Below, one piece after another: positions 1 to 61,962 of a stretch of DNA of 61,962 bases (its first letter is position 1; every line of letters starts with the position of its first letter). A program made the position numbers and the translations under genes. Under the pieces are notes generated by a model. The model did no database searches. It saw nothing but the letters and a program-made list of their open reading frames with translations, and was not told the origin of the DNA. Source of the DNA: Candidatus Accumulibacter phosphatis (lineage in GTDB: Bacteria; Pseudomonadota; Gammaproteobacteria; Burkholderiales; Rhodocyclaceae); the NCBI RefSeq assembly GCF_012939955.1, contig NZ_SPMY01000034.1, positions 1 to 61,962 on the forward strand, given 5' to 3'.

Positions 1-22
1 CTTGCGCGACTTTCGACATTAA
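1..22 (+). repeat. 3' end of a dispersed-repeat copy, cut by the window edge
   Basis: The first 22 bases repeat the right-hand end (hairpin 3 and the terminal TTAA) of the element described at 20-147, with one extra G (CTTTCGACATTAA against CTTTCACATTAA). A further copy therefore lies just outside the window, and two copies sit head to tail here. Confidence 0.7.
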
Positions 23-147
23 CGGTCATGACATGTCGAGATCACCACCGAATCATGAAAGTCATGACCGTTTCCCTCTTCCCCCTGCCCCTTCTCCCGC
101 AAGGGAGAAGGGAGGTTCGTGAGTCGCTTGCGCGACTTTCACATTAA
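20..147 (+). repeat. Dispersed three-hairpin repeat, copy A
   Basis: This is the reference copy. Three self-complementary blocks follow each other. Block 1 has 12-base arms, AACGGTCATGAC (21-32) and GTCATGACCGTT (61-72), around a 28-base middle. Block 2 is CCCTTCTCCC (89-98), a GCAA loop, then GGGAGAAGGG (103-112), a perfect 10-bp stem. Block 3 is AGTCGC-TTGC-GCGACT (122-137) with GTG/CAC outside it. The element ends in TTAA, whose TTA (144-146) is the stop codon of flgK on the other strand. It resembles a REP/MITE-type element; the family is not one I can name. Confidence 0.85.
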
Positions 148-2189
148 GCCGCCAGTTCGAGAATCGTATCGAACAGGGAAGCGCCAATCTGAAATGCCTT
201 GGCCGATGCCTGGTAGGCCTGCTGATAGCGAATGAGGTTCGCTGCCTCCTCGTCGAGGTTGACCGCCGAAAGCGAGTCGCGACTGGCTTGTGCCTGCGCC
301 AACAAGTTCTGTTGCGCATCGGAGCTGACCTGTAACTGGCGTGTCTTGTTGCCGGTTTCGCTCACCAGGCGCGCGTAAGCGTCCTGATAGGAAGCCGTCT
401 GCCCGGACATCGTGTGCTGCGTTTGCAGCTGCGCAAGGGTCAGCGCGTTGCGCCCATCGGCCGTGGCCCCGCTGTTGATCTCGACCGTGAAGCGGTCGCC
501 ATTATTGGGCAAACCGGTTATCACGAAGCTGAAGCCGGTGGGCGGACTGACGCTGGCCGAGCCCACCAGGGTGACCGTTGCACCGCTGCTGTAAGCAATG
601 CCCTGGTCGCTGGCGGTGATGTCCACCGGCGCGGCACCATCGATCGACACCCGCGCACCGACCGGAAAGTTGCGCAGTTCGCCCGCATTGTATTCCAGAC
701 TGATCGGCAATCCGGCAACGGCGTCCTGATAGCCGGGGCCGGCCTGGCCCGATGAAATGGTGGCCGTACCGGTATTGGCCGTGCCGACGGCGGCCCGCAG
801 CGGCCCGGCAGCGGCGATCAGACGCGAGTCGGCGATCAACGCTGGATTCACGGCGATGCCGCGAGCCGCTCCCCGCGTCGGCTGAATCAGATAGCTGGAA
901 CCCGCCACCAGGGCCCCCGGTGAAGCCAGCTCAAAACCCTGTGGATCGCTGCTCAGCTGTGCATTCACCGCCGCCAGGTCGACCCCCGACCATTGCTTGT
1001 TGTCCGTCAGGCGAGTCAGGGTGAGGCCAGCGCCGTCGGCATTGAGTCGGTAGTCACTGTTACCCAGATCGGCGTAGAAATTGCCATTGAACGGCTGCGG
1101 ACTGACGAAAGCAGCGCTGACCAGGGGGCTATCCGGCGGATTCCGGGTGTTGCCGATCACCACTGGCGGAGAAACCGAAAAGAACTGCGGCGTAAAGCTG
1201 GTCGGCGGCGACGAGGCGAGCTGCGACTGACCGAAGAAATCCTGACCGAGCGCGTGTTGCGCATTGAAGGTCAAGGCCAGCGAAGCCGCGTTGCTGCCCA
1301 GATCGTTGCTCGCCCTATCCAGCGACTCGCTGCGAAAAGCCAGCAAGCCGCTCAGACTGCCGCCGCTGATCAAGGACGCCGGCATCTCCTGGACCCCGGC
1401 CGCGGTTCGCAAACCGACCACCAGCCGGGAGGAATCGGCGCTCGACGCCATGGTCGCCATACCGATCAGCTGTGAGCCGACAACCAGTTGCTGGCCGCTG
1501 CCGACGAAGACGTTGTAGCTGCCATCGGTATTGGTCGTCGTTCGCGTACGGATCAATTGGTTCAGTTCGAGCACCATCTGGTCGCGCGTATCGAGCAAGT
1601 CGTTCGGCGGCTGGCCGGTCGAAGCTTCGGCAACCGCAATGCGGCCGTTCAGTGAAGCGATCTGTTCGCCGTAGGAATTGACGCTGGCGACGGCAGCCGT
1701 GATTCCACTGTTGATGCCATCGTACATCGCGGCCAGTTGATCGCTCAAGGACTGGTAGCGGGCGCTCAGGGACTGCGCCGCCGAGACCATCGCCTGGCGG
1801 TTCGGCAACAGCGAAGGATTGGCGGCAAGGTCCTGAACGCTGGCGAAGAACGCCTGCAGCGCTGGCGACAGACCAGTGCCCGGATCGGCGAGCAAATCAT
1901 CGATCTGGCTGATTTGGGCGTAGTAGGTCTCGAGTTCACTAGCGCTGCTCTGCGAACGCTCCACCTGCTCGGTCAGAAAACGACTGTACATGCGCTCGAC
2001 CGTTGCCACGTTCGCACCCTGCCCAACATAGCCGGCGCCGGTCAGCAAGCCGGCATTGCTCTCCTGGATGCTCCTCTGCCGCGAGAAGCCAGGGGTATTG
2101 ACGTTGGCGATATTGTGTTCGGTGGTCAGTAGCCCATACTGAGCCACGTGCAGACCGGTCACTGCGGTATTGATGATTCCTGAGCCCAT
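144..2189 (-). CDS. flgK: Flagellar hook-filament junction protein FlgK (HAP1)
   Basis: Encodes 681 residues. FlgK joins the hook to the filament outside the cell. The N-terminus (MGSGIINTAVTGL, then NIANVNTPGFSRQ) is the flagellar rod/hook signature that forms half of the D0/D1 coiled coil. The C-terminal end (NLIRYQQAYQASAKAFQIG) is the matching other half. The central 300-500 residues are a variable domain with Ala/Gly/Ser-rich repeats. An AAGGAG ribosome site lies 7 bases before the ATG. The gene has its own sigma-28 promoter, separate from the flgB-J operon. Its TAA stop is supplied by the dispersed repeat at 20-147. No flgL is seen before the window ends. Confidence 0.95.
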   Translation of the reverse strand: MGSGIINTAVTGLHVAQYGLLTTEHNIANVNTPGFSRQRSIQESNAGLLTGAGYVGQGANVATVERMYSRFLTEQVERSQSSASELETYYAQISQIDDLLADPGTGLSPALQAFFASVQDLAANPSLLPNRQAMVSAAQSLSARYQSLSDQLAAMYDGINSGITAAVASVNSYGEQIASLNGRIAVAEASTGQPPNDLLDTRDQMVLELNQLIRTRTTTNTDGSYNVFVGSGQQLVVGSQLIGMATMASSADSSRLVVGLRTAAGVQEMPASLISGGSLSGLLAFRSESLDRASNDLGSNAASLALTFNAQHALGQDFFGQSQLASSPPTSFTPQFFSVSPPVVIGNTRNPPDSPLVSAAFVSPQPFNGNFYADLGNSDYRLNADGAGLTLTRLTDNKQWSGVDLAAVNAQLSSDPQGFELASPGALVAGSSYLIQPTRGAARGIAVNPALIADSRLIAAAGPLRAAVGTANTGTATISSGQAGPGYQDAVAGLPISLEYNAGELRNFPVGARVSIDGAAPVDITASDQGIAYSSGATVTLVGSASVSPPTGFSFVITGLPNNGDRFTVEINSGATADGRNALTLAQLQTQHTMSGQTASYQDAYARLVSETGNKTRQLQVSSDAQQNLLAQAQASRDSLSAVNLDEEAANLIRYQQAYQASAKAFQIGASLFDTILELAA

Positions 2190-2215
2190 GCGGTGAACTC
2201 CTTTTGATTATTCTG

Positions 2216-2242
2216 TTAACGGCAGGAGAGCGCGAATGTTTA
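2216..2242 (-). promoter_or_regulatory. Sigma-28 (FliA) promoter of flgK
   Basis: Read on the - strand, TAAACATT, an 11-base spacer and GCCGTTAA match the sigma-28 consensus TAAAGTTT-N11-GCCGATAA with three mismatches in total and exact spacing. Transcription would start about 20 bases before the flgK ATG. This fits flgK being a late, FliA-dependent gene. Confidence 0.75.
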
Positions 2243-2271
2243 GGCGATCGTCGACGCGCGCCATCGAGCGC

Positions 2272-3246
2272 CTAGCCGGACAAGGCCTGGCGCAGGGTGT
2301 TGCCGGCAATGATGCGCGCCAGCTTGTCGGCGTACATCGGGTCCGTCGCGTAGCCTGCCTCCTGCAATGAACGCGCGAACTGTACGCCATCCTGCTGGCC
2401 AAGCACGCCCGCATAGCGTGGCTTGCTCGAGAGCAGCTCGGCGTAGTCGCGAAACGCCTCGGCGTAGGAGGCATAGGCGCGAAACGTCGCCCGTTCGGAC
2501 TGCGCCACGCCATTGACAAACTCCGTCGTGTCGACCTCAACCGTCGCCCCCGACCAGTTGCGCCCGGCCTTGATCCCGAAGACGTTGAAACTCGGCGAAC
2601 CATCGGCACGGCTGATCTCGCGCCGTCCCCAGCCACTCTCCAGCGCCGAGTGGGCGACCAGGAAACGTGCAGGGACACCGGTGGCTGCGGCCGCTGCCTG
2701 GGCGTGTGGCCAGACACGATCGACAAAGTCACGTGGCGCCGAAGGCGATTCCGCGGCCAGCGCTGCTGCGCGACTGCTGCCCGCCGCGCTCGCCAGCAAC
2801 CCCGTCCGGTGGCGAGCGCCACCGAGATAGCCCGCCGCAGTTGCCGGCGAAAGGGCGCTCAAGGACTGCTGCAAGGCGTCGAGAGTTGCGCTGGTTGAAT
2901 GCGTGGCCTCGGCTTCGCCGCCCTTGGCCGCTCGCCCCGACTGCTGTTGTTCGATCAATTCTGCCAGCCCCATGGGCATTTGGGTGGCCAGGTTCAGGGC
3001 CATTTGCTGATCGCCAAGGGCGGTAAAGAAGCTGCCTTGTTGGCTGTCCAGCATGCCGCCACTGGTCGTCGCATCACGCATGCTTTTTAGCAATAACTGC
3101 AGGAGCATGCCCTCGAACTGCCGTGCCACCTGCTTCATGCCGCCTTGCGAATCCTGAGCGAGCCGGGCGCGCAGATCGGCGGCCGCTGCGGGGTCGATGG
3201 CCAGGCGAGTGTTGGCAGTATCGCTGGCAAGGGTGATTGATTTCAT
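2272..3246 (-). CDS. flgJ: Flagellar rod assembly protein / peptidoglycan hydrolase FlgJ
   Basis: Encodes 324 residues from the ATG at 3246 (MKSITLASD). An upstream in-frame start exists but adds a low-complexity leader. The N-terminal third (GGMKQVARQFEGMLLQLLLKS) is the rod-capping domain. The C-terminal half (FVDRVWPHAQAAAAATGVP, AHSALESGWGRRE) is a glucosaminidase/muramidase domain with the catalytic Glu in ALESGWG. The enzyme opens the peptidoglycan for the growing rod in the periplasm. The two-domain form is typical of beta- and gammaproteobacteria. It follows flgI by 40 bases and is the last gene of the flgB operon before the separately promoted flgK. Confidence 0.93.
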   Translation of the reverse strand: MKSITLASDTANTRLAIDPAAAADLRARLAQDSQGGMKQVARQFEGMLLQLLLKSMRDATTSGGMLDSQQGSFFTALGDQQMALNLATQMPMGLAELIEQQQSGRAAKGGEAEATHSTSATLDALQQSLSALSPATAAGYLGGARHRTGLLASAAGSSRAAALAAESPSAPRDFVDRVWPHAQAAAAATGVPARFLVAHSALESGWGRREISRADGSPSFNVFGIKAGRNWSGATVEVDTTEFVNGVAQSERATFRAYASYAEAFRDYAELLSSKPRYAGVLGQQDGVQFARSLQEAGYATDPMYADKLARIIAGNTLRQALSG

Positions 3247-3286
3247 GGGCGGATGGGATGGTGGGATGGGCGTCTTGAAAGAGGAC

Positions 3287-4435
3287 TCAGATGATCTCGA
3301 GCTCGGCACGCAAGGCGCCGGCCGCTTTCATGGACTGCAGGATGGAAAGCAGATCCTGTGGTCCGGCACCGAGTGCATTGATCGCCTTGACGACATCAGC
3401 GAGATTCACACCCGCCTTCAGCGACATCAAGGATCCGCCCCCCTGCTTGATCTCGATCTCGCTCTGCGTAGTGGTGACCGTCTGCCCCGTCGCCAGCGCA
3501 TTCGGCTGACTGACTTGCTGTTCGGTATTGATAACCACCGAAAGGTTGCCGTGCGCGACCGCGCAGGATTCGATGGTCACCATCTGGTTCATCACCACCG
3601 AGCCGGTGCGCGGGTTGATGATCACCTTGGCGATTCCTTTGCTCGGCCGTACTTCGAGACTCTCCAGGTGCCCCAGGAAAGCCACCCGACTGTTCGCGTC
3701 TTCAGGGGCGATCACCTGCACCCGCCGACCATCGAGCGCCTGCGCGGTGCCGGGACCGATGGCGCGGTTGATCACCTCGACCACGCGCTGCGTCGTCCCG
3801 AAGTCGGTCGTCCGCATCTCGTAGTGAACGAAGGGGCCCTGCCCCAGGGCCGTCGGCACTTCGCGCTCGACGGTTGCGCCGCCGACGATACGGCCGGCAA
3901 GCAGGTGATTGATCGTCACCCGACTGCCCGCGGAGCCCGCGCCAACCCCAGGGACCAGTACATTGCCCTGCGCTTGCGCGTAGATCTGACCATCGGCGCC
4001 TTTCAGCGGCGTCATCACCAGCGTCCCACCACGCAAGCTCTTGGCGTTGCCCATCGACGATACGGTAATGTCGATGACCTGCCCGATCCTGGCAAACGAT
4101 GGTAGATTCGCGGTCACCATGACCGCAGCAACGTTCTTCAGTTGCAGGGATTGCGTCGTCGGCAGGGTGGTGCCCAGCTGCGCCAGCATGTTGATGATGC
4201 TCTGGGTGGTAAACGGCGTTTGCGTGGTCTGGTCACCGCTTCCGTCCAGGCCGACGACCAGCCCGTAGCCGACCAACTGGTTGCTACGCACGCCCTGTAC
4301 CGAGGCCAGATCCTTGATCCGTTCGGCCGCTACCGGAAAACTCAGCAAGGCCAGGGCGAGCAAACCGGCGAGCGCGGCAAAAACGGCCGGACGGCGCTGC
4401 ATTTTGCCGGTGTGCCTGGCGAAAGTCGGGGCCAC
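3287..4435 (-). CDS. flgI: Flagellar P-ring protein FlgI
   Basis: Encodes 382 residues. A hydrophobic signal peptide ([19 protein letters not shown]) precedes the mature protein, which starts near [19 protein letters not shown], the conserved FlgI opening. [19 protein letters not shown] is also diagnostic. FlgI polymerises into the P ring around the rod in the peptidoglycan layer and needs FlgA as chaperone; flgA is present at 9749. The length matches the family (about 365-385). It is 10 bases downstream of flg[14 protein letters not shown] precedes the signal peptide, so a start at the second Met is possible. Confidence 0.96.
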
Positions 4436-4445
4436 TGTGTTCTCC

Positions 4446-5141
4446 TTAGAATGGCAAGACGGTAAGGAAGAATCGTGCCAGCCAGCCCATCACCTGCGCT
4501 TCGCTGATCGCACCGCTCTCCTTGTATTCGATGCGTGCATCGGCAATCTGTGACGAGGGGATGGTATTGGCGGCGTTGACGAAATACGGATTGACGATAC
4601 CCGAAAGCCGGATGTATTCCTGCCCCTGACCAATCGCCACCTGCTTCTCGCCGGAAACCAGCAGATTGCCGTTCGGCAAGACCTCGATGACGGTCACCGT
4701 AATGGTGCCGGTGAACACGTTGTTGGCCGCCGAATCGCCTTTGCCGGCGGCGACATTGCTGCTGCTGGCGTTCAGCTCCCCGGGCCGGAACCAGTTGGCC
4801 GGCGAACCGGCGAACGGGCCGGCGGTGGCACTGATGCTACCGGTCTTGCTGACGTTGGTATTCGATTTGGTCGCCGCGTTGTTGTTCTCGCTGATGGTCA
4901 CCGTGATCGTGTCGCCGACATAACGCGCGCGGCGATCTTCGAACAGGGTTCTCGAGGCCCCCGCCTGATAAATGCTGCCGGTCGCTGCCAGATTGGCCGC
5001 CAGCGCATCACTGCGGTACTGCGGGCGCGCAGTCATCGGCTGGTGGATATTGGTGGGCGGCACGGTGGTGCACGCGGCCATCAGCAGTACCACGGGGAGC
5101 AGCAACAGCGCTGTCTTGTTCACCCGGCCAGTGCTCATCAT
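4446..5141 (-). CDS. flgH: Flagellar L-ring lipoprotein FlgH
   Basis: Encodes 231 residues. The signal peptide ends in a lipobox (LLMAAC), so the protein is anchored in the outer membrane by a lipidated Cys. The conserved FlgH segment [17 protein letters not shown] is present, as is [17 protein letters not shown] further on. FlgH forms the L ring, the outer-membrane bushing of the flagellar rod. Two consecutive ATGs start the gene, with AAGGG a few bases before them. It lies 7 bases after flgG in the rod/hook operon. Confidence 0.96.
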
Positions 5142-5148
5142 CAGGCCC

Positions 5149-5931
5149 TTACAGCTGCGTCAGACGCGCCAGCATCTGATCGGAGACCGCCACCACTTTC
5201 GAATTCAGTTCGTACGCCCTTTGGGTCTGGATCATCAGTACCAACTCCTGCGCGGCATTGACGTTGGAGGCTTCGACGTAGTTCTGTACCACCACCCCCG
5301 AGCCATTGTTGCCCGGGGTATTCGGCGTCGGCGTGCCACTCGACGCAGTCTCCAGATAGAGATTGTCGCCAACGCTCTGCAGGCCACCATTGTTGATGAA
5401 GGTGGCTACCTGGACGATGCCGATCTGCACCGTGGCTGGAGTCCCCGGCTGGGTGATGCTGACCACGCCATCGGTACCGACGGTCACCGTCAAGGCATTC
5501 TCGGGAATGGTGATCGCCGGTTGCAGCGGATTGCCGCTGGTGGTCACGATCTGCCCCTGATTGTCCTTCTGAAACGAACCATCACGCGTGTAGGCGGTGG
5601 TCCCGTCGGGCAGCAGGACCTGAAAGAAGCCCGCCCCGTCGATGGCCATGTCGAGACTGTTACCGGTTTGCTGAAGAGCACCCTGGGTGAAAATTCGCCC
5701 CGTGGAAACGGGATTTACGCCCAGACCGATCTGCAGCCCGTCCGGAATCTGCGTCGTCTGCGAGGACTGGGCACCTGGCTGACGCAGGGTCTGATAAAGC
5801 AGATCGGCAAAAATCCCGCGTGCCTGCTTGAAACCATTGGTGCTGACGTTGGCCAGGTTGTTGGCAATGACGTCAATCTGCACCTGTTGGGCAGTAAGGC
5901 CGGTACTGGCGGTCCACAGTGAGCGGATCAT
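5149..5931 (-). CDS. flgG: Distal rod protein FlgG
   Basis: Encodes 260 residues, the usual FlgG length. It opens with [16 protein letters not shown] and [16 protein letters not shown], the rod-protein signature, and contains [15 protein letters not shown]. The C-terminus ([18 protein letters not shown]) is the partner helix. FlgG builds the distal rod between the P/L rings and the hook. AGGACAAGC precedes the ATG. It is 15 bases downstream of flgF. The eight rod/hook genes here keep the canonical order, so they are probably one transcript from the sigma-54 promoter at flgB. Confidence 0.97.
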
Positions 5932-5946
5932 GCTTGTCCTGTCCTA

Positions 5947-6696
5947 TCAGCGGTTCATGGAGAGAATCTGGCTGGCCGCCTGCGCATTGCTGTCGGCCGT
6001 CTGCAACATCTTGATCTGCATCTCGAACTGGCGAGCGAGGCTGATCATTCTGACCATCGCTTCAACCGAGTTGACGTTGCTCCCCTCGAGCGCCTCGGGC
6101 ACCAGCTTGACGTCCTCGTCGGCAGGAGCGCCGACGCCGTTGCGCGTCCGGAAGAGGCCGTCATCGCCGCGCACGAGATCGTTTTCCGGTGGATTGACCA
6201 GCTTGATCCGGCCCACCACGTTGACACTGTTGACGGCTCCGGCACCCAGGCGCGGAATGCTCGACACCGTTCCGTCAGTAGCGATGACAATATTGTTGTC
6301 GGGCGGCAGCGAGATCGGTCCACCTTCACCGACGACATTCAAGCCGGTGCTGGTCTGCAGCATGCCATTGGCGTCGGTCTTGAGATTGCCGGCACGGGTG
6401 TAGGCCTCACGACCGTCCGCAGCCTGCACGGCAATCCAGCCATTGCCATCTACCGCCACGTCGAGCGGCCGACCGGTGACCGCGATCGGCCCCTCTTCGA
6501 AAACGTCAGCCACCGCGGCGTCGGCGACGAATGCCCGGGTCGGCGCACCTTCGCCCAGCACCGGCACGGCGCGGAAGCGATGCTCCATCGCCCGATAGCC
6601 GGTGCTCGTGGCATTGGCGAGATTCTGGGCGACGCCAGCCTGCTGCAGAACGACCTGCTTGGCACCACTCATCGCCGTGTAGATCAGGCGGTCCAT
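5947..6696 (-). CDS. flgF: Proximal rod protein FlgF
   Basis: Encodes 249 residues. It starts MDRLIYTAMSGAKQVVLQQ, typical of FlgF, followed by QNLANATSTGYRAM, a variant of the rod-protein NxANxxTxGY motif. RPLDVAVDGNGWIAV and the C-terminal VEAMVRMISLARQFEMQ complete the family pattern. FlgF is one of the rod segments between the MS ring and FlgG. The gene lies 37 bases after flgE and 15 before flgG. Confidence 0.95.
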   Translation of the reverse strand: MDRLIYTAMSGAKQVVLQQAGVAQNLANATSTGYRAMEHRFRAVPVLGEGAPTRAFVADAAVADVFEEGPIAVTGRPLDVAVDGNGWIAVQAADGREAYTRAGNLKTDANGMLQTSTGLNVVGEGGPISLPPDNNIVIATDGTVSSIPRLGAGAVNSVNVVGRIKLVNPPENDLVRGDDGLFRTRNGVGAPADEDVKLVPEALEGSNVNSVEAMVRMISLARQFEMQIKMLQTADSNAQAASQILSMNR

Positions 6697-6733
6697 GGCT
6701 ACTCCCCAGTCCTTCGCTCGAGCTCAACAGCCA

Positions 6734-7981
6734 TCAGCGCAGATTGACCAGCGTCTGCATGATCTGATCCTGGGTCTTGATGGTCTGTGCATTGGCCTGG
6801 TAGTTGCGCTGAGCGGTGATCATGTCCACCAGTTGCTTGGTCAGATCGACGTTCGAATCTTCGACTGCCGCCGACTGAATCACCCCGCGACTGCCCGAGG
6901 CCGGCGCACCAATCAGCTCCGGCCCGGACAGCGAGGTCAGGCTCCACTGGTTGTTGCCCAGGCTCAAGAGCCCGTTCGGATCGGCAAACGAGGCCAGCAC
7001 CACCTGCCCCATGTTGCGCGTCTGGCCATTGCTGTAACGCCCCTGGACGGTGCCATCGGCGTTCACACCCACCCCGACCAGGCTGCCCGAAGTGAAACCT
7101 CCCTGCGTCAGGCGATCGACGTTCGAACCGCTGCCGTACTGGGTGGTACCGGTGAAATCCATTTTCCCCGGCGACCACGGCGATACGGCACCGGTGGTCA
7201 GACTCCAGGACGGCAGATCCCGCAACGCCGAGGCCGGGTCGAGCGCACCCGAAGTGTTGAAGATCAGATTCCCGCCCTCCACGACTTTCGGATCCGCGCC
7301 ATCGAGGGTGGCATGCACGGTCCACTGGCCAGGTGCCGTCGGGCCATTGAGAACGTAGAACGTCGTCATGTTGTGCACCACGCCGAGGGTGTCGAAAACC
7401 GTCAATGCGGTGGAAAAATTGTAGGTTTCCGGATCGCTATAGTCGAATGGAGAGATGGCCGGAGCCGAGTCGCGCGAGTCGAGATTGAGCACCGCCCGCA
7501 GTTCTCCGGCGAGCGGGTCGCTGCTCGCACGCGGGGCGATCTGGCCTGCCGAAATCTGCAGCTCGATCGGGTTGGAAGGGGTGATTGCACCGTTGGCGGC
7601 GACCGGGTAACCGGTCAGGCGAGCGCGCTGGTCGTTGATCACATAACCGTCATTGTCGATGTGAAACTGACCGTTGCGGGTGTAGCTGATGGCACCTTCG
7701 TCGCTCAGGCGAAAGAAGCCGCCACCATTGAGCGCCAGATCGAGCGGGTTGTTGGTGGTCGTCAGATTGCCCTGCGTAAACTGCTGCTGAACTGCCCCGA
7801 TGCCGACGCCGATACCGATCTTGGCACCGGAGACGATGCCCAGCGACGCAGCGTAGATGTCCGAGAAATTCGCGCTGCCGCTCTTGAAACCAACCGTGCT
7901 GGAGTTGGAAATATTGTTGCCGATCACGTCCAGCGACGAAGACGCCGCGTTCAGACCGCTCAAACCCTGCTGAAAACTCAT
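6734..7981 (-). CDS. flgE: Flagellar hook protein FlgE
   Basis: Encodes 415 residues, normal for a hook protein. It begins MSFQQGLSGLNAASSSLDV and GNNISNSSTVGFKS. The central variable domain has the flaE-type stretch (LTVFDTLGVVHNMTTFYV). The end is VDLTKQLVDMITAQRNYQAN. FlgE polymerises into the universal joint between rod and filament. It follows flgD, which encodes the cap that it needs for assembly, by 15 bases. Confidence 0.96.
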   Translation of the reverse strand: MSFQQGLSGLNAASSSLDVIGNNISNSSTVGFKSGSANFSDIYAASLGIVSGAKIGIGVGIGAVQQQFTQGNLTTTNNPLDLALNGGGFFRLSDEGAISYTRNGQFHIDNDGYVINDQRARLTGYPVAANGAITPSNPIELQISAGQIAPRASSDPLAGELRAVLNLDSRDSAPAISPFDYSDPETYNFSTALTVFDTLGVVHNMTTFYVLNGPTAPGQWTVHATLDGADPKVVEGGNLIFNTSGALDPASALRDLPSWSLTTGAVSPWSPGKMDFTGTTQYGSGSNVDRLTQGGFTSGSLVGVGVNADGTVQGRYSNGQTRNMGQVVLASFADPNGLLSLGNNQWSLTSLSGPELIGAPASGSRGVIQSAAVEDSNVDLTKQLVDMITAQRNYQANAQTIKTQDQIMQTLVNLR

Positions 7982-7996
7982 CCTTTTCTCCTACGC

Positions 7997-8680
7997 CTAG
8001 AGAATCTGTTGAACCTTGTCGAAAGCGACCCGGCCCAGCCCACCCAGGTCGAGCTGATAGCTGCCTTTTTCTCTAACCAAAGCATTTACCGTGCCAATCT
8101 GCAGAGCCTCAGCGGCCACCGTTTCACTACCGCGCACCGCGTTCACCGTGAAACGATAAGCGCCATCTGGCGCTGGGATGCCCTGCGCAGTCATCCCATC
8201 CCAGGTGAACGCAAAGCTACCGGCGTCACGGGCGCCGAGGCGCTCGCTCTGAATGACGTTGTCGCCAGCCCCGAAAATCGTCAGCGTCACGTTGTCGGCA
8301 GGCGCGGCAAGATTGACCCCGCCATTGGCCTGACCATTGACCAGAGCCAGCCCGGACCCGCCGACCAGGACGTTCTTGCCGATCAGCCCGGCGGCCTGCA
8401 TGGCCTGTCCCTCGTTGAAGGTACTGAGCAAAGTCTCGAGCGTCGTATTCAGCCGCTCGATGCCGGTCACGGTATTGATCTGCGAAATCTGGGAGGTGAC
8501 CGCCGCGTTGTCGAGCGGGTTGAGCGGATCCTGGTTCTTCAACTGCGTTACCAGTAGTTTGAGAAAGCGATTCTGGACCTCCTCGGTCGTCGACAGCAGC
8601 TGATTGTTGCCGGACTTGGTCTGAGCGTTGAGCGACGCCAGGATGTCACTGCTTGAAGTGCCCGATTGCACGCTTTCCAT
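7997..8680 (-). CDS. flgD: Hook-capping scaffold protein FlgD
   Basis: Encodes 227 residues from the ATG at 8680, chosen because GGAG lies a short distance before it; a TTG 39 bases upstream would add an unconserved leader. QNRFLKLLVTQLKNQDPLNP is the FlgD signature near the N-terminus. The C-terminal half carries the Ig-like/tudor regions (WDGMTAQGIPAPDGAYRFTV). FlgD caps the growing hook and is removed once the hook is complete. Spacing to flgC is 28 bases. Confidence 0.95.
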   Translation of the reverse strand: MESVQSGTSSSDILASLNAQTKSGNNQLLSTTEEVQNRFLKLLVTQLKNQDPLNPLDNAAVTSQISQINTVTGIERLNTTLETLLSTFNEGQAMQAAGLIGKNVLVGGSGLALVNGQANGGVNLAAPADNVTLTIFGAGDNVIQSERLGARDAGSFAFTWDGMTAQGIPAPDGAYRFTVNAVRGSETVAAEALQIGTVNALVREKGSYQLDLGGLGRVAFDKVQQIL

Positions 8681-8708
8681 TGTTTCTTTCTCCAGGGTGT
8701 CGTCGTGA

Positions 8709-9113
8709 CTACTGGCCAAGCGCCAGCGTCTTGAGCAGCAATTGTTTGGCGGTATTCATGACTTCGGCGTTGGTCTGGTAGGCGCGCGACGCCGAGATCA
8801 TGTTGGTCATCTCGTCGACCACGCTCACATTGGGCATGGTCACGTAGCCGCTTTCGTCGGCCGCCGGATTACGCGGGTCATAGAGCAGGCGTCCAGGGCT
8901 GCTGTCCTCGACGACCTGCGTCACCCGGACGCCCTGCGCCGCCCCGCTGCCCATCGGCGTCGCCGCGAACACCACCTGCTTGGCGCGATACGGTTTGCCG
9001 TCGGAACTGATCACGCTATCCGCATTGGCCAGGTTGCTGGCCACCACGTTGAGGCGCAGCGCCTGCGCGGTCATGGCGCTACCGGCCACTTTGAAGGTGT
9101 TGAAAACACTCAT
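8709..9113 (-). CDS. flgC: Proximal rod protein FlgC
   Basis: Encodes 134 residues, full length for FlgC. MSVFNTFKVAGSAMTAQALR and VVASNLANADSV form the N-terminal rod signature. MPNVSVVDEMTNMISASRAY is the conserved C-terminal FlgC sequence. Together with FlgB and FlgF it builds the proximal rod in the periplasm. It starts 3 bases after flgB ends, indicating tight co-translation. Confidence 0.97.
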   Translation of the reverse strand: MSVFNTFKVAGSAMTAQALRLNVVASNLANADSVISSDGKPYRAKQVVFAATPMGSGAAQGVRVTQVVEDSSPGRLLYDPRNPAADESGYVTMPNVSVVDEMTNMISASRAYQTNAEVMNTAKQLLLKTLALGQ

Positions 9114-9116
9114 CGC

Positions 9117-9536
9117 TTATTGCCCCTGGATCGCCGTGCGCAAGGTATTGATGCGCCCGGAAAGAAAAGTCAGGCCCGCTTCGTAGAAGAAGGAATTCTC
9201 GGCAAACTGCGCCCGCTCGACATCCATGTCCACCGTGTTGCCATCGGCACTGGCCTGCGTCGGCTGCCGATAGAGCAGCTGCAGGGGATCGGCTGCCGCC
9301 CTGCCCGGCGAATGCTGCGGGGAAGTGGTGGCCAAGCCCAGGGTCGCCAGACGCAGACCCGCCTGCTCACGACCACTGACCGCCTGCTGCAGGGTGCTTG
9401 CGAAATCAAAGTCGCGTGCCTGGTAATGCGGCGTATCGGCGTTGGCAATATTACCGGCCAGCACCTGCTGCCGCTCGGCGCGCAGGGTCAATGCCTGCAG
9501 CTGGAAGGAAAGCGAATCCTGGATTTTGCCGACCAT
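9117..9536 (-). CDS. flgB: Proximal rod protein FlgB
   Basis: Encodes 139 residues from the ATG at 9536, supported by GGAGGG 7-8 bases upstream. A much longer in-frame reading to 9698 runs through the promoter and is rejected. SFQLQALTLRAERQQVL and GNIANADTPHYQARDFDF are diagnostic of FlgB. The C-terminus (TVDMDVERAQFAENSFFYEA) is typical. It is the first gene of the rod/hook operon and sits directly under a near-perfect sigma-54 promoter. Confidence 0.96.
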   Translation of the reverse strand: MVGKIQDSLSFQLQALTLRAERQQVLAGNIANADTPHYQARDFDFASTLQQAVSGREQAGLRLATLGLATTSPQHSPGRAAADPLQLLYRQPTQASADGNTVDMDVERAQFAENSFFYEAGLTFLSGRINTLRTAIQGQ

Positions 9537-9576
9537 CAGCGTGCCCTCCGTGTCCTGTTCTCGTGAACAGTCAACA

Positions 9577-9592
9577 AGCAATAGCCGTGCCA
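9577..9592 (-). promoter_or_regulatory. Sigma-54 (RpoN) promoter of the flgB operon
   Basis: On the - strand the sequence is TGGCACG-GCTA-TTGCT, an exact match to the sigma-54 consensus TGGCACG-N4-TTGCW. Transcription should start near 9566, about 30 bases before the flgB ATG. Sigma-54 control implies a FleQ/FlrA-type activator, which is not encoded in this window. Confidence 0.88.
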
Positions 9593-9611
9593 CCTCCTTT
9601 GGTGGCGAGCC

Positions 9612-9681
9612 GGCAAGCATTTGCCAGCGCTCTGCCGCAGCCGCCGACCGGCATTTGCCGGCCCCACGGCAAATTTTGCCG
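9612..9681. promoter_or_regulatory. Three GGCA...TGCC palindromes upstream of the flgB sigma-54 promoter
   Basis: Three related inverted repeats stand in the flgA-flgB gap: GGCAA-GCAT-TTGCC (9612-9625), CCGGCA-TT-TGCCGG (9648-9661) and CGGCAAA-T-TTTGCCG (9667-9681). They lie about 45-115 bases upstream of the flgB start site, which is where enhancer-binding proteins usually bind. They are also 70-140 bases before the flgA start. The role as operator is inference. Confidence 0.5.
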
Positions 9682-9748
9682 CCTTCCACGCCAGGCATTC
9701 ATCTTCGGGCCGCTTCGCGGGGCCGCCGGAATCAGGCAGAATGACGCG

Positions 9749-10459
9749 ATGCCTATCTCGAAGCTCGTCACCCATCGCGCCACCCGCCTTGCCAGATCGC
9801 TGCTCGTTCTTCTTCTCGCCGCCGCGAGCAGCGGGGTCGGCGCGCAGGAGTCACTGAGTGCCGCTCTCGACAACTATCTGCGCCTTCAGACCCAGGGCTT
9901 GCCGGGCAAGGCAAGCTATAGCATCGGTCGTCTCGACCAGCACGCGCAGGAGGCGCCATGTAGCGCTTACGAGCCCTTCCTGCCGCAGGGTAGTCGGCTC
10001 TGGGGAAGAACCACCATCGGCGTACGTTGCCTGGCACCCGAGGCATGGACGATCTATGTGCCGGTGCAGATCAGAATCTCCGGAAGCTACCTGGTCACGG
10101 CGCGGCAGCTCAATCGTGGCCAGGTAATCAGCGCCGCCGACGTCTTTGCGCAACAGGGCGATCTCGGCAGTCTGCCGGCCAGCATCGTGACCGACCCGGC
10201 GCAGGCCATCGGCAAAACGGTCAAGAACGGCGTCGCGGCCGGCCAACCCCTGCGCAACGACCTGCTCACCGCGCCCTTGGCAGTGCAGCAGGGACAAAGC
10301 GTAAAGCTGCAGTCGAAAGGCGCGGGTTTCTCGGTCAGCAACGAGGGCAAGGCTCTCAACAACGCCAGCGACGGTGAGATCGTCCGGGTAAGCACCGCTT
10401 CCGGGCAGGTCGTCAGCGGAGTCGCACGTCCCGGCGGCATCGTTGAAGTGAGCTATTGA
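9749..10459 (+). CDS. flgA: P-ring assembly chaperone FlgA
   Basis: Encodes 236 residues from the ATG at 9749 (MPISKLVTHRATRLARS). The signal peptide is about 30 residues (LLVLLLAAASSGVGAQE), so the protein is periplasmic. The C-terminal half is a SAF/ChapFlgA domain: YLVTARQLNRGQVISAADV, then VKNGVAAGQPLRNDLL and the closing GVARPGGIVEVSY. FlgA helps FlgI polymerise into the P ring. It is divergent from flgB and followed after 92 bases by flgM. Its own promoter must lie between 9593 and 9748; I see no convincing consensus there. Confidence 0.93.
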   Translation: MPISKLVTHRATRLARSLLVLLLAAASSGVGAQESLSAALDNYLRLQTQGLPGKASYSIGRLDQHAQEAPCSAYEPFLPQGSRLWGRTTIGVRCLAPEAWTIYVPVQIRISGSYLVTARQLNRGQVISAADVFAQQGDLGSLPASIVTDPAQAIGKTVKNGVAAGQPLRNDLLTAPLAVQQGQSVKLQSKGAGFSVSNEGKALNNASDGEIVRVSTASGQVVSGVARPGGIVEVSY

Positions 10460-10490
10460 GCTAGCTGCAGGATGTTGCTGAAAATAATGT

Positions 10491-10517
10491 TAAAGTTTTG
10501 CCGTTCTGCGCCGATAG
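10491..10517 (+). promoter_or_regulatory. Sigma-28 (FliA) promoter of flgM-flgN
   Basis: TAAAGTTT (10491-10498), an 11-base spacer and GCCGATAG (10510-10517) match the FliA consensus TAAAGTTT-N11-GCCGATAA at all but the last base. It lies 34 bases before the flgM start. FliA would thus drive its own anti-sigma factor, the standard feedback loop. Confidence 0.9.
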
Positions 10518-10551
10518 ATGAATTGAGAACAACCGCTCAAGGGGCAACACC

Positions 10552-10839
10552 GTGAAGATCGACAGCACCAGCACGACGGCCAGCGCCACCGTCAGCAGTG
10601 ACACCCGCACGCGCGGCAACATCAGCAAACCGACCAGCAACGCGGCTGCCGAAGTGCATCTCAGTGAATTGGCAACCCATCTGCATTCGTCGGGGGAGGC
10701 CCCGGCCTATGATGCCACCCGCGTTGCCGAGATCAAACAGGCTATCGCCGAGGGTCGCTTCACGATCAACGCCGAAGCCATTGCCGACCGCCTGATCGAG
10801 TCGGCCAGCGAACTGATCGGTTCGCAACGGCAGACCTGA
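10552..10839 (+). CDS. flgM: Anti-sigma-28 factor FlgM
   Basis: Encodes 95 residues from a GTG start preceded by AAGGGG. The N-terminal half is Ser/Thr-rich and looks disordered, as in known FlgM. The C-terminal half (YDATRVAEIKQAIAEGRFTI, then NAEAIADRLIESA) is the FliA-binding region. FlgM holds FliA inactive until it is exported through the finished hook. It lies directly downstream of the sigma-28 promoter and just before flgN. Confidence 0.93.
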   Translation: MKIDSTSTTASATVSSDTRTRGNISKPTSNAAAEVHLSELATHLHSSGEAPAYDATRVAEIKQAIAEGRFTINAEAIADRLIESASELIGSQRQT

Positions 10840-10853
10840 CGGCCGCCAAGCCA

Positions 10854-11363
10854 ATGGCCGCGAAACCAGAGGGAAGCGAGGTCGGCGAGCGCAGCGCAAG
10901 TGCCGACTTCGCGCAGACCGTCGACAGCGAGATCGCCGCAGCGCAGAGCTTTGTCGCCCTGCTCGAGCGCGAACAGCAAATGCTGGTCAAAGGCGAAGTG
11001 GACGACCTTCTCGGTCTCGTCCGCCAAAAGAACAATGTCGCCGCCGAACTGGCAAGGCTCGCCGCCCAACGCAAACGCTTGCTGGCCGCCAGCGGCCTGC
11101 CCAATGATCGCGCGGGAATAGCCGCCTGGTTTGCTGCGCACCCCGTAGAAAAAAGCGTTCACAGCGCCTGGTCGGTCTTGTTGGCCGTCGCCGCCCAGGC
11201 GCGCGAACTGAATCGCGCCAATGGCGAACTGATCCAGGAACGCATGCAGAACAATACGCAGGCGCTCGAAGTGCTCCTGGGAAGCAACGCGGCCAGCAAT
11301 CTGTATGGCCCGGACGGACAAAGCGCGCCCCCCAGCGGCCGCCGCATCAGCGATAGTGCCTAA
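10854..11363 (+). CDS. flgN: Flagellar export chaperone FlgN
   Basis: Encodes 169 residues. It is mostly helical: an N-terminal FLALL-like helix (FVALLEREQQMLVKGEVDDL) and a middle coiled coil (LARLAAQRKRLLAASG) match the FlgN fold. A C-terminal helix (NGELIQERMQNNTQALEVLL) completes it. FlgN escorts FlgK and FlgL to the export gate. Identification rests on these patterns and on position after flgM. Its TAA stop overlaps the TAG stop of convergent motD by two bases (11361-11362). An A6 tract at 11149-11154 is in frame, which matters for judging the frameshifts elsewhere. Confidence 0.88.
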   Translation: MAAKPEGSEVGERSASADFAQTVDSEIAAAQSFVALLEREQQMLVKGEVDDLLGLVRQKNNVAAELARLAAQRKRLLAASGLPNDRAGIAAWFAAHPVEKSVHSAWSVLLAVAAQARELNRANGELIQERMQNNTQALEVLLGSNAASNLYGPDGQSAPPSGRRISDSA

Positions 11364-12244
11364 CGTGCTGGCAGCTGCCGCGGAGCTGCAGTACTTGCCG
11401 GTGGTGCCGGCGGTGCCGGTGGCACTGGTGCTTCCGCTGGCGCCGGATCGACGGCCACCGCGGCGCTCTCGCCCTGCCCCTGCAGATCGACCTCGGTGCC
11501 TTTTTCCGGGATCGCCGAGTCGATCAGAATCGAGACCCGACGATTGCGCGCTCGCCCGTCCGCCAGTGCATTCGGCTCGACCGGGCGCGTATCGGCATAG
11601 CCAATCGCGGTCAGCCGGGGCGCCGCGATACCGGCTGCCGCGAAGAGGCGCAGAACGGTCGTAGCGCGCACCGCCGAGAGCTCCCAGTTGGAAGGGAACT
11701 GTGTATTGCTGATCGGCACGTCGTCGGTGTGCCCTTCGATGGTAATCGGGAAATCGGTCCCCACCAGCACCTCGGCCACCGCCTCCATGGCCCGTGCCAG
11801 CGGCGGCTGAATCAAGGCCTGCCCTGGCGAGAACAGAATGCTGTCGTTGATTTCTATGGTCACTCCGCGACTGGTTTCAAGGACTCGCACCTTCCCCTGC
11901 GCAACCAGAGGCGCCATCACCTCAAGAATGTCCTTGGCAATACTGCGCATACTCTCGCGCTGTTTCTGTTTGACGGCCTCCTGCGTCTTGCTGGTCAGGC
12001 TGGGCTTCGTCACCGGCGCCGGTGTCGGCACGATCAGCGCCAGCTGGCCGGCGCTGTTGACCGGAACATTGCGAAAAGCGCTGACCATCGAATCGCTCAG
12101 GATTCGGTACTTGCCCTCATTGACTGAGGAAAGGGCGTACATCACAACAAAGAAAGCGAACAGCAGGGTAATGAAGTCCGCGTACGAAACCAGCCAGCGC
12201 TCGTGGTTTTCGTGCCCTTCCTCGGCGCGTTTTCGACGTGCCAC
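11360..12244 (-). CDS. motD: Flagellar stator protein MotD (MotB family)
   Basis: Encodes 294 residues. A short cytoplasmic N-terminus is followed by one membrane helix with the proton-carrying Asp: WLVSYADFITLLFAFFVVMY. The C-terminal OmpA-like domain (ITIEGHTDDVPISNTQFPSN, LSAVRATTVLRLF) anchors the stator to peptidoglycan. A Pro/Ala-rich tail of about 30 residues ends the protein. Partnership with motC four bases upstream and linkage to fliA identify the MotCD pair of polar-flagellated bacteria rather than MotAB. Confidence 0.92.
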   Translation of the reverse strand: MARRKRAEEGHENHERWLVSYADFITLLFAFFVVMYALSSVNEGKYRILSDSMVSAFRNVPVNSAGQLALIVPTPAPVTKPSLTSKTQEAVKQKQRESMRSIAKDILEVMAPLVAQGKVRVLETSRGVTIEINDSILFSPGQALIQPPLARAMEAVAEVLVGTDFPITIEGHTDDVPISNTQFPSNWELSAVRATTVLRLFAAAGIAAPRLTAIGYADTRPVEPNALADGRARNRRVSILIDSAIPEKGTEVDLQGQGESAAVAVDPAPAEAPVPPAPPAPPASTAAPRQLPAR

Positions 12245-12247
12245 AGT

Positions 12248-12988
12248 CTAGAAGATATAGCCGCGCAGGCGGCTTTCAATGATGCGTGGATTATCACCAT
12301 TGGCGATACCGACCAGTCCGTCGACGATCATTTCGCGCTGTGTGATCATGCGATTGATGTGCGCCTTCAACTTGCCGGCCATCGGTAGATAGACCAGGTT
12401 GGCCAGGCCGACGCCGTAGATCGTGGCCACGAAAGCCACGGCGATGCCGGCGCCAAGCTTGGACGGATCGGACAGGTTCTCCATCACGTGAATCAGACCC
12501 ATCACCGCGCCGAGGATGCCGATCGTCGGCGAGTAACCGCCAGCCGCCTCCCAGATTCTGGCCGAGAGTTTCATTTCCTGGTCGAAGGTGTTTATTTCGA
12601 CCTCCAGAACCTCACGCAGGCGCTCCGGTTCGGCGCCGTCGACAAGCAGCTGCAATCCCTTGCGGGTGAACTCGTCCGACAGCTCATTGACCAGCGCATC
12701 GAGTGCCAGCAAGCCCTCACGCCGCGACACCTGGCTCCAGTTGGCAATTTGCTGGATAAGTTGCTGCGGATCCGAAACTGGCGGGCGAAAAACCCACTTC
12801 GCCATGCGGATGCCGCGCACGAAGGTCGCATACGGACTCTGCAACATGACCGCCCCCAGGGTGCCGCCAACGACGATCAGCAGCGCTGTCGGCTGCGACA
12901 AGGAGCCAACGTGGCCACCTTCGAGGATTTGCCCGCCGACGATCGCCAGCACGCCGATCAGCAGGCCGAGAACACTGGTCCTATCCAT
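12248..12988 (-). CDS. motC: Flagellar stator protein MotC (MotA family)
   Basis: Encodes 246 residues with four predicted membrane helices: residues 5-22, about 34-50, and two near 155-200. The cytoplasmic loop (FTRKGLQLLVDGAEPERLRE) carries the charged residues that contact FliG. GGYSPTIGILGAVMGLIHVM and GVGLANLVYLPMAGKLKAHI are the family's helices 3 and 4. With MotD it forms the proton channel that drives rotation. Its start overlaps the end of fliA by 8 bases. Confidence 0.94.
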   Translation of the reverse strand: MDRTSVLGLLIGVLAIVGGQILEGGHVGSLSQPTALLIVVGGTLGAVMLQSPYATFVRGIRMAKWVFRPPVSDPQQLIQQIANWSQVSRREGLLALDALVNELSDEFTRKGLQLLVDGAEPERLREVLEVEINTFDQEMKLSARIWEAAGGYSPTIGILGAVMGLIHVMENLSDPSKLGAGIAVAFVATIYGVGLANLVYLPMAGKLKAHINRMITQREMIVDGLVGIANGDNPRIIESRLRGYIF

Positions 12989-13727
12989 TCTTGTCGATTT
13001 TCTTTCGCTTCTTGTCCACGGCGCCAGCCAGGCGCGTACGCAATCGCATCACGGCCTGACTGTGCAGCTGACAAACGCGTGATTCGCTGACGCCCATCAC
13101 TTCCCCGATTTCACGCAGATTGAGATCCTGCTCATAGTAGAGCGCCATCATCAGCTTTTCCCGCTCGGGCAGATCGGCAATCGCCTTGACCAGCGCCTGA
13201 CGGGTACTCTCGTCCTCGAAGAGCTGCGCCGGATCGCTATTCTCCTCAACCTGATGACGCTCCAGAAAATCCTCACCCTCTTCGCTGATCAGGTCTTCGA
13301 GATAAACCAACTGGTGCCCGCGAGCGCTCTGCAGCATCTTCTGATAGTCGGCCAGCGTCATGTCGAGAGCGTCGGCGAGCTCTTTTTCGGTCGGCGCGCG
13401 CCCCGTTTGCTGTTGCAGCTGCGTGATGGTCGCCTCGATGAGGCGACAGCTGCGTCGCAAACTGCGTGGCAACCAATCGTTCTCGCGCAGGCTGTCGAGC
13501 ATCGCGCCACGAACCCGCTGCACCGCGTAGGCTTCGAACTGTGCTCCCACACCGACCTCGAAACGGCCAATCGCGTCGAGCAGGCCGAGCATCCCGTTCT
13601 GCACCAGGTCGTCGAGCAGAACGCTGGCCGGCAGACGCGCCATCAGATGGCAAGCGATGCGCTTGACCATTGGCGCGAAGCGCTCGACCAGCTGCTCCCT
13701 GTTGATCTGACCAACGGCGTTATACAT
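12981..13727 (-). CDS. fliA: RNA polymerase sigma-28 factor FliA
   Basis: Encodes 248 residues from the ATG at 13727 (MYNAVGQINREQLVERFAP). A longer in-frame reading to 13889 only translates the repeat copy upstream. Region 2 is clear (DLVQNGMLGLLDAIGRFEVG, then FEAYAVQRVRGAMLDSLREN) and region 4 ends the protein (NLREIGEVMGVSESRVCQLH). FliA transcribes late flagellar genes; two matching promoters are seen at flgM and flgK. The gene is inside the flhA-flhF-flhG-motCD operon, as in Pseudomonas. The ribosome site is weak, and the dispersed repeat begins only 9 bases before the start codon. Confidence 0.95.
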   Translation of the reverse strand: MYNAVGQINREQLVERFAPMVKRIACHLMARLPASVLLDDLVQNGMLGLLDAIGRFEVGVGAQFEAYAVQRVRGAMLDSLRENDWLPRSLRRSCRLIEATITQLQQQTGRAPTEKELADALDMTLADYQKMLQSARGHQLVYLEDLISEEGEDFLERHQVEENSDPAQLFEDESTRQALVKAIADLPEREKLMMALYYEQDLNLREIGEVMGVSESRVCQLHSQAVMRLRTRLAGAVDKKRKKIDKNG

Positions 13728-13736
13728 GCAGCTACC

Positions 13737-13946
13737 GTGAAAGTCGCGTCCGCGACTCACGAATCGCCGTTCTCCGTCGTGCGCGAAAAGGAGCGGAGCG
13801 TGAGATGAGTGAGATGAGTGAGATGAGGAATTCGAGGAACAGGTTTCCTGCCCGTCGGGCGATTCCGGCGGGCAAGCCGGAGTGCACACTGCAAGTGAGG
13901 GAAGTGGTCATGACATTCATCATCAAGGGGAGCTACAAGGCATGAC
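13737..13946 (-). repeat. Expanded and diverged dispersed-repeat copy D
   Basis: In reverse orientation, hairpin 3 (GTGAAAGTCGCG...CGCGACTCAC, 13737-13760) and hairpin 1 (GGTCATGAC at 13907-13915, GCATGACCG at 13938-13946) of the element are recognisable. The hairpin 2 region is replaced by about 140 bases. These include three tandem TGAGATGAG units (13801-13827) and a GC-rich inverted repeat near 13850-13877. The copy separates flhG from fliA and forms the fliA leader. Confidence 0.7.
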
Positions 13947-13963
13947 CGTTTGGCAGAGAGCGA

Positions 13964-14848
13964 TCAGGCGTAGATAGCTGTGGGGTCGATACGTTGGCTC
14001 AAGTGTAGCAGTTGTTGCACGAAATGTTCCAGGCCGCGGGCATCGGCGTCACCGCCGGGCCAGTTGAGCAGTTCGCTGGCCACATTTTGATAGGCCATTG
14101 CTGACGGCGCCTCCGGAAACAGCGCGGCGACCGGTTGGCAGAGCCGGGACGCCTGCCGCAGGGACTCGTCGAGCGGTACGTAACCGGCATAATCAAGACG
14201 GGCGAGCTGGCGACTGTGCGCCACCGCGGCAATGTTGTCATGGACCGCCTGCGCATCGCTCGCGTTGCGCGCCTTGTTCACCAGAATGCGAAAGTGCTTG
14301 CGCGCATAGCCCAGGCTGACTTTCTTGATCAGCGCGTAGGCGTCGGTAATCGACGCCCCGTTCGGCGAGACGACAATGACCGTATCGTGCGCCGCCAGGC
14401 CGAGTGGCGAAAAGCCGAGCGGATGATCAAGCGAGGTATCGACGAGAACGATGTCGGCCGGTCGGTCAATCTGACCAAAACTATCGAGCAGGATGCGCTG
14501 CTCGGCAGCACTCAGAGTCGCGAGCCGTTGGACCACCTTCGCCGCCGGCAGAACGCGGACCCCTGGCGCCACCGAAAGAATCACCTCGGACAATGGCTTC
14601 TCGCAACGCACCACCTGCTGCAGATCGTGGCGCACGAGGACGCCGTAGTAGGCGGCAACACTGTCGTCGCTGTTCTCGTCGACGACCAGCACTTCCTTGC
14701 CCTGACGGGCCAGGCAAGCCGCCAGGTTGGCCACCGAAACGCTCTTGCCAACACCGACGCTGCCGGCGGCGAAACTGACGATACGCAGCCGCGGGCGGCC
14801 GAAGAGACGCCTCAGCCCAGCCGCCTGATCGCCGCGCAGATTAAGCAC
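13964..14848 (-). CDS. flhG: Flagellar number regulator FlhG (FleN), MinD-like ATPase
   Basis: Encodes 294 residues. The deviant Walker A (SFAAGSVGVGKSVSVANLAA), the switch-like DIVLVDTSLD and VVVSPNGASITDAYALIKKV place it in the MinD/ParA group. FlhG limits the number of polar flagella by antagonising FlhF and, in Pseudomonas, the activator FleQ. The N-terminus has the short basic FlhG segment (DQAAGLRRLFGRPRLRIV) that stimulates FlhF. It overlaps flhF by 8 bases. A C-terminal amphipathic helix (LEHFVQQLLHLSQRI) could bind membrane. Confidence 0.93.
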   Translation of the reverse strand: MLNLRGDQAAGLRRLFGRPRLRIVSFAAGSVGVGKSVSVANLAACLARQGKEVLVVDENSDDSVAAYYGVLVRHDLQQVVRCEKPLSEVILSVAPGVRVLPAAKVVQRLATLSAAEQRILLDSFGQIDRPADIVLVDTSLDHPLGFSPLGLAAHDTVIVVSPNGASITDAYALIKKVSLGYARKHFRILVNKARNASDAQAVHDNIAAVAHSRQLARLDYAGYVPLDESLRQASRLCQPVAALFPEAPSAMAYQNVASELLNWPGGDADARGLEHFVQQLLHLSQRIDPTAIYA

Positions 14849-16229
14849 GCTGACCTCCTCCGGCAGAAACGACCTTGGTCGTGTGGGCCGCGTTGGCTGC
14901 GGCGCTGGCCATCATCAGGCCTGGCTCGAGGCCAGCAAGACGATGCGGCGAGCTGTCCGGCAAATCCTTGAAAGCACGGTGCACCAGATAAGGGCGATTG
15001 GGCAGGTGCAGGTCTTCCGGCACGCGCTGCCCGTTCGAGACGTAGTACAGGCGCAGGCGATGACGGATGATGACATCGAGCGACGACGCCAGACTCGCGG
15101 CTTCGTCGACCTTGGTCAGAATGCAACCGGCGAGGTTCTGCAGTCCGTTATACGCCTTGATCACGTCGTCGAGCGTATCGCCACGACTGGTCGCCGACAA
15201 CAGCAGCAGCGACTTGACGTCGTTATCAGCGAACATCGCCACCTGCTCACTGACCAGCCGATCGCGCTGACTCATGCCCATGGTGTCGATCAGCACCATA
15301 TGCGTGTGCTGCAGATCCTGCAGCGTCGCACGCAGGTCGGCGGTGTCCCTGGCCAGATGAACCGAAACGCCGAGAATCCGCCCATAAATGCGCAGCTGTT
15401 CGTGCGCGCCGATCCGATAACCGTCGGTAGTTACCAGCGCCAGCTTCCTGGCGCCGTGCCGCAGCACGCAGCGGGCGGCGAGTTTGGCGGTGGTGGTGGT
15501 CTTGCCGACACCGGTCGGCCCGACCAGTGCGTAGACCCCACCACGGTCGACGATATCGCTCTCGCTGTCGGTGGTCAGCAGGCCTCGATCGGCCCCTCCC
15601 TTGACCCAGGCCAGCGACTGTGCGGCATCGAGATCGCGCGGCAGATCGGCAAGCAAGTCGCGGGCGAACTGTGGCGAAAAGCCGGCGTCGAGCAACTGGC
15701 GAAGAATCTCGGTCTTCACCGGCTCGGCGCGCGCCGATTCGCCCCAGGCAAAACCGGCCAGGTGCTGCTCGACAATTTTTCGCAAGGAGCGAATCTCGTC
15801 GATCACGGCCGCCGGAACGACTTCTGCTTTCACCGGCAGGGCATTCGGCGGCGCTGCTCGTGGCAGATCGACCTGCGGCCTGGCGCGCACCGACAACGGC
15901 GGCGACGGCCGCGGCGGCTGCTGTCCAAGGCGTGCCCGCTGCGGGGCACTGGTAGCTGACGCGGCCGACGCCGGCGCCTGTCGCGAGGCCGCGGGGCGCT
16001 CGCCGAGCGGCTCGAGCGAAGGACCTGGGGCAAGCTCCTTGCGACGTGGCCCCGGCTCGCGCTCGGCGGTCGGAACGATCATCTCCATGTCGCGGGCGGC
16101 AACCGCCATGATCTCGACACCTCCGGGAATCCCACGATTGGAGAGAATGATCGCGTCGGGCCCCAGCGTCTCCTTGACCTTGCGCAATGCGTCACGCGCG
16201 GTCGCGGCGATGAATTTCCTGACGTTCAT
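14841..16229 (-). CDS. flhF: Signal-recognition-particle-like GTPase FlhF
   Basis: Encodes 462 residues. The N-terminus MNVRKFIAATARDALRKVKE is typical of FlhF, followed by a Pro/Ala/Arg-rich linker (about residues 75-130). The NG domain then carries GPTGVGKTTTTAKLAAR (G1), DTMGMSQRDR (G3) and TKVDEA (G4). FlhF marks the pole and recruits the first MS-ring parts. It overlaps flhA by 4 bases and flhG by 8, so the three are co-translated. Its presence together with FlhG predicts one or few polar flagella. Confidence 0.95.
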   Translation of the reverse strand: MNVRKFIAATARDALRKVKETLGPDAIILSNRGIPGGVEIMAVAARDMEMIVPTAEREPGPRRKELAPGPSLEPLGERPAASRQAPASAASATSAPQRARLGQQPPRPSPPLSVRARPQVDLPRAAPPNALPVKAEVVPAAVIDEIRSLRKIVEQHLAGFAWGESARAEPVKTEILRQLLDAGFSPQFARDLLADLPRDLDAAQSLAWVKGGADRGLLTTDSESDIVDRGGVYALVGPTGVGKTTTTAKLAARCVLRHGARKLALVTTDGYRIGAHEQLRIYGRILGVSVHLARDTADLRATLQDLQHTHMVLIDTMGMSQRDRLVSEQVAMFADNDVKSLLLLSATSRGDTLDDVIKAYNGLQNLAGCILTKVDEAASLASSLDVIIRHRLRLYYVSNGQRVPEDLHLPNRPYLVHRAFKDLPDSSPHRLAGLEPGLMMASAAANAAHTTKVVSAGGGQRA

Positions 16230-18313
16230 ACCTTGCCTCCAATAATCGAGGTAACTTTGATGGTTCTGTTTTCAGGCACTTCGCCGTGCGCCAGCACTTT
16301 CAAATGCGGGATGCTCCGACGCAGAAAGCGGGACAGCAGCGTGCGGAGATTTCCGGGAACCAGCAGCACGGTCGGCAAGCCGACCTCTTCCTGCCGCTGC
16401 GCCGCCGCGACCGCCTCACGTAGCAGGGTATCAGCCAGACCTGGTTCGATACTGGCACCATCGCCGCCACCGCCAAGCGCCTGGAGAAGAATCCGCTCAA
16501 GCTGCGGATCCAGCGACATCACCTGCATTTCAGCCCCTCCCGGGAACAGCTCCTGAGCAATCGAACGACCCAGGGCAATGCGCAGGTGTGCGGTCAGCAC
16601 CTCCGCGTCCTGCGAGCGCGGCGCCGCTTCGGCCAGGGTTTCGATGATCGTGCGCATGTCGCGCAACGACACCCCCTCTTCGAGGAGGTTGCGCAAGACT
16701 TTCTGGAAAACGCCAAGGGTCAGCAGCTTGGGCACCACGTCCTCGACCAGCTTGGGCATCTCCTTGGCCAGGTGATCGAGCAGAGCCTGCGTCTCCTGGC
16801 GCCCGAGAAGCTCGGCGGCGTGCGACAGAATCAGCTGATTGAGGTGCGTCGCAGTCACCGTGCTGGCATCGACGACGGTGTATCCATAGGCCTGCGCCTG
16901 CTCCCGCAAAGCCATCTCGATCCACACCGCCGGCAGGCCGTAGGCAGGATCCTTGGTCACCGTTCCCGGTACCTCGCCGGCGACGCGACCGGGGTTGATG
17001 GCCAGCAAATTCCCGGGGAAAGCTTCGCCGTCGCCGATTTCGACGCCCTTGAGCAAGATCTTGTAGGCATTCGGTTTCAGTTCCAGGTTGTCGCGAATGT
17101 GCACCGGGGAAACCAGGAAGCCCACTTCCTGGGCAAATTTCTTGCGAATACCGCGGATGCGGCGCAGCAACTCACCGTCCTGCGCCTTGTCGACCAGCGG
17201 AATCAGGCGGTAGCCGACCTCCAGCCCGAGGATGTCGAGCGCCGTGACGTCGGCCCAACTCGCCTCCTGAGTTTCCCGGGCAGCAACTGGTGCGGCGGCA
17301 ACCGGTAGCGGTGCGGCGACCCGCTCGCCTTTCTCGATCCGCCAGGCGATGGCCCCCAAAACACCGGCCAGGAGCAGAAAAACGAAGTTCGGCATGCCCG
17401 GAATCAGGCCCAGCAGACCAATGATCCCGGCGCTCAGAAAGATCAGCCGGGGATTCTTGAAAAGCTGCGCGATGAACTGCTGCGAGACGTCCTGGTCGTC
17501 GCCGACGCGGGTCACCACCATGCCGGCGGCGATCGATATGATCAACGCCGGGATCTGCGCCACCAGGCCATCGCCAATGGTCAACAAGGTGTAGGTCTTG
17601 GCCGCCGCCGCGATGTCCATGTCGTGCTGCAGGACGCCGACGAAGAGCCCGCCGACGACGTTGATCAACATGATCAGAATGCCGGCGACCGCATCGCCAC
17701 GGACGAACTTCGAGGCCCCGTCCATGGAACCGAAGAAATCCGCTTCTTCAGCAATCGTTGCGCGGCGCTTGCGCGCCTCGTCCTCACCGATCAGGCCGGC
17801 ATTGAGATCGGCGTCGATGGCCATCTGCTTGCCGGGCATGGCATCCAGAGTGAAGCGCGCCGCCACTTCCGCGACCCGACCGGCACCCTTGGTGATGACC
17901 ACGAAGTTGATGATCACCAGAATCGTAAACACCACCAAGCCGACAGCATAGTTGCCACCAACCAGGAAATGCCCGAAGGCTTCGATGACCTGCCCCGCGG
18001 CGCCCGGCCCGGTGTGCCCTTCAAGCAGCACGATGCGCGTCGAGGCAACGTTTAGTGACAGGCGCAGGAGGGTGGTAACCAGCAGCACGGTCGGGAAGAC
18101 GGAGAAATCCAGCGGCTTCATCACGCTCATCGCAACCAGCATGACGATCACCGAAATGGCAATATTGAAAGTAAAAAAGAGATCCAGCACAAACGGTGGC
18201 AGAGGCAATACCATCATCGCCAGGATCGCCAGGATCAGCAGCGGACCGGCGAGCTGCCGCTGCCCGAAACGAGCGAAGAGATCCTGCAGCACGATGGCGC
18301 CGGCGTTAGCCAT
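16226..18313 (-). CDS. flhA: Flagellar export gate protein FlhA
   Basis: Encodes 695 residues, the standard FlhA size. The N-terminal half has about eight membrane helices (for example PLLILAILAMMVLPLPPFVL). The cytoplasmic FHIPEP loop is present (RFTLDAMPGKQMAIDADLNA). The C-terminal half is the soluble ring (LGLEVGYRLIPLVDKAQDGE) that docks export chaperones such as FlgN. FlhA and FlhB form the gate of the flagellar type III export apparatus. An A6 tract at 18173-18178 lies in frame. Overlaps at both ends (8 bases with flhB, 4 with flhF) show a coupled operon. Confidence 0.97.
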   Translation of the reverse strand: MANAGAIVLQDLFARFGQRQLAGPLLILAILAMMVLPLPPFVLDLFFTFNIAISVIVMLVAMSVMKPLDFSVFPTVLLVTTLLRLSLNVASTRIVLLEGHTGPGAAGQVIEAFGHFLVGGNYAVGLVVFTILVIINFVVITKGAGRVAEVAARFTLDAMPGKQMAIDADLNAGLIGEDEARKRRATIAEEADFFGSMDGASKFVRGDAVAGILIMLINVVGGLFVGVLQHDMDIAAAAKTYTLLTIGDGLVAQIPALIISIAAGMVVTRVGDDQDVSQQFIAQLFKNPRLIFLSAGIIGLLGLIPGMPNFVFLLLAGVLGAIAWRIEKGERVAAPLPVAAAPVAARETQEASWADVTALDILGLEVGYRLIPLVDKAQDGELLRRIRGIRKKFAQEVGFLVSPVHIRDNLELKPNAYKILLKGVEIGDGEAFPGNLLAINPGRVAGEVPGTVTKDPAYGLPAVWIEMALREQAQAYGYTVVDASTVTATHLNQLILSHAAELLGRQETQALLDHLAKEMPKLVEDVVPKLLTLGVFQKVLRNLLEEGVSLRDMRTIIETLAEAAPRSQDAEVLTAHLRIALGRSIAQELFPGGAEMQVMSLDPQLERILLQALGGGGDGASIEPGLADTLLREAVAAAQRQEEVGLPTVLLVPGNLRTLLSRFLRRSIPHLKVLAHGEVPENRTIKVTSIIGGKV

Positions 18314-19446
18314 GCGCGGCCTCCGGGACGAGTTCGGCCGGAACAGCGATTTCTCGCGGCGGCAGCGGATAGATGCCGCCCACCGCGCGCCAGCTGCTCA
18401 GCTGGTAGACATAGGCCAGCACCTCGGCGACCGCCGCGTAAAGGGCGGCAGGTATCTCCTGGTCGAGTTCGCCGTGGCGATAAAGCGCGCGCGCCAGGGG
18501 CGCAGCCTCGACAGTCGGAACAGCATTCTCCGCGCCGATCTGGCGAATCTTGAGCGCCACCTCACCCATCCCCTTGGCCAGCAGTTTCGGCGCTCCCATG
18601 CCGGTCTTGTAAGCCAGCGCCACCGCGTAATGACTGGGGTTGGTGACGATCACATCGGCCGCCGGCACCGCCGACATCATGCGCTTGCGGGCAGCCTCGC
18701 GCTGCAGCTGACGAATGCGGCTCTTGACTTCGGGATTGCCTTCCAGCTCCTTGCCTTCCTTCTTGACTTCCGCACGCGTCATCTTGAGTTTGTCGTGGTA
18801 TTGCCAGATCTGAAACGGCACGTCGACGGCAACGATCAAGAGCATGGCCGAAACGATGACCAGAAAATTGAAGCTGAGCAAATGGCCCGCGCTGGCCAGA
18901 GCAAGCTCGATCGATTGCGCAAACATCGCCAGCAGATCGCCACTCTCGTTCCACAGCACCAGAACGGCGACACCCCCAACCAGCGACGACTTGACCACGG
19001 CCTTGACCAGTTCCACCAGGCCGTTCCACGAGATCACGCGCCCCAGACCCTTGAGCAGATTGAGACGGCTCAAGTCAGGCTGCAGTGCTTTCGGCGAAAA
19101 GTTCCAGCTACCCAGGAAAAACGGCGACAGTAGCGCGGCAACGATCAGCGCCGCGAACAGCGGTGCGAAAGAAAGCAAGGCGTCGAGCGAAATATCTGCC
19201 AGGCGAACCAGCATCAGTGTCGGCTCAGTGGCCAGGTCGTGATCGAGCACCAGACCGCGGCGAAAAAACCCGGACACCCGCTGAACCATCCACGGCCCCA
19301 TCAGCCAGAACGCCGCCGCGCCAACCATCAGAACGAGGAAGGTGCCAATCTCCCGCGAGCGCGGAACCTGCCCCTCCTCGCGCGCCTGCTCCAAGCGCCT
19401 TGACGATGCTGCTTCGGTTTTTTTCGAGGTCGCTTTCCTCAGCCAT
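18306..19446 (-). CDS. flhB: Flagellar export switch protein FlhB, reading frame interrupted by one base
   Basis: The true start is the ATG at 19446 (MAEESDLEK). After nine codons the frame is lost in a T7 run (A7 in the coding sense, 19418-19424). Removing one base restores the family sequence TEAASSRRLEQAREEGQVPR and gives 379 residues. Four membrane helices and the cytoplasmic FlhBc domain follow. The autocleavage site reads NPSH (VIVTNPSHYAVAL) instead of the usual NPTH. FlhB switches export from rod/hook to filament substrates. As printed, only a TTG at 19394 could start the rest. The extra base may be a sequencing error or a slippage site. Confidence 0.85.
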
Positions 19447-19510
19447 TTCGAGCTCCCAGTGGTCTCGAGGCTATTATAGGAAAAAACTATATTAAATATG
19501 GATGTAAGAG

Positions 19511-19525
19511 GCTTTATTTAGGCCA
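19511..19525 (-). promoter_or_regulatory. Possible sigma-54 promoter of the flhB operon
   Basis: On the - strand TGGCCTAAATAAAGC has the invariant GG-N10-GC spacing of sigma-54 promoters, with weaker flanks than at flgB. Transcription would begin near 19500. A TATAAT (19473-19478) lies closer to the gene but has no good -35 partner. The surrounding 19460-19540 stretch is strikingly AT-rich. Confidence 0.35.
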
Positions 19526-19541
19526 ATTCTCGAATAGTGGC

Positions 19542-19567
19542 GCGTCAGCAACACTTGTTGCTGACGC
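19542..19567. promoter_or_regulatory. Perfect 12-bp inverted repeat between cheA and flhB
   Basis: GCGTCAGCAACA (19542-19553), a CT centre and TGTTGCTGACGC (19556-19567) form a perfect palindrome. It lies just upstream of the flhB promoter region and immediately beyond the U-tract of the cheA terminator. It could be an operator for flhB or a second stem of a tandem terminator; the sequence alone does not decide. Confidence 0.6.
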
Positions 19568-19569
19568 AC

Positions 19570-19595
19570 AAAAAAAATGGGGGCCGTAGCCCCCA
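19570..19595 (-). terminator. Intrinsic terminator of the chemotaxis operon
   Basis: On the - strand TGGGGGC, a four-base loop (TACG) and GCCCCCA are followed by a run of T (8 A on the + strand, 19570-19577). This is a textbook rho-independent terminator located 29 bases after the cheA stop codon. Confidence 0.9.
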
Positions 19596-19623
19596 AAAAG
19601 AAAACACCTGCTGATGCACATGT

Positions 19624-21588
19624 TTACGCGAAGAATTCGAGCGCTCTGGTCGGTGCGCTGCGCGCCTCGCGGTCGTTGTTGGCCGACAAATCGCTGAGTA
19701 ATTCCTTCATCTCGAGGATCAGCACGATCTGCCCATTCGACAGCGTCGTCACGCCCGCCACCCCGCGCGGACGAAAGTCGTCAAGTGCCTTTATCACCGC
19801 ATCGTCACGACCGGCAAAATTGTCGACCGCGAGAATGAAGCTGCGCTCGGCGGTCTGCATCAGGACGCCATACTCGGGGCGCTGCAGCTGCGGCCAGCCG
19901 AGCAGGCGCGATAGCGCGATCACCGGCAGGATCTCACCGCGCACGACGACCGTCTCCTTGCCACCCACTTCCTGCATTCGCTCGTGGTCGATCGGCAGAA
20001 TCTCCCGGACCATGGACAGCGGCAGGGCGAAGGGCTGCTCACCCAGAAGCACCAGGAGCACCGGCAGGATGGCCAGCGTCAAGGGCAGCGAAATACTGAA
20101 CACCGATCCCTTGCCAGGCTCGGAGCGAATCTCGATCGAGCCGTTGAGCTTCTGGATATTGGTCTTGACCACATCCATTCCGACGCCGCGGCCCGATACC
20201 GCCGAGGCCTGCGCCATGGTCGAAAAACCGGGCAGGAAGATCAGGTTCAGGCTCTGCCGATCATCGAGCGTATTGGCTTCTTCTTCACTGATGATGTGTT
20301 TTTCAATCGCCTTGGCGCGAATTTTCTCCGGGCTCATGCCACGTCCGTCGTCGGCAATGATCAGCACGATGTGATCCCCCTCCTGACGAGCTTCGAGGCG
20401 AACGACGCTCTTCACCGGCTTGCCGGCCGCCTGCCGCTGCGCGGCCGTCTCGACGCCGTGATCGACGGCGTTACGAATCAGGTGGACCAAAGGATCGGCC
20501 AGATCCTCGATCATCGTCTTGTCGACTTCGGTCTCTTCTCCCAGCAGTTCCAGCTCGATGTCCTTGCCCAACTGCCGCGCCAGATCGCGGGCAATGCGTG
20601 GGTATTTCTGGAACAGGCGGCCAATCGGCTGCATGCGCGTCTTCATCACCGAGTTTTGCAGGTCGGAGACCAGCAGGTCGAGCTGGCTGACCGCCTGATC
20701 GAGGGCCTGCAGCGTTTCGGAATCGGTTCTACCGGCGAGAATGTCGGCACGCAGGCTGGTCAGCCGGTTCTTGGTGAGGCCGATCTCTCCCGACAGGTTG
20801 AGCACCTGGTCGAGGCGTGCCGTATCGACACGAATGGTGGTTTCGCGAACGGCCGCCTTTTCTTCGCCACGCCGGCCGGCAGGCGCCGCACTGGCGACGG
20901 CGCCAGGCTTATCGGTGCTGCGCCGGCCTTCCGGCGGGAAATGTGGCTGCATCCGGGCTGCGTCCACTGCCGTCCTGGTCCGCGGTCGCGGCGCGCTGAT
21001 GGCCGCCGCGGCAGGCGACGGCGAAACAGCGGCCGACCGTGGCGTCGCGGCCGACGCCATCGCCTGCCGGCCGACCAGAGCCTGGTGCAGTAGCTGCCAG
21101 TCGGGGCCGGCGGCAGCACCCTCGGCCGGAGTTGGCGCCGTCGGCGCCTTGCCGGCCATGAGCGCAGGCACGGGGGTGTCGACCGGCGCGGCGACCGGCC
21201 CTGCCAGTGCGGCGCGCAAGTGAGCGCTTACTGCGGCGGGCGCCGGGTCAGGTTGCGTCCCCTGCGCGATCTCGCCAAACATGTTGCGAACCCCCTGCGT
21301 CGCCGCCATGATGGTGTCCATCAACTCGGGCGTCAGCGTCTCCTCGCCATTTCTGAGTTTGTCGAAAAGGTTTTCGGTCAAGTGGCAAAGCTTCACCAGT
21401 TCGCCGGCGTTGAGAAAGCCGGCGCCACCCTTGATGGTGTGAAAGCCACGAAAGATGTCGTTGAGCAAACGACTGTCGTCAGGACGTCTCTCGAGATCGA
21501 CGAGCTTGTTGTCCACATCCGACAGCAGGTCACCGGCTTCCTGCAGGAAATCCTGCAGCAGGTCTTCCATCCCGGCAAAATCACTCAT
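19624..21588 (-). CDS. cheA: Chemotaxis histidine kinase CheA
   Basis: Encodes 654 residues from the ATG at 21588, backed by AGGAG upstream; a longer reading to 21657 overlaps cheZ and is rejected. Domains in order: Hpt/P1 with His50 in FRGFHTIKGGAGF, and a Pro/Ala-rich linker (about 110-240) in place of a recognisable P2. P3 dimerisation (LDQVLNLSGEIGLTKNRL) comes next, then the P4 kinase with NAVDHG and DDGRGM, then P5/CheW-like (LPLSMVREILPIDHERM). It phosphorylates CheY when coupled to receptors. It is the last gene before the terminator. Confidence 0.95.
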   Translation of the reverse strand: MSDFAGMEDLLQDFLQEAGDLLSDVDNKLVDLERRPDDSRLLNDIFRGFHTIKGGAGFLNAGELVKLCHLTENLFDKLRNGEETLTPELMDTIMAATQGVRNMFGEIAQGTQPDPAPAAVSAHLRAALAGPVAAPVDTPVPALMAGKAPTAPTPAEGAAAGPDWQLLHQALVGRQAMASAATPRSAAVSPSPAAAAISAPRPRTRTAVDAARMQPHFPPEGRRSTDKPGAVASAAPAGRRGEEKAAVRETTIRVDTARLDQVLNLSGEIGLTKNRLTSLRADILAGRTDSETLQALDQAVSQLDLLVSDLQNSVMKTRMQPIGRLFQKYPRIARDLARQLGKDIELELLGEETEVDKTMIEDLADPLVHLIRNAVDHGVETAAQRQAAGKPVKSVVRLEARQEGDHIVLIIADDGRGMSPEKIRAKAIEKHIISEEEANTLDDRQSLNLIFLPGFSTMAQASAVSGRGVGMDVVKTNIQKLNGSIEIRSEPGKGSVFSISLPLTLAILPVLLVLLGEQPFALPLSMVREILPIDHERMQEVGGKETVVVRGEILPVIALSRLLGWPQLQRPEYGVLMQTAERSFILAVDNFAGRDDAVIKALDDFRPRGVAGVTTLSNGQIVLILEMKELLSDLSANNDREARSAPTRALEFFA

Positions 21589-21598
21589 TTTGCATCTC

Positions 21599-22603
21599 CT
21601 AGAAGCCCAGGCTGCCGAGCAGGTCGTCGACTTGCTGCTGCGTGGCGACGACATCACTGCGCCCTTCGGCGTTGATCACCGGCCCGTTGAGCAGACTCAT
21701 CACCGATTCGGTGCGCCGCTCGCCAGGCATGGTCTCGATCAGCACGCCCATCAGTTGCGCCTCCAGTTCCTGCGCCACGGCAATGGTCTTCTTGATCACC
21801 TGCCCGGTCAGGTCCTGAAAATCCTGCGCCATCATGATCTCGAGCAATTGTGCCTTGGTCGCGCCGGTGTGCTGCGGCAAACCCTGCTTCAGGAAGGCAC
21901 GCGTGTCGTCGGCCAGTTTCTTGAACTCTTCGACCCCCATCTGGTTGGCATACAGCGCATCCCATTTCGCGGCCAGGGCTGCGGAACTCGCTTCGAGCTG
22001 GTCCTGCAGCGGATTGGCGATGTCGGTGGCGTTCAAAACCCGGCAGGCGGCCTTCTCGGTCAAGCTGGCGACATAGTTGAGGCGGTCCCGGGTATCGGGA
22101 ATGGCGGCAGCGGCCGTGCCGAGAAGCTCGTGATAGCCGAGTTCGCCGAGTGTGTCGTGCAACTGCCGGGCCATTTGACCCACGCGTTGAAACACTTTCT
22201 CGTTGCCACTTTCCTGTTCGCCACCTTCGCCGCTCTCCTTAATGTGAAAGTCGCGAATGCGACTCACGAACCTCCCTTCTCCGCCTGCGGGAGAAGGGCC
22301 GGGGGAAGAGGAGGGACGGTCATGACTTTCATCATCCGGGGTATCTCGACTGACATGATCGTTAGCCGAGCTCGCAACGGCCGGCGCTTGCGCAGCGAGC
22401 ACGGCATCGAACAAGGCCTGCAAATCGTCGCTATCGTCCTCCTCGGCTTCCTCGGCTTCGACTTCGCGCAATTGCTGCTGTAGCGACGGTGTGGCTGCTG
22501 CGGCCGGCGCGGCGGCGGTGCCGGTCGCGGTGACGGCTGCGGCAATGCTGTCAAACAGGGCTTCGAGCTCTGTCGAATCACCCGCGCTATCGAAGTCGGT
22601 CAT
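21599..22603 (-). CDS. cheZ: CheY-P phosphatase CheZ with an in-frame repeat insertion
   Basis: Encodes 334 residues from the ATG at 22603, one base after cheY ends. The catalytic region is present (MAQDFQDLTGQVIKKTIA, with the Gln that activates water). The C-terminal CheY-binding peptide is QQQVDDLLGSLGF. Enteric CheZ is about 214 residues; the excess lies in the N-terminal region. Residues about 80-122 are encoded by dispersed-repeat copy B, which is 126 bases long and keeps the frame. An acidic Ala-rich stretch (EVEAEEAEEDDSDDLQ) precedes it. The insertion lies before the four-helix bundle, so activity is probably kept. Confidence 0.92.
   Translation of the reverse strand: MTDFDSAGDSTELEALFDSIAAAVTATGTAAAPAAAATPSLQQQLREVEAEEAEEDDSDDLQALFDAVLAAQAPAVASSANDHVSRDTPDDESHDRPSSSPGPSPAGGEGRFVSRIRDFHIKESGEGGEQESGNEKVFQRVGQMARQLHDTLGELGYHELLGTAAAAIPDTRDRLNYVASLTEKAACRVLNATDIANPLQDQLEASSAALAAKWDALYANQMGVEEFKKLADDTRAFLKQGLPQHTGATKAQLLEIMMAQDFQDLTGQVIKKTIAVAQELEAQLMGVLIETMPGERRTESVMSLLNGPVINAEGRSDVVATQQQVDDLLGSLGF
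22240..22365 (-). repeat. Dispersed-repeat copy B, inside cheZ
   Basis: Read on the - strand it runs from a TAACGATCATGTC-like left end, through GAAAGTCATGACC, a CCCTTCTCCC/GGAGAAGGG stem and GTTCGTGAGTCGC, to CTTTCACATTAA. The length is 126 bases (42 codons). The left arm of hairpin 1 is mutated; hairpins 2 and 3 are nearly intact. It contributes the peptide FVSRIRDFHIK to CheZ. Confidence 0.85.
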
Positions 22604-22604
22604 C

Positions 22605-22994
22605 TCAGCCACCCATCTTGTCAAAAATTTTCTGCAGCTTCTCGGCGAGGGTTGCGGCGGTGAAAGGCTTGACGATGTAGCCATTGGCCCCCGCCTGCGC
22701 CGCGGCGATAATGTTCTCCTTCTTGGCTTCAGCGGTGATCATCATCACCGGCAGATGTTTGAGCGTCGGCGCGCCGCGAATCGCCTTGAGGAGTTGCAGG
22801 CCGTCCATGTTCGGCATGTTCCAGTCGGTGACGACGAATTCGACACCGCCGGCATGCAGCTTCTGCAGTGCGATGGCGCCATCCTCGGCCTCGTCGACGT
22901 TGGAGAAGCCCAGCTCCTTGAGAAGATTTCTGACGATGCGGCGCATCGTCGAGAAATCGTCCACCACCAGAATTCTCATTTTTGGATCGGCCAT
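22605..22994 (-). CDS. cheY: Chemotaxis response regulator CheY
   Basis: Encodes 129 residues, a single receiver domain. All signalling residues fall at Escherichia coli positions: Asp12/Asp13 (VVDD), Asp57 ([12 protein letters not shown]), Thr87 (MITAEA) and Lys109 (IVKPF). Phospho-CheY binds FliM and changes the direction of motor rotation. cheZ starts one base after its stop. Dispersed-repeat copy C fills the 154-base gap between it and the upstream cheV. Confidence 0.97.
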
Positions 22995-23028
22995 TCTCTA
23001 CTCCTGGTTCTTTCCTGATTCTTCTTTC

Positions 23029-23152
23029 AAAGGTCATGACCTGTCGAGGCGCCGCAGATCATGAAAGTCATGACCGTTTCCCTCTTTCCCGGCCCTTCTC
23101 CCGCGAGGGGAGAAAGGAGATTCGCGAGCCGCTTGCGCGACTTCCATCTTAA
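23029..23152 (+). repeat. Dispersed-repeat copy C, between cheV and cheY
   Basis: GGTCATGAC (23032-23040) pairs with GTCATGACC (23068-23076). CCCTTCTCCC-GCGA-GGGGAGAAAGG follows, then hairpin 3 and CTTAA. The TTA at 23149-23151 is the stop codon of cheV on the - strand. Orientation is the same as copy A. Confidence 0.88.
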
Positions 23153-24090
23153 CGTTCGAGCAAGGGGCGCAAGGTGTCGGCAAGAACCTCCGCGTCGAAC
23201 TTGGCAACGTAGGCGTCGACGCCCACCGCCTTGCCCATCGCGTGATTGGCCTCGGACGACAGCGACGAGTGCATCACCACCGGAATACCTGCAAAGCGTG
23301 CATCACCCTTGATGTTCTTGGTGAGGACATAACCGTCCATCTCCGGCATTTCGGCATCAACCAGGATCAGGCGTATTTCGTCGCGCACGCTGGCCCCGCT
23401 CTGGCTGGCCTGCGCGGCGATGGCCTGCAAACGGCCCCACGCTTCCGCACCGTTGGTGGCGTGTTTGTGCTTGACGCCCAGCCTGTCGAGCACCTCGACA
23501 ATCTTGCGCCGGGCGACGATCGAATCGTCGGCGAAGAACATCCCCACATCATCGGCAACGTTGGCGCGCTGGATATCGACGATCAGCGCCTCGCCAAAGG
23601 CATTGGCCAGGATCTGCTCGACGTCGAGAATAGACACCAACTTACCATCGTCGAGTTCGGTGATCGCCGTGATCAAGCCCTGATTGCTCGACAAGACGCT
23701 TTCTGGCGCCTTCACTCTTTCCCAGTCGACACGGATGATGCGGTCGACTTCGTGCACCAGGAAGCCCAGGGTCCGCTTCGAATACTCGGCGACCATCATC
23801 GTCTTGCCGTGCTCCCGCGGTTGTTCCTTGTGTTCGAGAAAGGAAATCAGAGACAACACCGGAATGACGTTGCCGCGCAGCGAAATCAGGCCTTCGACGC
23901 CGCGCGGCATGTTCGGAGTCTTGGTAATGTGCGGCGTTCGCCCGACTTCGCGCACTTTGAAGACATTGATCCCGAACGTCTCGCGCGTTCCCAGGGAGAA
24001 CAGGAGAATCTCCATCTTGTTGGAGCCCGCCACGCTCGTCCGCGCGTCTATGCCCTCGAGCAGGCCTTTTCGTTCTGCCAAATCCATCAT
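23149..24090 (-). CDS. cheV: Chemotaxis coupling protein CheV (CheW-receiver fusion), first copy
   Basis: Encodes 313 residues. The N-terminal CheW domain (MEILLFSLGTRETFGINVFK, then GVEGLISLRGNVIPVLSL) links receptors to CheA. The C-terminal receiver domain has VGMFFADDS and the phospho-acceptor Asp in LILVDAEMPEMDGY. Phosphorylation of CheV is thought to drive adaptation. No cheW gene is seen in the window, so the two CheV proteins may supply the coupling function. Its stop codon lies in repeat copy C. It follows the second cheV by 31 bases. Confidence 0.93.
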   Translation of the reverse strand: MMDLAERKGLLEGIDARTSVAGSNKMEILLFSLGTRETFGINVFKVREVGRTPHITKTPNMPRGVEGLISLRGNVIPVLSLISFLEHKEQPREHGKTMMVAEYSKRTLGFLVHEVDRIIRVDWERVKAPESVLSSNQGLITAITELDDGKLVSILDVEQILANAFGEALIVDIQRANVADDVGMFFADDSIVARRKIVEVLDRLGVKHKHATNGAEAWGRLQAIAAQASQSGASVRDEIRLILVDAEMPEMDGYVLTKNIKGDARFAGIPVVMHSSLSSEANHAMGKAVGVDAYVAKFDAEVLADTLRPLLER

Positions 24091-24121
24091 TGATGATCGC
24101 TCCAGAGGTCGCGGGATGGGC

Positions 24122-25099
24122 TCACAACGACGCGCTCAACTGCGCCGCCGGAAGATCACCCAACAGCCTGCGCGTCAGCGTCTCCGACAAGCGCTGCGGT
24201 TCGAATTTGGGCACGTACTCGTCGACGCCAACCGACTTCCCGAGTTGCTGGTTCGACATCCCGGAGAGCGACGAATGCATGATCACCGGCACGCCCACGA
24301 AGCGCGGGTCCGACTTGATCTTCTTGGTGAGAATGTAGCCATCCATCTCCGGCATCTCGATGTCGGTCAATACCAGACTGATCAGCTCGCTCACTTTCTG
24401 ACCAGCCGTCTGCGCCGACATGGCCGCTTTCTCCAGCTCGTTCCAGGCTTCTCGACCATTGATCGCAGCGACGTATCTGACACCCATCGCTTCCAGCGTA
24501 CGTTCGATCTGCTTGCGCGCCACGGCCGAGTCGTCGGCAAAGAAAACCGTCAGCTCGGGATTGTCGAGCGGCTTGATATTGCGATAGACAATCTCGTCAT
24601 CGTAGCGGGTGGTTTCCGAGAGAATTTTCTCGACGTCCATCAACATCACCAGGCGACCGTCCGGCAACTCGGTGACCGCCGTCACCAGCCCGCCCAGCTC
24701 GGCCAGCAGCATCGCCGGCGGCACCCGCATCTGACTCCAGTCAAGACGCAGAATGGTGTCCACCGCCGCGACGAGAAAACCCTGCGTATGGCCGGCATAC
24801 TCGGTAACGATCATGATCGAGCGCGGCGCTTGCGTATCCACCCGCGCGTAGCGTGCCAGATCGACCACCGGCACCAGTGCCCCGCGCAGACTGACCATGC
24901 CCTCGACCGCTGCCGGCATTTCCGGTGCCGCCGTGATCGGCGGCGTACGCATCACCTCGCGAACCTTGAAGACATTGATGCCGAATGTCTCCTGGCGCCC
25001 GGTCCGCGCGTCGGTTCCCAGCGAGAACAAGAGAATCTCCAGCTTGTTGGTGCCCGCCAGCTTGGTGCGCGCATCAATGTTCTTCAGTAGATCCGACAT
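24122..25099 (-). CDS. cheV: Chemotaxis coupling protein CheV (CheW-receiver fusion), second copy
   Basis: Encodes 325 residues with the same architecture as its neighbour: a CheW domain (LEILLFSLGTDARTGRQETF, GMVSLRGALVPVVDLARYA) and a receiver (LTVFFADDSAVARKQIERTL, with Asp in LVLTDIEMPEMDGY). The two copies are clearly homologous but have diverged well beyond a recent duplication. A seven-residue insertion (TDARTGR) distinguishes this one. It is 93 bases downstream of mcp, in a gap holding two short GC-rich hairpins. Confidence 0.93.
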   Translation of the reverse strand: MSDLLKNIDARTKLAGTNKLEILLFSLGTDARTGRQETFGINVFKVREVMRTPPITAAPEMPAAVEGMVSLRGALVPVVDLARYARVDTQAPRSIMIVTEYAGHTQGFLVAAVDTILRLDWSQMRVPPAMLLAELGGLVTAVTELPDGRLVMLMDVEKILSETTRYDDEIVYRNIKPLDNPELTVFFADDSAVARKQIERTLEAMGVRYVAAINGREAWNELEKAAMSAQTAGQKVSELISLVLTDIEMPEMDGYILTKKIKSDPRFVGVPVIMHSSLSGMSNQQLGKSVGVDEYVPKFEPQRLSETLTRRLLGDLPAAQLSASL

Positions 25100-25140
25100 G
25101 GTTCATTTCCTTCGCATGGCGACAAGCATCTTAAATCAAT

Positions 25141-25175
25141 TGACGCCGTAGCGTCATGCGCGGGCGGCCGCCCGC
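25141..25175. repeat. Two adjacent hairpins between mcp and cheV
   Basis: TGACGC-CGTA-GCGTCA (25141-25156) is a perfect 6-bp stem. It is followed by the 16-base palindrome GCGGGCGGCCGCCCGC (25160-25175). There is no T-tract on either side, so these are not convincing terminators. They may stabilise the mcp transcript end or dampen read-through into cheV. Confidence 0.5.
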
Positions 25176-25192
25176 AGAAGCCGCCAGCCGGC

Positions 25193-26890
25193 TCAAACTT
25201 CGGTCTTGTAACCAATCCGAAAACCGCCCCAATGGCGGCCCTTGACGTAGATCGGCGCCGAGATGTCATGCATCACCTCACCGGTGTCACGACGATAGGT
25301 TTGCAGCAGGAAGGCTTGCTCGTGCGCCCCGCAGCGCTTGCCCACCGGGTCATCGAACAGGCGCTTGCTGCGGCTGTTCACGAAATCGATCTTCTCGTTG
25401 CCGGTCAGCGGCTGCGCGAATTTCCGGTTGTGCGTCGGCACATAGGCGTTGCGATCAATACTGATCGCGTACACCGCCGCCTTGCATTGCTCGAGCAGGC
25501 TCTCCTGCAGGGGCGACAGGTTCTGATCGGTAAAGTCGTCGAAACGCGTCTTGTACTTCTGTGGCCGCGTATTGGCGATCGGCTGGTAGCGGTCGTCAAA
25601 CAGATCGTCGACCTTGATCCTGCCCGCATCGACCGCCTTGTCGAAGAGCTGCGCAATGCTCAGCGCCGCCTGCCTGACCAGCGCCGGCATGCGGGCGTGC
25701 GTGCTCAGCGCCTGCTCGCCGGCCGGACCAAGCTTGAAGACGTTGCTGATTTCGCGGAGATTCTCGGCCAGGCATTCGACATGACCGACGGCCACCAGCG
25801 TCTCCGCAGCGACCGCGTTGTTGGTGTCGGCCATGTCCTGGATGCGCCGTACGTGATCGGCAATGCTCTGCCCGGTGTGGCTCTGCCGGGCCACGGCAGC
25901 GGCGATCGACTCGACTTTTTCCATCGTTGCCCGCGCGCCGCTGTTGATGCGCTCCAGCGATTGCGCTGCCTGCTGCGCCAGTTGCGCGCCGTTGCGAGCC
26001 TGCCCGCTGCCGGCTTCGATGCTGGCGATCGCGCTCTGCGTTTCACCTTGTATGGCCGAAATCATCTGGCTGATTTCGCCGGTGGCTTGTGAGGTCCGTT
26101 CGGCGAGCTTGCGTACCTCGTCGGCGACGACCGCGAAACCGCGCCCCTGGTCGCCAGCGCGAGCCGCCTCGATGGCCGCATTGAGCGCCAGCAGATTGGT
26201 CTGGTCGGCGATTTCGCGAATCGTCTGAACAATGCCGCTGATCGCCTTCGAGCGCTCGCCGAGAGCGCAAACCACCCGCGCCGACTCGGTGACCGACGCG
26301 GCGATCTGCTCCATTTCCGCCGAAGCGCTATGGACGATTCTCATGCCCTCGGTAGACAGCGCGCTCGAGGTTTCCGAAATGTCGGCCGTTTCGCTCGCGC
26401 TCTTACTGACCTGGTTCATGTTCTCGGTCAGTTCGCCCATCGCACCCGCCGTGGCCAGAGCCGCGTCACGCTGCTGGTTGGAGCCCGAGGCGACACGATT
26501 GGCGTCACCCATCAGTTGTTTGGACGCACTGACCACTTCCACCGAGTTGAACAACACCTTGCCGACGATCGTCGCAAAGCTGCCGATCAGGCGGTTGAAA
26601 TCGTCCGCCACGGCGGCTATTTCGTCTTTCCCCTGAACCACGGCGCGGCGAGTCAGGTCGCCATCCGCGTACATGCCGGCGATCACCGCACTCAAGGCGT
26701 TCAGACGGCTGACCAGGCTTTTCTCAAGGACCACGCCGAGCAGCAGCGCGACCAGCGCCAGAAAGCCGAGAGCCATCAGCCAGGCCTTGAGGTCGCCCCC
26801 GAGAACGCTGTTCGCCAGCCACACGGCCAGCGCCGCCGCAGCCACCTGAAGCAGCATTACGGCGCGGATCTTCCAAGCAACTCCAGCCAT
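25193..26890 (-). CDS. Methyl-accepting chemotaxis protein with a C-terminal sensor domain
   Basis: Encodes 565 residues; AGGAGGAG precedes the ATG. Two membrane helices (about 8-28 and 33-56) are joined by only a few residues, so there is no periplasmic domain. A HAMP-like stretch follows. The signalling hairpin is intact ([36 protein letters not shown]). After it, about 170 residues ([48 protein letters not shown]) look like a Cache/PAS-type ligand domain placed at the C-terminus. It would therefore sense cytoplasmic conditions. It heads the che operon. Confidence 0.93.
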
Positions 26891-27014
26891 TCCTTGCTCC
26901 TCCTGGTTTTTGGCGATTTTCTAGTTATATGGAGACAGCTACGGCATGAACTAAGCCTTCTTTAGGCTCCTTCGCGAAAAACAGCCAAAGACATCGCCAA
27001 TCAGCAGGATTCCT

Positions 27015-27170
27015 TCAGTGGGCAAGCGCTTCGTGGATAGCCAGCGGCGCCTTGCGGCCATGCACGCACACCTCGCCGAGCGGACGGCCGGGCCAGTCGC
27101 CAGGCGCCTGACGTGTGGCTTCACCGATGATCACGCCCGCCCGGGAATAGGCCGACAGCCCCTGCAGGTG
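27015..27170 (-). pseudogene. Decayed C-terminal fragment of a class III adenylate/guanylate cyclase
   Basis: A stretch of about 50 codons reads LQGLSAYSRAGVIIGEATRQ, then PLGEVCVHGRKAPLAIHEAL. This follows the end of class III cyclase domains (a site for isoleucine-glycine-glutamate-alanine-threonine, then V.VKG...P..IYE.L). No catalytic part or start is found upstream in any frame. Recognition is from the motif alone. The 320 bases between mcp (26890) and fliW (27211) hold nothing else except a weak AGCCT/AGGCT hairpin near 26953-26967. Confidence 0.45.
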
Positions 27171-27210
27171 CGACGCCGGCGCTGACCGGCATGTCGCACG
27201 CTCGCGCCGA

Positions 27211-27639
27211 TCAGCGTGCGCGGTAGAGCAGCGTCGGATGAACGTCCTGCAGAAGCTTCTGCATTCCGCGCCGATTGCTCGCGTTGAGGATGATCGGCGA
27301 GCGCGTGTTGGCGGCGATCTTCCCGCCTTCCGCCTGGTTACGATAAACAATCAGCGCCACGCTCGCGTCATCGGCGTTTTCGAGACCGAGCAAGGCGCAG
27401 TCGGCGTCGGAGAGCTCGATCTGGTATTCAAGATCCAGGCTCTGCGGCGGCACGATCGGGAAACTCAAATCGGCATCGTCGAGCGATTGCAGCCAGAAGA
27501 CCGTCGCCTTGCCTTCTTCGTGAAAAATCTTGAACTGTCGACAGTCGGGAAAACCGGCCAGCCCCTGGGCAAAAGTGAACACGGTGTCCGGGTCGACGGG
27601 CACATCTTTCAGCCCGAAGCGTTCGAGATCGATTTTCAT
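27211..27639 (-). CDS. fliW: Flagellar assembly factor FliW
   Basis: Encodes 142 residues from the ATG at 27639 (MKIDLERFGLKDVPVDPD) with AGGGGAC upstream. A longer frame to 27867 runs through repeat copy E. VFTFAQGLAGFPDCRQF, VFWLQSLDDADLSFPIVPP and the closing ANTRSPIILNASNRRGMQ follow the FliW pattern (GLpGF, LQSlddP, NLraPiviN). FliW binds flagellin and sequesters CsrA, coupling flagellin translation to export. csrA and fliC are not in the window. Placement after mcp and next to tex, away from fliC, is unusual. Confidence 0.85.
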   Translation of the reverse strand: MKIDLERFGLKDVPVDPDTVFTFAQGLAGFPDCRQFKIFHEEGKATVFWLQSLDDADLSFPIVPPQSLDLEYQIELSDADCALLGLENADDASVALIVYRNQAEGGKIAANTRSPIILNASNRRGMQKLLQDVHPTLLYRAR

Positions 27640-27739
27640 GAGGTCCCCCTGAGCGGCCGCTGCGGCGAGCAGCCAAGAGCCAGCATTTAACCCCATTCGC
27701 CGGGCAGCGGCAATTCGTTCAGCGCCAGCCGCCGTCGCC

Positions 27740-27864
27740 TTAATGTGAAAGTCGCGTATGCGACTCACGAAGCTCCCTTCTCCTTGCGGGAGAAGGGTCA
27801 GGGGAAGAGGGGGAACGGTCATGACTTTCATGATCCGGGGTGTCTCGTTTGTCATGACCGTTAG
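27740..27864 (-). repeat. Dispersed-repeat copy E, between fliW and tex
   Basis: Reverse orientation: TTAATGTGAAAGTCGC at 27740-27755, the stem CCCTTCTCC-TTGC-GGGAGAAGGG (27775-27798), GGTCATGAC (27818-27826) and GTCATGACC (27851-27859). The right side abuts the tex promoter region and the left side the fliW leader. It is one of the best-preserved copies. Confidence 0.9.
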
Positions 27865-27875
27865 CATCGCCCTCC

Positions 27876-27904
27876 TTGAGTTCTGGCGCTTGATTCTGCA
27901 TAGT
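27876..27904 (+). promoter_or_regulatory. Possible sigma-70 promoter of tex
   Basis: TTGAGT, a 17-base spacer and CATAGT (27899-27904) form a plausible housekeeping promoter. The start site would be near 27911, giving a leader of about 34 bases. Confidence 0.4.
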
Positions 27905-27944
27905 GCGCGTCTTTTCCGTCAGCCACGCTGCCAACAAATCAACG

Positions 27945-30275
<2,331 letters not shown>

Positions 30276-30321
30276 ACGCGCAACGACAAGCGGCGCCATC
30301 CACTCTCGCCAAACATGAACA

Positions 30322-30358
30322 CCATGAAATCTCGGGCTCGCACTCCGAGATTTCATGG
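30322..30358. terminator. Perfect 14-bp hairpin between tex and the HAD phosphatase gene
   Basis: CCATGAAATCTCGG (30322-30335), a nine-base loop and CCGAGATTTCATGG (30345-30358) pair without a mismatch. No T-run follows on either strand, so it is not a canonical intrinsic terminator. It could end tex mRNA with Rho or protect its 3' end. It lies only 21 bases before the next start codon. Confidence 0.55.
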
Positions 30359-30379
30359 CCTCGACGATCGGATCACACC

Positions 30380-31012
30380 ATGTTCCAGGCAATCATTTTC
30401 GACCTCGACGGCACGCTGATCGACTCACGCGCCGCCATCCTGGACGCTTTCGGCAAGGCTCTGGCGGAAAAAGGCATCGTGCCGCGGATCGCCCTCGCCG
30501 CCGTACGCATCGGCCCGCCGCTTGCCGAGACCTTGCGCGAGCTCAGCGGTAGCGACGACGAGGCCCTCCTCGAATCGCTCGCCGAGCACTTCAAGGCGCA
30601 CTACGACAGCACTGGCTACCGTGCCAGCGAAGTCTTCGCCGACATCCCTGAGCTGCTCACAGCGCTGACGGCAAGCGGCACGCGCTGCTTCCTGGCCACC
30701 AACAAGCGCCTTGCACCGACGCGCCTGATTTTGCAGCACCTGCAGTGGGAGCCGTTCTTCGCCGAGGTGTACGCGCTCGATCGCGAAACGCCGCGCCTGC
30801 CCGACAAGAGCACCATGCTCGCCCGCCTCCTCGCCGAGCAGGCGCTGGACGCCCAGAACTGCATCTATGTCGGCGACACGCCGGAGGACGAAGCCGCGGC
30901 CCGCGCCAACGGCCTGCGTTTTGCGGCCGTGAGCTGGGGCTACGGCGAGTTCCCGAACGCAGGCAGGCTTTACTTCAGTACGCCGCAGGAACTCTGCGCT
31001 TTCCTGCGCTAA
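30380..31012 (+). CDS. HAD-superfamily phosphatase, phosphoglycolate-phosphatase-like
   Basis: Encodes 210 residues. Motif I is IIFDLDGTLIDS (nucleophile Asp and general acid Asp), motif II is the Thr of FLATNK, and motif IV is YVGDTPEDEAAARANG. The cap is helical (type C1). This pattern matches the Gph/PGPase branch of HAD phosphatases, which hydrolyse small phosphomonoesters such as 2-phosphoglycolate; the substrate is not proven. Its TAA stop (31010-31012) is the first three bases of dispersed-repeat copy F. Confidence 0.85.
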   Translation: MFQAIIFDLDGTLIDSRAAILDAFGKALAEKGIVPRIALAAVRIGPPLAETLRELSGSDDEALLESLAEHFKAHYDSTGYRASEVFADIPELLTALTASGTRCFLATNKRLAPTRLILQHLQWEPFFAEVYALDRETPRLPDKSTMLARLLAEQALDAQNCIYVGDTPEDEAAARANGLRFAAVSWGYGEFPNAGRLYFSTPQELCAFLR

Positions 31013-31133
31013 CGGTCATGACTCGTGAAGACACCCCAAATCATGAAAGTCATGACCGTTTCCCCCTTCCCCACCCCTTCTCCCGCAAGGTGAGAAGGGA
31101 GCTTCGTGAGTCGCGCACGCGACTTTCACGGTG
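31010..31133 (+). repeat. Dispersed-repeat copy F, after the HAD phosphatase gene
   Basis: TAACGGTCATGAC (31010-31022) gives the upstream gene its stop codon. GTCATGACCGTT (31049-31060) closes hairpin 1. CCCTTCTCCC-GCAA-GGTGAGAAGGG and GTGAGTCGC...GCGACTTTCAC follow. The end reads GGTGAGG instead of ATTAAG, so the terminal TTAA is lost here. Confidence 0.9.
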
Positions 31134-31194
31134 AGGAAGGGAAGCTACGAGGATCCACGCCTTCGCCCGCACCCGGAACGCTGCAGCGAGACAC

Positions 31195-31200
31195 TATAAT
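31195..31200 (+). promoter_or_regulatory. TATAAT -10 box upstream of the helicase gene
   Basis: An exact TATAAT stands 45 bases before the start codon. No acceptable -35 hexamer lies 16-18 bases upstream. The 60 bases between the repeat end and this box hold nothing else recognisable. Confidence 0.35.
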
Positions 31201-31245
31201 CGTCGGCACCACCCCACCACGGAGCACGCGACGCGCGCTGACACC

Positions 31246-33787
31246 ATGACCAAACCCTCCGGACAGAGCAAGCCCAAAGGCCGCAAGACGACCTCCCGCG
31301 GCACCAGCGAACCGCGCCTCTCGCGCCAGCGCAAACCGGCGGACCTGCCGACCGACGCCTGGCAAAGGGGGCTGCGCCGCCAGTTCGGTCGCGAGCAGGC
31401 CTTCGCTTTCGAGAATCTGGGCGACGATCCCGTGTTTTCCGATTTCGCCGTCTTCAACCCCGAAAGCCGGCGCCGCTACCGGGTCGTCATCCGCGGCGCG
31501 CAGCCTGGCGACAACCGCTGCTCCTGCCCCGATTTCGCGACCAACGATCTCGGCACCTGCAAGCACATCGAATTCACCCTTGCCCGCCTCACCGCCAATG
31601 CAGCAGACAAGCACGCACTCGAACAAGGCTTTCGCGAATCGTTCAGCGAGCTGTTTCTCGACTACACCGGCCAGCGACGCGTCCGCCTGCGTCTCGGCAG
31701 CGACTTCCCCGCCGAGCTGCAGGCGCAGGCAAACACCCTCTTCGACACCAGCAGCGGCTGGCAACTGACGCCGCAGCGCTTTGCCGACCTCCCCGACTTC
31801 ATCGACCAGGTACGCAACACGGGGCACGACCTGCGCTGCCAGGACGACGCCCTGGCCTACGTCGCCGAAGTCCGCGATGGCGAAGCGCGTCGCAAGGCAC
31901 TCGCCCTGATCTATCCGCTCGGCGCCGACACCCCCGCGCTGCAGCAGCTGCTCAAGGTTGGCATGTATCCCTACCAGCGCGAAGGCGCGCTATTCGCCGC
32001 GCGCGCCGGGCGCGCCCTGATTGGCGACGAAATGGGCCTCGGCAAAACCGTACAGGCGATCGCGGCGATGGAAATTTTCGCTCGCCACTTCGCCGCCGAA
32101 CGCGTACTGGTGGTCTGCCCTACTTCGCTCAAGCATCAGTGGGAACGCGAGATCGCGCGCTTCAGCGAACGTCAGGCGACGGTCATCGGCGGTCTGCGTG
32201 CGGTCCGCCAGGAGCGCTACGCGCAAGACGATTTCTGCAAGATCACCAACTACGAAACCCTGGGCCGCGACCTCGACCTGATCCAGGCCTGGGCACCGGA
32301 CCTGGTGATCGTCGACGAAGCGCAGCGCATCAAAAAACTGGAACACCATCGCCGCGCGCGCGCTGAAGCGCGTCGACAGCCCCTACGCCCTGGTACTCAC
32401 CGGCACGCCGCTGGAAAACCGCCTCGAAGAGCTGATCTCGATCGTCCAGTTCGTCGATCAGCATCGCCTCGGCCCGACCTGGCGCCTGCTCGACGAACAC
32501 CAGGAGCGCGACGAGCGCGGCCGCGTCATCGGCTACCGCAAGCTGCAGCAGATTGGCGAGACCCTGGCACCGATCATGTTGCGGCGGCGCAAGGCGGCAG
32601 TGCTCGAACAACTGCCCGAGCGCGTGGACAACACCCTGTTCGTACCGATGACCCCGCAGCAGGCCGACCATCACGAGGAAAACCGTGCGCAGGTGGCGCG
32701 CATCGTGCACCGCTGGCGCCACACAGGCTTTCTCTCCGAGAAAGATCAGCTGCGCATGCGCTGCGCGCTGCAGAACATGCGCATGTCGTGTAACAGCACT
32801 TTCCTGATCGACCACGAAACAGACCATGGCTACAAGGCCGACGAGCTGGCCGCGTTGCTCGACGACATCCTCGACGACGCGCAAGCCAAGGTCGTCGTCT
32901 TCAGCCAGTGGCTGCGCACACACGAGTTGATCGTCCGCCGCCTCAGCGAGCGCGGTTGGCAACACGTGCTGTTCCACGGCGGCGTCCCCAGCGACAAGCG
33001 CGGCGCGCTGATCGACCGCTTCAACAACGACCCCGACTGCCGCGTCTTTCTCAGTACCGACGCCGGCGGCGTCGGCCTCAACCTGCAACACGCCGCGGCG
33101 GTGATCGTGAACATGGATCTGCCGTGGAATCCGGCGGTGCTCGAACAACGCATCGGCCGCGTGCATCGCCTCGGCCAGACGCGCGGCGTGCAGGTCATCA
33201 ACTTCGTCGCCCGCGGCACGATCGAGGAAGGCATGCTCTCGGTACTGGCCTTCAAGCAGTCACTGTTTGCCGGCGTGCTCGACGGCGGCGAAAGCGAAGT
33301 CGTCCTGCAAGGGACGCGGCTGTCGAAATTCATGGAAGCGGTCGAAAAAGCCACCAGCGCCGTCGAAGGCCAGGCCGCCAGCGAAGACGCCGGCCTGGAC
33401 ACGCCGCCGCTGGACGCTACCGGCGAGGCGGCAGACGCCGATGCCGACGAGCGCGCGACCGAGGCGATGAGCGCCGCCGCGACACAGCCAGACACCGGGG
33501 TGGGTGATGAGGAACCCGGCACCTCGCCCGACACCACTGCGCAAGCAGCTCCAGCCACCGGCGAAACGGCAGCACCGGACGGCGCCGATCCCTGGGCACC
33601 GCTGCTGGCAGCCGGCGCCCAGTTGCTCGGCGAACTGGCCGCAGCGTCGCAAGGCGAGCGTCAATCAACCCTGGTGCACACCGACCCGGCGACCGGCCAG
33701 CGCTATCTCAGACTGCCGGTACCGGACCCGCAGACCGTGAACAGCCTCGCCGAAGGACTGCTGGCGCTGTTTGCCAAGCCCAAATAG
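31246..33787 (+). CDS. SNF2-family helicase with SWIM zinc finger, reading frame interrupted by one base
   Basis: The reading frame breaks at an A6 run (32332-32337). Removing one A restores the sequence IKNWNTIAARALKRV and gives about 846 residues. A basic N-terminus is followed by a SWIM zinc finger (CSCPDF...CKHIEF, CxC...CxH). The SNF2 ATPase has GDEMGLGKT (Walker A), VIVDEAQRIK (DEAQ box), LTGTPLENR and a helicase C half (VFSQWLRTHE, STDAGGVGLNLQHA, RVHRLGQT). A tail of about 180 residues is rich in Ala, Asp and Pro. It resembles HepA/RapA-type remodelling ATPases. Unless slippage occurs, the printed sequence ends after the DEAQ box. Confidence 0.85.
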
Positions 33788-33812
33788 GAGCACCGGCCGC
33801 TGTCCGTTCGCT

Positions 33813-33841
33813 TTGCTCACCCCCTGTCGAAGAACTACAAT
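33813..33841 (+). promoter_or_regulatory. Sigma-70 promoter that would give a leaderless rpn transcript
   Basis: TTGCTC (33813-33818), a 17-base spacer and TACAAT (33836-33841) form a good housekeeping promoter. The ATG begins 8 bases after the -10 box, where transcription should start. No Shine-Dalgarno sequence can precede it. Confidence 0.5.
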
Positions 33842-33848
33842 CGGCGCC

Positions 33849-34812
33849 ATGGTTCACCTTCACGACGCGGGCTACAAATACCTGTTCTCGCACGCCGACC
33901 TTGTGCGCGAGCTGCTCGAGGTGTTTGCCCCTCCCGGCCTAAGCGAACTGCTGGACTACGGCACGCTGCGTCCGGAAACCGGCAGCTTCATCACGCCGGC
34001 GATGAAAAAAGCGCGAGGACGACGTGGTCTGGTCGATCGAACTAAAAGGCCAACGCATCTACCTCTACCTGCTGCTCGAATTTCAGGCCTCGATCGACAA
34101 GGGCATGCCGGTGCGGATGATGCAGTACGTGGCGGCGCTCTACGACCATCTGGTGCGCAGCAAGACCGTCGATCCGGCAGACGGCCTGCCGCCGGTCCTG
34201 CCGATCGTGATCTACAACGGCGACGCGCGCTGGAAGCACAGCCCCGAGATCTTCGACCTGATCCAGCCGCACCCGGCGGTGCTGACTGAATTTCAGCCAA
34301 AACTGAAATTCTGGTTGCTCGATGAGGGGCGCTTCAGTGCCGAGTACCTCGAAGGCTTGCAACGAGTAATGGCGGCGATATTCCGGATGGAGCACACTCA
34401 CGACACGGAAGATGCGAAACGGGCAATCCGCTATCTTGGCCAGGCCGTCGCCCAATCGCCATTCAAGCAGACCATAGACCGCGCGGTGATGCAGTGGATG
34501 CAGTACCGTCTCAGTCGGAAAATGCCCGGGCTGCCACTGCCGGAACTCGATGACATGCTGAAAGGAACCGAAATGCTGGAAACGAATATTGATCAATGGA
34601 AAGCCAAGGCGGTAGCCGAAGGCCTGCAGATTGGCAAACTCGAAGGCGAGGCTCGCGCTCTGCAACGCCTCCTTTCCCAGCGCTTTGGCACGATCCCGAT
34701 GGCCATTGGCGAGAGAATAGCAGCGGCCGACCTCGCACAGGTCGAAGCCTGGTTCGATGCAGCCCTTACCGCGCCGGATATGGCCTCCGTGTTCGCCCCA
34801 ACAGCGAACTGA
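33849..34812 (+). CDS. Rpn family recombination-promoting nuclease / putative transposase, frame interrupted by one base
   Basis: About 320 residues after removing one A from the A6 run at 34005-34010. Before it: HDAGYKYLFSHADLVRELLE and GSFITPAMKK. After it: REDDVVWSIELKGQRIYLYL, LLEFQASIDKGMPVRMMQYV, VLPIVIYNGDARWKHS. The E-x-K-like core and EFQ are features of the PD-(D/E)xK Rpn nucleases (formerly PDDEXK transposases). The C-terminus (LLSQRFGTIPMAIGERIAAA) is the DUF4351-type helical tail. In E. coli Rpn proteins promote RecA-independent recombination. It stands between the helicase and the O-antigen genes. Confidence 0.82.
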
Positions 34813-35073
34813 TTAGCCTCGGGCACGTGGCGTCCGCATGCGGACTCAGCGGCAGACAAGATGAACAGAAGAGTTGCCACCATGATTCTCGACCTTGACC
34901 GCACCTTACCGGACAGCCGGCGCCCCTGTCCGTCGACGCCAATCCTCGCCGCAGGACGCGCGCTGCCCGCGTTCATCGACAACGTCAGCAACCAGTCCGG
35001 TTGCGCACGACGCAGGCCGCCACGCGGACCTTGTGGCGCTTCTGAGGCCCTTCCCAAAAAACGACGACGGCGC
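34813..35073 (+). other. Gap before rfbF without a recognisable gene
   Basis: These 261 bases are open in frame with rfbF, but the predicted peptide ([17 protein letters not shown], then Arg/Pro-rich) matches nothing I know. A second frame ([16 protein letters not shown]) is equally unconvincing. I see no repeat copy, tRNA or promoter of good quality. It probably holds the left junction of the O-antigen locus. Confidence 0.4.
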
Positions 35074-35844
35074 ATGAAAGCCGTCATCCTTGCCGGCGGA
35101 ACGGGCACGCGCCTAGCCGAAGAGACGATCATAAGACCAAAACCGATGCTTGAAATCGGCGGCAAGCCGATCCTCTGGCACATCATGAAGATCTATGCCG
35201 GCCATGGCATCAACGACTTCGTGATTTGCCTGGGCTACAAGGGCTACATGATCAAGGAGTACTTCGCCAACTACTTCCTGCATACTTCGGACGTGACCTT
35301 CGACATGGCGAGCAACCAGATGCAAGTGCACGAGCGTCACACAGAGCCATGGCGAGTAACGCTGATCGACACCGGAGAGGCAACGCAAACCGGCGGACGG
35401 TTGCGCCGTGTGCGTGCGCATCTCGACAAGGACGAAGCATTCTGTTTCACCTACGGCGATGGCGTCGGGAACATCGACGTCAGTGCAGCGATTGCCTTCC
35501 ATCGCCAGCGTCAGGTGAGCGCCACGGTCACCGCGGTCACCCCGCCTGGGCGTTTTGGTGCCCTTGAGCTGGCGGATGAGCGTGTCGTCGCCTTTTGCGA
35601 GAAGCCGCGCGGCGACGGCGGCTGGATAAACGGCGGCTTCTTCGTTCTCAACCCGAGCGTATTCGACCTGATCGACGGCGATGCCTGCATTTGGGAAGCG
35701 GCTCCGGTCGAACGTTTGGCTCAGACCGGCCAACTTGCCGCGTGGCGACACGACGGCTTCTGGCAGGGCATGGACACCCTGCGCGACAAGGACCACCTTG
35801 AAAATCTCTGGGCCTCCGGCACGGCCCCTTGGAAAAACTGGTGA
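35074..35844 (+). CDS. rfbF: Glucose-1-phosphate cytidylyltransferase RfbF (DdhA/AscA)
   Basis: Encodes 256 residues from the ATG at 35074 ([18 protein letters not shown]). [19 protein letters not shown] is the sugar-nucleotide signature; [30 protein letters not shown] and [19 protein letters not shown] are specific to this family. The enzyme makes CDP-glucose from CTP and glucose-1-phosphate, the entry step to CDP-3,6-dideoxyhexoses. A longer in-frame reading from 34861 adds 71 unconserved residues. Its TGA overlaps the GTG start of rfbG. Confidence 0.95.
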
Positions 35845-36932
35845 TTGAGCCCGCGTTCTGGAAAGACAGGCGCGTCCTGGTCACCGGACATACCGGCTTC
35901 AAGGGTGGCTGGCTGTGCCTGTGGCTGCAGACGATGGGTGCGGAAGTCACTGGCTATGCGCTACCGCCGGCCACTCAGCCGAACCTGTTCGAGATCGCCA
36001 CCGTCGGCCAGAAGATGGCGTCGATTCTCGCCGACATCAGGGACCCGGACCAGCTGCGCACAGCCTTTTCCAGGCACCGTCCAGAAATCGTCTTCCATCT
36101 CGCGGCGCAGGCCGAGATACTGCCCGCGTATTCCCACCCCGTTGAGACCTACAGCACCAATGTGATGGGCACCGTCCATGTTCTCGAGGCCGTGCGCCAG
36201 AGCCAGGGCGTGCGCGCCGTCGTCGTCGTCACCAGCGACAAATGCTATGAGAACCGAGAGTCGGGACAGGCCTACCGCGAGAGCGATTCACTTGGCGGCG
36301 CCGATCCCTATAGCAGCAGCAAGGGCTGTGCCGAGCTGGTCGCGGCCGCCTATCGTTCCTCCTTCTTCAACCCTGTCGATCACGCCAGGCACGGCACGGC
36401 GATCGCCACCGCCCGTGCCGGCAACGCCATCGGTGGTGGTGACTGGTCGGCGAACCGTTTGATTCCCGATGCCATTCGCGCTTTTGTCGACAAGCAGCCG
36501 CTGCAGGTACGCCATCCCGCGGCGATTCGCCCGTGGCAGCACGTTCTCGAACCCCTGGCCGGCTACCTGATGCTCGCCGAGCAACTGGTCCAACAGGGCG
36601 CAAGCTTCGCCGACGCATGGAACTTCGGCCCGGCCAACGAAAACGCGCCCAGTGTCGAACAGCTACTCGATGCGCTGGTTAGCCTCTGGGGTGACGGTAC
36701 TACCTGGAAGCGCGACCACAAGCCGCATCCGCATGAAGCGCAGCAGCTTCGACTCGATGCTTCGAAAGCAATCTCGATGCTGCGCTGGCAGCCGCGCTGG
36801 TCGCTCGGTTCCGCCCTGCGGATGACCGTAGCCTGGCACCGCGCGCATTTGCGCGGCGAAGATATGGCCGCCGTTTCCAGACAACAGATCGACAGCTACT
36901 GCCGAGCCACTTCCAGCGCAGGTATGGCATGA
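35841..36932 (+). CDS. rfbG: CDP-glucose 4,6-dehydratase RfbG (DdhB/AscB)
   Basis: Encodes 363 residues from the GTG at 35841, which forms a GTGA overlap with the rfbF stop; a TTG 12 bases upstream is the alternative. The extended SDR fold begins [19 protein letters not shown] (NAD-binding). [13 protein letters not shown] and the YSSSK catalytic motif ([14 protein letters not shown]) follow. [20 protein letters not shown] is typical of this dehydratase. It converts CDP-glucose to CDP-4-keto-6-deoxyglucose. The stop overlaps the rfbH start by four bases (ATGA). Confidence 0.95.
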
Positions 36933-38242
36933 ACGCCGACCCGCTGAGAGAACAGATCCTCGATCTCGTCGAGCGTCACGCCCGCGAGACGCAGCGCAGC
37001 ACCACATTCCGGGCGGGTGCCAGCGCCGTACCGGCGGCCGGCAAGGTGATTGGCGCCGGCGAGCTTCGAAACATGGTCGACGCCGTGCTCGACGGCTGGC
37101 TGACCAGCGGCCGCTTCAACACCGGGTTCGAGCAGCGGCTGGGGCAGTTCCTTGCTGTCGAGCACGTGCTGACGACCAACTCGGGCTCCTCGGCGAACCT
37201 GCTGGCATTCAGTGCGCTCTGCTCGCCGAGCCTTGGCGAGCGCGCCATCAAGATCGGTGACGAAGTAATCACGGTTGCCGCCGGCTTTCCGACCACCATC
37301 AATCCAATCCTCCAGAATGGCTGTGTGCCGGTTTTCGTCGACGTCACCCTGCCGACCTACAACATCGACGTGGCCCAGATTGAGAAAGCGATCTCCAGCC
37401 GCACGCGAGCGATCATGCTCGCGCACACGCTGGGCAACCCCTTTGACCTCGCTGAAGTCTGTCGCATCGCCAGGAAGCACGACCTGTGGCTGATCGAAGA
37501 CTGCTGCGACGCGCTCGGCTCACGCTATCAGGGCCGCTCCGTTGGCACTTTCGGCGATATCGGCACGCTCAGCTTCTACCCCGCCCACCACATCACCATG
37601 GGCGAAGGCGGCGCCGTGTTCACGCGCGACCCGCAGCTGAAGCGGATCCTTGAATCACTGCGCGACTGGGGTCGCGACTGTTATTGCGCAACAGGCTGCG
37701 ACAATACCTGCGGCGAGCGCTTCGCGCAGCAGCACGGTGACCTCCCGTTCGGCTATGACCACAAGTACACCTACTCGCAGCTCGGCTACAACCTGAAAAT
37801 AACCGACGTACAGGCGGCCTGCGCGCTGGCGCAACTCGACCGCCTACCCGATTTCATTGCCGCGCGAAAAAGGAACTTCGCCTGGCTGACGCAGCGTCTG
37901 GCGCCCCTTGCCGATTTTTTGCTCCTGCCGGAAGCAACGCCGGGCAGCGATCCCTCGTGGTTCGGTTTTCCACTAACACTCAAGCCGGAAGCTGCCTGCG
38001 ACCGCGTCGACCTGCTCAGGTACCTGGACGAACAGCGCATCGGGACGCGCCTGCTCTTTGCTGGTAACGTGACGCGCCAGCCGTACATGAGCGGGCGAAA
38101 TTTCCGCGTTGCCGGGTCACTGGACAATACTGACCGAGTGATGAATGATACTTTCTGGATCGGGCTTTGGCCGGGGCTGAGCGAGGAGACGCTCGATTAT
38201 GTTACCGACAAGATTGGCGAATTTTTGGGAATCGAGCCATAG
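36929..38242 (+). CDS. rfbH: CDP-4-keto-6-deoxyglucose 3-dehydratase RfbH (DdhC/AscC, E1)
   Basis: Encodes 437 residues. It has the aspartate-aminotransferase fold with PMP cofactor, but the usual Lys is His220 ([15 protein letters not shown]). This is the hallmark of the E1 dehydratase, at the same number as in Yersinia. The cluster Cys193, Cys251, Cys253, Cys261 ([16 protein letters not shown]) fits the known [2Fe-2S] ligands. With a reductase (E3) it removes the C3 hydroxyl to yield CDP-4-keto-3,6-dideoxyglucose. No E3 (RfbI/AscD) gene is seen in this window. Confidence 0.96.
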
Positions 38243-39312
38243 CCGCCGCGACGACCAACGACCATCCTCTTGCTGCCGACCTCGACGCCATCATCGACCG
38301 TGCCGAGAGTCTGTTCCTGCGACTGGCCGGCGAACGGCTATTCGTCACAGGTGGCACCGGCTTCTTTGGTCGCTGGCTACTCGAAGCCCTGACCCGCGCC
38401 AACGATCGCCTACACCTACACCTGCATATTACCGTCCTCAGCCGCAGCCCCGAAGCCTTCTCCGCGCGCGCACCAGCGCTGGCAAGACATCCGGCGCTCA
38501 GCTGGTGGCGGGGCGACGTGCGCGACTTCGCGTGGCCCCCCGGCTCCTTTCCACTGGTGATCCACGCAGCCACCGCCGCCAGTGAACGGCTCAACCGGGC
38601 GCACCCTCGAGAAATGTTCGACATTATCGTGGCGGGAACACGTCGGATACTCGAATTTGCAGACGATGCGGGTACTCACGCGCTGCTGTTGACCAGTTCC
38701 GGTGCGGTCTATGGGCGCCAGCCGCCAGACCTCGCCCATGTGGCTGAGAATTATTGCGGCGCGCCAGACCAGCTCAGCACGGATTCAGCCTACGGCGAGG
38801 GGAAGCGTGCTGCCGAATTCCTCGCCGCGACGTCCGGTCTGCCAGTAAAAATCGCGCGCGGCTTCTCGTTCGTCGGACCGTTCCTTCCACTCGACGCGCA
38901 TTTCGCTGCTGGCAACTTCATCCGCGACGCGCTCGCCGGGGGGCCCATCGTTGTCCGCGGCGATGGGACAACTCTGCGCAGCTATCTCTACGCCGGAGAT
39001 CTTGTCGTGTGGCTACTCAAGATTCTGCTCGACGCAGCCAAGCTCCGGCCCTACAACGTCGGCTCCGACCAGGCCATCGACATTGCTACAGTTGCCTTCG
39101 AGGTCGCCGATACGGCCGGTGGTCTCAGCGTCGAAATACTGCACCAGCCAGACGGCACGCCACCAGCACGCTACGTGCCAGACATCTCCCGCGCCCGCGC
39201 CGAACTCGGCCTCGACGTGTGGACCGACCGCGCTGGAGCCCTCCACCGTAGCTTGAATTTTTCCCGTAGGTCCGAGCCCGCCGTAAGGAACCGCGGCAGT
39301 ATGCGAGAATGA
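38167..39312 (+). CDS. NAD(P)-dependent epimerase/reductase (extended SDR) for a nucleotide sugar
   Basis: The open frame encodes up to 381 residues. The Rossmann motif is [19 protein letters not shown], then [20 protein letters not shown] and the catalytic YxxxK ([12 protein letters not shown]). No ATG or GTG precedes the Rossmann motif. The only conventional alternative is TTG at 38167, inside rfbH, so the start is uncertain. By position after RfbH it may reduce or epimerise the CDP-keto-dideoxy sugar, like CDP-abequose or CDP-yersiniose reductases. The substrate is not shown by the sequence. Confidence 0.8.
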
Positions 39313-39439
39313 CAAGCCGTCGATAACATCTATCTGGCCGGAGCTAGGACAAACGCCGACGGCAGCTGAAGCCCGACCGATACCTGCAATTCCTCCTGCC
39401 CAACGGTAACGCAGGTCGTTACGCTTAACCACCCATCAC

Positions 39440-40267
39440 ATGCCCAGCCTCTCCATAGCCACGAATCGCTTCCGCTCGCTCGCCCACCTCGCTACACATC
39501 GCTACTTGGTTGGCCAACTGGTCAGGCGTGAAGTGCTGGTAAAGTACCGCGGTTCACTACTCGGCGTCGGCTGGTCCTTCCTCTACCCGCTACTGCTGCT
39601 GCTCGCATTCACGCTGGTCTTCGGTGGCGTCTTCGGCGGTCGCTGGGGTAACACCGAATCCACTCGCAGCGGTGTCGAGATGGCGCTGTTCATCTACTGT
39701 GGGCTGACAGTGTTCACGCCCTTCGCTGAAGTGATTACCAGCAGCCCGCGCCTTCTGAGTGCCAACCAGAATTTCATAAAGAAAGTCATCTTCCCGGTGG
39801 AAATCCTGCCGCTGGTCGCCGTGCTGGCAGCCTTGATCCACGGAACCACGCACTTGCTGTTGCTCACCTTGGCCGCCCTGCTCGTCGGTAACGGTAGCGT
39901 CACGATGCTGCTGACCCCGCTCGTGATGCTACCGGTCTGGCTCTTCACGCTTGGCGTTGCCTGGTTCCTCGCTGCTGCTGGCGCCTACGTCCGCGATCTG
40001 GCGCATGGCATGCCGGTGCTGGCGCAGTTCCTGATGTTCATGCTACCGGTGTTCTATCCGGCAACCGCTGCGCCAGGTGTATTGCGCGTTCTCAATACCG
40101 TCAATCCACTGGCGCTCACGATTGATGATCTCCGCTTGACGTTGTTGCAGGGAAAGCCACCTGCTTGGGGACCATGGTGGGCAATGCTACTGCTCGGCGG
40201 CATTACGCTAATTTCCGGTTACGCCTTCTTCATGCGCTGCCGTGAGGAATTCGCCGATGTCATCTGA
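39440..40267 (+). CDS. wzm: O-antigen ABC exporter permease Wzm
   Basis: Encodes 275 residues with about six membrane helices. LVRREVLVKYRGSLLGVGWS is the coupling-helix region of polysaccharide ABC-2 permeases, and LLSANQNFIKKVIFPVEILP is the conserved loop. With Wzt it flips completed, lipid-linked O-polysaccharide to the periplasmic side. It is followed by wzt with an 11-base overlap. The 127 bases before it hold no clear promoter. The gene starts at ATG 39440 without a strong ribosome site. Confidence 0.93.
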   Translation: MPSLSIATNRFRSLAHLATHRYLVGQLVRREVLVKYRGSLLGVGWSFLYPLLLLLAFTLVFGGVFGGRWGNTESTRSGVEMALFIYCGLTVFTPFAEVITSSPRLLSANQNFIKKVIFPVEILPLVAVLAALIHGTTHLLLLTLAALLVGNGSVTMLLTPLVMLPVWLFTLGVAWFLAAAGAYVRDLAHGMPVLAQFLMFMLPVFYPATAAPGVLRVLNTVNPLALTIDDLRLTLLQGKPPAWGPWWAMLLLGGITLISGYAFFMRCREEFADVI

Positions 40268-41558
40268 GCCGGTAATAGCCGTGCGCGGAGTGAGCAAGAG
40301 CTACCGGGTCTACAACCACCCGCTGCAGCGCCTTCTATCGCGCTTCACCGGCAGCTGCATTGGTCGTCACAAGGAGTTTCATGCGCTCCGCGACGTCAGT
40401 TTTGACGTCCACAAAGGTGAGACGGTAGGCATTCTCGGCCGCAATGGGTCTGGCAAGAGCACCCTTCTCCAGATCATATGCGGCATACGCCAGCCGACAA
40501 CCGGAACCGTGAGCGTAAAGGGGCGTGTATCTGCGCTGCTAGAGTTGGGCTCTGGATTTCATCCGGAGTACACCGGGCGCGAAAACATTTTCCTTCAGGG
40601 GTCCGTGGTCGGGCTGGATCGTGCGGAGATTATCGCTCGTTTCGACGACATCGCTGCGTTTGCCGACATTGGTGAGTACATCGATCAGCCGGTCCACACC
40701 TATTCCAGCGGGATGTTCTTGCGCTTGGCCTTCGCTGTGGGCATCGCTGTGGAACCGGACATTCTGATACTTGACGAAGCGCTAGCTGTCGGGGATGCCG
40801 CGTTCCAGGCGAAGTGTTTCAGAAAGATCGGCATGCTCAAGGAAGGCGGAGTAGCCATACTGTTTGTGTCGCATTCAACAGAGCAAATTTCCCGGCTATG
40901 CGATTCGGCAATACTCCTGGACGACGGCGCGCTCATCTGCCGTGGCGACACTGACAAGACAATACGAGAATACCTGCCCCGCCTTTTCGAAGTAGCCGAT
41001 TCACGATCACGCCAACCAGACCCTTCCGACGTGGCCAGCTGCTATCGCTACGACCTTGGCGCGGCCGAAGCTTTTTGCCACCGGCCAGGCTACTGCCCTA
41101 CGGAACACCGTTGGGGAACACACGACGCCCGCATTGTCGACTTCAGTATCACGCTCACTTCTGAGGATGCCGCCAGCCAAGAACCAAGACTCAAGCAAAT
41201 GCGAGTCGAACTCGTCATCAGATTCTTCCGTGAGGTGCTATACCCGATATACGGCATTACCTTAAAGACCAAGGACGGGATCGCTCTGTTCGGTACGAAT
41301 TCGACGGAAATTGGGCAAAAAAATTCGGTTCCTGTCAGATCTCAATCTCCGGGAACAGAAGTGCGAATCTGCTTTGGGCTTTCGCTCCCTCTCTGCGCAG
41401 GAGCCTATCTGCTGTCGGTAGGTGTAGTAGATGCTTCATGCGAAGGTCTTGTGCCGCTAGACCGGCGCTATGACTCCATCCTGATCGAAGTTGCTTACCC
41501 GCCTGCTTTACAGGGGATGGTTGATATGAATCCCAGCTTTTCCTACATCGCTCATTAA
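40257..41558 (+). CDS. wzt: O-antigen ABC exporter ATPase Wzt with C-terminal carbohydrate-binding domain
   Basis: Encodes 433 residues from the ATG at 40257. The ATPase half has LGRNGSGKSTLLQIICG (Walker A), the family's TGRENIFLQG, signature YSSGMFLRLAFAV and DILILDEALAVGD (Walker B). The C-terminal 180 residues (RIVDFSITLTSEDAASQEPR to the end) are the Wzt-type beta-sandwich that recognises the finished chain end in E. coli O9a. A C-domain implies chain-length control by a terminating modification, which fits the methyltransferase-kinase next door. An A7 run at 41317-41323 is in frame. Confidence 0.94.
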   Translation: MSSEPVIAVRGVSKSYRVYNHPLQRLLSRFTGSCIGRHKEFHALRDVSFDVHKGETVGILGRNGSGKSTLLQIICGIRQPTTGTVSVKGRVSALLELGSGFHPEYTGRENIFLQGSVVGLDRAEIIARFDDIAAFADIGEYIDQPVHTYSSGMFLRLAFAVGIAVEPDILILDEALAVGDAAFQAKCFRKIGMLKEGGVAILFVSHSTEQISRLCDSAILLDDGALICRGDTDKTIREYLPRLFEVADSRSRQPDPSDVASCYRYDLGAAEAFCHRPGYCPTEHRWGTHDARIVDFSITLTSEDAASQEPRLKQMRVELVIRFFREVLYPIYGITLKTKDGIALFGTNSTEIGQKNSVPVRSQSPGTEVRICFGLSLPLCAGAYLLSVGVVDASCEGLVPLDRRYDSILIEVAYPPALQGMVDMNPSFSYIAH

Positions 41559-41675
41559 TATGCCAAGCCTGTAAAACCAGCTGGCCGCGATGCTCGATTC
41601 GTGCACCGCGGCGATATTATAATCATTAACCACTCTCGATGAGGCTCAGTTGATAACCAACCAAAGGAATATCAT

Positions 41676-41822
41676 ATGACACGACCTTCTAGCAATCTTT
41701 TGCGCCAGATAACTATTACCAACGACATCCATGTCGTCGAATTCTGCGGTTTAAGGAGCGTCACTAATGTGATCTACGTAGAACGCAGTGAATCACCGTG
41801 CAGGTCCTGCATAACTCGATGA
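41676..41822 (+). CDS. Possible 48-residue peptide upstream of the methyltransferase-kinase
   Basis: An ATG with AAAGGA before it opens a 48-codon frame (MTRPSSNLLRQITITNDIHV...), ending in TGA that overlaps the next gene's ATG (ATGA, 41819-41822). The peptide has no known motif and two C-terminal Cys (SPCRSCITR). The overlap and ribosome site are the only evidence. It could be a leader that couples translation of the next gene. The rest of 41559-41675 is AT-richer than its surroundings and shows no gene. Confidence 0.3.
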   Translation: MTRPSSNLLRQITITNDIHVVEFCGLRSVTNVIYVERSESPCRSCITR

Positions 41823-43624
41823 TAGAAGCCCCGTATTTCAAAGACCCGGATCACGGCACGTGGCGCCGCAAAGACTTCGCCGGTATACCCTACTCCGACG
41901 GCCTCGCAGCGGAGTCGGCAATTCTCGATATTGTTCGCTCCTGTTCGGACCTTAGCGTTGGCTCCAAGGAACTCGCACGGCATATTTGCGATTGGCCGAC
42001 AGAGTATCACTTCAGCGCGACCAGGGCAAACCTGCTGCGCCCTTTTTGTATCGACAAGGACAAACACGTCCTGGAATTGGGTTGTGGGTGCGGAGCCCTC
42101 ACCCGCTACCTGGGAGAATCCGGCGCCACGGTCACCGCTGTCGAGGGCAGCCTTGTACGTGCAAGCATCACCGCAGCGCGCTGCCGAGATCTTCCGAACG
42201 TACACATCGTGGCGGACAGCATCCAATTGTTCAAGCCGTGCATGCAGTTCGACATCGTCACCCTGATTGGTGTCCTGGAATACGCCCCTATTTTCATCGG
42301 CGGTGAGAATCCCGCCCTGCAATGTCTTGACATCGCGCGTCGATTCCTGGCCCCTGGTGGAACCCTCCTGCTGGCCATCGAAAATCAGCTTGGGCTTAAA
42401 TACTTCAACGGCTGCACCGAGGACCACGTCGGCGAGCTATTTTTCGGTCTTCAGGATCAGTACGGTGCCGCCACGCCTGTCACCTTCGGGCGCGCGGAAC
42501 TGCAGCGCCTGCTGAACAAAGCAGGATTTTCTGCGACGCGGTTCCTGCTGCCGTTTCCGGATTACAAGCTTCCGGAGATCCTGATTGCAGAAGATGCCAG
42601 CGCCGTTCCGGACCTTGCCCTGCATAACCTGCTTGCCCGGAGCCAAGACCGGGACTACTCTGGCCGCCGCTTGCGCATCTTTGATGAACACCTTGCGTGG
42701 CGCCCCCTTGCACGCAATGGTCTGCTCGGCGATCTTGCGAATTCCTTTCTCGTTATTGCCGAAGCCGAAAGTTCGTCTGCGCCCCCACAACTGACAACGC
42801 CTTGGCTGGCAAAAATATATTCGATGTCTAGGAGACCCACCTGGGTAACTGAGACGACCATCCGCCTAGAACCCTCGGGCCTGCGCGTTAGCAAGCTCTC
42901 CCCTAGGAAAGCGGACGAGGAAGAAGAGGTTCGGATCGGCCCGTTCACCTTGCTGCATCAACCGTCGCCTGACGAAGCGTACATTGCAGGAGACCTGCTA
43001 CTCCACAAACTCCAACGACTGGCACGGGAAAGCAAGCTTGTCGAAATGGCCGAGCTCGGTCGTCAATGGCTAGGCCTTCTTTTCCAGGGCCCGCCCCCGA
43101 CCACGTTCGGACTCGCAAATCAGCAGGTGCCCGGGTCTTTTATTGACTGCATTCCTGCAAACCTGATTTCCGCCGAAACCGGCGAGTTGATAATGATTGA
43201 TAAGGAGTGGCAGTTACGTGAGCCAATCCCTATGGCCTGGGTCATATTGCGAGGTCTGGTCAACACTCTATATCAATGCAAGTTCCCTCATGACTTCGGC
43301 CAAAGGACCTGCAGCGCAGTAATTTCCGAACTACTCGCGTTGATGGGCACCACAGTATCGGCTTCCTTGTACGAAGAGATATCGGTTCTGGAAAACATCT
43401 TCCAGGACGCCTGCCATGATGGCCGAGCGCCTAAACCGACCTTCCTAACGGCACTGGAAAATTGCGTACCTCGCTTGCCAGCAGTCGAAAGAATCTCTGA
43501 GATCGAAGATCTGTTGGCAGAAAACAGATCATACAAAAAAGCCTTATCTTGCATCGAAAACTCGATGTCCTGGCACATTACAAAACCATTGCGCTTTCTC
43601 GCCCGCGTGTTCATGAGGCACTGA
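41819..43624 (+). CDS. SAM methyltransferase-kinase fusion, candidate O-antigen chain terminator (WbdD-like)
   Basis: Encodes 601 residues from the ATG at 41819 (GTG at 41798 is an alternative). The N-terminal class I methyltransferase has motif I VLELGCGCGALTRYL (84-98) and the acidic VEG at 108-110. From about 320 a second domain shows a kinase-like pattern: Lys359 in GLRVSKLSP, FIDCIPANLI (Asp443-x4-Asn448, as in HRDxxxxN) and MIDKEW (Asp461). The last 45 residues hold a short heptad-like helix and an amphipathic basic tail (SWHITKPLRFLARVFMRH). WbdD of E. coli O9a has the same order and caps polymannose for Wzt. The kinase reading is inference. Confidence 0.65.
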   Translation: MIEAPYFKDPDHGTWRRKDFAGIPYSDGLAAESAILDIVRSCSDLSVGSKELARHICDWPTEYHFSATRANLLRPFCIDKDKHVLELGCGCGALTRYLGESGATVTAVEGSLVRASITAARCRDLPNVHIVADSIQLFKPCMQFDIVTLIGVLEYAPIFIGGENPALQCLDIARRFLAPGGTLLLAIENQLGLKYFNGCTEDHVGELFFGLQDQYGAATPVTFGRAELQRLLNKAGFSATRFLLPFPDYKLPEILIAEDASAVPDLALHNLLARSQDRDYSGRRLRIFDEHLAWRPLARNGLLGDLANSFLVIAEAESSSAPPQLTTPWLAKIYSMSRRPTWVTETTIRLEPSGLRVSKLSPRKADEEEEVRIGPFTLLHQPSPDEAYIAGDLLLHKLQRLARESKLVEMAELGRQWLGLLFQGPPPTTFGLANQQVPGSFIDCIPANLISAETGELIMIDKEWQLREPIPMAWVILRGLVNTLYQCKFPHDFGQRTCSAVISELLALMGTTVSASLYEEISVLENIFQDACHDGRAPKPTFLTALENCVPRLPAVERISEIEDLLAENRSYKKALSCIENSMSWHITKPLRFLARVFMRH

Positions 43625-43631
43625 ATGGAAG

Positions 43632-44492
43632 ATGCCAGCGTTGCTATTCTCAGAGCCCCGAAAAACATATCTTGAAAAAAAGACTATGAATAGACTATTC
43701 ACAAAAATTCATGCCCTAGCTTTCCAACTGCGGATGTTTCTGAGAAACGGGTCTGTGCACCGCTACGAGTACGCGGTGGAAATGAGCAGCGACACAGCGG
43801 CCGCCAATGTTGTGCGGATGGTCGGCACAGGACGCAAAGTCCTGGAAATCGGCGCAGGGCCGGGATCCATTACTCGCTTGCTCAGCCGGCAGAATCAGTG
43901 CGAGGTGACGGCGATAGAACTGGACGATAGCGCGATCGAAAAACTCGGAGAATTCTGCAAACGTATCATCAAGATTGATCTAAACACGGCGGACTGGCGT
44001 GACGCACTATCTGACGACGGACCATTCGAGTCAATTGTCATCGCTGACGTTCTGGAACATCTCGTTGATCCGTGGCAGGCCCTTGCCGCGGCAAGAAGCC
44101 TGTTGGCGCGGGATGGAGAACTGATCGTCTCGCTGCCCCACGTGGGCCACAACGCGATTGTCGCGTGCCTACTCAATGCGGATTTCGAGTATCGTGACTT
44201 TGGTCTGCTCGACCGCACCCACATCCGTTTCTTTGGGATTAAGAATATTCAGCGCTTGTTCCAAGATGCCAATCTCAAGATCGTCGAGGCGCGCTTCGTT
44301 ATTCGTACTCCAGAGCGGACCGAACTTGCCGCACAGTGGAACATGCTTTCTGACGATGATCTGCGAACCATTCTTGCGCGTAATCCCTATGGCAATATCT
44401 ATCAGGTAGTGGTCAAGGTCGTCGCAGCAGATGGTATCGACTCAGGTCTGGACCTTACGCGTTTGACTGCAATCAACAAACCTTCGTCATAG
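43632..44492 (+). CDS. Class I SAM-dependent methyltransferase
   Basis: Up to 286 residues from ATG 43632; MNRLF at 43686 is an alternative start that drops an unconserved leader. Motif I is VLEIGAGPGSITRLL and motif II-like VIADVLEHLVDPWQALAAA. LIVSLPHVGHNAIVACLLN and RTHIRFFGIKNIQRLFQD are frequent in methyltransferases of polysaccharide loci. It probably methylates a sugar or nucleotide sugar of the O-antigen. The gene is visibly AT-richer than the flagellar genes, as are its neighbours. Confidence 0.85.
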   Translation: MPALLFSEPRKTYLEKKTMNRLFTKIHALAFQLRMFLRNGSVHRYEYAVEMSSDTAAANVVRMVGTGRKVLEIGAGPGSITRLLSRQNQCEVTAIELDDSAIEKLGEFCKRIIKIDLNTADWRDALSDDGPFESIVIADVLEHLVDPWQALAAARSLLARDGELIVSLPHVGHNAIVACLLNADFEYRDFGLLDRTHIRFFGIKNIQRLFQDANLKIVEARFVIRTPERTELAAQWNMLSDDDLRTILARNPYGNIYQVVVKVVAADGIDSGLDLTRLTAINKPSS

Positions 44493-44520
44493 ACAAGCAC
44501 CGGTCGCCATATTTTCTATT

Positions 44521-45802
44521 ATGCACATCTCTGACCAAGGCGGTATTTCCGCGGAGCGTAGCGACACGGCGCACAGTATCCGGGTAATTGCTTTCTTCCT
44601 GCCACAGTTTCACCCGATCCCGGAAAACGATGCATGGTGGGGCAAGGGCTTCACCGAGTGGACCAACGTCACCAAGGCAACTGCCCTTTTTGCCGGCCAT
44701 TACCAGCCGCACCTACCGTCCGACCTGGGCTACTATGATTTGCGCCTGAAGGAAACGCGGCACCAGCAGATAGCGCTGGCACGCAAATATGGCATTGGGG
44801 GTTTTTGTTACCACTACTATTGGTTTTCAGGAAAGCGACTGTTGAATCGTCCGGTAGATGAAATGCTCGCGGATTCAGACAGTCACATGCCGTTCTGCCT
44901 TTGCTGGGCAAATGAAAACTGGACACGGCGCTGGGATGCAGCCGAACACGAGATTCTCATCGCGCAACGCTACTTGCCTGAGGACGACCTGAATTTCATC
45001 CGGGATCTGAGCCCCTTTCTAATGGATTCACGCTACCTACGAATCGACGGAGCCCCGATCCTGATCGTCTACCGACCTCAGCATCTGCGAGATGCCAAAA
45101 CAACCGTGCGCATCTGGCGTGACTATTGCCACGCCATCGGCATCGGAGAAATCCATCTTTGTGCTGCGCTGACACATGGCAACACAGATTATGCGCAGTT
45201 TGGATTCGATAGCGGCGTAGAATTCCCGCCCCACAACCTCACCGTCGGAAGCCACGATGATGGAGTGGCTTTCTACAAGCCATTCCAGGGGCACACATTC
45301 CTCTTCCACGAGATTGCCGATGCCTATCTGAACAAGAACTATCAATCCGCCAACGTTTTTTCGCTGTGTTTTTCCCTCGTGGGACAACACGGCCCGTACC
45401 GAAAATCGCGCGCTGATCGTCCTGAACGGCACACCCAAGAACTATGAGTACTGGTTGAGCGAGGCAATCCGCCGCACGACCGGCGATTTTCCGGGAGAGA
45501 AGCGCCTAGTGTTTATCAACGCTTGGAACGAGTGGGCAGAAGGCTGCCACCTGGAACCGGACAGAAAGCATGCCCTGGGATTTCTCGATGCCACTCGACG
45601 TGCGATTTCCGGCCAGTCGCGTCTGACGAGTTTCCTTGACGTGACCATGCCTGATGACAATGCCAGCAAACACCCGTCCTTCCTTCTGGACCTGGCGATC
45701 CTGGTCAAGCACCACCTGTACCGCTACAAACGGAGCGTGCATCTACTGCTTGACCGGATGCCACGCGCCAGGCGGGCTATCCGACGCCTCCTGCGCCGAT
45801 AG
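44521..45802 (+). CDS. WbsX/GH99-like glycosyltransferase-family protein, frame interrupted by one base
   Basis: The frame is lost in a T6 run (45356-45361). Dropping one T restores CVFPSWDNTARTENRALIVL and gives about 426 residues. The conserved opening is RVIAFFLPQFHPIPENDAWW and GKGFTEWTNVTKA. FCLCWANENWTRRWD and the C-terminal FINAWNEWAEGCHLEPD are typical of WbsX-type (Glyco_tran_WbsX, GH99-like) proteins of O-antigen loci. Such proteins are thought to modify or process polysaccharide; biochemical function is rarely shown. A basic C-terminal tail could touch the membrane. Confidence 0.83.
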
Positions 45803-45813
45803 GCAGGCAAGCG

Positions 45814-46800
45814 ATGTCGCCACGCCTTTGTGCCGTGATAGTCACTTACGGTCAGCGCTACACTCTTCTCAATCAGGTGATCCAACGCCTGGAAGATGCG
45901 CGGGTCACATCCATTGTCGTGGTCTTCAACGGCAATCATGCACCAGAACATATCAGCCTCCGATCGACGGTCGTGCCCGTGCTCCTGCCCATTAACCTCG
46001 GCAGCGCCGGCGGCTACCTTGCCGGCATAGAGGCAGCGCTACTGCTCGACGCGACCCATTTCCTGCTGCTCGATGACGATAACCTACCCGAGCCGACCTG
46101 CGTGGACCGGCTGTTCCAGGCGCACGCCAAACTTGGCGGCGGATCCCTGTTGGCGCTGCAGGCCTTCCGACCGTCGCAGCCTTGGCAACGTGTCGTCGTC
46201 CGCGAAGGCGTGGTACCTGTCGGTCGGCCAAACAGCTACGGCTGGTTCCATTTCGCCAACGAACGGCACTTGCTACGACGGCAGCTTGGTGCGGGCGAAG
46301 CGGGGTGCGATGTCGACCGTGTGCCGGAGAATGCCTGCCCGCGAATTGACGTAGCTGCCTATGGCGGCCTGTTCCTCCGTCGCGAAGCCCTGCAACTGTC
46401 CGAACGGCCCGATCCGCGTTACTTCTGTTATTACGACGACTTCGACTTCACCGACCGCCTGGTACACCGCGGCATGACGATTCATCTCTGCGCCGATGCG
46501 GTGATTGACGACATAGAGACCTCGTGGCACGCCCCTAACGAGCGGGTGCATCCGACCTTCTCACCGCACACCGAAGAAGAGCGCATCTATCTCGACCTGC
46601 GCAACGCTTTCATCTTTTATCGCTCGCGAATCACCAACCGCCCTCTCTACTGGCTCAACGCTGTCGGATTCTGGCTGGGCATCGCCTACCTTGCGCTGTT
46701 TCGCTCCACCGACATTGGCACCACGAAACGCCGCCTGACGCTCATCCGCCGTGCCGTGCGGTTTGGCTCACGCGGGGAGTTCGCGCCCTCCGACGACTGA
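45814..46800 (+). CDS. Family 2 glycosyltransferase
   Basis: Encodes 328 residues. The GT-A fold begins LCAVIVTYGQRYTLLNQVI. The metal-binding motif is LLLDDDNLPE, and ICYYDDFDFTDRL-like residues (FCYYDDFDFTDRLVHRG) provide the second acidic site. The pattern NLGSAGGYLAGIEAAL resembles rhamnosyl- and galactofuranosyltransferases. One C-terminal hydrophobic segment (LYWLNAVGFWLGIAYLALF) probably anchors it. It should add one sugar of the O-antigen repeat; donor unknown. Eleven bases separate it from the previous gene. Confidence 0.88.
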   Translation: MSPRLCAVIVTYGQRYTLLNQVIQRLEDARVTSIVVVFNGNHAPEHISLRSTVVPVLLPINLGSAGGYLAGIEAALLLDATHFLLLDDDNLPEPTCVDRLFQAHAKLGGGSLLALQAFRPSQPWQRVVVREGVVPVGRPNSYGWFHFANERHLLRRQLGAGEAGCDVDRVPENACPRIDVAAYGGLFLRREALQLSERPDPRYFCYYDDFDFTDRLVHRGMTIHLCADAVIDDIETSWHAPNERVHPTFSPHTEEERIYLDLRNAFIFYRSRITNRPLYWLNAVGFWLGIAYLALFRSTDIGTTKRRLTLIRRAVRFGSRGEFAPSDD

Positions 46801-46877
46801 CAATCCACCCGACAGACAGGCCCAGACTGATTCTCTTGTTCTTGACACCCATGAGCAGCACGCCGAAATCATACAAA

Positions 46878-46906
46878 TTGACGATCAGATCTTCATTCTG
46901 TATAAA
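46878..46906 (+). promoter_or_regulatory. Near-consensus sigma-70 promoter giving a leaderless ATPase transcript
   Basis: TTGACG (46878-46883), exactly 17 bases, then TATAAA (46901-46906) differ from the sigma-70 consensus TTGACA-N17-TATAAT by one base in each box. The ATG starts 7 bases after the -10 box, which is where +1 should lie. The mRNA would begin at or next to the start codon. Confidence 0.7.
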
Positions 46907-46912
46907 CACAGC

Positions 46913-48094
46913 ATGATCCCTCGCACGCTCGCCGCAACCCTGCACCGCCTTTGCCAAAGCTTCCCCGTCATCGCCATCACCGGGCCACGGCAATCGGGCA
47001 AGACGACGCTGGCGCGCGCAGTTTTCGCCAACAAGGCTTATGTATCGCTGGAAGATCCGATCGAGCGCGCTTTTGCCATGGACGACCCGCGCGGCTTTCT
47101 TGCCCGCTTCGCAAAGGGCGCAGTGTTTGACGAGGCGCAGCGCTGGCCGGATCTGTTTTCCCACCTGCAGGGGATGGTCGATGCCGAGCGCACGCCGGGC
47201 CGCTTCGTGCTCACCGGGTCGCAACAGTTCGGGCTTCTCGCGGGCGTGACCCAGTCCCTGGCCGGTCGCGTTGGACTGACACGGCTACTGCCGCTCGCAT
47301 TTGCGGAAATGGCGGCCACTTCGCGCCAGCTGAGCGTGGACGCGATGCTGCTGCTGGGCGGCTACCCCCTTCTCCACACTCAACCGAGCATGGCAACTGA
47401 CTGGTTCTCCAATTACGTCGCCACTTACATAGAGCGCGACGTGCGCCAGGTACTCAACGTGCAGGACATGGGCACGTTTCAGCGCTTCCTGCGTTTGTGC
47501 GCGGGCCGCAGTGGGCAATTGCTGAATCTGAGTGCGCTGGCGGGCGAGGCCGGGATTTCGCACAGCACGGCACGTGCCTGGCTGTCGGTCCTCGAATCGA
47601 GCGACCTGATCTTCCTGCTGCCTCCCTACCACCGCAACTTCGGGAAGAGGCTCGTCAAGATGCCCAAGGTGTATTTCCTTGACAGCGGCCTTGCCTGCTG
47701 GCTACTCGGCATTCGCTCGCCAGAAGTGCTGGCCCTGCATCCGAGTCGTGGCGCCTTGTTCGAAACCTGGGTCGTTGGCGAGTTCGTCAAGGGCCGCTTC
47801 AACCTTGGCCTGCCTGCCGACCTGTACTTCTGGCGCGACAACAACGGGCTCGAAGCCGACCTGGTTTTTGAAGTCGGTACGCACATTCAGCCAGTAGAGA
47901 TCAAGTCCGGGCAGACGCTCACCCGCGATTACCTGCACGCCGGCCAGGCTTCGGGACGCTTTGCCGGCAGCGAAGCGCTACCACCATGGCTCATTTATGG
48001 CGGTAGCGATTCCTATGAGCGCAGCGGGGTACGAGTCATCGGCTGGCGTGACCTCGCGCTCGCGGACGGCTCGCCGCCGCAGCCTTCGCAATGA
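46913..48094 (+). CDS. AAA ATPase of the DUF4143 type
   Basis: Encodes 393 residues from ATG 46913 (MIPRTLAATLHRLC). Walker A is ITGPRQSGKTTL (Lys30) and Walker B is AVFDEAQRWP. TGSQQFGLLAGVTQSLAGRV is the conserved sensor region. The C-terminal DUF4143 domain ends with a PD-(D/E)xK-like core (EADLVFEVGT...VEIKSGQT). These ATPases are common accessory genes of unknown function, often near toxin or restriction genes. Its stop overlaps the next gene's ATG (48091-48094), so the two are co-translated. It is unexpected inside an O-antigen locus. Confidence 0.9.
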   Translation: MIPRTLAATLHRLCQSFPVIAITGPRQSGKTTLARAVFANKAYVSLEDPIERAFAMDDPRGFLARFAKGAVFDEAQRWPDLFSHLQGMVDAERTPGRFVLTGSQQFGLLAGVTQSLAGRVGLTRLLPLAFAEMAATSRQLSVDAMLLLGGYPLLHTQPSMATDWFSNYVATYIERDVRQVLNVQDMGTFQRFLRLCAGRSGQLLNLSALAGEAGISHSTARAWLSVLESSDLIFLLPPYHRNFGKRLVKMPKVYFLDSGLACWLLGIRSPEVLALHPSRGALFETWVVGEFVKGRFNLGLPADLYFWRDNNGLEADLVFEVGTHIQPVEIKSGQTLTRDYLHAGQASGRFAGSEALPPWLIYGGSDSYERSGVRVIGWRDLALADGSPPQPSQ

Positions 48095-49914
48095 TCACCG
48101 TCGCAAGTTACCTCGCCAACCGATTCGCCGAACATGGCCATCGCCACGTCTTCCTGGTCACCGGCGGCGGTGCGATGTTCCTCAACGACGCCCTATGTCA
48201 TCACCCCGACATCGCGCCTGTGTTCTTCCATCACGAGCAGGCCGCAGCCATGGCTGCCGAGGCCTACGCCCGCATCGCCGGGCAGCCGCCGATCCTGAAC
48301 GTCACCACCGGGCCGGGCGGTATCAATGCCCTGAACGGCGTTTTCGGCGCCTGGACCGATTCGGTGCCGATGATCGTCATTTCTGGCCAGGTCAAACGGG
48401 CCACCTGCCTGGCGACAACGCCGCTTGCCGGGCTGCGGCAACTGGGCGACCAGGAGTGCGGGATCGTTCCCATGGTCCGCGGCATTACCAAGTATGCGGC
48501 GCTCGTGGAACGACCCGAGGACATCGCCTGGCATCTCGATCAGGCGCTGCTCCTGACGACTTCTGGCCGGCCGGGGCCGGTGTGGCTGGACATCCCCATC
48601 GACGTGCAAAGCGCGACCGTCGACCCACGGCAACTTCGCCGCTTCGAGCCTGCGTGCGCAACCGGCGACACGACATCCATCCCGGACATCGAGCGCATTG
48701 TCGAGCGCCTGCGCAGCGCCAACCGACCGGTGATTCTCGCCGGCAGTGGTGTGCGCGCGGCCCACGCCACTGCCGAGTTCGATGCCGTAATTCGGCGCCT
48801 CGGAATTCCGGTCACCACCGCCTGGACGCACGACTTGATCGCTTCGGACGACCCGCTGTTCTGTGGTCGGCCCGGAACGATAGGTACGCGCGCCGGCAAC
48901 TTCACCGTCCAGAACGCGGATCTATTGCTGATTCTCGGGAGTCGGCTCAACGTCCGGCAGGTCAGTTACAACTGGCAGGCCTTCGCGCCGCAGGCATTCA
49001 AGATTCAGGTCGATATCGACCAGGCCGAGCTGAACAAGCCCACCGTGAAGCCCGATCTGCCAATTGTTGCCGATCTCAAACACTTTCTCACGGCGTTCGC
49101 GAAGACCTTGGACGACTGGCGTCCAACCGCGACTCACCAGGCCTGGCTGGCGTGGTGCAAACAGCGCCTGCTCGACTATCCGAACGTGCGCCCCGAACAG
49201 CGCGTAACGGCCGGCGCTACGATCAACCCCTACCACTTCATCGAAACACTCTTCGAGCAACTAGCAAGCGACGACATCGTCGCCTGCGGCAACGCCACGG
49301 CGACCATCGTTCCCTTTCAGGCGGCAGCGATCAAGCGCGGCATGCGCATGTTTTCGAACTCGGGCAGTGCGTCGATGGGCTACGACCTGCCTGCTGCGAT
49401 TGGTGCGTATTTCGGTGCGCTCGCTGGCCGTAATCAGCAGCGGCGCGTCGTTTGCCTGGCCGGAGACGGCAGCATCATGATGAACATTCAGGAGTTGCAG
49501 ACCGCTGCCCAGCACCGGCTGCCACTGAAGATCTTCGTGCTCGACAACTGCGGCTACCTGTCGATCCGCAGCTCGCAAAGCAACTTCTTCGGCCGCCTGG
49601 CTGGCGCCGGTCCCGAGTCCGGCGTAGCGCTGCCCGATTTCGTCGCCATTGCCAAGGCCTTCGGCATTCCGGCGTCGCGCCTCGATGCTGCCGACTTCGC
49701 CGAACGCCTTCAGGACATTCTCGACGCCCCTGGTCCGCAGCTGTGTCAGGTGATGCTTGACGAGAAGCAGTCATTCGAACCCCGCACGAGTTCGCGCCAG
49801 CTCGACGACGGCCGCATCGTCTCGGCGCCATTGGAGGACATGTACCCCTTCCTCGACAGAGAGGAACTCGCGCGCAACCTGTGGCCGCCGAACGATGCCG
49901 ACCCGCCTGCCTGA
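48091..49914 (+). CDS. TPP-dependent acetolactate-synthase-like enzyme of an O-antigen locus (YerE-like?)
   Basis: Encodes 607 residues. The three-domain TPP-enzyme fold is complete. It has an N-terminal PYR domain with the activating Glu49 (FHHEQAAAMAAEAYARI) and GPGGINALNGVFGAWTDS. A central domain (RPVILAGSGVRAAH) follows, then the PP domain with GDGSIMMNIQEL...FVLDN. No branched-chain amino-acid genes are near. In Yersinia, YerE, a relative, adds a two-carbon unit from pyruvate to CDP-4-keto-3,6-dideoxyglucose, the product expected from RfbFGH here. That role is inference from context. Confidence 0.85.
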   Translation: MITVASYLANRFAEHGHRHVFLVTGGGAMFLNDALCHHPDIAPVFFHHEQAAAMAAEAYARIAGQPPILNVTTGPGGINALNGVFGAWTDSVPMIVISGQVKRATCLATTPLAGLRQLGDQECGIVPMVRGITKYAALVERPEDIAWHLDQALLLTTSGRPGPVWLDIPIDVQSATVDPRQLRRFEPACATGDTTSIPDIERIVERLRSANRPVILAGSGVRAAHATAEFDAVIRRLGIPVTTAWTHDLIASDDPLFCGRPGTIGTRAGNFTVQNADLLLILGSRLNVRQVSYNWQAFAPQAFKIQVDIDQAELNKPTVKPDLPIVADLKHFLTAFAKTLDDWRPTATHQAWLAWCKQRLLDYPNVRPEQRVTAGATINPYHFIETLFEQLASDDIVACGNATATIVPFQAAAIKRGMRMFSNSGSASMGYDLPAAIGAYFGALAGRNQQRRVVCLAGDGSIMMNIQELQTAAQHRLPLKIFVLDNCGYLSIRSSQSNFFGRLAGAGPESGVALPDFVAIAKAFGIPASRLDAADFAERLQDILDAPGPQLCQVMLDEKQSFEPRTSSRQLDDGRIVSAPLEDMYPFLDREELARNLWPPNDADPPA

Positions 49915-50360
49915 AATCGTCGACTACTGTTGGCAGTCTGCTGTACGTCGAAGTTCCGGCAGAGGCTTGGCGGCCAGCGCCTGGTTCCAGAAAACTGCGC
50001 GCTGCCTGCCTGCGTCTGCTGCTGCGCAATCGGCCGTTGCTGATTGCCGCCGATGTGCTGTGCACGGCCAGCCGCATCAAGCTCGGGCGGCTCCCGCCGC
50101 TAGGCTTCGTCGCCATGCGCGAGCATCTCAACTACTTCACCACCGAGTCGGTCCAAGCCCTGCTGCGCAACTGCGGCTTCGTCATCGACGCTTCAGGCAT
50201 CAACAGTACCGGGCAGATCTTTGCGCTCGCCCGGAAAGCGATCACGAACGATGATCCGCTCGGCGAGGGAGACGATGTCGGACGACATCTCGTCGATGAT
50301 CCGTCCGGAAAGCAGGCGCTCGGACGGCCAGGCGCGACGCTGCGCGTTCAATCCGTATAG
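49911..50360 (+). pseudogene. Truncated methyltransferase remnant
   Basis: The frame shows GSLLYVEVPAEAWR and REHLNYFTTESVQALLRNCG, then FVIDASGINSTGQIFALARK. These are the strand-5 to C-terminal pieces of class I methyltransferases (GG.LY.EVP; EH.N.F...SL..L....GF). The SAM-binding half is absent because the preceding gene ends at 49914, so this is a deletion remnant. After about 50246 the frame carries no more family sequence. The 50361-50444 gap before neuB shows nothing recognisable. Confidence 0.55.
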
Positions 50361-50444
50361 AATTCACGTGACTCAAGATCAGCACTCGGACACCCATAAC
50401 CACCTGTGCCACCCCGGTGGCTAGACCACCACACCGCCAAGCCC

Positions 50445-51546
50445 ATGAGCCATTCGCAAACGTCGCCCGGCGCCGAGATTTTTGAACATCTGTTCGTCCT
50501 CGAACTGGCGAACAATCACCAGGGACGCCTGGAGCGCGGACTGCGGATCATCCGGGACTTCTCGCGGATCGTGCGCTTCAACAACGTCAAGGCGGCGATC
50601 AAGCTGCAGTTTCGCGACGTCGATGCTTTCATTCATCGCGACTTTCGTGAGCGCGCAGACATCCGCTACATCAAGCGTACCCTTGACACCCGGCTCTCAA
50701 AGCTCGAATACGCGACGCTGATCAACGCCATCCGACAAGCAGGCTGCATCCCCATGGCGACGCCGTTCGATGAAGTCTCGGTGGAGCTTTGCGTCGAGCT
50801 TGGCGTCGAGCTCGTCAAGATCGCCAGTTCGGACATCAACGACTGGATCCTGATCGAGAAGATTGCGACCACCAAAAAGCCGGTCATCGTCTCCACCGGT
50901 GGCTCGTCGCTGAAGGATATCGACGACCTGGTCAAGTTCTTCAATCGCCGCGGCATTCCGCTGGCGATCAACCACTGCGTCTCGCTCTACCCGTCCGAAG
51001 ACCACGAAATCGAGCTCAACCAGATCGATTTCCTGCGCCGACGCTATCCGCACAATGTCATCGGTTTCTCGACGCACGAACAGCGCGACTGGCAGACATC
51101 GATCGCCATCGCCTACGCCAAAGGCGCGCGCACGTTTGAACGACACATCGACATCGCCGCTGACGGCCTGCCGGTCGCGGAGTATTGCAGCCTGCCACAT
51201 CAGATTGACCAGTGGTTCAAGGCGCACAAAAAAGGCTGCAGAAATGTGCGGCGCACCGGGCACCCAGAAGCGCATCTCGCCGAGCCGGGAAAATCAGTAC
51301 CTCGATGCGCTGGTCCGCGGCGTCTACGCCCGCCACGCGCTCGGCAAGGGGCACGCGCTTTGCGACGAGGACATCTACCTGGCCATCCCGCTGCAGAAAG
51401 GCCAGATTTCCTGCCGCGAGCTGATGCGCGGCGAGTTGCTGCTCTGTGACGTCGCCGCTGACGGCCCGATCATGATCGACATGATCGACAGCCCTTACGC
51501 CGAGAACGAGCAACTCAAGGCACTCATTTATCAACGCGGCCTGTGA
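50445..51546 (+). CDS. neuB: NeuB-type sialic acid synthase, frame interrupted by one base
   Basis: About 366 residues from ATG 50445 after removing one A from the A6 run at 51228-51233. [20 protein letters not shown] is the typical start; MATPFDEVSVELCVELGVEL and VKIASSDINDWILIEKIATT are TIM-barrel core motifs. The downstream part (MCGAPGTQKRISPSRENQYL, ALGKGHALCDEDIYLAIPLQ) is the SAF/antifreeze-like domain. NeuB condenses phosphoenolpyruvate with an N-acylhexosamine to make a nonulosonic acid. No CMP-transferase (neuA) or epimerase (neuC) is in the window, so the product is uncertain. Confidence 0.83.
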
Positions 51547-51634
51547 TCGGATAGCTTCATGTTTTGCGCAATCTTCCCCGCACTCGACGGCACGCCGCAC
51601 TCTCGCACGCTTTCGTCATGACACATCCGACGCC

Positions 51635-52579
51635 ATGAAGCTGATCAGCGTCGTCACCGGCTGCTTCAACGAAGAGGACAACGTCGACGCGCTCTACGCG
51701 CGCATCCGCGAGCAGTTCGAACGCCTCCCCGCTTACGACTACGAGCACATCTTTATCGACAACGCGTCGACCGATAGCACCGTCGCCCGCATCAAGGCCA
51801 TCGCCGCAGACGACAAGCGCGTCAAGCTGATCGTCAACACCCGCAACTTCGGCCACATCCGCTCACCGACCCACGCCCTGCTGCAGGCGCGCGGCGAAGC
51901 AGTCATCGCCATGGCCTCGGACCTGCAGGAACCGCCCGAACTGATTCCGGAATTCATCGCGCGCTGGGAGCAAGGTTATCGCGTCGTCGCCGGAGTGAAG
52001 CCGAGTAGCGCCCACACCACCGCGATGACCTTCGTTCGCCGCTTTTTCTACGCTACGATCGGGCGCATTTCGGATACCCGACTGATCCCCAACTTCACCG
52101 GCTTCGGCCTGTATGACCGGGAGGTCATCGAAATCATTCGCCAAATGGACGACCCCTACCCGTATTTCCGCGGGCTGATCGCCGACATCGGCTTTGCGCA
52201 CGCGGAAGTCCCGTTCGTCCAGCCACGGCGAAGCCGCGGCATCAGCAAGAACAACTTCTACACCCTGTACGACATGGCGATCCTGGGCATCACCAGTCAT
52301 TCGAAAGTGCCGATCCGCCTGGCCACGATGGCCGGATTCGCCCTTTCAGCGCTCAGCCTGCTGGTGGCAATCGCCTACCTGATCTACAAACTGGTCAGTT
52401 GGGAACAGTTTTCAGTGGGCATCGCTCCAGTGGTCATCGGCTTCTTCTTCTTTGCTTCGGTGCAGCTGTTTTTCATCGGCATTCTCGGCGAATACATTGC
52501 GGCGATTCACACGCAGGTCCTGAAACGACCGCTGGTGGTGGAGAAGGAGCGCGTCAATTTTTCGCCGGTTGATGAATGA
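51635..52579 (+). CDS. GtrB/ArnC-like polyprenyl-phosphate glycosyltransferase
   Basis: Encodes 314 residues. The GT2 domain has VVTGCFNEEDNVDALYARI, DNASTDST, and VNTRNFGHIRSPTHALLQA with the catalytic MASDLQEPPELIPEF. Two C-terminal membrane helices follow (about 232-252 and 266-290). The family transfers a sugar from a nucleotide to undecaprenyl phosphate on the cytoplasmic side. In gtr modules the product is flipped and added to O-antigen outside. The next gene overlaps it by ATGA (52576-52579), suggesting a two-protein modification unit. Confidence 0.9.
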   Translation: MKLISVVTGCFNEEDNVDALYARIREQFERLPAYDYEHIFIDNASTDSTVARIKAIAADDKRVKLIVNTRNFGHIRSPTHALLQARGEAVIAMASDLQEPPELIPEFIARWEQGYRVVAGVKPSSAHTTAMTFVRRFFYATIGRISDTRLIPNFTGFGLYDREVIEIIRQMDDPYPYFRGLIADIGFAHAEVPFVQPRRSRGISKNNFYTLYDMAILGITSHSKVPIRLATMAGFALSALSLLVAIAYLIYKLVSWEQFSVGIAPVVIGFFFFASVQLFFIGILGEYIAAIHTQVLKRPLVVEKERVNFSPVDE

Positions 52580-54132
52580 TGCCGCTTGAAGGCGGCCCGG
52601 CGGACGACGCAGCGCTAGAGCCAGGTGCTCGGCAAACGCAGCAGCGCCAACAGGCGGATGCCCTGGTCGGCGCGCCTGCCGGCGTCGACGGACTGACCGC
52701 CCTCGCTCTGGCCTATCTGGCGTTACCGAACCTGATTTTCTTGTTTGGCTGGTTGCGCCTGCCAATCGCCCTGCTGCTGTGCAGCGCGATGATCTATTTC
52801 ATCGCCCGGGTGTTCCGCCCGTGGCCCGCCGTATGGCGTTCCCAACATGCGCGGTCGGCGGTCGTATTGCTGGTCCTGACGAGCTGCGCCTGGGCAGCCT
52901 TCGGCGGTGGCAGCCACTTCATGCACGCCAACGCCGACTGGTACATTCGCGACGCCGTTCTCGGTGACCTCGTAAACGCCGAGTGGCCAGTCCACTACCT
53001 GGCGGCCGACGGGACAGCACTGATTCTTCGCTCGGCAATTGGCTACTTTCTGCCGCTTGCGGTGTTTGGCAAGCTCTTCGGGCTTGCTCATCTCGACCTC
53101 GCGGTCTACGCCTGGACCACTTTCGGTGTGCTGATCTTCCTGCTGATGCTACCGCTACCTGGAAGAGCCGGTTGGCGACTCGCTGTGGCGCTACTACTGG
53201 TGGTCTTCTTCAGCGGAATGGACTTTCTTGGCCAGATCATCGCCACAGAGTCAATGCCGCTCTTTCCGTTACGGCTCGAATGGTGGGTTCCCATGAGTTA
53301 CCCCTCGCTCACCAATCAGCTGCTCTGGGCACCCAATCACTGCCTGCCGATCTGGATCGCAACAGTGGTCTTCTTGCGCCACCTGAACGGGGCTGAACTA
53401 TTCCGGGTCACCGTCGCCTTGCTGCCCTTAACCCTGATCTGGACCCCTTTCGCAGCAATGGGATTGCTACCGTTCGCGGTGCTTGGAGCAGCGAAATACC
53501 AACGCCGGTTTGGCGGGCAGAGCCTGCCGTGGAGCAGCATCGTTGCGGCAGCCGCGTTTTCTCTGCCGATTGCCCTTTTCCTCCTGCTCGACACCGGGAA
53601 CATCGAGTCCACGCTGGCGACGGTGCCGCCCGCTGCTCCGGTAAACTACCCTTTACAGGCAGCTTCCCTCCACTTGTACGCTCTCTTCGTCAGTTGCGAA
53701 TTTCTGTTCTTGACCCTCGTGCTCGCTCCACACGTTCGCGACAGCCGCGCGGAGTTCTGGCTCGCAGTGATCGTACTGCTGGCTCTGCCGCTAATCCGTT
53801 TCGGACCCTCGAACGATCTCGGCCTGCGGCTCAGCACGACACCGCTGCTGGTCTTGCTGGTGATCTGCGTGCAAACGCTTCTGGCACCTGGCCGGCTCGC
53901 TGCGCCGTCCAGCCTCTGGGTGGCCTGCCTGTTTCTTCTCGCCGGCGCGCACACGGCTTTCAACGAGTTCTGGCGCGCCGCCACCTTTCATCGAAGCCCC
54001 GCGGACTACCACTACACGCTGGCGGATCGCCAGGGTGGCCAAGCCGCCGCGCACTACGTCGGACGTCTCGGCACTGCCACGCTACCGAATTGGATGAAGC
54101 CACTTCCGGCACCCTACTCGCGAGAAAAATAG
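52576..54132 (+). CDS. Polytopic membrane protein, possible GT-C glycosyltransferase
   Basis: Encodes 518 residues with about ten hydrophobic helices after a cytoplasmic, Gln/Ala-rich N-terminus of about 40 residues. A large loop between the early helices contains HANADWYIRDAVLGDL. Acidic residues just after an early membrane helix are typical of GT-C enzymes that use polyprenyl-phosphate sugars. I do not recognise a named family. Translational coupling to the GtrB-like gene suggests that it transfers that enzyme's product to the O-antigen. It is the last + strand gene of the locus; no T-rich terminator is seen in the 48 bases before the convergent gene. Confidence 0.65.
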   Translation: MMPLEGGPADDAALEPGARQTQQRQQADALVGAPAGVDGLTALALAYLALPNLIFLFGWLRLPIALLLCSAMIYFIARVFRPWPAVWRSQHARSAVVLLVLTSCAWAAFGGGSHFMHANADWYIRDAVLGDLVNAEWPVHYLAADGTALILRSAIGYFLPLAVFGKLFGLAHLDLAVYAWTTFGVLIFLLMLPLPGRAGWRLAVALLLVVFFSGMDFLGQIIATESMPLFPLRLEWWVPMSYPSLTNQLLWAPNHCLPIWIATVVFLRHLNGAELFRVTVALLPLTLIWTPFAAMGLLPFAVLGAAKYQRRFGGQSLPWSSIVAAAAFSLPIALFLLLDTGNIESTLATVPPAAPVNYPLQAASLHLYALFVSCEFLFLTLVLAPHVRDSRAEFWLAVIVLLALPLIRFGPSNDLGLRLSTTPLLVLLVICVQTLLAPGRLAAPSSLWVACLFLLAGAHTAFNEFWRAATFHRSPADYHYTLADRQGGQAAAHYVGRLGTATLPNWMKPLPAPYSREK

Positions 54133-54180
54133 TCCTCAGCCACACGCAGCTTTGACACCCCGCTTGTGGCGCCTACGTTT

Positions 54181-55098
54181 CTATCGGCACATCGCTTCAC
54201 TTGACGGCGCCGAATCGATAAAGCGGAAAAACGCGTCCTCCAGGGTGAGGGCGGGGCGGATGTCGAGCACCGTATGCTGCGCCGCACGCAAGGCATCGAG
54301 CGACTGCCAGAGCTGGTCACGGCGGACATCCGCACGCCATCGTCCATTCGTTTCGGCAACAAATCCGCTCACCGGCCCGGCCCCTGCTGAGCGCACGGTC
54401 ACTTTTTGTTCATCATGGAGCAGCTCGCCAGGCGCTTGCACCGTCACCAGCTCGCCGCGATTGATCAGCCCGAAGCGGTCGGCGAGGCGCTCGACGTCGT
54501 GCAACACGTGTGAGGTGAGCAGAATCGTTCCGCCAGAGCTGCGATAGTCGCTGAGGACGTCCACAACGTCCTTGCGCCCCACCGGGTCAAGCCCGGACAG
54601 TGGCTCGTCGAGAATCAGCAGGCGTGGCCGTATCGCCATCGCATGTGCCAGCGCGACGCGCTGCGTCATACCCTTCGAGAAGCTGCGGACGCGCTTGTCG
54701 GCCACGTGCGAGAGCGCAAACCTGTCCAGCCACTGCATGCAGTGCTGGCGCGCATCCGGCAGCTTGACACGATGGATCGCCAAACCCATCGTCAGGATTT
54801 CGAGCGGCGTCAGATAGTCGTAGAGACTCGGGTTCTCCGGCACGTAGCCAAGGCCGCGCCTGGCCTCGGGTAATGACACATCTTTGCCGAATAATTCTGC
54901 ACGCCCCTTGCTGGGTTGCAATACGCCAGTCAGCACCTTGATCGTCGTACTCTTGCCCGCACCATTGGGGCCGATGAAGCCGAAGACTTCACCTTCGCTG
55001 ATGGTCAAGGACAGTCCGCGCACGGCCTCGAATGCCGGTGTCCGCCAGGAGCGTGGGTAGGTCTTGCACAAGGCATCAATGAAAATTGCGGGACTCAT
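54181..55098 (-). CDS. ABC transporter ATPase, PilH-like
   Basis: Encodes 305 residues. IGPNGAGKSTTIKVLTGVLQ (Walker A), a Q-loop in GYVPENPSLYDYLTP, signature RSFSKGMTQRVALAHAM, and LLILDEPLSGLDP (Walker B), with the H-loop in TSHVLH. The C-terminal 80 residues form a DUF4162-like tail. It pairs with the permease at 55937-56740. The order pilin, partner, permease, membrane-anchored protein, ATPase recalls the pilG-H-I ABC transporter needed for pilus biogenesis in Myxococcus; the role here is inferred. Confidence 0.9.
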   Translation of the reverse strand: MSPAIFIDALCKTYPRSWRTPAFEAVRGLSLTISEGEVFGFIGPNGAGKSTTIKVLTGVLQPSKGRAELFGKDVSLPEARRGLGYVPENPSLYDYLTPLEILTMGLAIHRVKLPDARQHCMQWLDRFALSHVADKRVRSFSKGMTQRVALAHAMAIRPRLLILDEPLSGLDPVGRKDVVDVLSDYRSSGGTILLTSHVLHDVERLADRFGLINRGELVTVQAPGELLHDEQKVTVRSAGAGPVSGFVAETNGRWRADVRRDQLWQSLDALRAAQHTVLDIRPALTLEDAFFRFIDSAPSSEAMCR

Positions 55099-55940
55099 TT
55101 TTTCAGGCTACTCGCGAAGACCGGAAGACCATCGGCGTCAATGGCAAAACCGGAGCCAAAGGAATCGACAGGCAGGCTATCGATCAACCCGGCACTCAGC
55201 AGGTCCTGAAGCGATTCGGGCGGTTTACCACGCCTCTCTGAATAGACGGTCGCCGCACGCCGCAAGGCAGCGAGATCGCGTAGGCGCTGACTACGCTGAT
55301 GCAGGTAAGCGGCAAAATCCTTGCGCTTGGCCTGGGCGGCCATCGCGTCGACGATTCGGGCGGCCATGTCAAGATCCTGGCTGCGATCCAGCCAGCTGGC
55401 GGCAAGATCTTGCATCGTTAGCCGTTCATCCGGGTCCGGCAGTTCCTCTGCGGCTCGCCGCAACCACTCCGACGCGCCCTGCACGTCACCCATGAAGTGA
55501 AACAGGTTGAAGGCGTAGTAGAACGGTGGCTGATAGTCAAAAAACCGCGCCACCGTGGCTCGACGCAAGATGACCTGCGTGGGCTCTACCTGCCCCTCCC
55601 AGGGCAGTATCGCCGTGGCAATGTAGTAGTTGTCTTCGTGCGCAGGGTTCAGCCAGGACGCATCTTTCTGAACCTGGCCAAGCACCGCGTATTCCTCGGG
55701 TGCCATACGGCTGGTCTCGGTGACCAATGCGCGTATGACCGACCAGTTGGCCGCCAGGTAGCGGTCACCACCGGCCAGCGCGACCTGCACGAAAATCGGC
55801 AGCGCGACCTCTATCTCCGCATTCGGCCGTGATCGCTTGACGCCTTTCAGGCCGCTCTGCCCCAGCCAGAAAACAAGCCCCCCAGCAATCACGACCAGCA
55901 GCGGCAGTAACGACAAACGATGACCCATGCCGGCCTTCAA
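55095..55940 (-). CDS. Membrane-anchored protein between the two ABC genes
   Basis: Encodes 281 residues. One N-terminal helix (LSLLPLLVVIAGGLVFWLG) anchors a soluble domain outside the cytoplasm. The middle is helical with TPR-like repeats (ASEWLRRAAEELPDPDERLT, LDRSQDLDMAARIVDAMAAQ). The end (YSERRGKPPESLQDLLSAGL, PVDSFGSGFAIDADGLPV) resembles a segment also seen in pseudopilin-like and secretion proteins. It overlaps the permease gene and the ATPase gene by four bases each. By position it is the counterpart of PilG. I cannot name a family. Confidence 0.6.
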   Translation of the reverse strand: MKAGMGHRLSLLPLLVVIAGGLVFWLGQSGLKGVKRSRPNAEIEVALPIFVQVALAGGDRYLAANWSVIRALVTETSRMAPEEYAVLGQVQKDASWLNPAHEDNYYIATAILPWEGQVEPTQVILRRATVARFFDYQPPFYYAFNLFHFMGDVQGASEWLRRAAEELPDPDERLTMQDLAASWLDRSQDLDMAARIVDAMAAQAKRKDFAAYLHQRSQRLRDLAALRRAATVYSERRGKPPESLQDLLSAGLIDSLPVDSFGSGFAIDADGLPVFASSLKK

Positions 55941-56740
55941 AAGAACTCGCGCCGGCCGAAAGTAATCACCGCCATGGCCAGCAGCACGAGCACATAGCCG
56001 GCGCCCATCAGCAATCCGTACGAAACAGCCGCGTCACTCAGGGGGACGCCATACATCGGCCACGTCCGCCAGTCGAGGCGAGACAGGTCGGGAAGCAGGT
56101 ACTGGATGGTCTCCAGCAAGGACCCGTAGCGACCGATCAACTCCTGATCGCCATCGGCACCACGTTCAAGGTAGTCAAGCACCGCACCCAAGCTCTTTCC
56201 AGCCACCGCGAACAGCGCGCCCAAGGCAACCGGGAGCATCTGCACGGTTGACAGGCTGGCTATCCACAACGCAAACGCCGCAACCACCGCAGCGTCAGCC
56301 CACAGACCGCCAATGGTCAGCCAGTAGGGCCAGCCGGTCTGGACGGCATAGCTCTGAGTATATTCACTACCGGAGACGATCACCGATAGCCACAACAGCC
56401 CGCCCAGCGCCACAGCGGCGACGGCCAGCAGAGCCAGTACACCAAAGAAACGGCCCAGCAAATAGGCCCCACGGGAAACCGGATAGGCCAATGCATACAG
56501 CACCGTCCGCTTTTCCACCTCGCGGCCGACAAGTTCCTGCACCCAAAAAAGGGCGAACAACACCAGGCTGAAGCGGATTCCGGAAAACCCGACGTCCATG
56601 GTCACGGTCTGCGGCTGTCGCGGAGAAAAGGAGGCCGCCAGAAAGGCAACGCCGACCAGCAGCGTCCCCAAGACAAGGATCAGCAGCACCGCCCGGCTAC
56701 GGAAGCCGGAACGGAGCGCACTAAGACAGAATGACCACAT
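55937..56740 (-). CDS. ABC-2 type transporter permease, PilI-like
   Basis: Encodes 267 residues with six predicted membrane helices. The stretch LVGREVEKRTVLYALAYPVS before helix 2 and the closing YGLLMGAGYVLVLLAMAVITF, then GRREF, follow the ABC-2 permease pattern. The gene starts 52 bases downstream of the secreted protein gene, beyond an intrinsic terminator, so it is expressed by read-through or from an unseen promoter. It is coupled by overlap to the next two genes. Confidence 0.85.
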   Translation of the reverse strand: MWSFCLSALRSGFRSRAVLLILVLGTLLVGVAFLAASFSPRQPQTVTMDVGFSGIRFSLVLFALFWVQELVGREVEKRTVLYALAYPVSRGAYLLGRFFGVLALLAVAAVALGGLLWLSVIVSGSEYTQSYAVQTGWPYWLTIGGLWADAAVVAAFALWIASLSTVQMLPVALGALFAVAGKSLGAVLDYLERGADGDQELIGRYGSLLETIQYLLPDLSRLDWRTWPMYGVPLSDAAVSYGLLMGAGYVLVLLAMAVITFGRREFF

Positions 56741-56747
56741 GCAACGG

Positions 56748-56770
56748 AAAAAAACGCGCCGAGGCGCGTT
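56748..56770 (-). terminator. Intrinsic terminator after the pilin pair
   Basis: On the - strand AACGCGC, a CTCG loop and GCGCGTT continue into T7 (A7 on the + strand, 56748-56754). It stands 23 bases after the stop of the secreted-partner gene and before the ABC permease. It would make the pilin and partner a short, abundant transcript with reduced read-through into the ABC genes. Confidence 0.88.
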
Positions 56771-56792
56771 CTTCTTCCTTCAGGGTGACCCA

Positions 56793-57143
56793 TCAACTCG
56801 AGTCGCGTGCGGTAGCCGCAGTAGTAGCGGTCACTTTGGCCGCGCAACCGGTCGAACTGTCGCACGATTCCATGGGCTTGATACCACCGCCGCCCGTACC
56901 ACCGCCAAAAGTGTTCTTCCCTTTCGATGATCCAGCAACGACCCCAAACGACAGGTTGGTGTCAGCGTAGTGACTAAACACGTTCGCCGAGCACTTAGCC
57001 TCGAACGTTCGTTTGGTGTACTCGCCAACAGCAACAGTCTTGGATACACCATCACCAACACAAATCGCCGCCCCACCCGCGTATGCGACGGAACTTAAGA
57101 CTGACGTCAGCAGGCCAGCCAGCAATAGAGTTTTCTTCATCAT
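56793..57143 (-). CDS. Small secreted protein paired with the pilin (Spc/PilA-C-like?)
   Basis: Encodes 116 residues (115 if the second ATG is used; GGAG lies before both). A signal peptide (KKTLLLAGLLTSVLSSVAYA) is followed by about 92 mature residues with four Cys (28, 51, 94, 100), enough for two disulfides, and a Gly-rich loop (79-87). FEAKCSANVFSHYADTNLSF and VVAGSSKGKNTFGG recall the second pilin-domain protein that follows short pilA in Geobacter. That resemblance is from memory and not tested. It starts 25 bases after the pilin stop. Confidence 0.65.
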   Translation of the reverse strand: MMKKTLLLAGLLTSVLSSVAYAGGAAICVGDGVSKTVAVGEYTKRTFEAKCSANVFSHYADTNLSFGVVAGSSKGKNTFGGGTGGGGIKPMESCDSSTGCAAKVTATTAATARDSS

Positions 57144-57168
57144 ATTCTCCAGGATCTAGATAGCGAGA

Positions 57169-57354
57169 TTATTCTTGGGTACTGGCAACAACGGCTGCCG
57201 TGAGAATGTTCTTGGCGTCCGACTGCGCAGCCTTGTCTTCACCCTTCTTGGTGTACTCGGAGAACTGCGGGATGGCGATGGCGGCGAGAATACCGATGAT
57301 CGCGACGACGATCATCAGCTCGATCAGGGTAAAGCCTTTTTGCAGCTTCTTCAT
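57169..57354 (-). CDS. Short type IV pilin (PilA-N-like)
   Basis: Encodes only 61 residues from ATG 57354, with GGAG 8-12 bases upstream; a longer frame to 57492 runs through the promoter. [20 protein letters not shown] is a class III signal: cleavage after Gly7 and Glu5 of the mature chain. The mature protein has 54 residues, essentially the N-terminal helix (ending AVVASTQE) with no globular head. Aromatic residues are Phe1, Phe24 and Tyr27 only. Geobacter PilA is similarly short and works with a separate partner protein. The sigma-54 promoter upstream is normal for pilA. Confidence 0.9.
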
Positions 57355-57406
57355 GTTTTGGACTCCTTCCAGTAGGTGCAACGGACAATCCGTTGATTTA
57401 ACCAGT

Positions 57407-57422
57407 ATCAAGTTCCGTGCCA
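57407..57422 (-). promoter_or_regulatory. Sigma-54 (RpoN) promoter of the pilin gene
   Basis: On the - strand TGGCACG-GAAC-TTGAT has a perfect -24 box and a -12 box that is TTGA instead of TTGC. The start site would be near 57395. There, a hairpin CAACGGA-TTG-TCCGTTG (57379-57395, - strand) opens the 5' leader. RpoN and PilR control pilA in many bacteria. Confidence 0.78.
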
Positions 57423-57492
57423 GGAGCCTGAAAGCACGCAAAAGCGTGACTTTCCGCACGCAGCGCCGATCAACGGCGCCACATTTCGTCAC

Positions 57493-60400
57493 TCAACTGA
57501 CACAAATTGTCACAATCCCGCTCAACAGGGATACCGAAAGCAAACGCTCCCCCCGCGGCCCGCGATCGTCAATCGCCCAGCGCCGCACGCCGCACCCCCA
57601 CTGCACTCCACTCAACCCCCCAACCACACGCTCCGGCGCCGTCCTCGGCAAAGTCAGCGTAAAACTCGCACCCTGCCCCGGCGGGCTATCGACCTCGATG
57701 CTGCCGCCCAATACCGCGGTCACCAGGTTGTAGACGATGTACAGTCCGAGGCCGCTGCCGCCCTGGCCGAGGCGGGTGGTGAAGAAGGGTTCGAAGATGC
57801 GATGGAGGATCTCGGCGGGGATGCCCTTGCCGTTGTCGCGGTAGCGCAGCACGATCTGATCGGGGGCGACACGCTGCGCCATGATCTCGATGCGGCCCTC
57901 GACGCTGCCCTCGTTGCCCTCGTTGCCCTCGAAGCCATGCGCCAGCGAGTTGCCGACGAGATTGGCGATGACCTGTTCGAGCGGACCGGGGTAGCTGTCC
58001 ATGGCCAGGTCAGCCGGGATTTCCAGCTCGATGCGGTGCCGGCTGTGCTTGAAACCGGGCCGCAGGGTGAGCAGCATCTCGTCCACGGTCTGCCGCAGGT
58101 CGAACACGCGCCGGCGGGCGCTGCTCTGATCTACCGCCACCTGCTTGAAGTGGCCGATCAGTTCGGCGGCGCGGGCGGTATTGCGTTCGAGCAAGTCGAG
58201 CGCTTCGCGGCCTCGGCTGAGCAGGGTGTCGACCTGGGCACGGTTCAGGCGGCCGCTGGCAACGGCGTCGGCGAACTCGCGAAACTGCTCGCCGAGGACA
58301 CTGGCGACGACGCGCGCGTTGCCGAGCGGTGTGTTCAGTTCGTGCGCCACGCCGGCAACCAGGTTGCCCAGCGCGGCGAGCTTTTCCGCCTGCAGCAGTT
58401 GCGCCATCGCCTGGCGCAGCTCGTCGGTACGCTCGGCGACCAGTTCCTCGAGGTGTTCGCGATAGCGTCGTAGCTCCTCCTCGACCTGCCGACGCTCGGT
58501 GATGTCGGAGCCGACGCTGAAGACCTCCACCACCTCTCCGCGGCCGTTGCTGATTGCCCGATTGGTCCACGAGACCCAGACGCGCTCACCGCTGCGGCGC
58601 ATGTTCTCGTTGATATTGCGCTCGAAGCTCTCCGGTTTACGACAGATATCCAGCATCAGCGGGCGCAGATCCTTGCCACTCGTTTCATACGGGGGAACGA
58701 TGGTGCCAATCACATGCCGGCCAAGCAATTCGTCTTCCGAGTAGCCAAAAAACTTCAGACCGAAGTCGTTGATGAAGTTGACCTTGCCCTCGGGACTCCA
58801 GCGCAGGATGATGCTGTTGGCGTTTTCGACGAGTTCGCGGTATTGCAACTCGCTCTCCAGCAGCGCCTGCTCGGCGCGCCTGCGCTCGGTGACGTCTTCG
58901 GCCAGAACGAGTTGCGCGGCACGCCCCTGATAGGAGATGGCGTGGGCCACGATTTCGACGTCGATGATGGTTCCGTCCTTGGTGACATGTTGCCAGACCC
59001 CGGGGCAATCGCCGCTCTCTTCAACCGAGACGACATCTTCGAGGAGAAGCGGTGTGTCGTCGCTGAGGCGTATGTCGCTCACCGGCATGCTCAGGAATTC
59101 AGCGCGCGAATATCCATACCTGCGCAGGGCCGCATCATTGACGTTCAGGAAAGCGAGCGAGTCCCGGTCGTAGACCCACATCGGATGCGGATTGCCGTCG
59201 AAGAGAAGCCGGTAGCGCGCCTCGCTCTCGCGCAGCGCCTGCTCGGACTGTTGGCGTTCGATCCGCGTACGCAGCACGCTGATGCCAAAGCTCAGATCGT
59301 CCGCCAGCTCGCTCAACAGAGCCACTTCCTCGGCGTCGAAGGCCCCCAGGGCCGCCGAGTAAATGCTCAAGGAGCCCAGGATCCGCTCGCCATGCCGCAG
59401 CGGCAGGGCGCACAGGGCGACATAACCCCGCTCGATGGCGCCAGCGCGCCAGGGTGTGAAGCCGGGCTCATTGGCGATGTTCGCCAGCACGCACGGGTGG
59501 CCGCTACGAATGGCGATGCCGCTGGCGCAGCCCCCGCGCTCGCTGTCCACCCAGGAGCAATTCAGCTGCTCGAGGTAGCCGGAGGCATGGCCAGCGTGCG
59601 CCACCGGTCGCACGCTCCGCGCGGCGTCATTTTCCGCGTAACCGACCCAGGCCATTCGGTAGGCACCGACCTGCACGACGATCTCGCAGACGGTGTTCAG
59701 CAATTCGCTCTCGTCGTTGGCACGAATCAGCGCCTGATTGCATTCGCTGATCATCGACAGCTGCCGGTTGACTCGCTGCAGCGCCTGTTCCGCGTGTTTG
59801 CGCTCGCTGATGTCGATGACGATACCGCGATATTCGGTCACCTGCCCGGCCGCGTTGCGCTCGATTGCGGTCCTGTCGTCAAGCCAGCGAATCGTCCCGT
59901 CCCGGCAGACGACCCGGTATTCCTGCTGAAAGTGCTCGTCGTCGTGTGCGGCGTGGGCTTGCACCTCGGCAGAAACCCGTTGCCGGTCGTCCGGGTGAAT
60001 CAGTGCGTCGAAGCGAATCGATCCATCCCGCAACTCCGCTGACGAATAACCCAGCTGGCTGACGTTGTCGGAAGCAAATGCCACGGGCCAACCCTCTTCG
60101 GCACGCCAGCGGAAAAGCATCGCCGGGCTGCTTTCCACCACCATGTTCGCTTGCCGCAATTGCTCCTCGACGCGTACGCGATCGCTGATATCAACGGCCA
60201 CTCCGATCACTTCCAGCGCGCCGTCCGCCTCCCGGACGGGATTGAAATAGGTCTCGAAAACCGTGTCGTTGACGCGCAGGGTGAAGTGCTGCGCCTCTCC
60301 GGCAAGCGCGCGGCGAGCCTTCTCGCAAACCTCCGGGTCGTGGCGATAAAGAGAAAAGATCGACTGCCCGACCGCCCTGCCGGGTTGCCAGCCGGAGTTC

Positions 60401-61668
60401 CGCAGCCCCTTGCCTTCGCTGAGCGTAAACACGCCCTGGGCGTCGAACTGGAAAATCACCAGGGGCAGATTGCCGATCAGCGAGCGATAGCGGGCTTCGC
60501 CAATCGCCAGCTCGCGTTCTCGCTGGCGAATGGCCAGCGACATGCGATCGAGATGCTCCGCCAGGCTATCCAGTTCCTTGACGTGCGCATGCGGCCAGGG
60601 CCGCTCATAGTCGCCGTCGGCAAAGGCCTGCGCTTGTGCTGCATAAGCGCCGATGCGCCGGGCGAAACCTCGCGCCACGATCCAGGTCGCGCTGATGGCC
60701 AACAACAGTGCCGCCAACAAGCCGGCAGCCAGCGCCCGGAAAGTGGCCAGAAAAGGTTCATAAGCCTCACTTCGTGGCTGCGCGACGAGAACCATCCAGC
60801 CGAGTTGCGGAACGCTGGTCAGCGTGCCAATAAAGCGCTCGCCGCCCCAGACGAAATTCCGGCTGCCGAAACGCCCCTGCATGCCGTCGCCAATCACCGG
60901 CAACTGAGCGAGCTCGAGCTGCCGAGCGTCAGAACGGCTTGGTGAACTGACAATCACCTGGCCACGGCGATCGAGGATCATTGTCGACATCCCGGCTTCG
61001 CCTGGCAGACGCTCGAGAAACTCGCCGAGCCGATCGATCGGCACTTCGCCAAGCAGGACGTCTTCACCGACCGGAATCGCCAGGCTCACCGCCAGGCGCG
61101 CGCTGACCTCCGACAGGAACACCTCAGACCACACCGGCGCGCCACGCGTACGCGCCTGGCCCAGGACCGCCCGGTCGGAGAGATCCATTGACAACGGCTC
61201 TTGCCACTGGCTACGCTGCCCCGCGGGAAGTCCGACGGCGTACACGACGTCGTCGGCGCCGACGATGTAAATCGCTGCGAAAACATCACCGACGCCGGCG
61301 TGTGCATCCAGGGCGTCGAACGCGAACGACGGCGGCTGCCCACTTCCCTGGCGAAGATGCGCAGCAGTCGCCGACAATTCGCGCTCGGCGCCGAGCAGCT
61401 GCACCTCGACCTGGTTGGCGATGGCACGGGCGAGTGCTCGCTGCTGATTGTCAATCTCGTCACGTGCCTGCGGCAGGGGCACCGCCAGCAACAGCGCAGC
61501 AACCAACAGCAGCGGCAGTACGCCGGCCAGGACGAAGCGCGAAGCCAGCCACAGCCAGAGCGGTCGCCCCGACACCGCTGCCCGTGCGGAGAGCGCGGCG
61601 GAGTTTGCGTCAGTCTTCAAGGCTCGCTCCTCGACTGGAGCGGCAAGCCGGCGGCGTCGCAACAGCAC
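57493..61668 (-). CDS. Membrane hybrid-free sensor histidine kinase with Cache, HAMP, four PAS and one GAF domains
   Basis: Encodes 1391 residues from a GTG at 61668. A membrane helix at about 43-66 and a second near 312-332 enclose a periplasmic Cache-like sensor. HAMP (IGAYAAQAQAFADGDYERPW) follows, then PAS (about 390-500 and 505-625), GAF (about 640-790) and PAS (about 815-930 and 935-1055). The kinase core has the H-box LVAGVAHELNTPLGNARV, the N-box NLVGNSLAHG and GGSGLGLYIV. A 9-bp unit repeats three times in the ATPase domain (57911-57937, EGNEGNEG). No response regulator is adjacent. It lies just upstream of the pilin genes. Confidence 0.9.
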   Translation of the reverse strand: MLLRRRRLAAPVEERALKTDANSAALSARAAVSGRPLWLWLASRFVLAGVLPLLLVAALLLAVPLPQARDEIDNQQRALARAIANQVEVQLLGAERELSATAAHLRQGSGQPPSFAFDALDAHAGVGDVFAAIYIVGADDVVYAVGLPAGQRSQWQEPLSMDLSDRAVLGQARTRGAPVWSEVFLSEVSARLAVSLAIPVGEDVLLGEVPIDRLGEFLERLPGEAGMSTMILDRRGQVIVSSPSRSDARQLELAQLPVIGDGMQGRFGSRNFVWGGERFIGTLTSVPQLGWMVLVAQPRSEAYEPFLATFRALAAGLLAALLLAISATWIVARGFARRIGAYAAQAQAFADGDYERPWPHAHVKELDSLAEHLDRMSLAIRQRERELAIGEARYRSLIGNLPLVIFQFDAQGVFTLSEGKGLRNSGWQPGRAVGQSIFSLYRHDPEVCEKARRALAGEAQHFTLRVNDTVFETYFNPVREADGALEVIGVAVDISDRVRVEEQLRQANMVVESSPAMLFRWRAEEGWPVAFASDNVSQLGYSSAELRDGSIRFDALIHPDDRQRVSAEVQAHAAHDDEHFQQEYRVVCRDGTIRWLDDRTAIERNAAGQVTEYRGIVIDISERKHAEQALQRVNRQLSMISECNQALIRANDESELLNTVCEIVVQVGAYRMAWVGYAENDAARSVRPVAHAGHASGYLEQLNCSWVDSERGGCASGIAIRSGHPCVLANIANEPGFTPWRAGAIERGYVALCALPLRHGERILGSLSIYSAALGAFDAEEVALLSELADDLSFGISVLRTRIERQQSEQALRESEARYRLLFDGNPHPMWVYDRDSLAFLNVNDAALRRYGYSRAEFLSMPVSDIRLSDDTPLLLEDVVSVEESGDCPGVWQHVTKDGTIIDVEIVAHAISYQGRAAQLVLAEDVTERRRAEQALLESELQYRELVENANSIILRWSPEGKVNFINDFGLKFFGYSEDELLGRHVIGTIVPPYETSGKDLRPLMLDICRKPESFERNINENMRRSGERVWVSWTNRAISNGRGEVVEVFSVGSDITERRQVEEELRRYREHLEELVAERTDELRQAMAQLLQAEKLAALGNLVAGVAHELNTPLGNARVVASVLGEQFREFADAVASGRLNRAQVDTLLSRGREALDLLERNTARAAELIGHFKQVAVDQSSARRRVFDLRQTVDEMLLTLRPGFKHSRHRIELEIPADLAMDSYPGPLEQVIANLVGNSLAHGFEGNEGNEGSVEGRIEIMAQRVAPDQIVLRYRDNGKGIPAEILHRIFEPFFTTRLGQGGSGLGLYIVYNLVTAVLGGSIEVDSPPGQGASFTLTLPRTAPERVVGGLSGVQWGCGVRRWAIDDRGPRGERLLSVSLLSGIVTICVS
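57498..57512. promoter_or_regulatory. TGTCA inverted repeat, candidate PilR-type site
   Basis: TGACA-N5-TGTCA lies about 103-117 bases upstream of the predicted pilin start, inside the last codons of the sensor kinase gene. PilR of Pseudomonas binds TGTC-containing sites at similar distances. The assignment is inference. Confidence 0.35.
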
Positions 61669-61907
61669 GTGTCGAATGCTGGCACAACAAGCTTGCCGAT
61701 CAAAACCTCGCCGCGGGACGGGGGCAGCGCCGACTCAACAGCAGCGACAAGCGTCGCTGGCCGCTCAAATTTTTTTTTCAAGGCGCAAGGGAATGGGCGC
61801 CACCACCTCAGCACCAGCACTCACCGGCTCAGCGCCGGGCAGCGTAGCGGATTGATCGGGAGAGTCATGGCCTGCAAGTCGCACAGCGTGGGCCGGAGGA
61901 AAGTTGC
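61669..61907 (-). other. Leader region of the sensor kinase, no gene seen
   Basis: These 239 bases hold a T9 run (61769-61777) and GC-rich sequence, but no convincing coding frame, RNA gene or promoter. A copy of the dispersed repeat begins at its right edge. Confidence 0.5.
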
Positions 61908-61962
61908 TAACGGTCATGACATGTCGAGATACCCCAAATCATGAAAGTGATGACCGTCTCTC
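61908..61962 (+). repeat. Dispersed-repeat copy G, cut by the window end
   Basis: TAACGGTCATGAC (61908-61920), then ATGTCGAGATACCCCAAATC and GAAAGTGATGACCGT match hairpin 1 of the element, with one change in the right arm. Hairpins 2 and 3 would lie beyond the window. Confidence 0.85.

What the first reader, a model, noticed from the sequence alone, without database searches (positions are those of the whole stretch)
20..147. A dispersed element of about 125 bp with three consecutive hairpins
At least seven copies (20-147, 13737-13946, 22240-22365, 23029-23152, 27740-27864, 31010-31133, 61908 onward) share one modular structure. It has 12-base arms AACGGTCATGAC/GTCATGACCGTT, then a 10-bp stem closed by a GNRA-type GCAA loop, then a shorter stem ending in CTTTCACATTAA. 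Both orientations occur. All three stems are kept while the loops vary, which suggests selection on structure (RNA or protein binding) or a non-autonomous transposon. I know of no named family with this layout.
Basis: seen in the sequence. Interest (0 to 1): 0.72.

Follow-up and report, generated by a model that had tools for sequence, protein, structure and literature searches.

The report
Miniature parasite of RNA-guided jumping genes
The repeated 125-base element looks like a tiny mobile DNA without genes of its own that is moved by the RNA-guided (IS110-type) recombinase of larger jumping genes in the same bacteria, because it carries their end signals and sits at the same kind of site.

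Summary
The window is one contig of a Candidatus Accumulibacter genome, which holds at least 150 copies. Relatives show insertion: of 15 isolated sites with an apparent empty counterpart, 13 have a clear junction (11 exact, 2 off by one base), without target duplication, directly after CTAA, TTAA, CTGA or similar. Stems covary between copies.

Instead the element shares both ends with 1.55-kb IS110-family elements of the genus, two of them intact in this genome: left CTAACGGTCAT..ACCCCGGATNATGAAAG, right CTTTCACATTAA or CTTTCACGGTAA. IS110 elements move by a DEDD recombinase and a bridge RNA. Their left noncoding part here holds an unpaired 8-mer equal to their own right end, changing in step with it, and an unpaired CTAA equal to the usual insertion site.

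Best explanation: a MITE-like satellite mobilised in trans by bridge-RNA-guided IS110 recombinases. Movement itself was not shown. Against it, all nine of the 25 genus genomes without any IS110 match still carry the element. I found no report of an IS110-derived MITE in the searches made.

The parts
1..22 (+). 3' end of an element copy in tandem with copy 1 (rest lies beyond the contig end); the TAA at 20-22 is shared
   Evidence: read
23..147 (+). complete short copy 1, from CGG after the TAA to TTAA
13736..13950 (-). long-form copy with extra internal hairpins
   Evidence: left part 13950-13897, right part 13798-13736
22239..22361 (-). complete short copy; left flank CTAA
23031..23153 (+). 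complete short copy; eight other genomes are empty here, G022 is filled
27740..27860 (-). complete short copy; also filled in G022, junction against G001 and G009 unclear
31013..31134 (+). complete short copy ending CACGGTGA; empty in G022 and G001 but junction unclear
61911..61962 (+). left part of a copy cut by the contig end
33939..33942 (+). CTAA, an unoccupied site here; the same place holds a copy in Ca. Accumulibacter meliphilus (L187)

Best explanation
The element is a miniature, non-coding, non-autonomous mobile element of the IS110 kind in Ca. Accumulibacter. It keeps the two termini that an IS110 bridge RNA would recognise as donor: right end CTTTCACAT or CTTTCACGG, the junction TAA, and left end CGGTCAT. 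It has no recombinase gene and none of the IS left-end region with the candidate guides. A full-length IS110 would supply in trans a DEDD recombinase and a bridge RNA, whose donor guide (CACATTAA or CACGGTAA) pairs with the element's right end and whose target guide (ending CTAA) selects the site. A small circle with the junction CACAT-TAA-CGGTCAT would recombine with a genomic CTAA-like site and give CTAA-element-TTAA without target duplication. Since the right end itself ends in TAA, a next copy can land behind it, giving head-to-tail tandems. Shown: shared ends, shared usual site, empty sites, tandem junctions, guide/end agreement in three IS110 lineages, intact IS110 genes in this genome. 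Inferred: circle, guide pairing, action in trans, the exact crossover bases.
For: Ends: of 30 IS110 loci scanned, 9 carry the element-like left end within 2 mismatches of CTAACGGTCATTGC and 8 of these also a right end CACATTAA or CACGGTAA about 1.55 kb on (one at 1.70 kb); the others serve as controls. Left 45 bp against type A IS: 0 of 1000 shuffles reach the score for all four window copies tested; right end against the G001 IS: 1, 0, 0 and 10 of 1000. G011 has six complete type B copies at different sites, all starting CTAACGG and ending CACGGTAA, so these are true termini. The mini-elements end in the same two forms, CACATTAA in 124 and CACGGTAA in 12 of 219 isolated copies. Site: CTAA-like left flanks, no target duplication. 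Guides: last 8 bases of the IS recur at an aligned place in its left noncoding part, 8 of 8 in six and 7 of 8 in one of seven elements from three lineages, 6 of 8 at best across forms; consensus fold leaves exactly that 8-mer and an 8-mer ending CTAA unpaired. Recombinase: both IS110 domains, homologous to IS621. Two intact IS110s in this genome. A 22-bp donor suffices for IS621 when bridge RNA is given in trans (PMC11208160, passages).
Against: Left tetranucleotides of filled and empty sites differ at one base in 9 of 13 resolved sites, and 5 of 13 empty sites read CTGA, not CTAA. Bases of the candidate target guide before CTAA do not match the sites. Only 3 of 56 predicted pairs of the left-end RNA are compensated. 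Right guides were not established. The right-end likeness beyond the last 12 bases is weak against the G000 ISs.
Confidence: 0.75

Rival explanations
1. The mini-element shares ends with IS110s only because both are worked by, or descend from, another unidentified recombinase, or because IS110s took over its ends; the present mobiliser is something else.
For: Nine genomes with elements have no PF01548 match; IS type and element number do not go together in G001 and G022.
Against: The IS's own 8-base guide candidate matches its end in three lineages, G011 copies move with these ends, drafts can miss an IS, and the IS may have been lost.
Confidence: 0.14
2. A REP/REPIN-like or IS200/IS605-derived element moved by a Y1 HUH transposase (a RAYT): single-strand insertion behind a tetranucleotide, needing the hairpins.
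For: Insertion behind a tetranucleotide without duplication, terminal hairpins, covarying stems; one copy lies about 40 bp from the only Y1 gene over the Pfam cut-off in G000.
Against: That RAYT has its own terminal repeats (GGGGCCAGGCTC..GAGCCTGGCCCC) kept in orthologues; an element lies near only 2 of 49 Y1 loci scanned; G021 has a 90% identical RAYT and one weak element match, G012 has 50 elements and no Y1 match; no replichore bias in G010: 24+/22- and 31+/29- in the two halves, 29 of 135 copies in stretches of unclear skew left out.
Confidence: 0.05
3. An element of a rolling-circle IS91-like transposase (Y2 HUH).
For: IS91-like genes in 20 of 25 genus genomes; copies lie near some; tandems fit rolling circle.
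Against: Of 30 IS91-like loci scanned, 3 have a complete or nearly complete copy nearby and 1 a right fragment, none is bounded by a pair of ends; the IS-like end beside one belongs to a separate 203-bp mini-element.
Confidence: 0.02
4. A structured RNA or terminator kept by the host at each site.
For: Strong hairpins, 29 of 35 pairs with changes on both sides; stems change less than loops in orthologous copies.
Against: Empty sites, few gene-stop contexts (15 of 87 isolated left sides, 28 of 547 control sites), and stems mostly broken when they change (39 of 47).
Confidence: 0.04

Closest known systems
IS110-family insertion sequences with bridge RNA (IS621; PMC11208160, PMC11208158, passages seen)
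   Same: Same two termini as the Accumulibacter IS110s, same usual site, no target duplication
   Different: No recombinase gene, no candidate guide region; about 125 or 210 bp instead of 1.55 kb
MITEs, e.g. MITECca01 of IS982 (PMC9769881, passages seen)
   Same: Short, non-coding, high copy, ends of a parent IS
   Different: No terminal inverted repeats and no target duplication, since IS110 elements have none; parent would be RNA-guided
REP / REPIN / GTAG and CGTC repeats with RAYT (PMC3733652, PMC6006769, passages seen)
   Same: Dispersed palindromes at over 100 copies per genome
   Different: 125-210 bp, other end tags, no linked RAYT

Membership tests
MITE-like non-autonomous derivative of an IS | Termini shared with an autonomous element of the same genome | tested here: met
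MITE-like non-autonomous derivative of an IS | Precise presence/absence between relatives | tested here: met
   13 of 15 isolated sites resolved, 11 exact
MITE-like non-autonomous derivative of an IS | Terminal inverted repeats and target duplication (classical MITE) | tested here: not met
   ends CGGTCAT and CACATTAA are not inverted repeats; no duplication. Hence 'MITE-like', as expected of IS110
IS110 family (the presumed parent) | DEDD and Transposase_20 domains, homology to IS621 recombinase | tested here: met
IS110 family (the presumed parent) | Left-end bridge RNA with donor and target guides | tested here: inconclusive
   left guides fit donor end and CTAA; right guides and expression not shown
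IS110 family (the presumed parent) | Circular double-stranded intermediate | not testable with these tools
   needs reads or an experiment
Mobilisation of the mini-element by IS110 in trans | Mini-element moves only with IS110 recombinase and its RNA | not testable with these tools
   genome-level co-occurrence is poor
REP/RAYT system | Y1 transposase linked to the repeats | tested here: not met
IS91 family derivative | Y2 transposase bounded by the same ends | tested here: not met
Rfam RNA family | Match at gathering score | tested here: not met
   0 matches in the window

The most novel reading that the evidence does not exclude
A natural satellite system of bridge-RNA recombinases: mini-donors that keep little more than the donor recognition ends are moved in trans at more than 100 copies per genome to sites defined by about four bases. 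Ends alone make the carrier, so the inside is exchangeable (short form, long form, tandem 81-bp modules), and two donor specificities (CACATTAA, CACGGTAA) are served by two IS110 types in one cell.
Probability: 0.55. Interest if true: 0.72.

Novelty: new variant of a known kind. Interest (0 to 1): 0.6.

Why it matters
Bridge RNAs were described in 2024 as RNAs that choose both donor and target of an IS110 recombinase. A natural non-autonomous donor at high copy number would be evidence that such systems act in trans in nature, would show how little donor sequence is needed, and would give hundreds of natural insertions from which real target choice can be read. It would also explain a main repeat, and a cause of assembly breaks, in Candidatus Accumulibacter, known (recalled) for phosphorus removal in wastewater plants.

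Tried and rejected
RAYT as mobiliser: own terminal repeats, orthologues without elements. Strand bias expected of Y1 elements: none seen in G010, with skew from 20 sampled 20-kb stretches and noisy. IS91: no paired ends. An autonomous parent as a split copy of the mini-element itself: mostly long forms, one locus with N gaps and tandem modules, one with an IS110 inserted, the rest probably chance. Stop-codon parasite: only 15 of 87 isolated left sides are predicted gene stops. Phages and plasmids: no similar sequence; two viral contigs hold the hairpin-1 pattern, none the right-hairpin pattern, and neither contig matches the element profile. Paper searches gave nothing useful.

Dropped before counts: 65 entries had an apparent empty homologue. 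45 are tandem neighbours or self-comparisons and were set aside; the other 20 are 15 sites after merging orthologues, and 2 of these (window 27740 and 31013) have unclear junctions. The counts come from loci fetched because they hold elements or IS110s, so they are not an unbiased sample.

Full report
WHAT IS THERE. The window is contig C37 of an unnamed assembly. The element has a left part of about 50 bp with arms AACGGTCATGAC and GTCATGACCGTT, a middle hairpin with a C+T-rich and a G+A-rich arm, and a right hairpin GTGAGTCGC-loop-GCGACTTTCAC followed by ATTAA. The window holds five complete short copies, one long copy, one copy cut by the right end and the tail of another at the left end. 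The own-genome search gave 150 matches, the cap. Of 41 genomes (this one and 40 relatives) 24 have matches: 23 of 25 of the genus, several with only 1-3 weak ones, and one of another family. Rfam has no match.

IS THE STRUCTURE SELECTED? On 82 model matches from 72 loci given, 94% of cells pair and 29 of 35 pairs have changes on both sides, against a mean of 6.9 in shuffles. The alignment was fitted to the model, which favours this. In 13 comparisons of orthologous copies, some sharing a copy, stems differ at 49 of 779 positions and loops at 156 of 856, but 39 of 47 changed pairs are broken and 8 kept. So the stems seem to matter mainly in source copies, as in a mobile element, though the lower stem rate leaves some room for constraint, and some 'orthologous' copies may be replacements.

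IT MOVES. At window 23031 eight other genomes lack the copy and G022 shares it. In all held sequence 15 isolated sites have an apparent empty counterpart; 13 have a clear junction, 11 with no base gained or lost and 2 off by one. The empty sites read CTGA (5), CTAA (3), TTAA (2), CTAT, TTAC and GTAG (1 each). Filled and empty left tetranucleotides agree in 4 of 13 and differ at one base in 9; most of these compare different species with flank identity from about 70 to 99%. Between close relatives, CTAA|GCGA in the window (33939-33942) is occupied in Ca. A. meliphilus (L187), and CTAA|TGGA occupied in G000 is empty in G022; but CTGA|GGAA, with flanks 94 and 99% identical, keeps CTGA on the left when filled. 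Head-to-tail tandems read CACATTAACGGTCAT and relatives differ in unit number. A logo of 219 isolated left flanks gives C 0.78, T 0.83, A 0.92, A 0.97 and little else, although CTAA is rare: 33 in the window on both strands against 563 CTGA.

WHAT MOVES IT. The first candidate, a RAYT 40 bp from one copy, failed (see rivals). Scanning transposase families in the genus showed that regions upstream of IS110-family genes begin with the element's left end. Type A elements (complete in G000, G001, G019) run from CTAACGGTCATTGCAGTTGC to GGCTTCTTTCACATTAA (GGCTTCTTGCACATTAA in G000). Type B (G000, six complete sites in G011) runs to GTTCTTTCACGGTAA. Flanks outside differ between copies, so these are true termini. 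The mini-elements end in the same two forms, CACATTAA (124) and CACGGTAA (12) of 219. Of 160 stretches with both exact end motifs, 130 are 110-140 bp, 17 are 141-230 bp, one is a 203-bp mini-element with the IS-type left end, 11 are 1.4-1.8 kb (10 with an IS-type left end) and one has another length. Left ends align over about 40 bp (c22240 with the G019 IS), right ends over 38 bp in the best case (c27740 with the G001 IS); right-end likeness to the G000 ISs is weak beyond the last dozen bases, and the middle does not match. This is the anatomy of a derivative with its interior lost and replaced.

BRIDGE RNA. IS110 elements use a left-end RNA whose guides pair with donor and target, and a 22-bp donor works when that RNA is given in trans (PMC11208160, passages; circles and guide layout in PMC11208158, passages). 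In the Accumulibacter IS110s the last 8 bases of the right end recur in the left noncoding part at an aligned place: CACATTAA in type A, CACGGTAA in type B and in a more distant type C (G019). The match is 8 of 8 in six of seven elements and 7 of 8 in the G019 type A; the G010 right end, 1.70 kb from its left end, may belong to a mini-element. Recombinases are 63-69% identical between A and B and 48-55% to C, so guide and end changed together. RNAalifold on six of them leaves unpaired exactly columns 166-173 (this 8-mer) and 109-116 (CAAGCTAA or ATGCCTAA). Only 3 of 56 pairs show compensation, so the fold is weak evidence; the match of both unpaired stretches to end and site is the stronger point. 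Right guides were not established. The recombinase has both IS110 domains and matches IS621. G000 carries one intact A and one intact B side by side.

WHAT SPEAKS AGAINST. G022 is rich in elements but its two IS110s lack the motif ends. G001 has an intact type A and only 2 weak element matches. The mobiliser must have been lost, be missing from drafts, or be something else. I therefore hold the mechanism at 0.75, not higher.

COMPARISON AND NOVELTY. It works like a MITE, but of an IS family without terminal inverted repeats, so the classical criteria are not met and the label is MITE-like satellite. Searches in the held open-access library: Accumulibacter with 'repetitive extragenic palindromic' and with 'miniature inverted-repeat' (the same single paper, listing only); with 'insertion sequence', 'transposase', 'repeats' (3 papers, listing); 'IS110' with 'bridge RNA' (19 papers, 15 listed); 'IS110 family' with 'MITE' (13 listed; passages read in PMC6352166, PMC3718332, PMC11578231); 'IS110', 'nonautonomous', 'bridge RNA', two of three (22, 12 listed); 'IS110', 'non-autonomous', 'miniature' (10 listed; passages in PMC9769881 and PMC3189936); 'Accumulibacter' with 'IS110' (0). 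No passage read describes an IS110-derived MITE; PMC11578231 mentions a 159-bp element whose parent was not stated in the part shown, and the other listed papers were not opened. Subscription papers, preprints and ISfinder were not searched.

Noticed in passing
window 1-147 and 61908-61962: Both ends of the contig lie in element copies, so the repeat probably caused the assembly breaks.
   Followed up: partly
L153:6640-7300; G009:C45:64572-65083: The internal module of the long form (about 81 bp) occurs in tandem between one left and one right end.
   Followed up: no
L397:903-2462 (G022:C57): An IS110 of another type sits inside an element copy, between hairpins 1 and 2.
   Followed up: partly
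L060:4401-5132 (G000:C82): A RAYT with its own terminal repeats (GGGGCCAGGCTC..GAGCCTGGCCCC) kept in orthologues, and a decayed second copy nearby.
   Followed up: partly
L089:4614-4816 (G000:C27): A 203-bp mini-element with the IS-type left end (CATTGC) next to an IS91-like gene, followed in tandem by an ordinary copy.
   Followed up: partly
window about 27178-27200: G022 has about 3.2 kb inserted here relative to the window.
   Followed up: no
G038 (another family of the order): Six weak matches to the element model outside the genus.
   Followed up: no
L060:5504-6235 (G000:C82): An ORF that looks by eye like part of a reverse transcriptase beside the RAYT; not tested.
   Followed up: no
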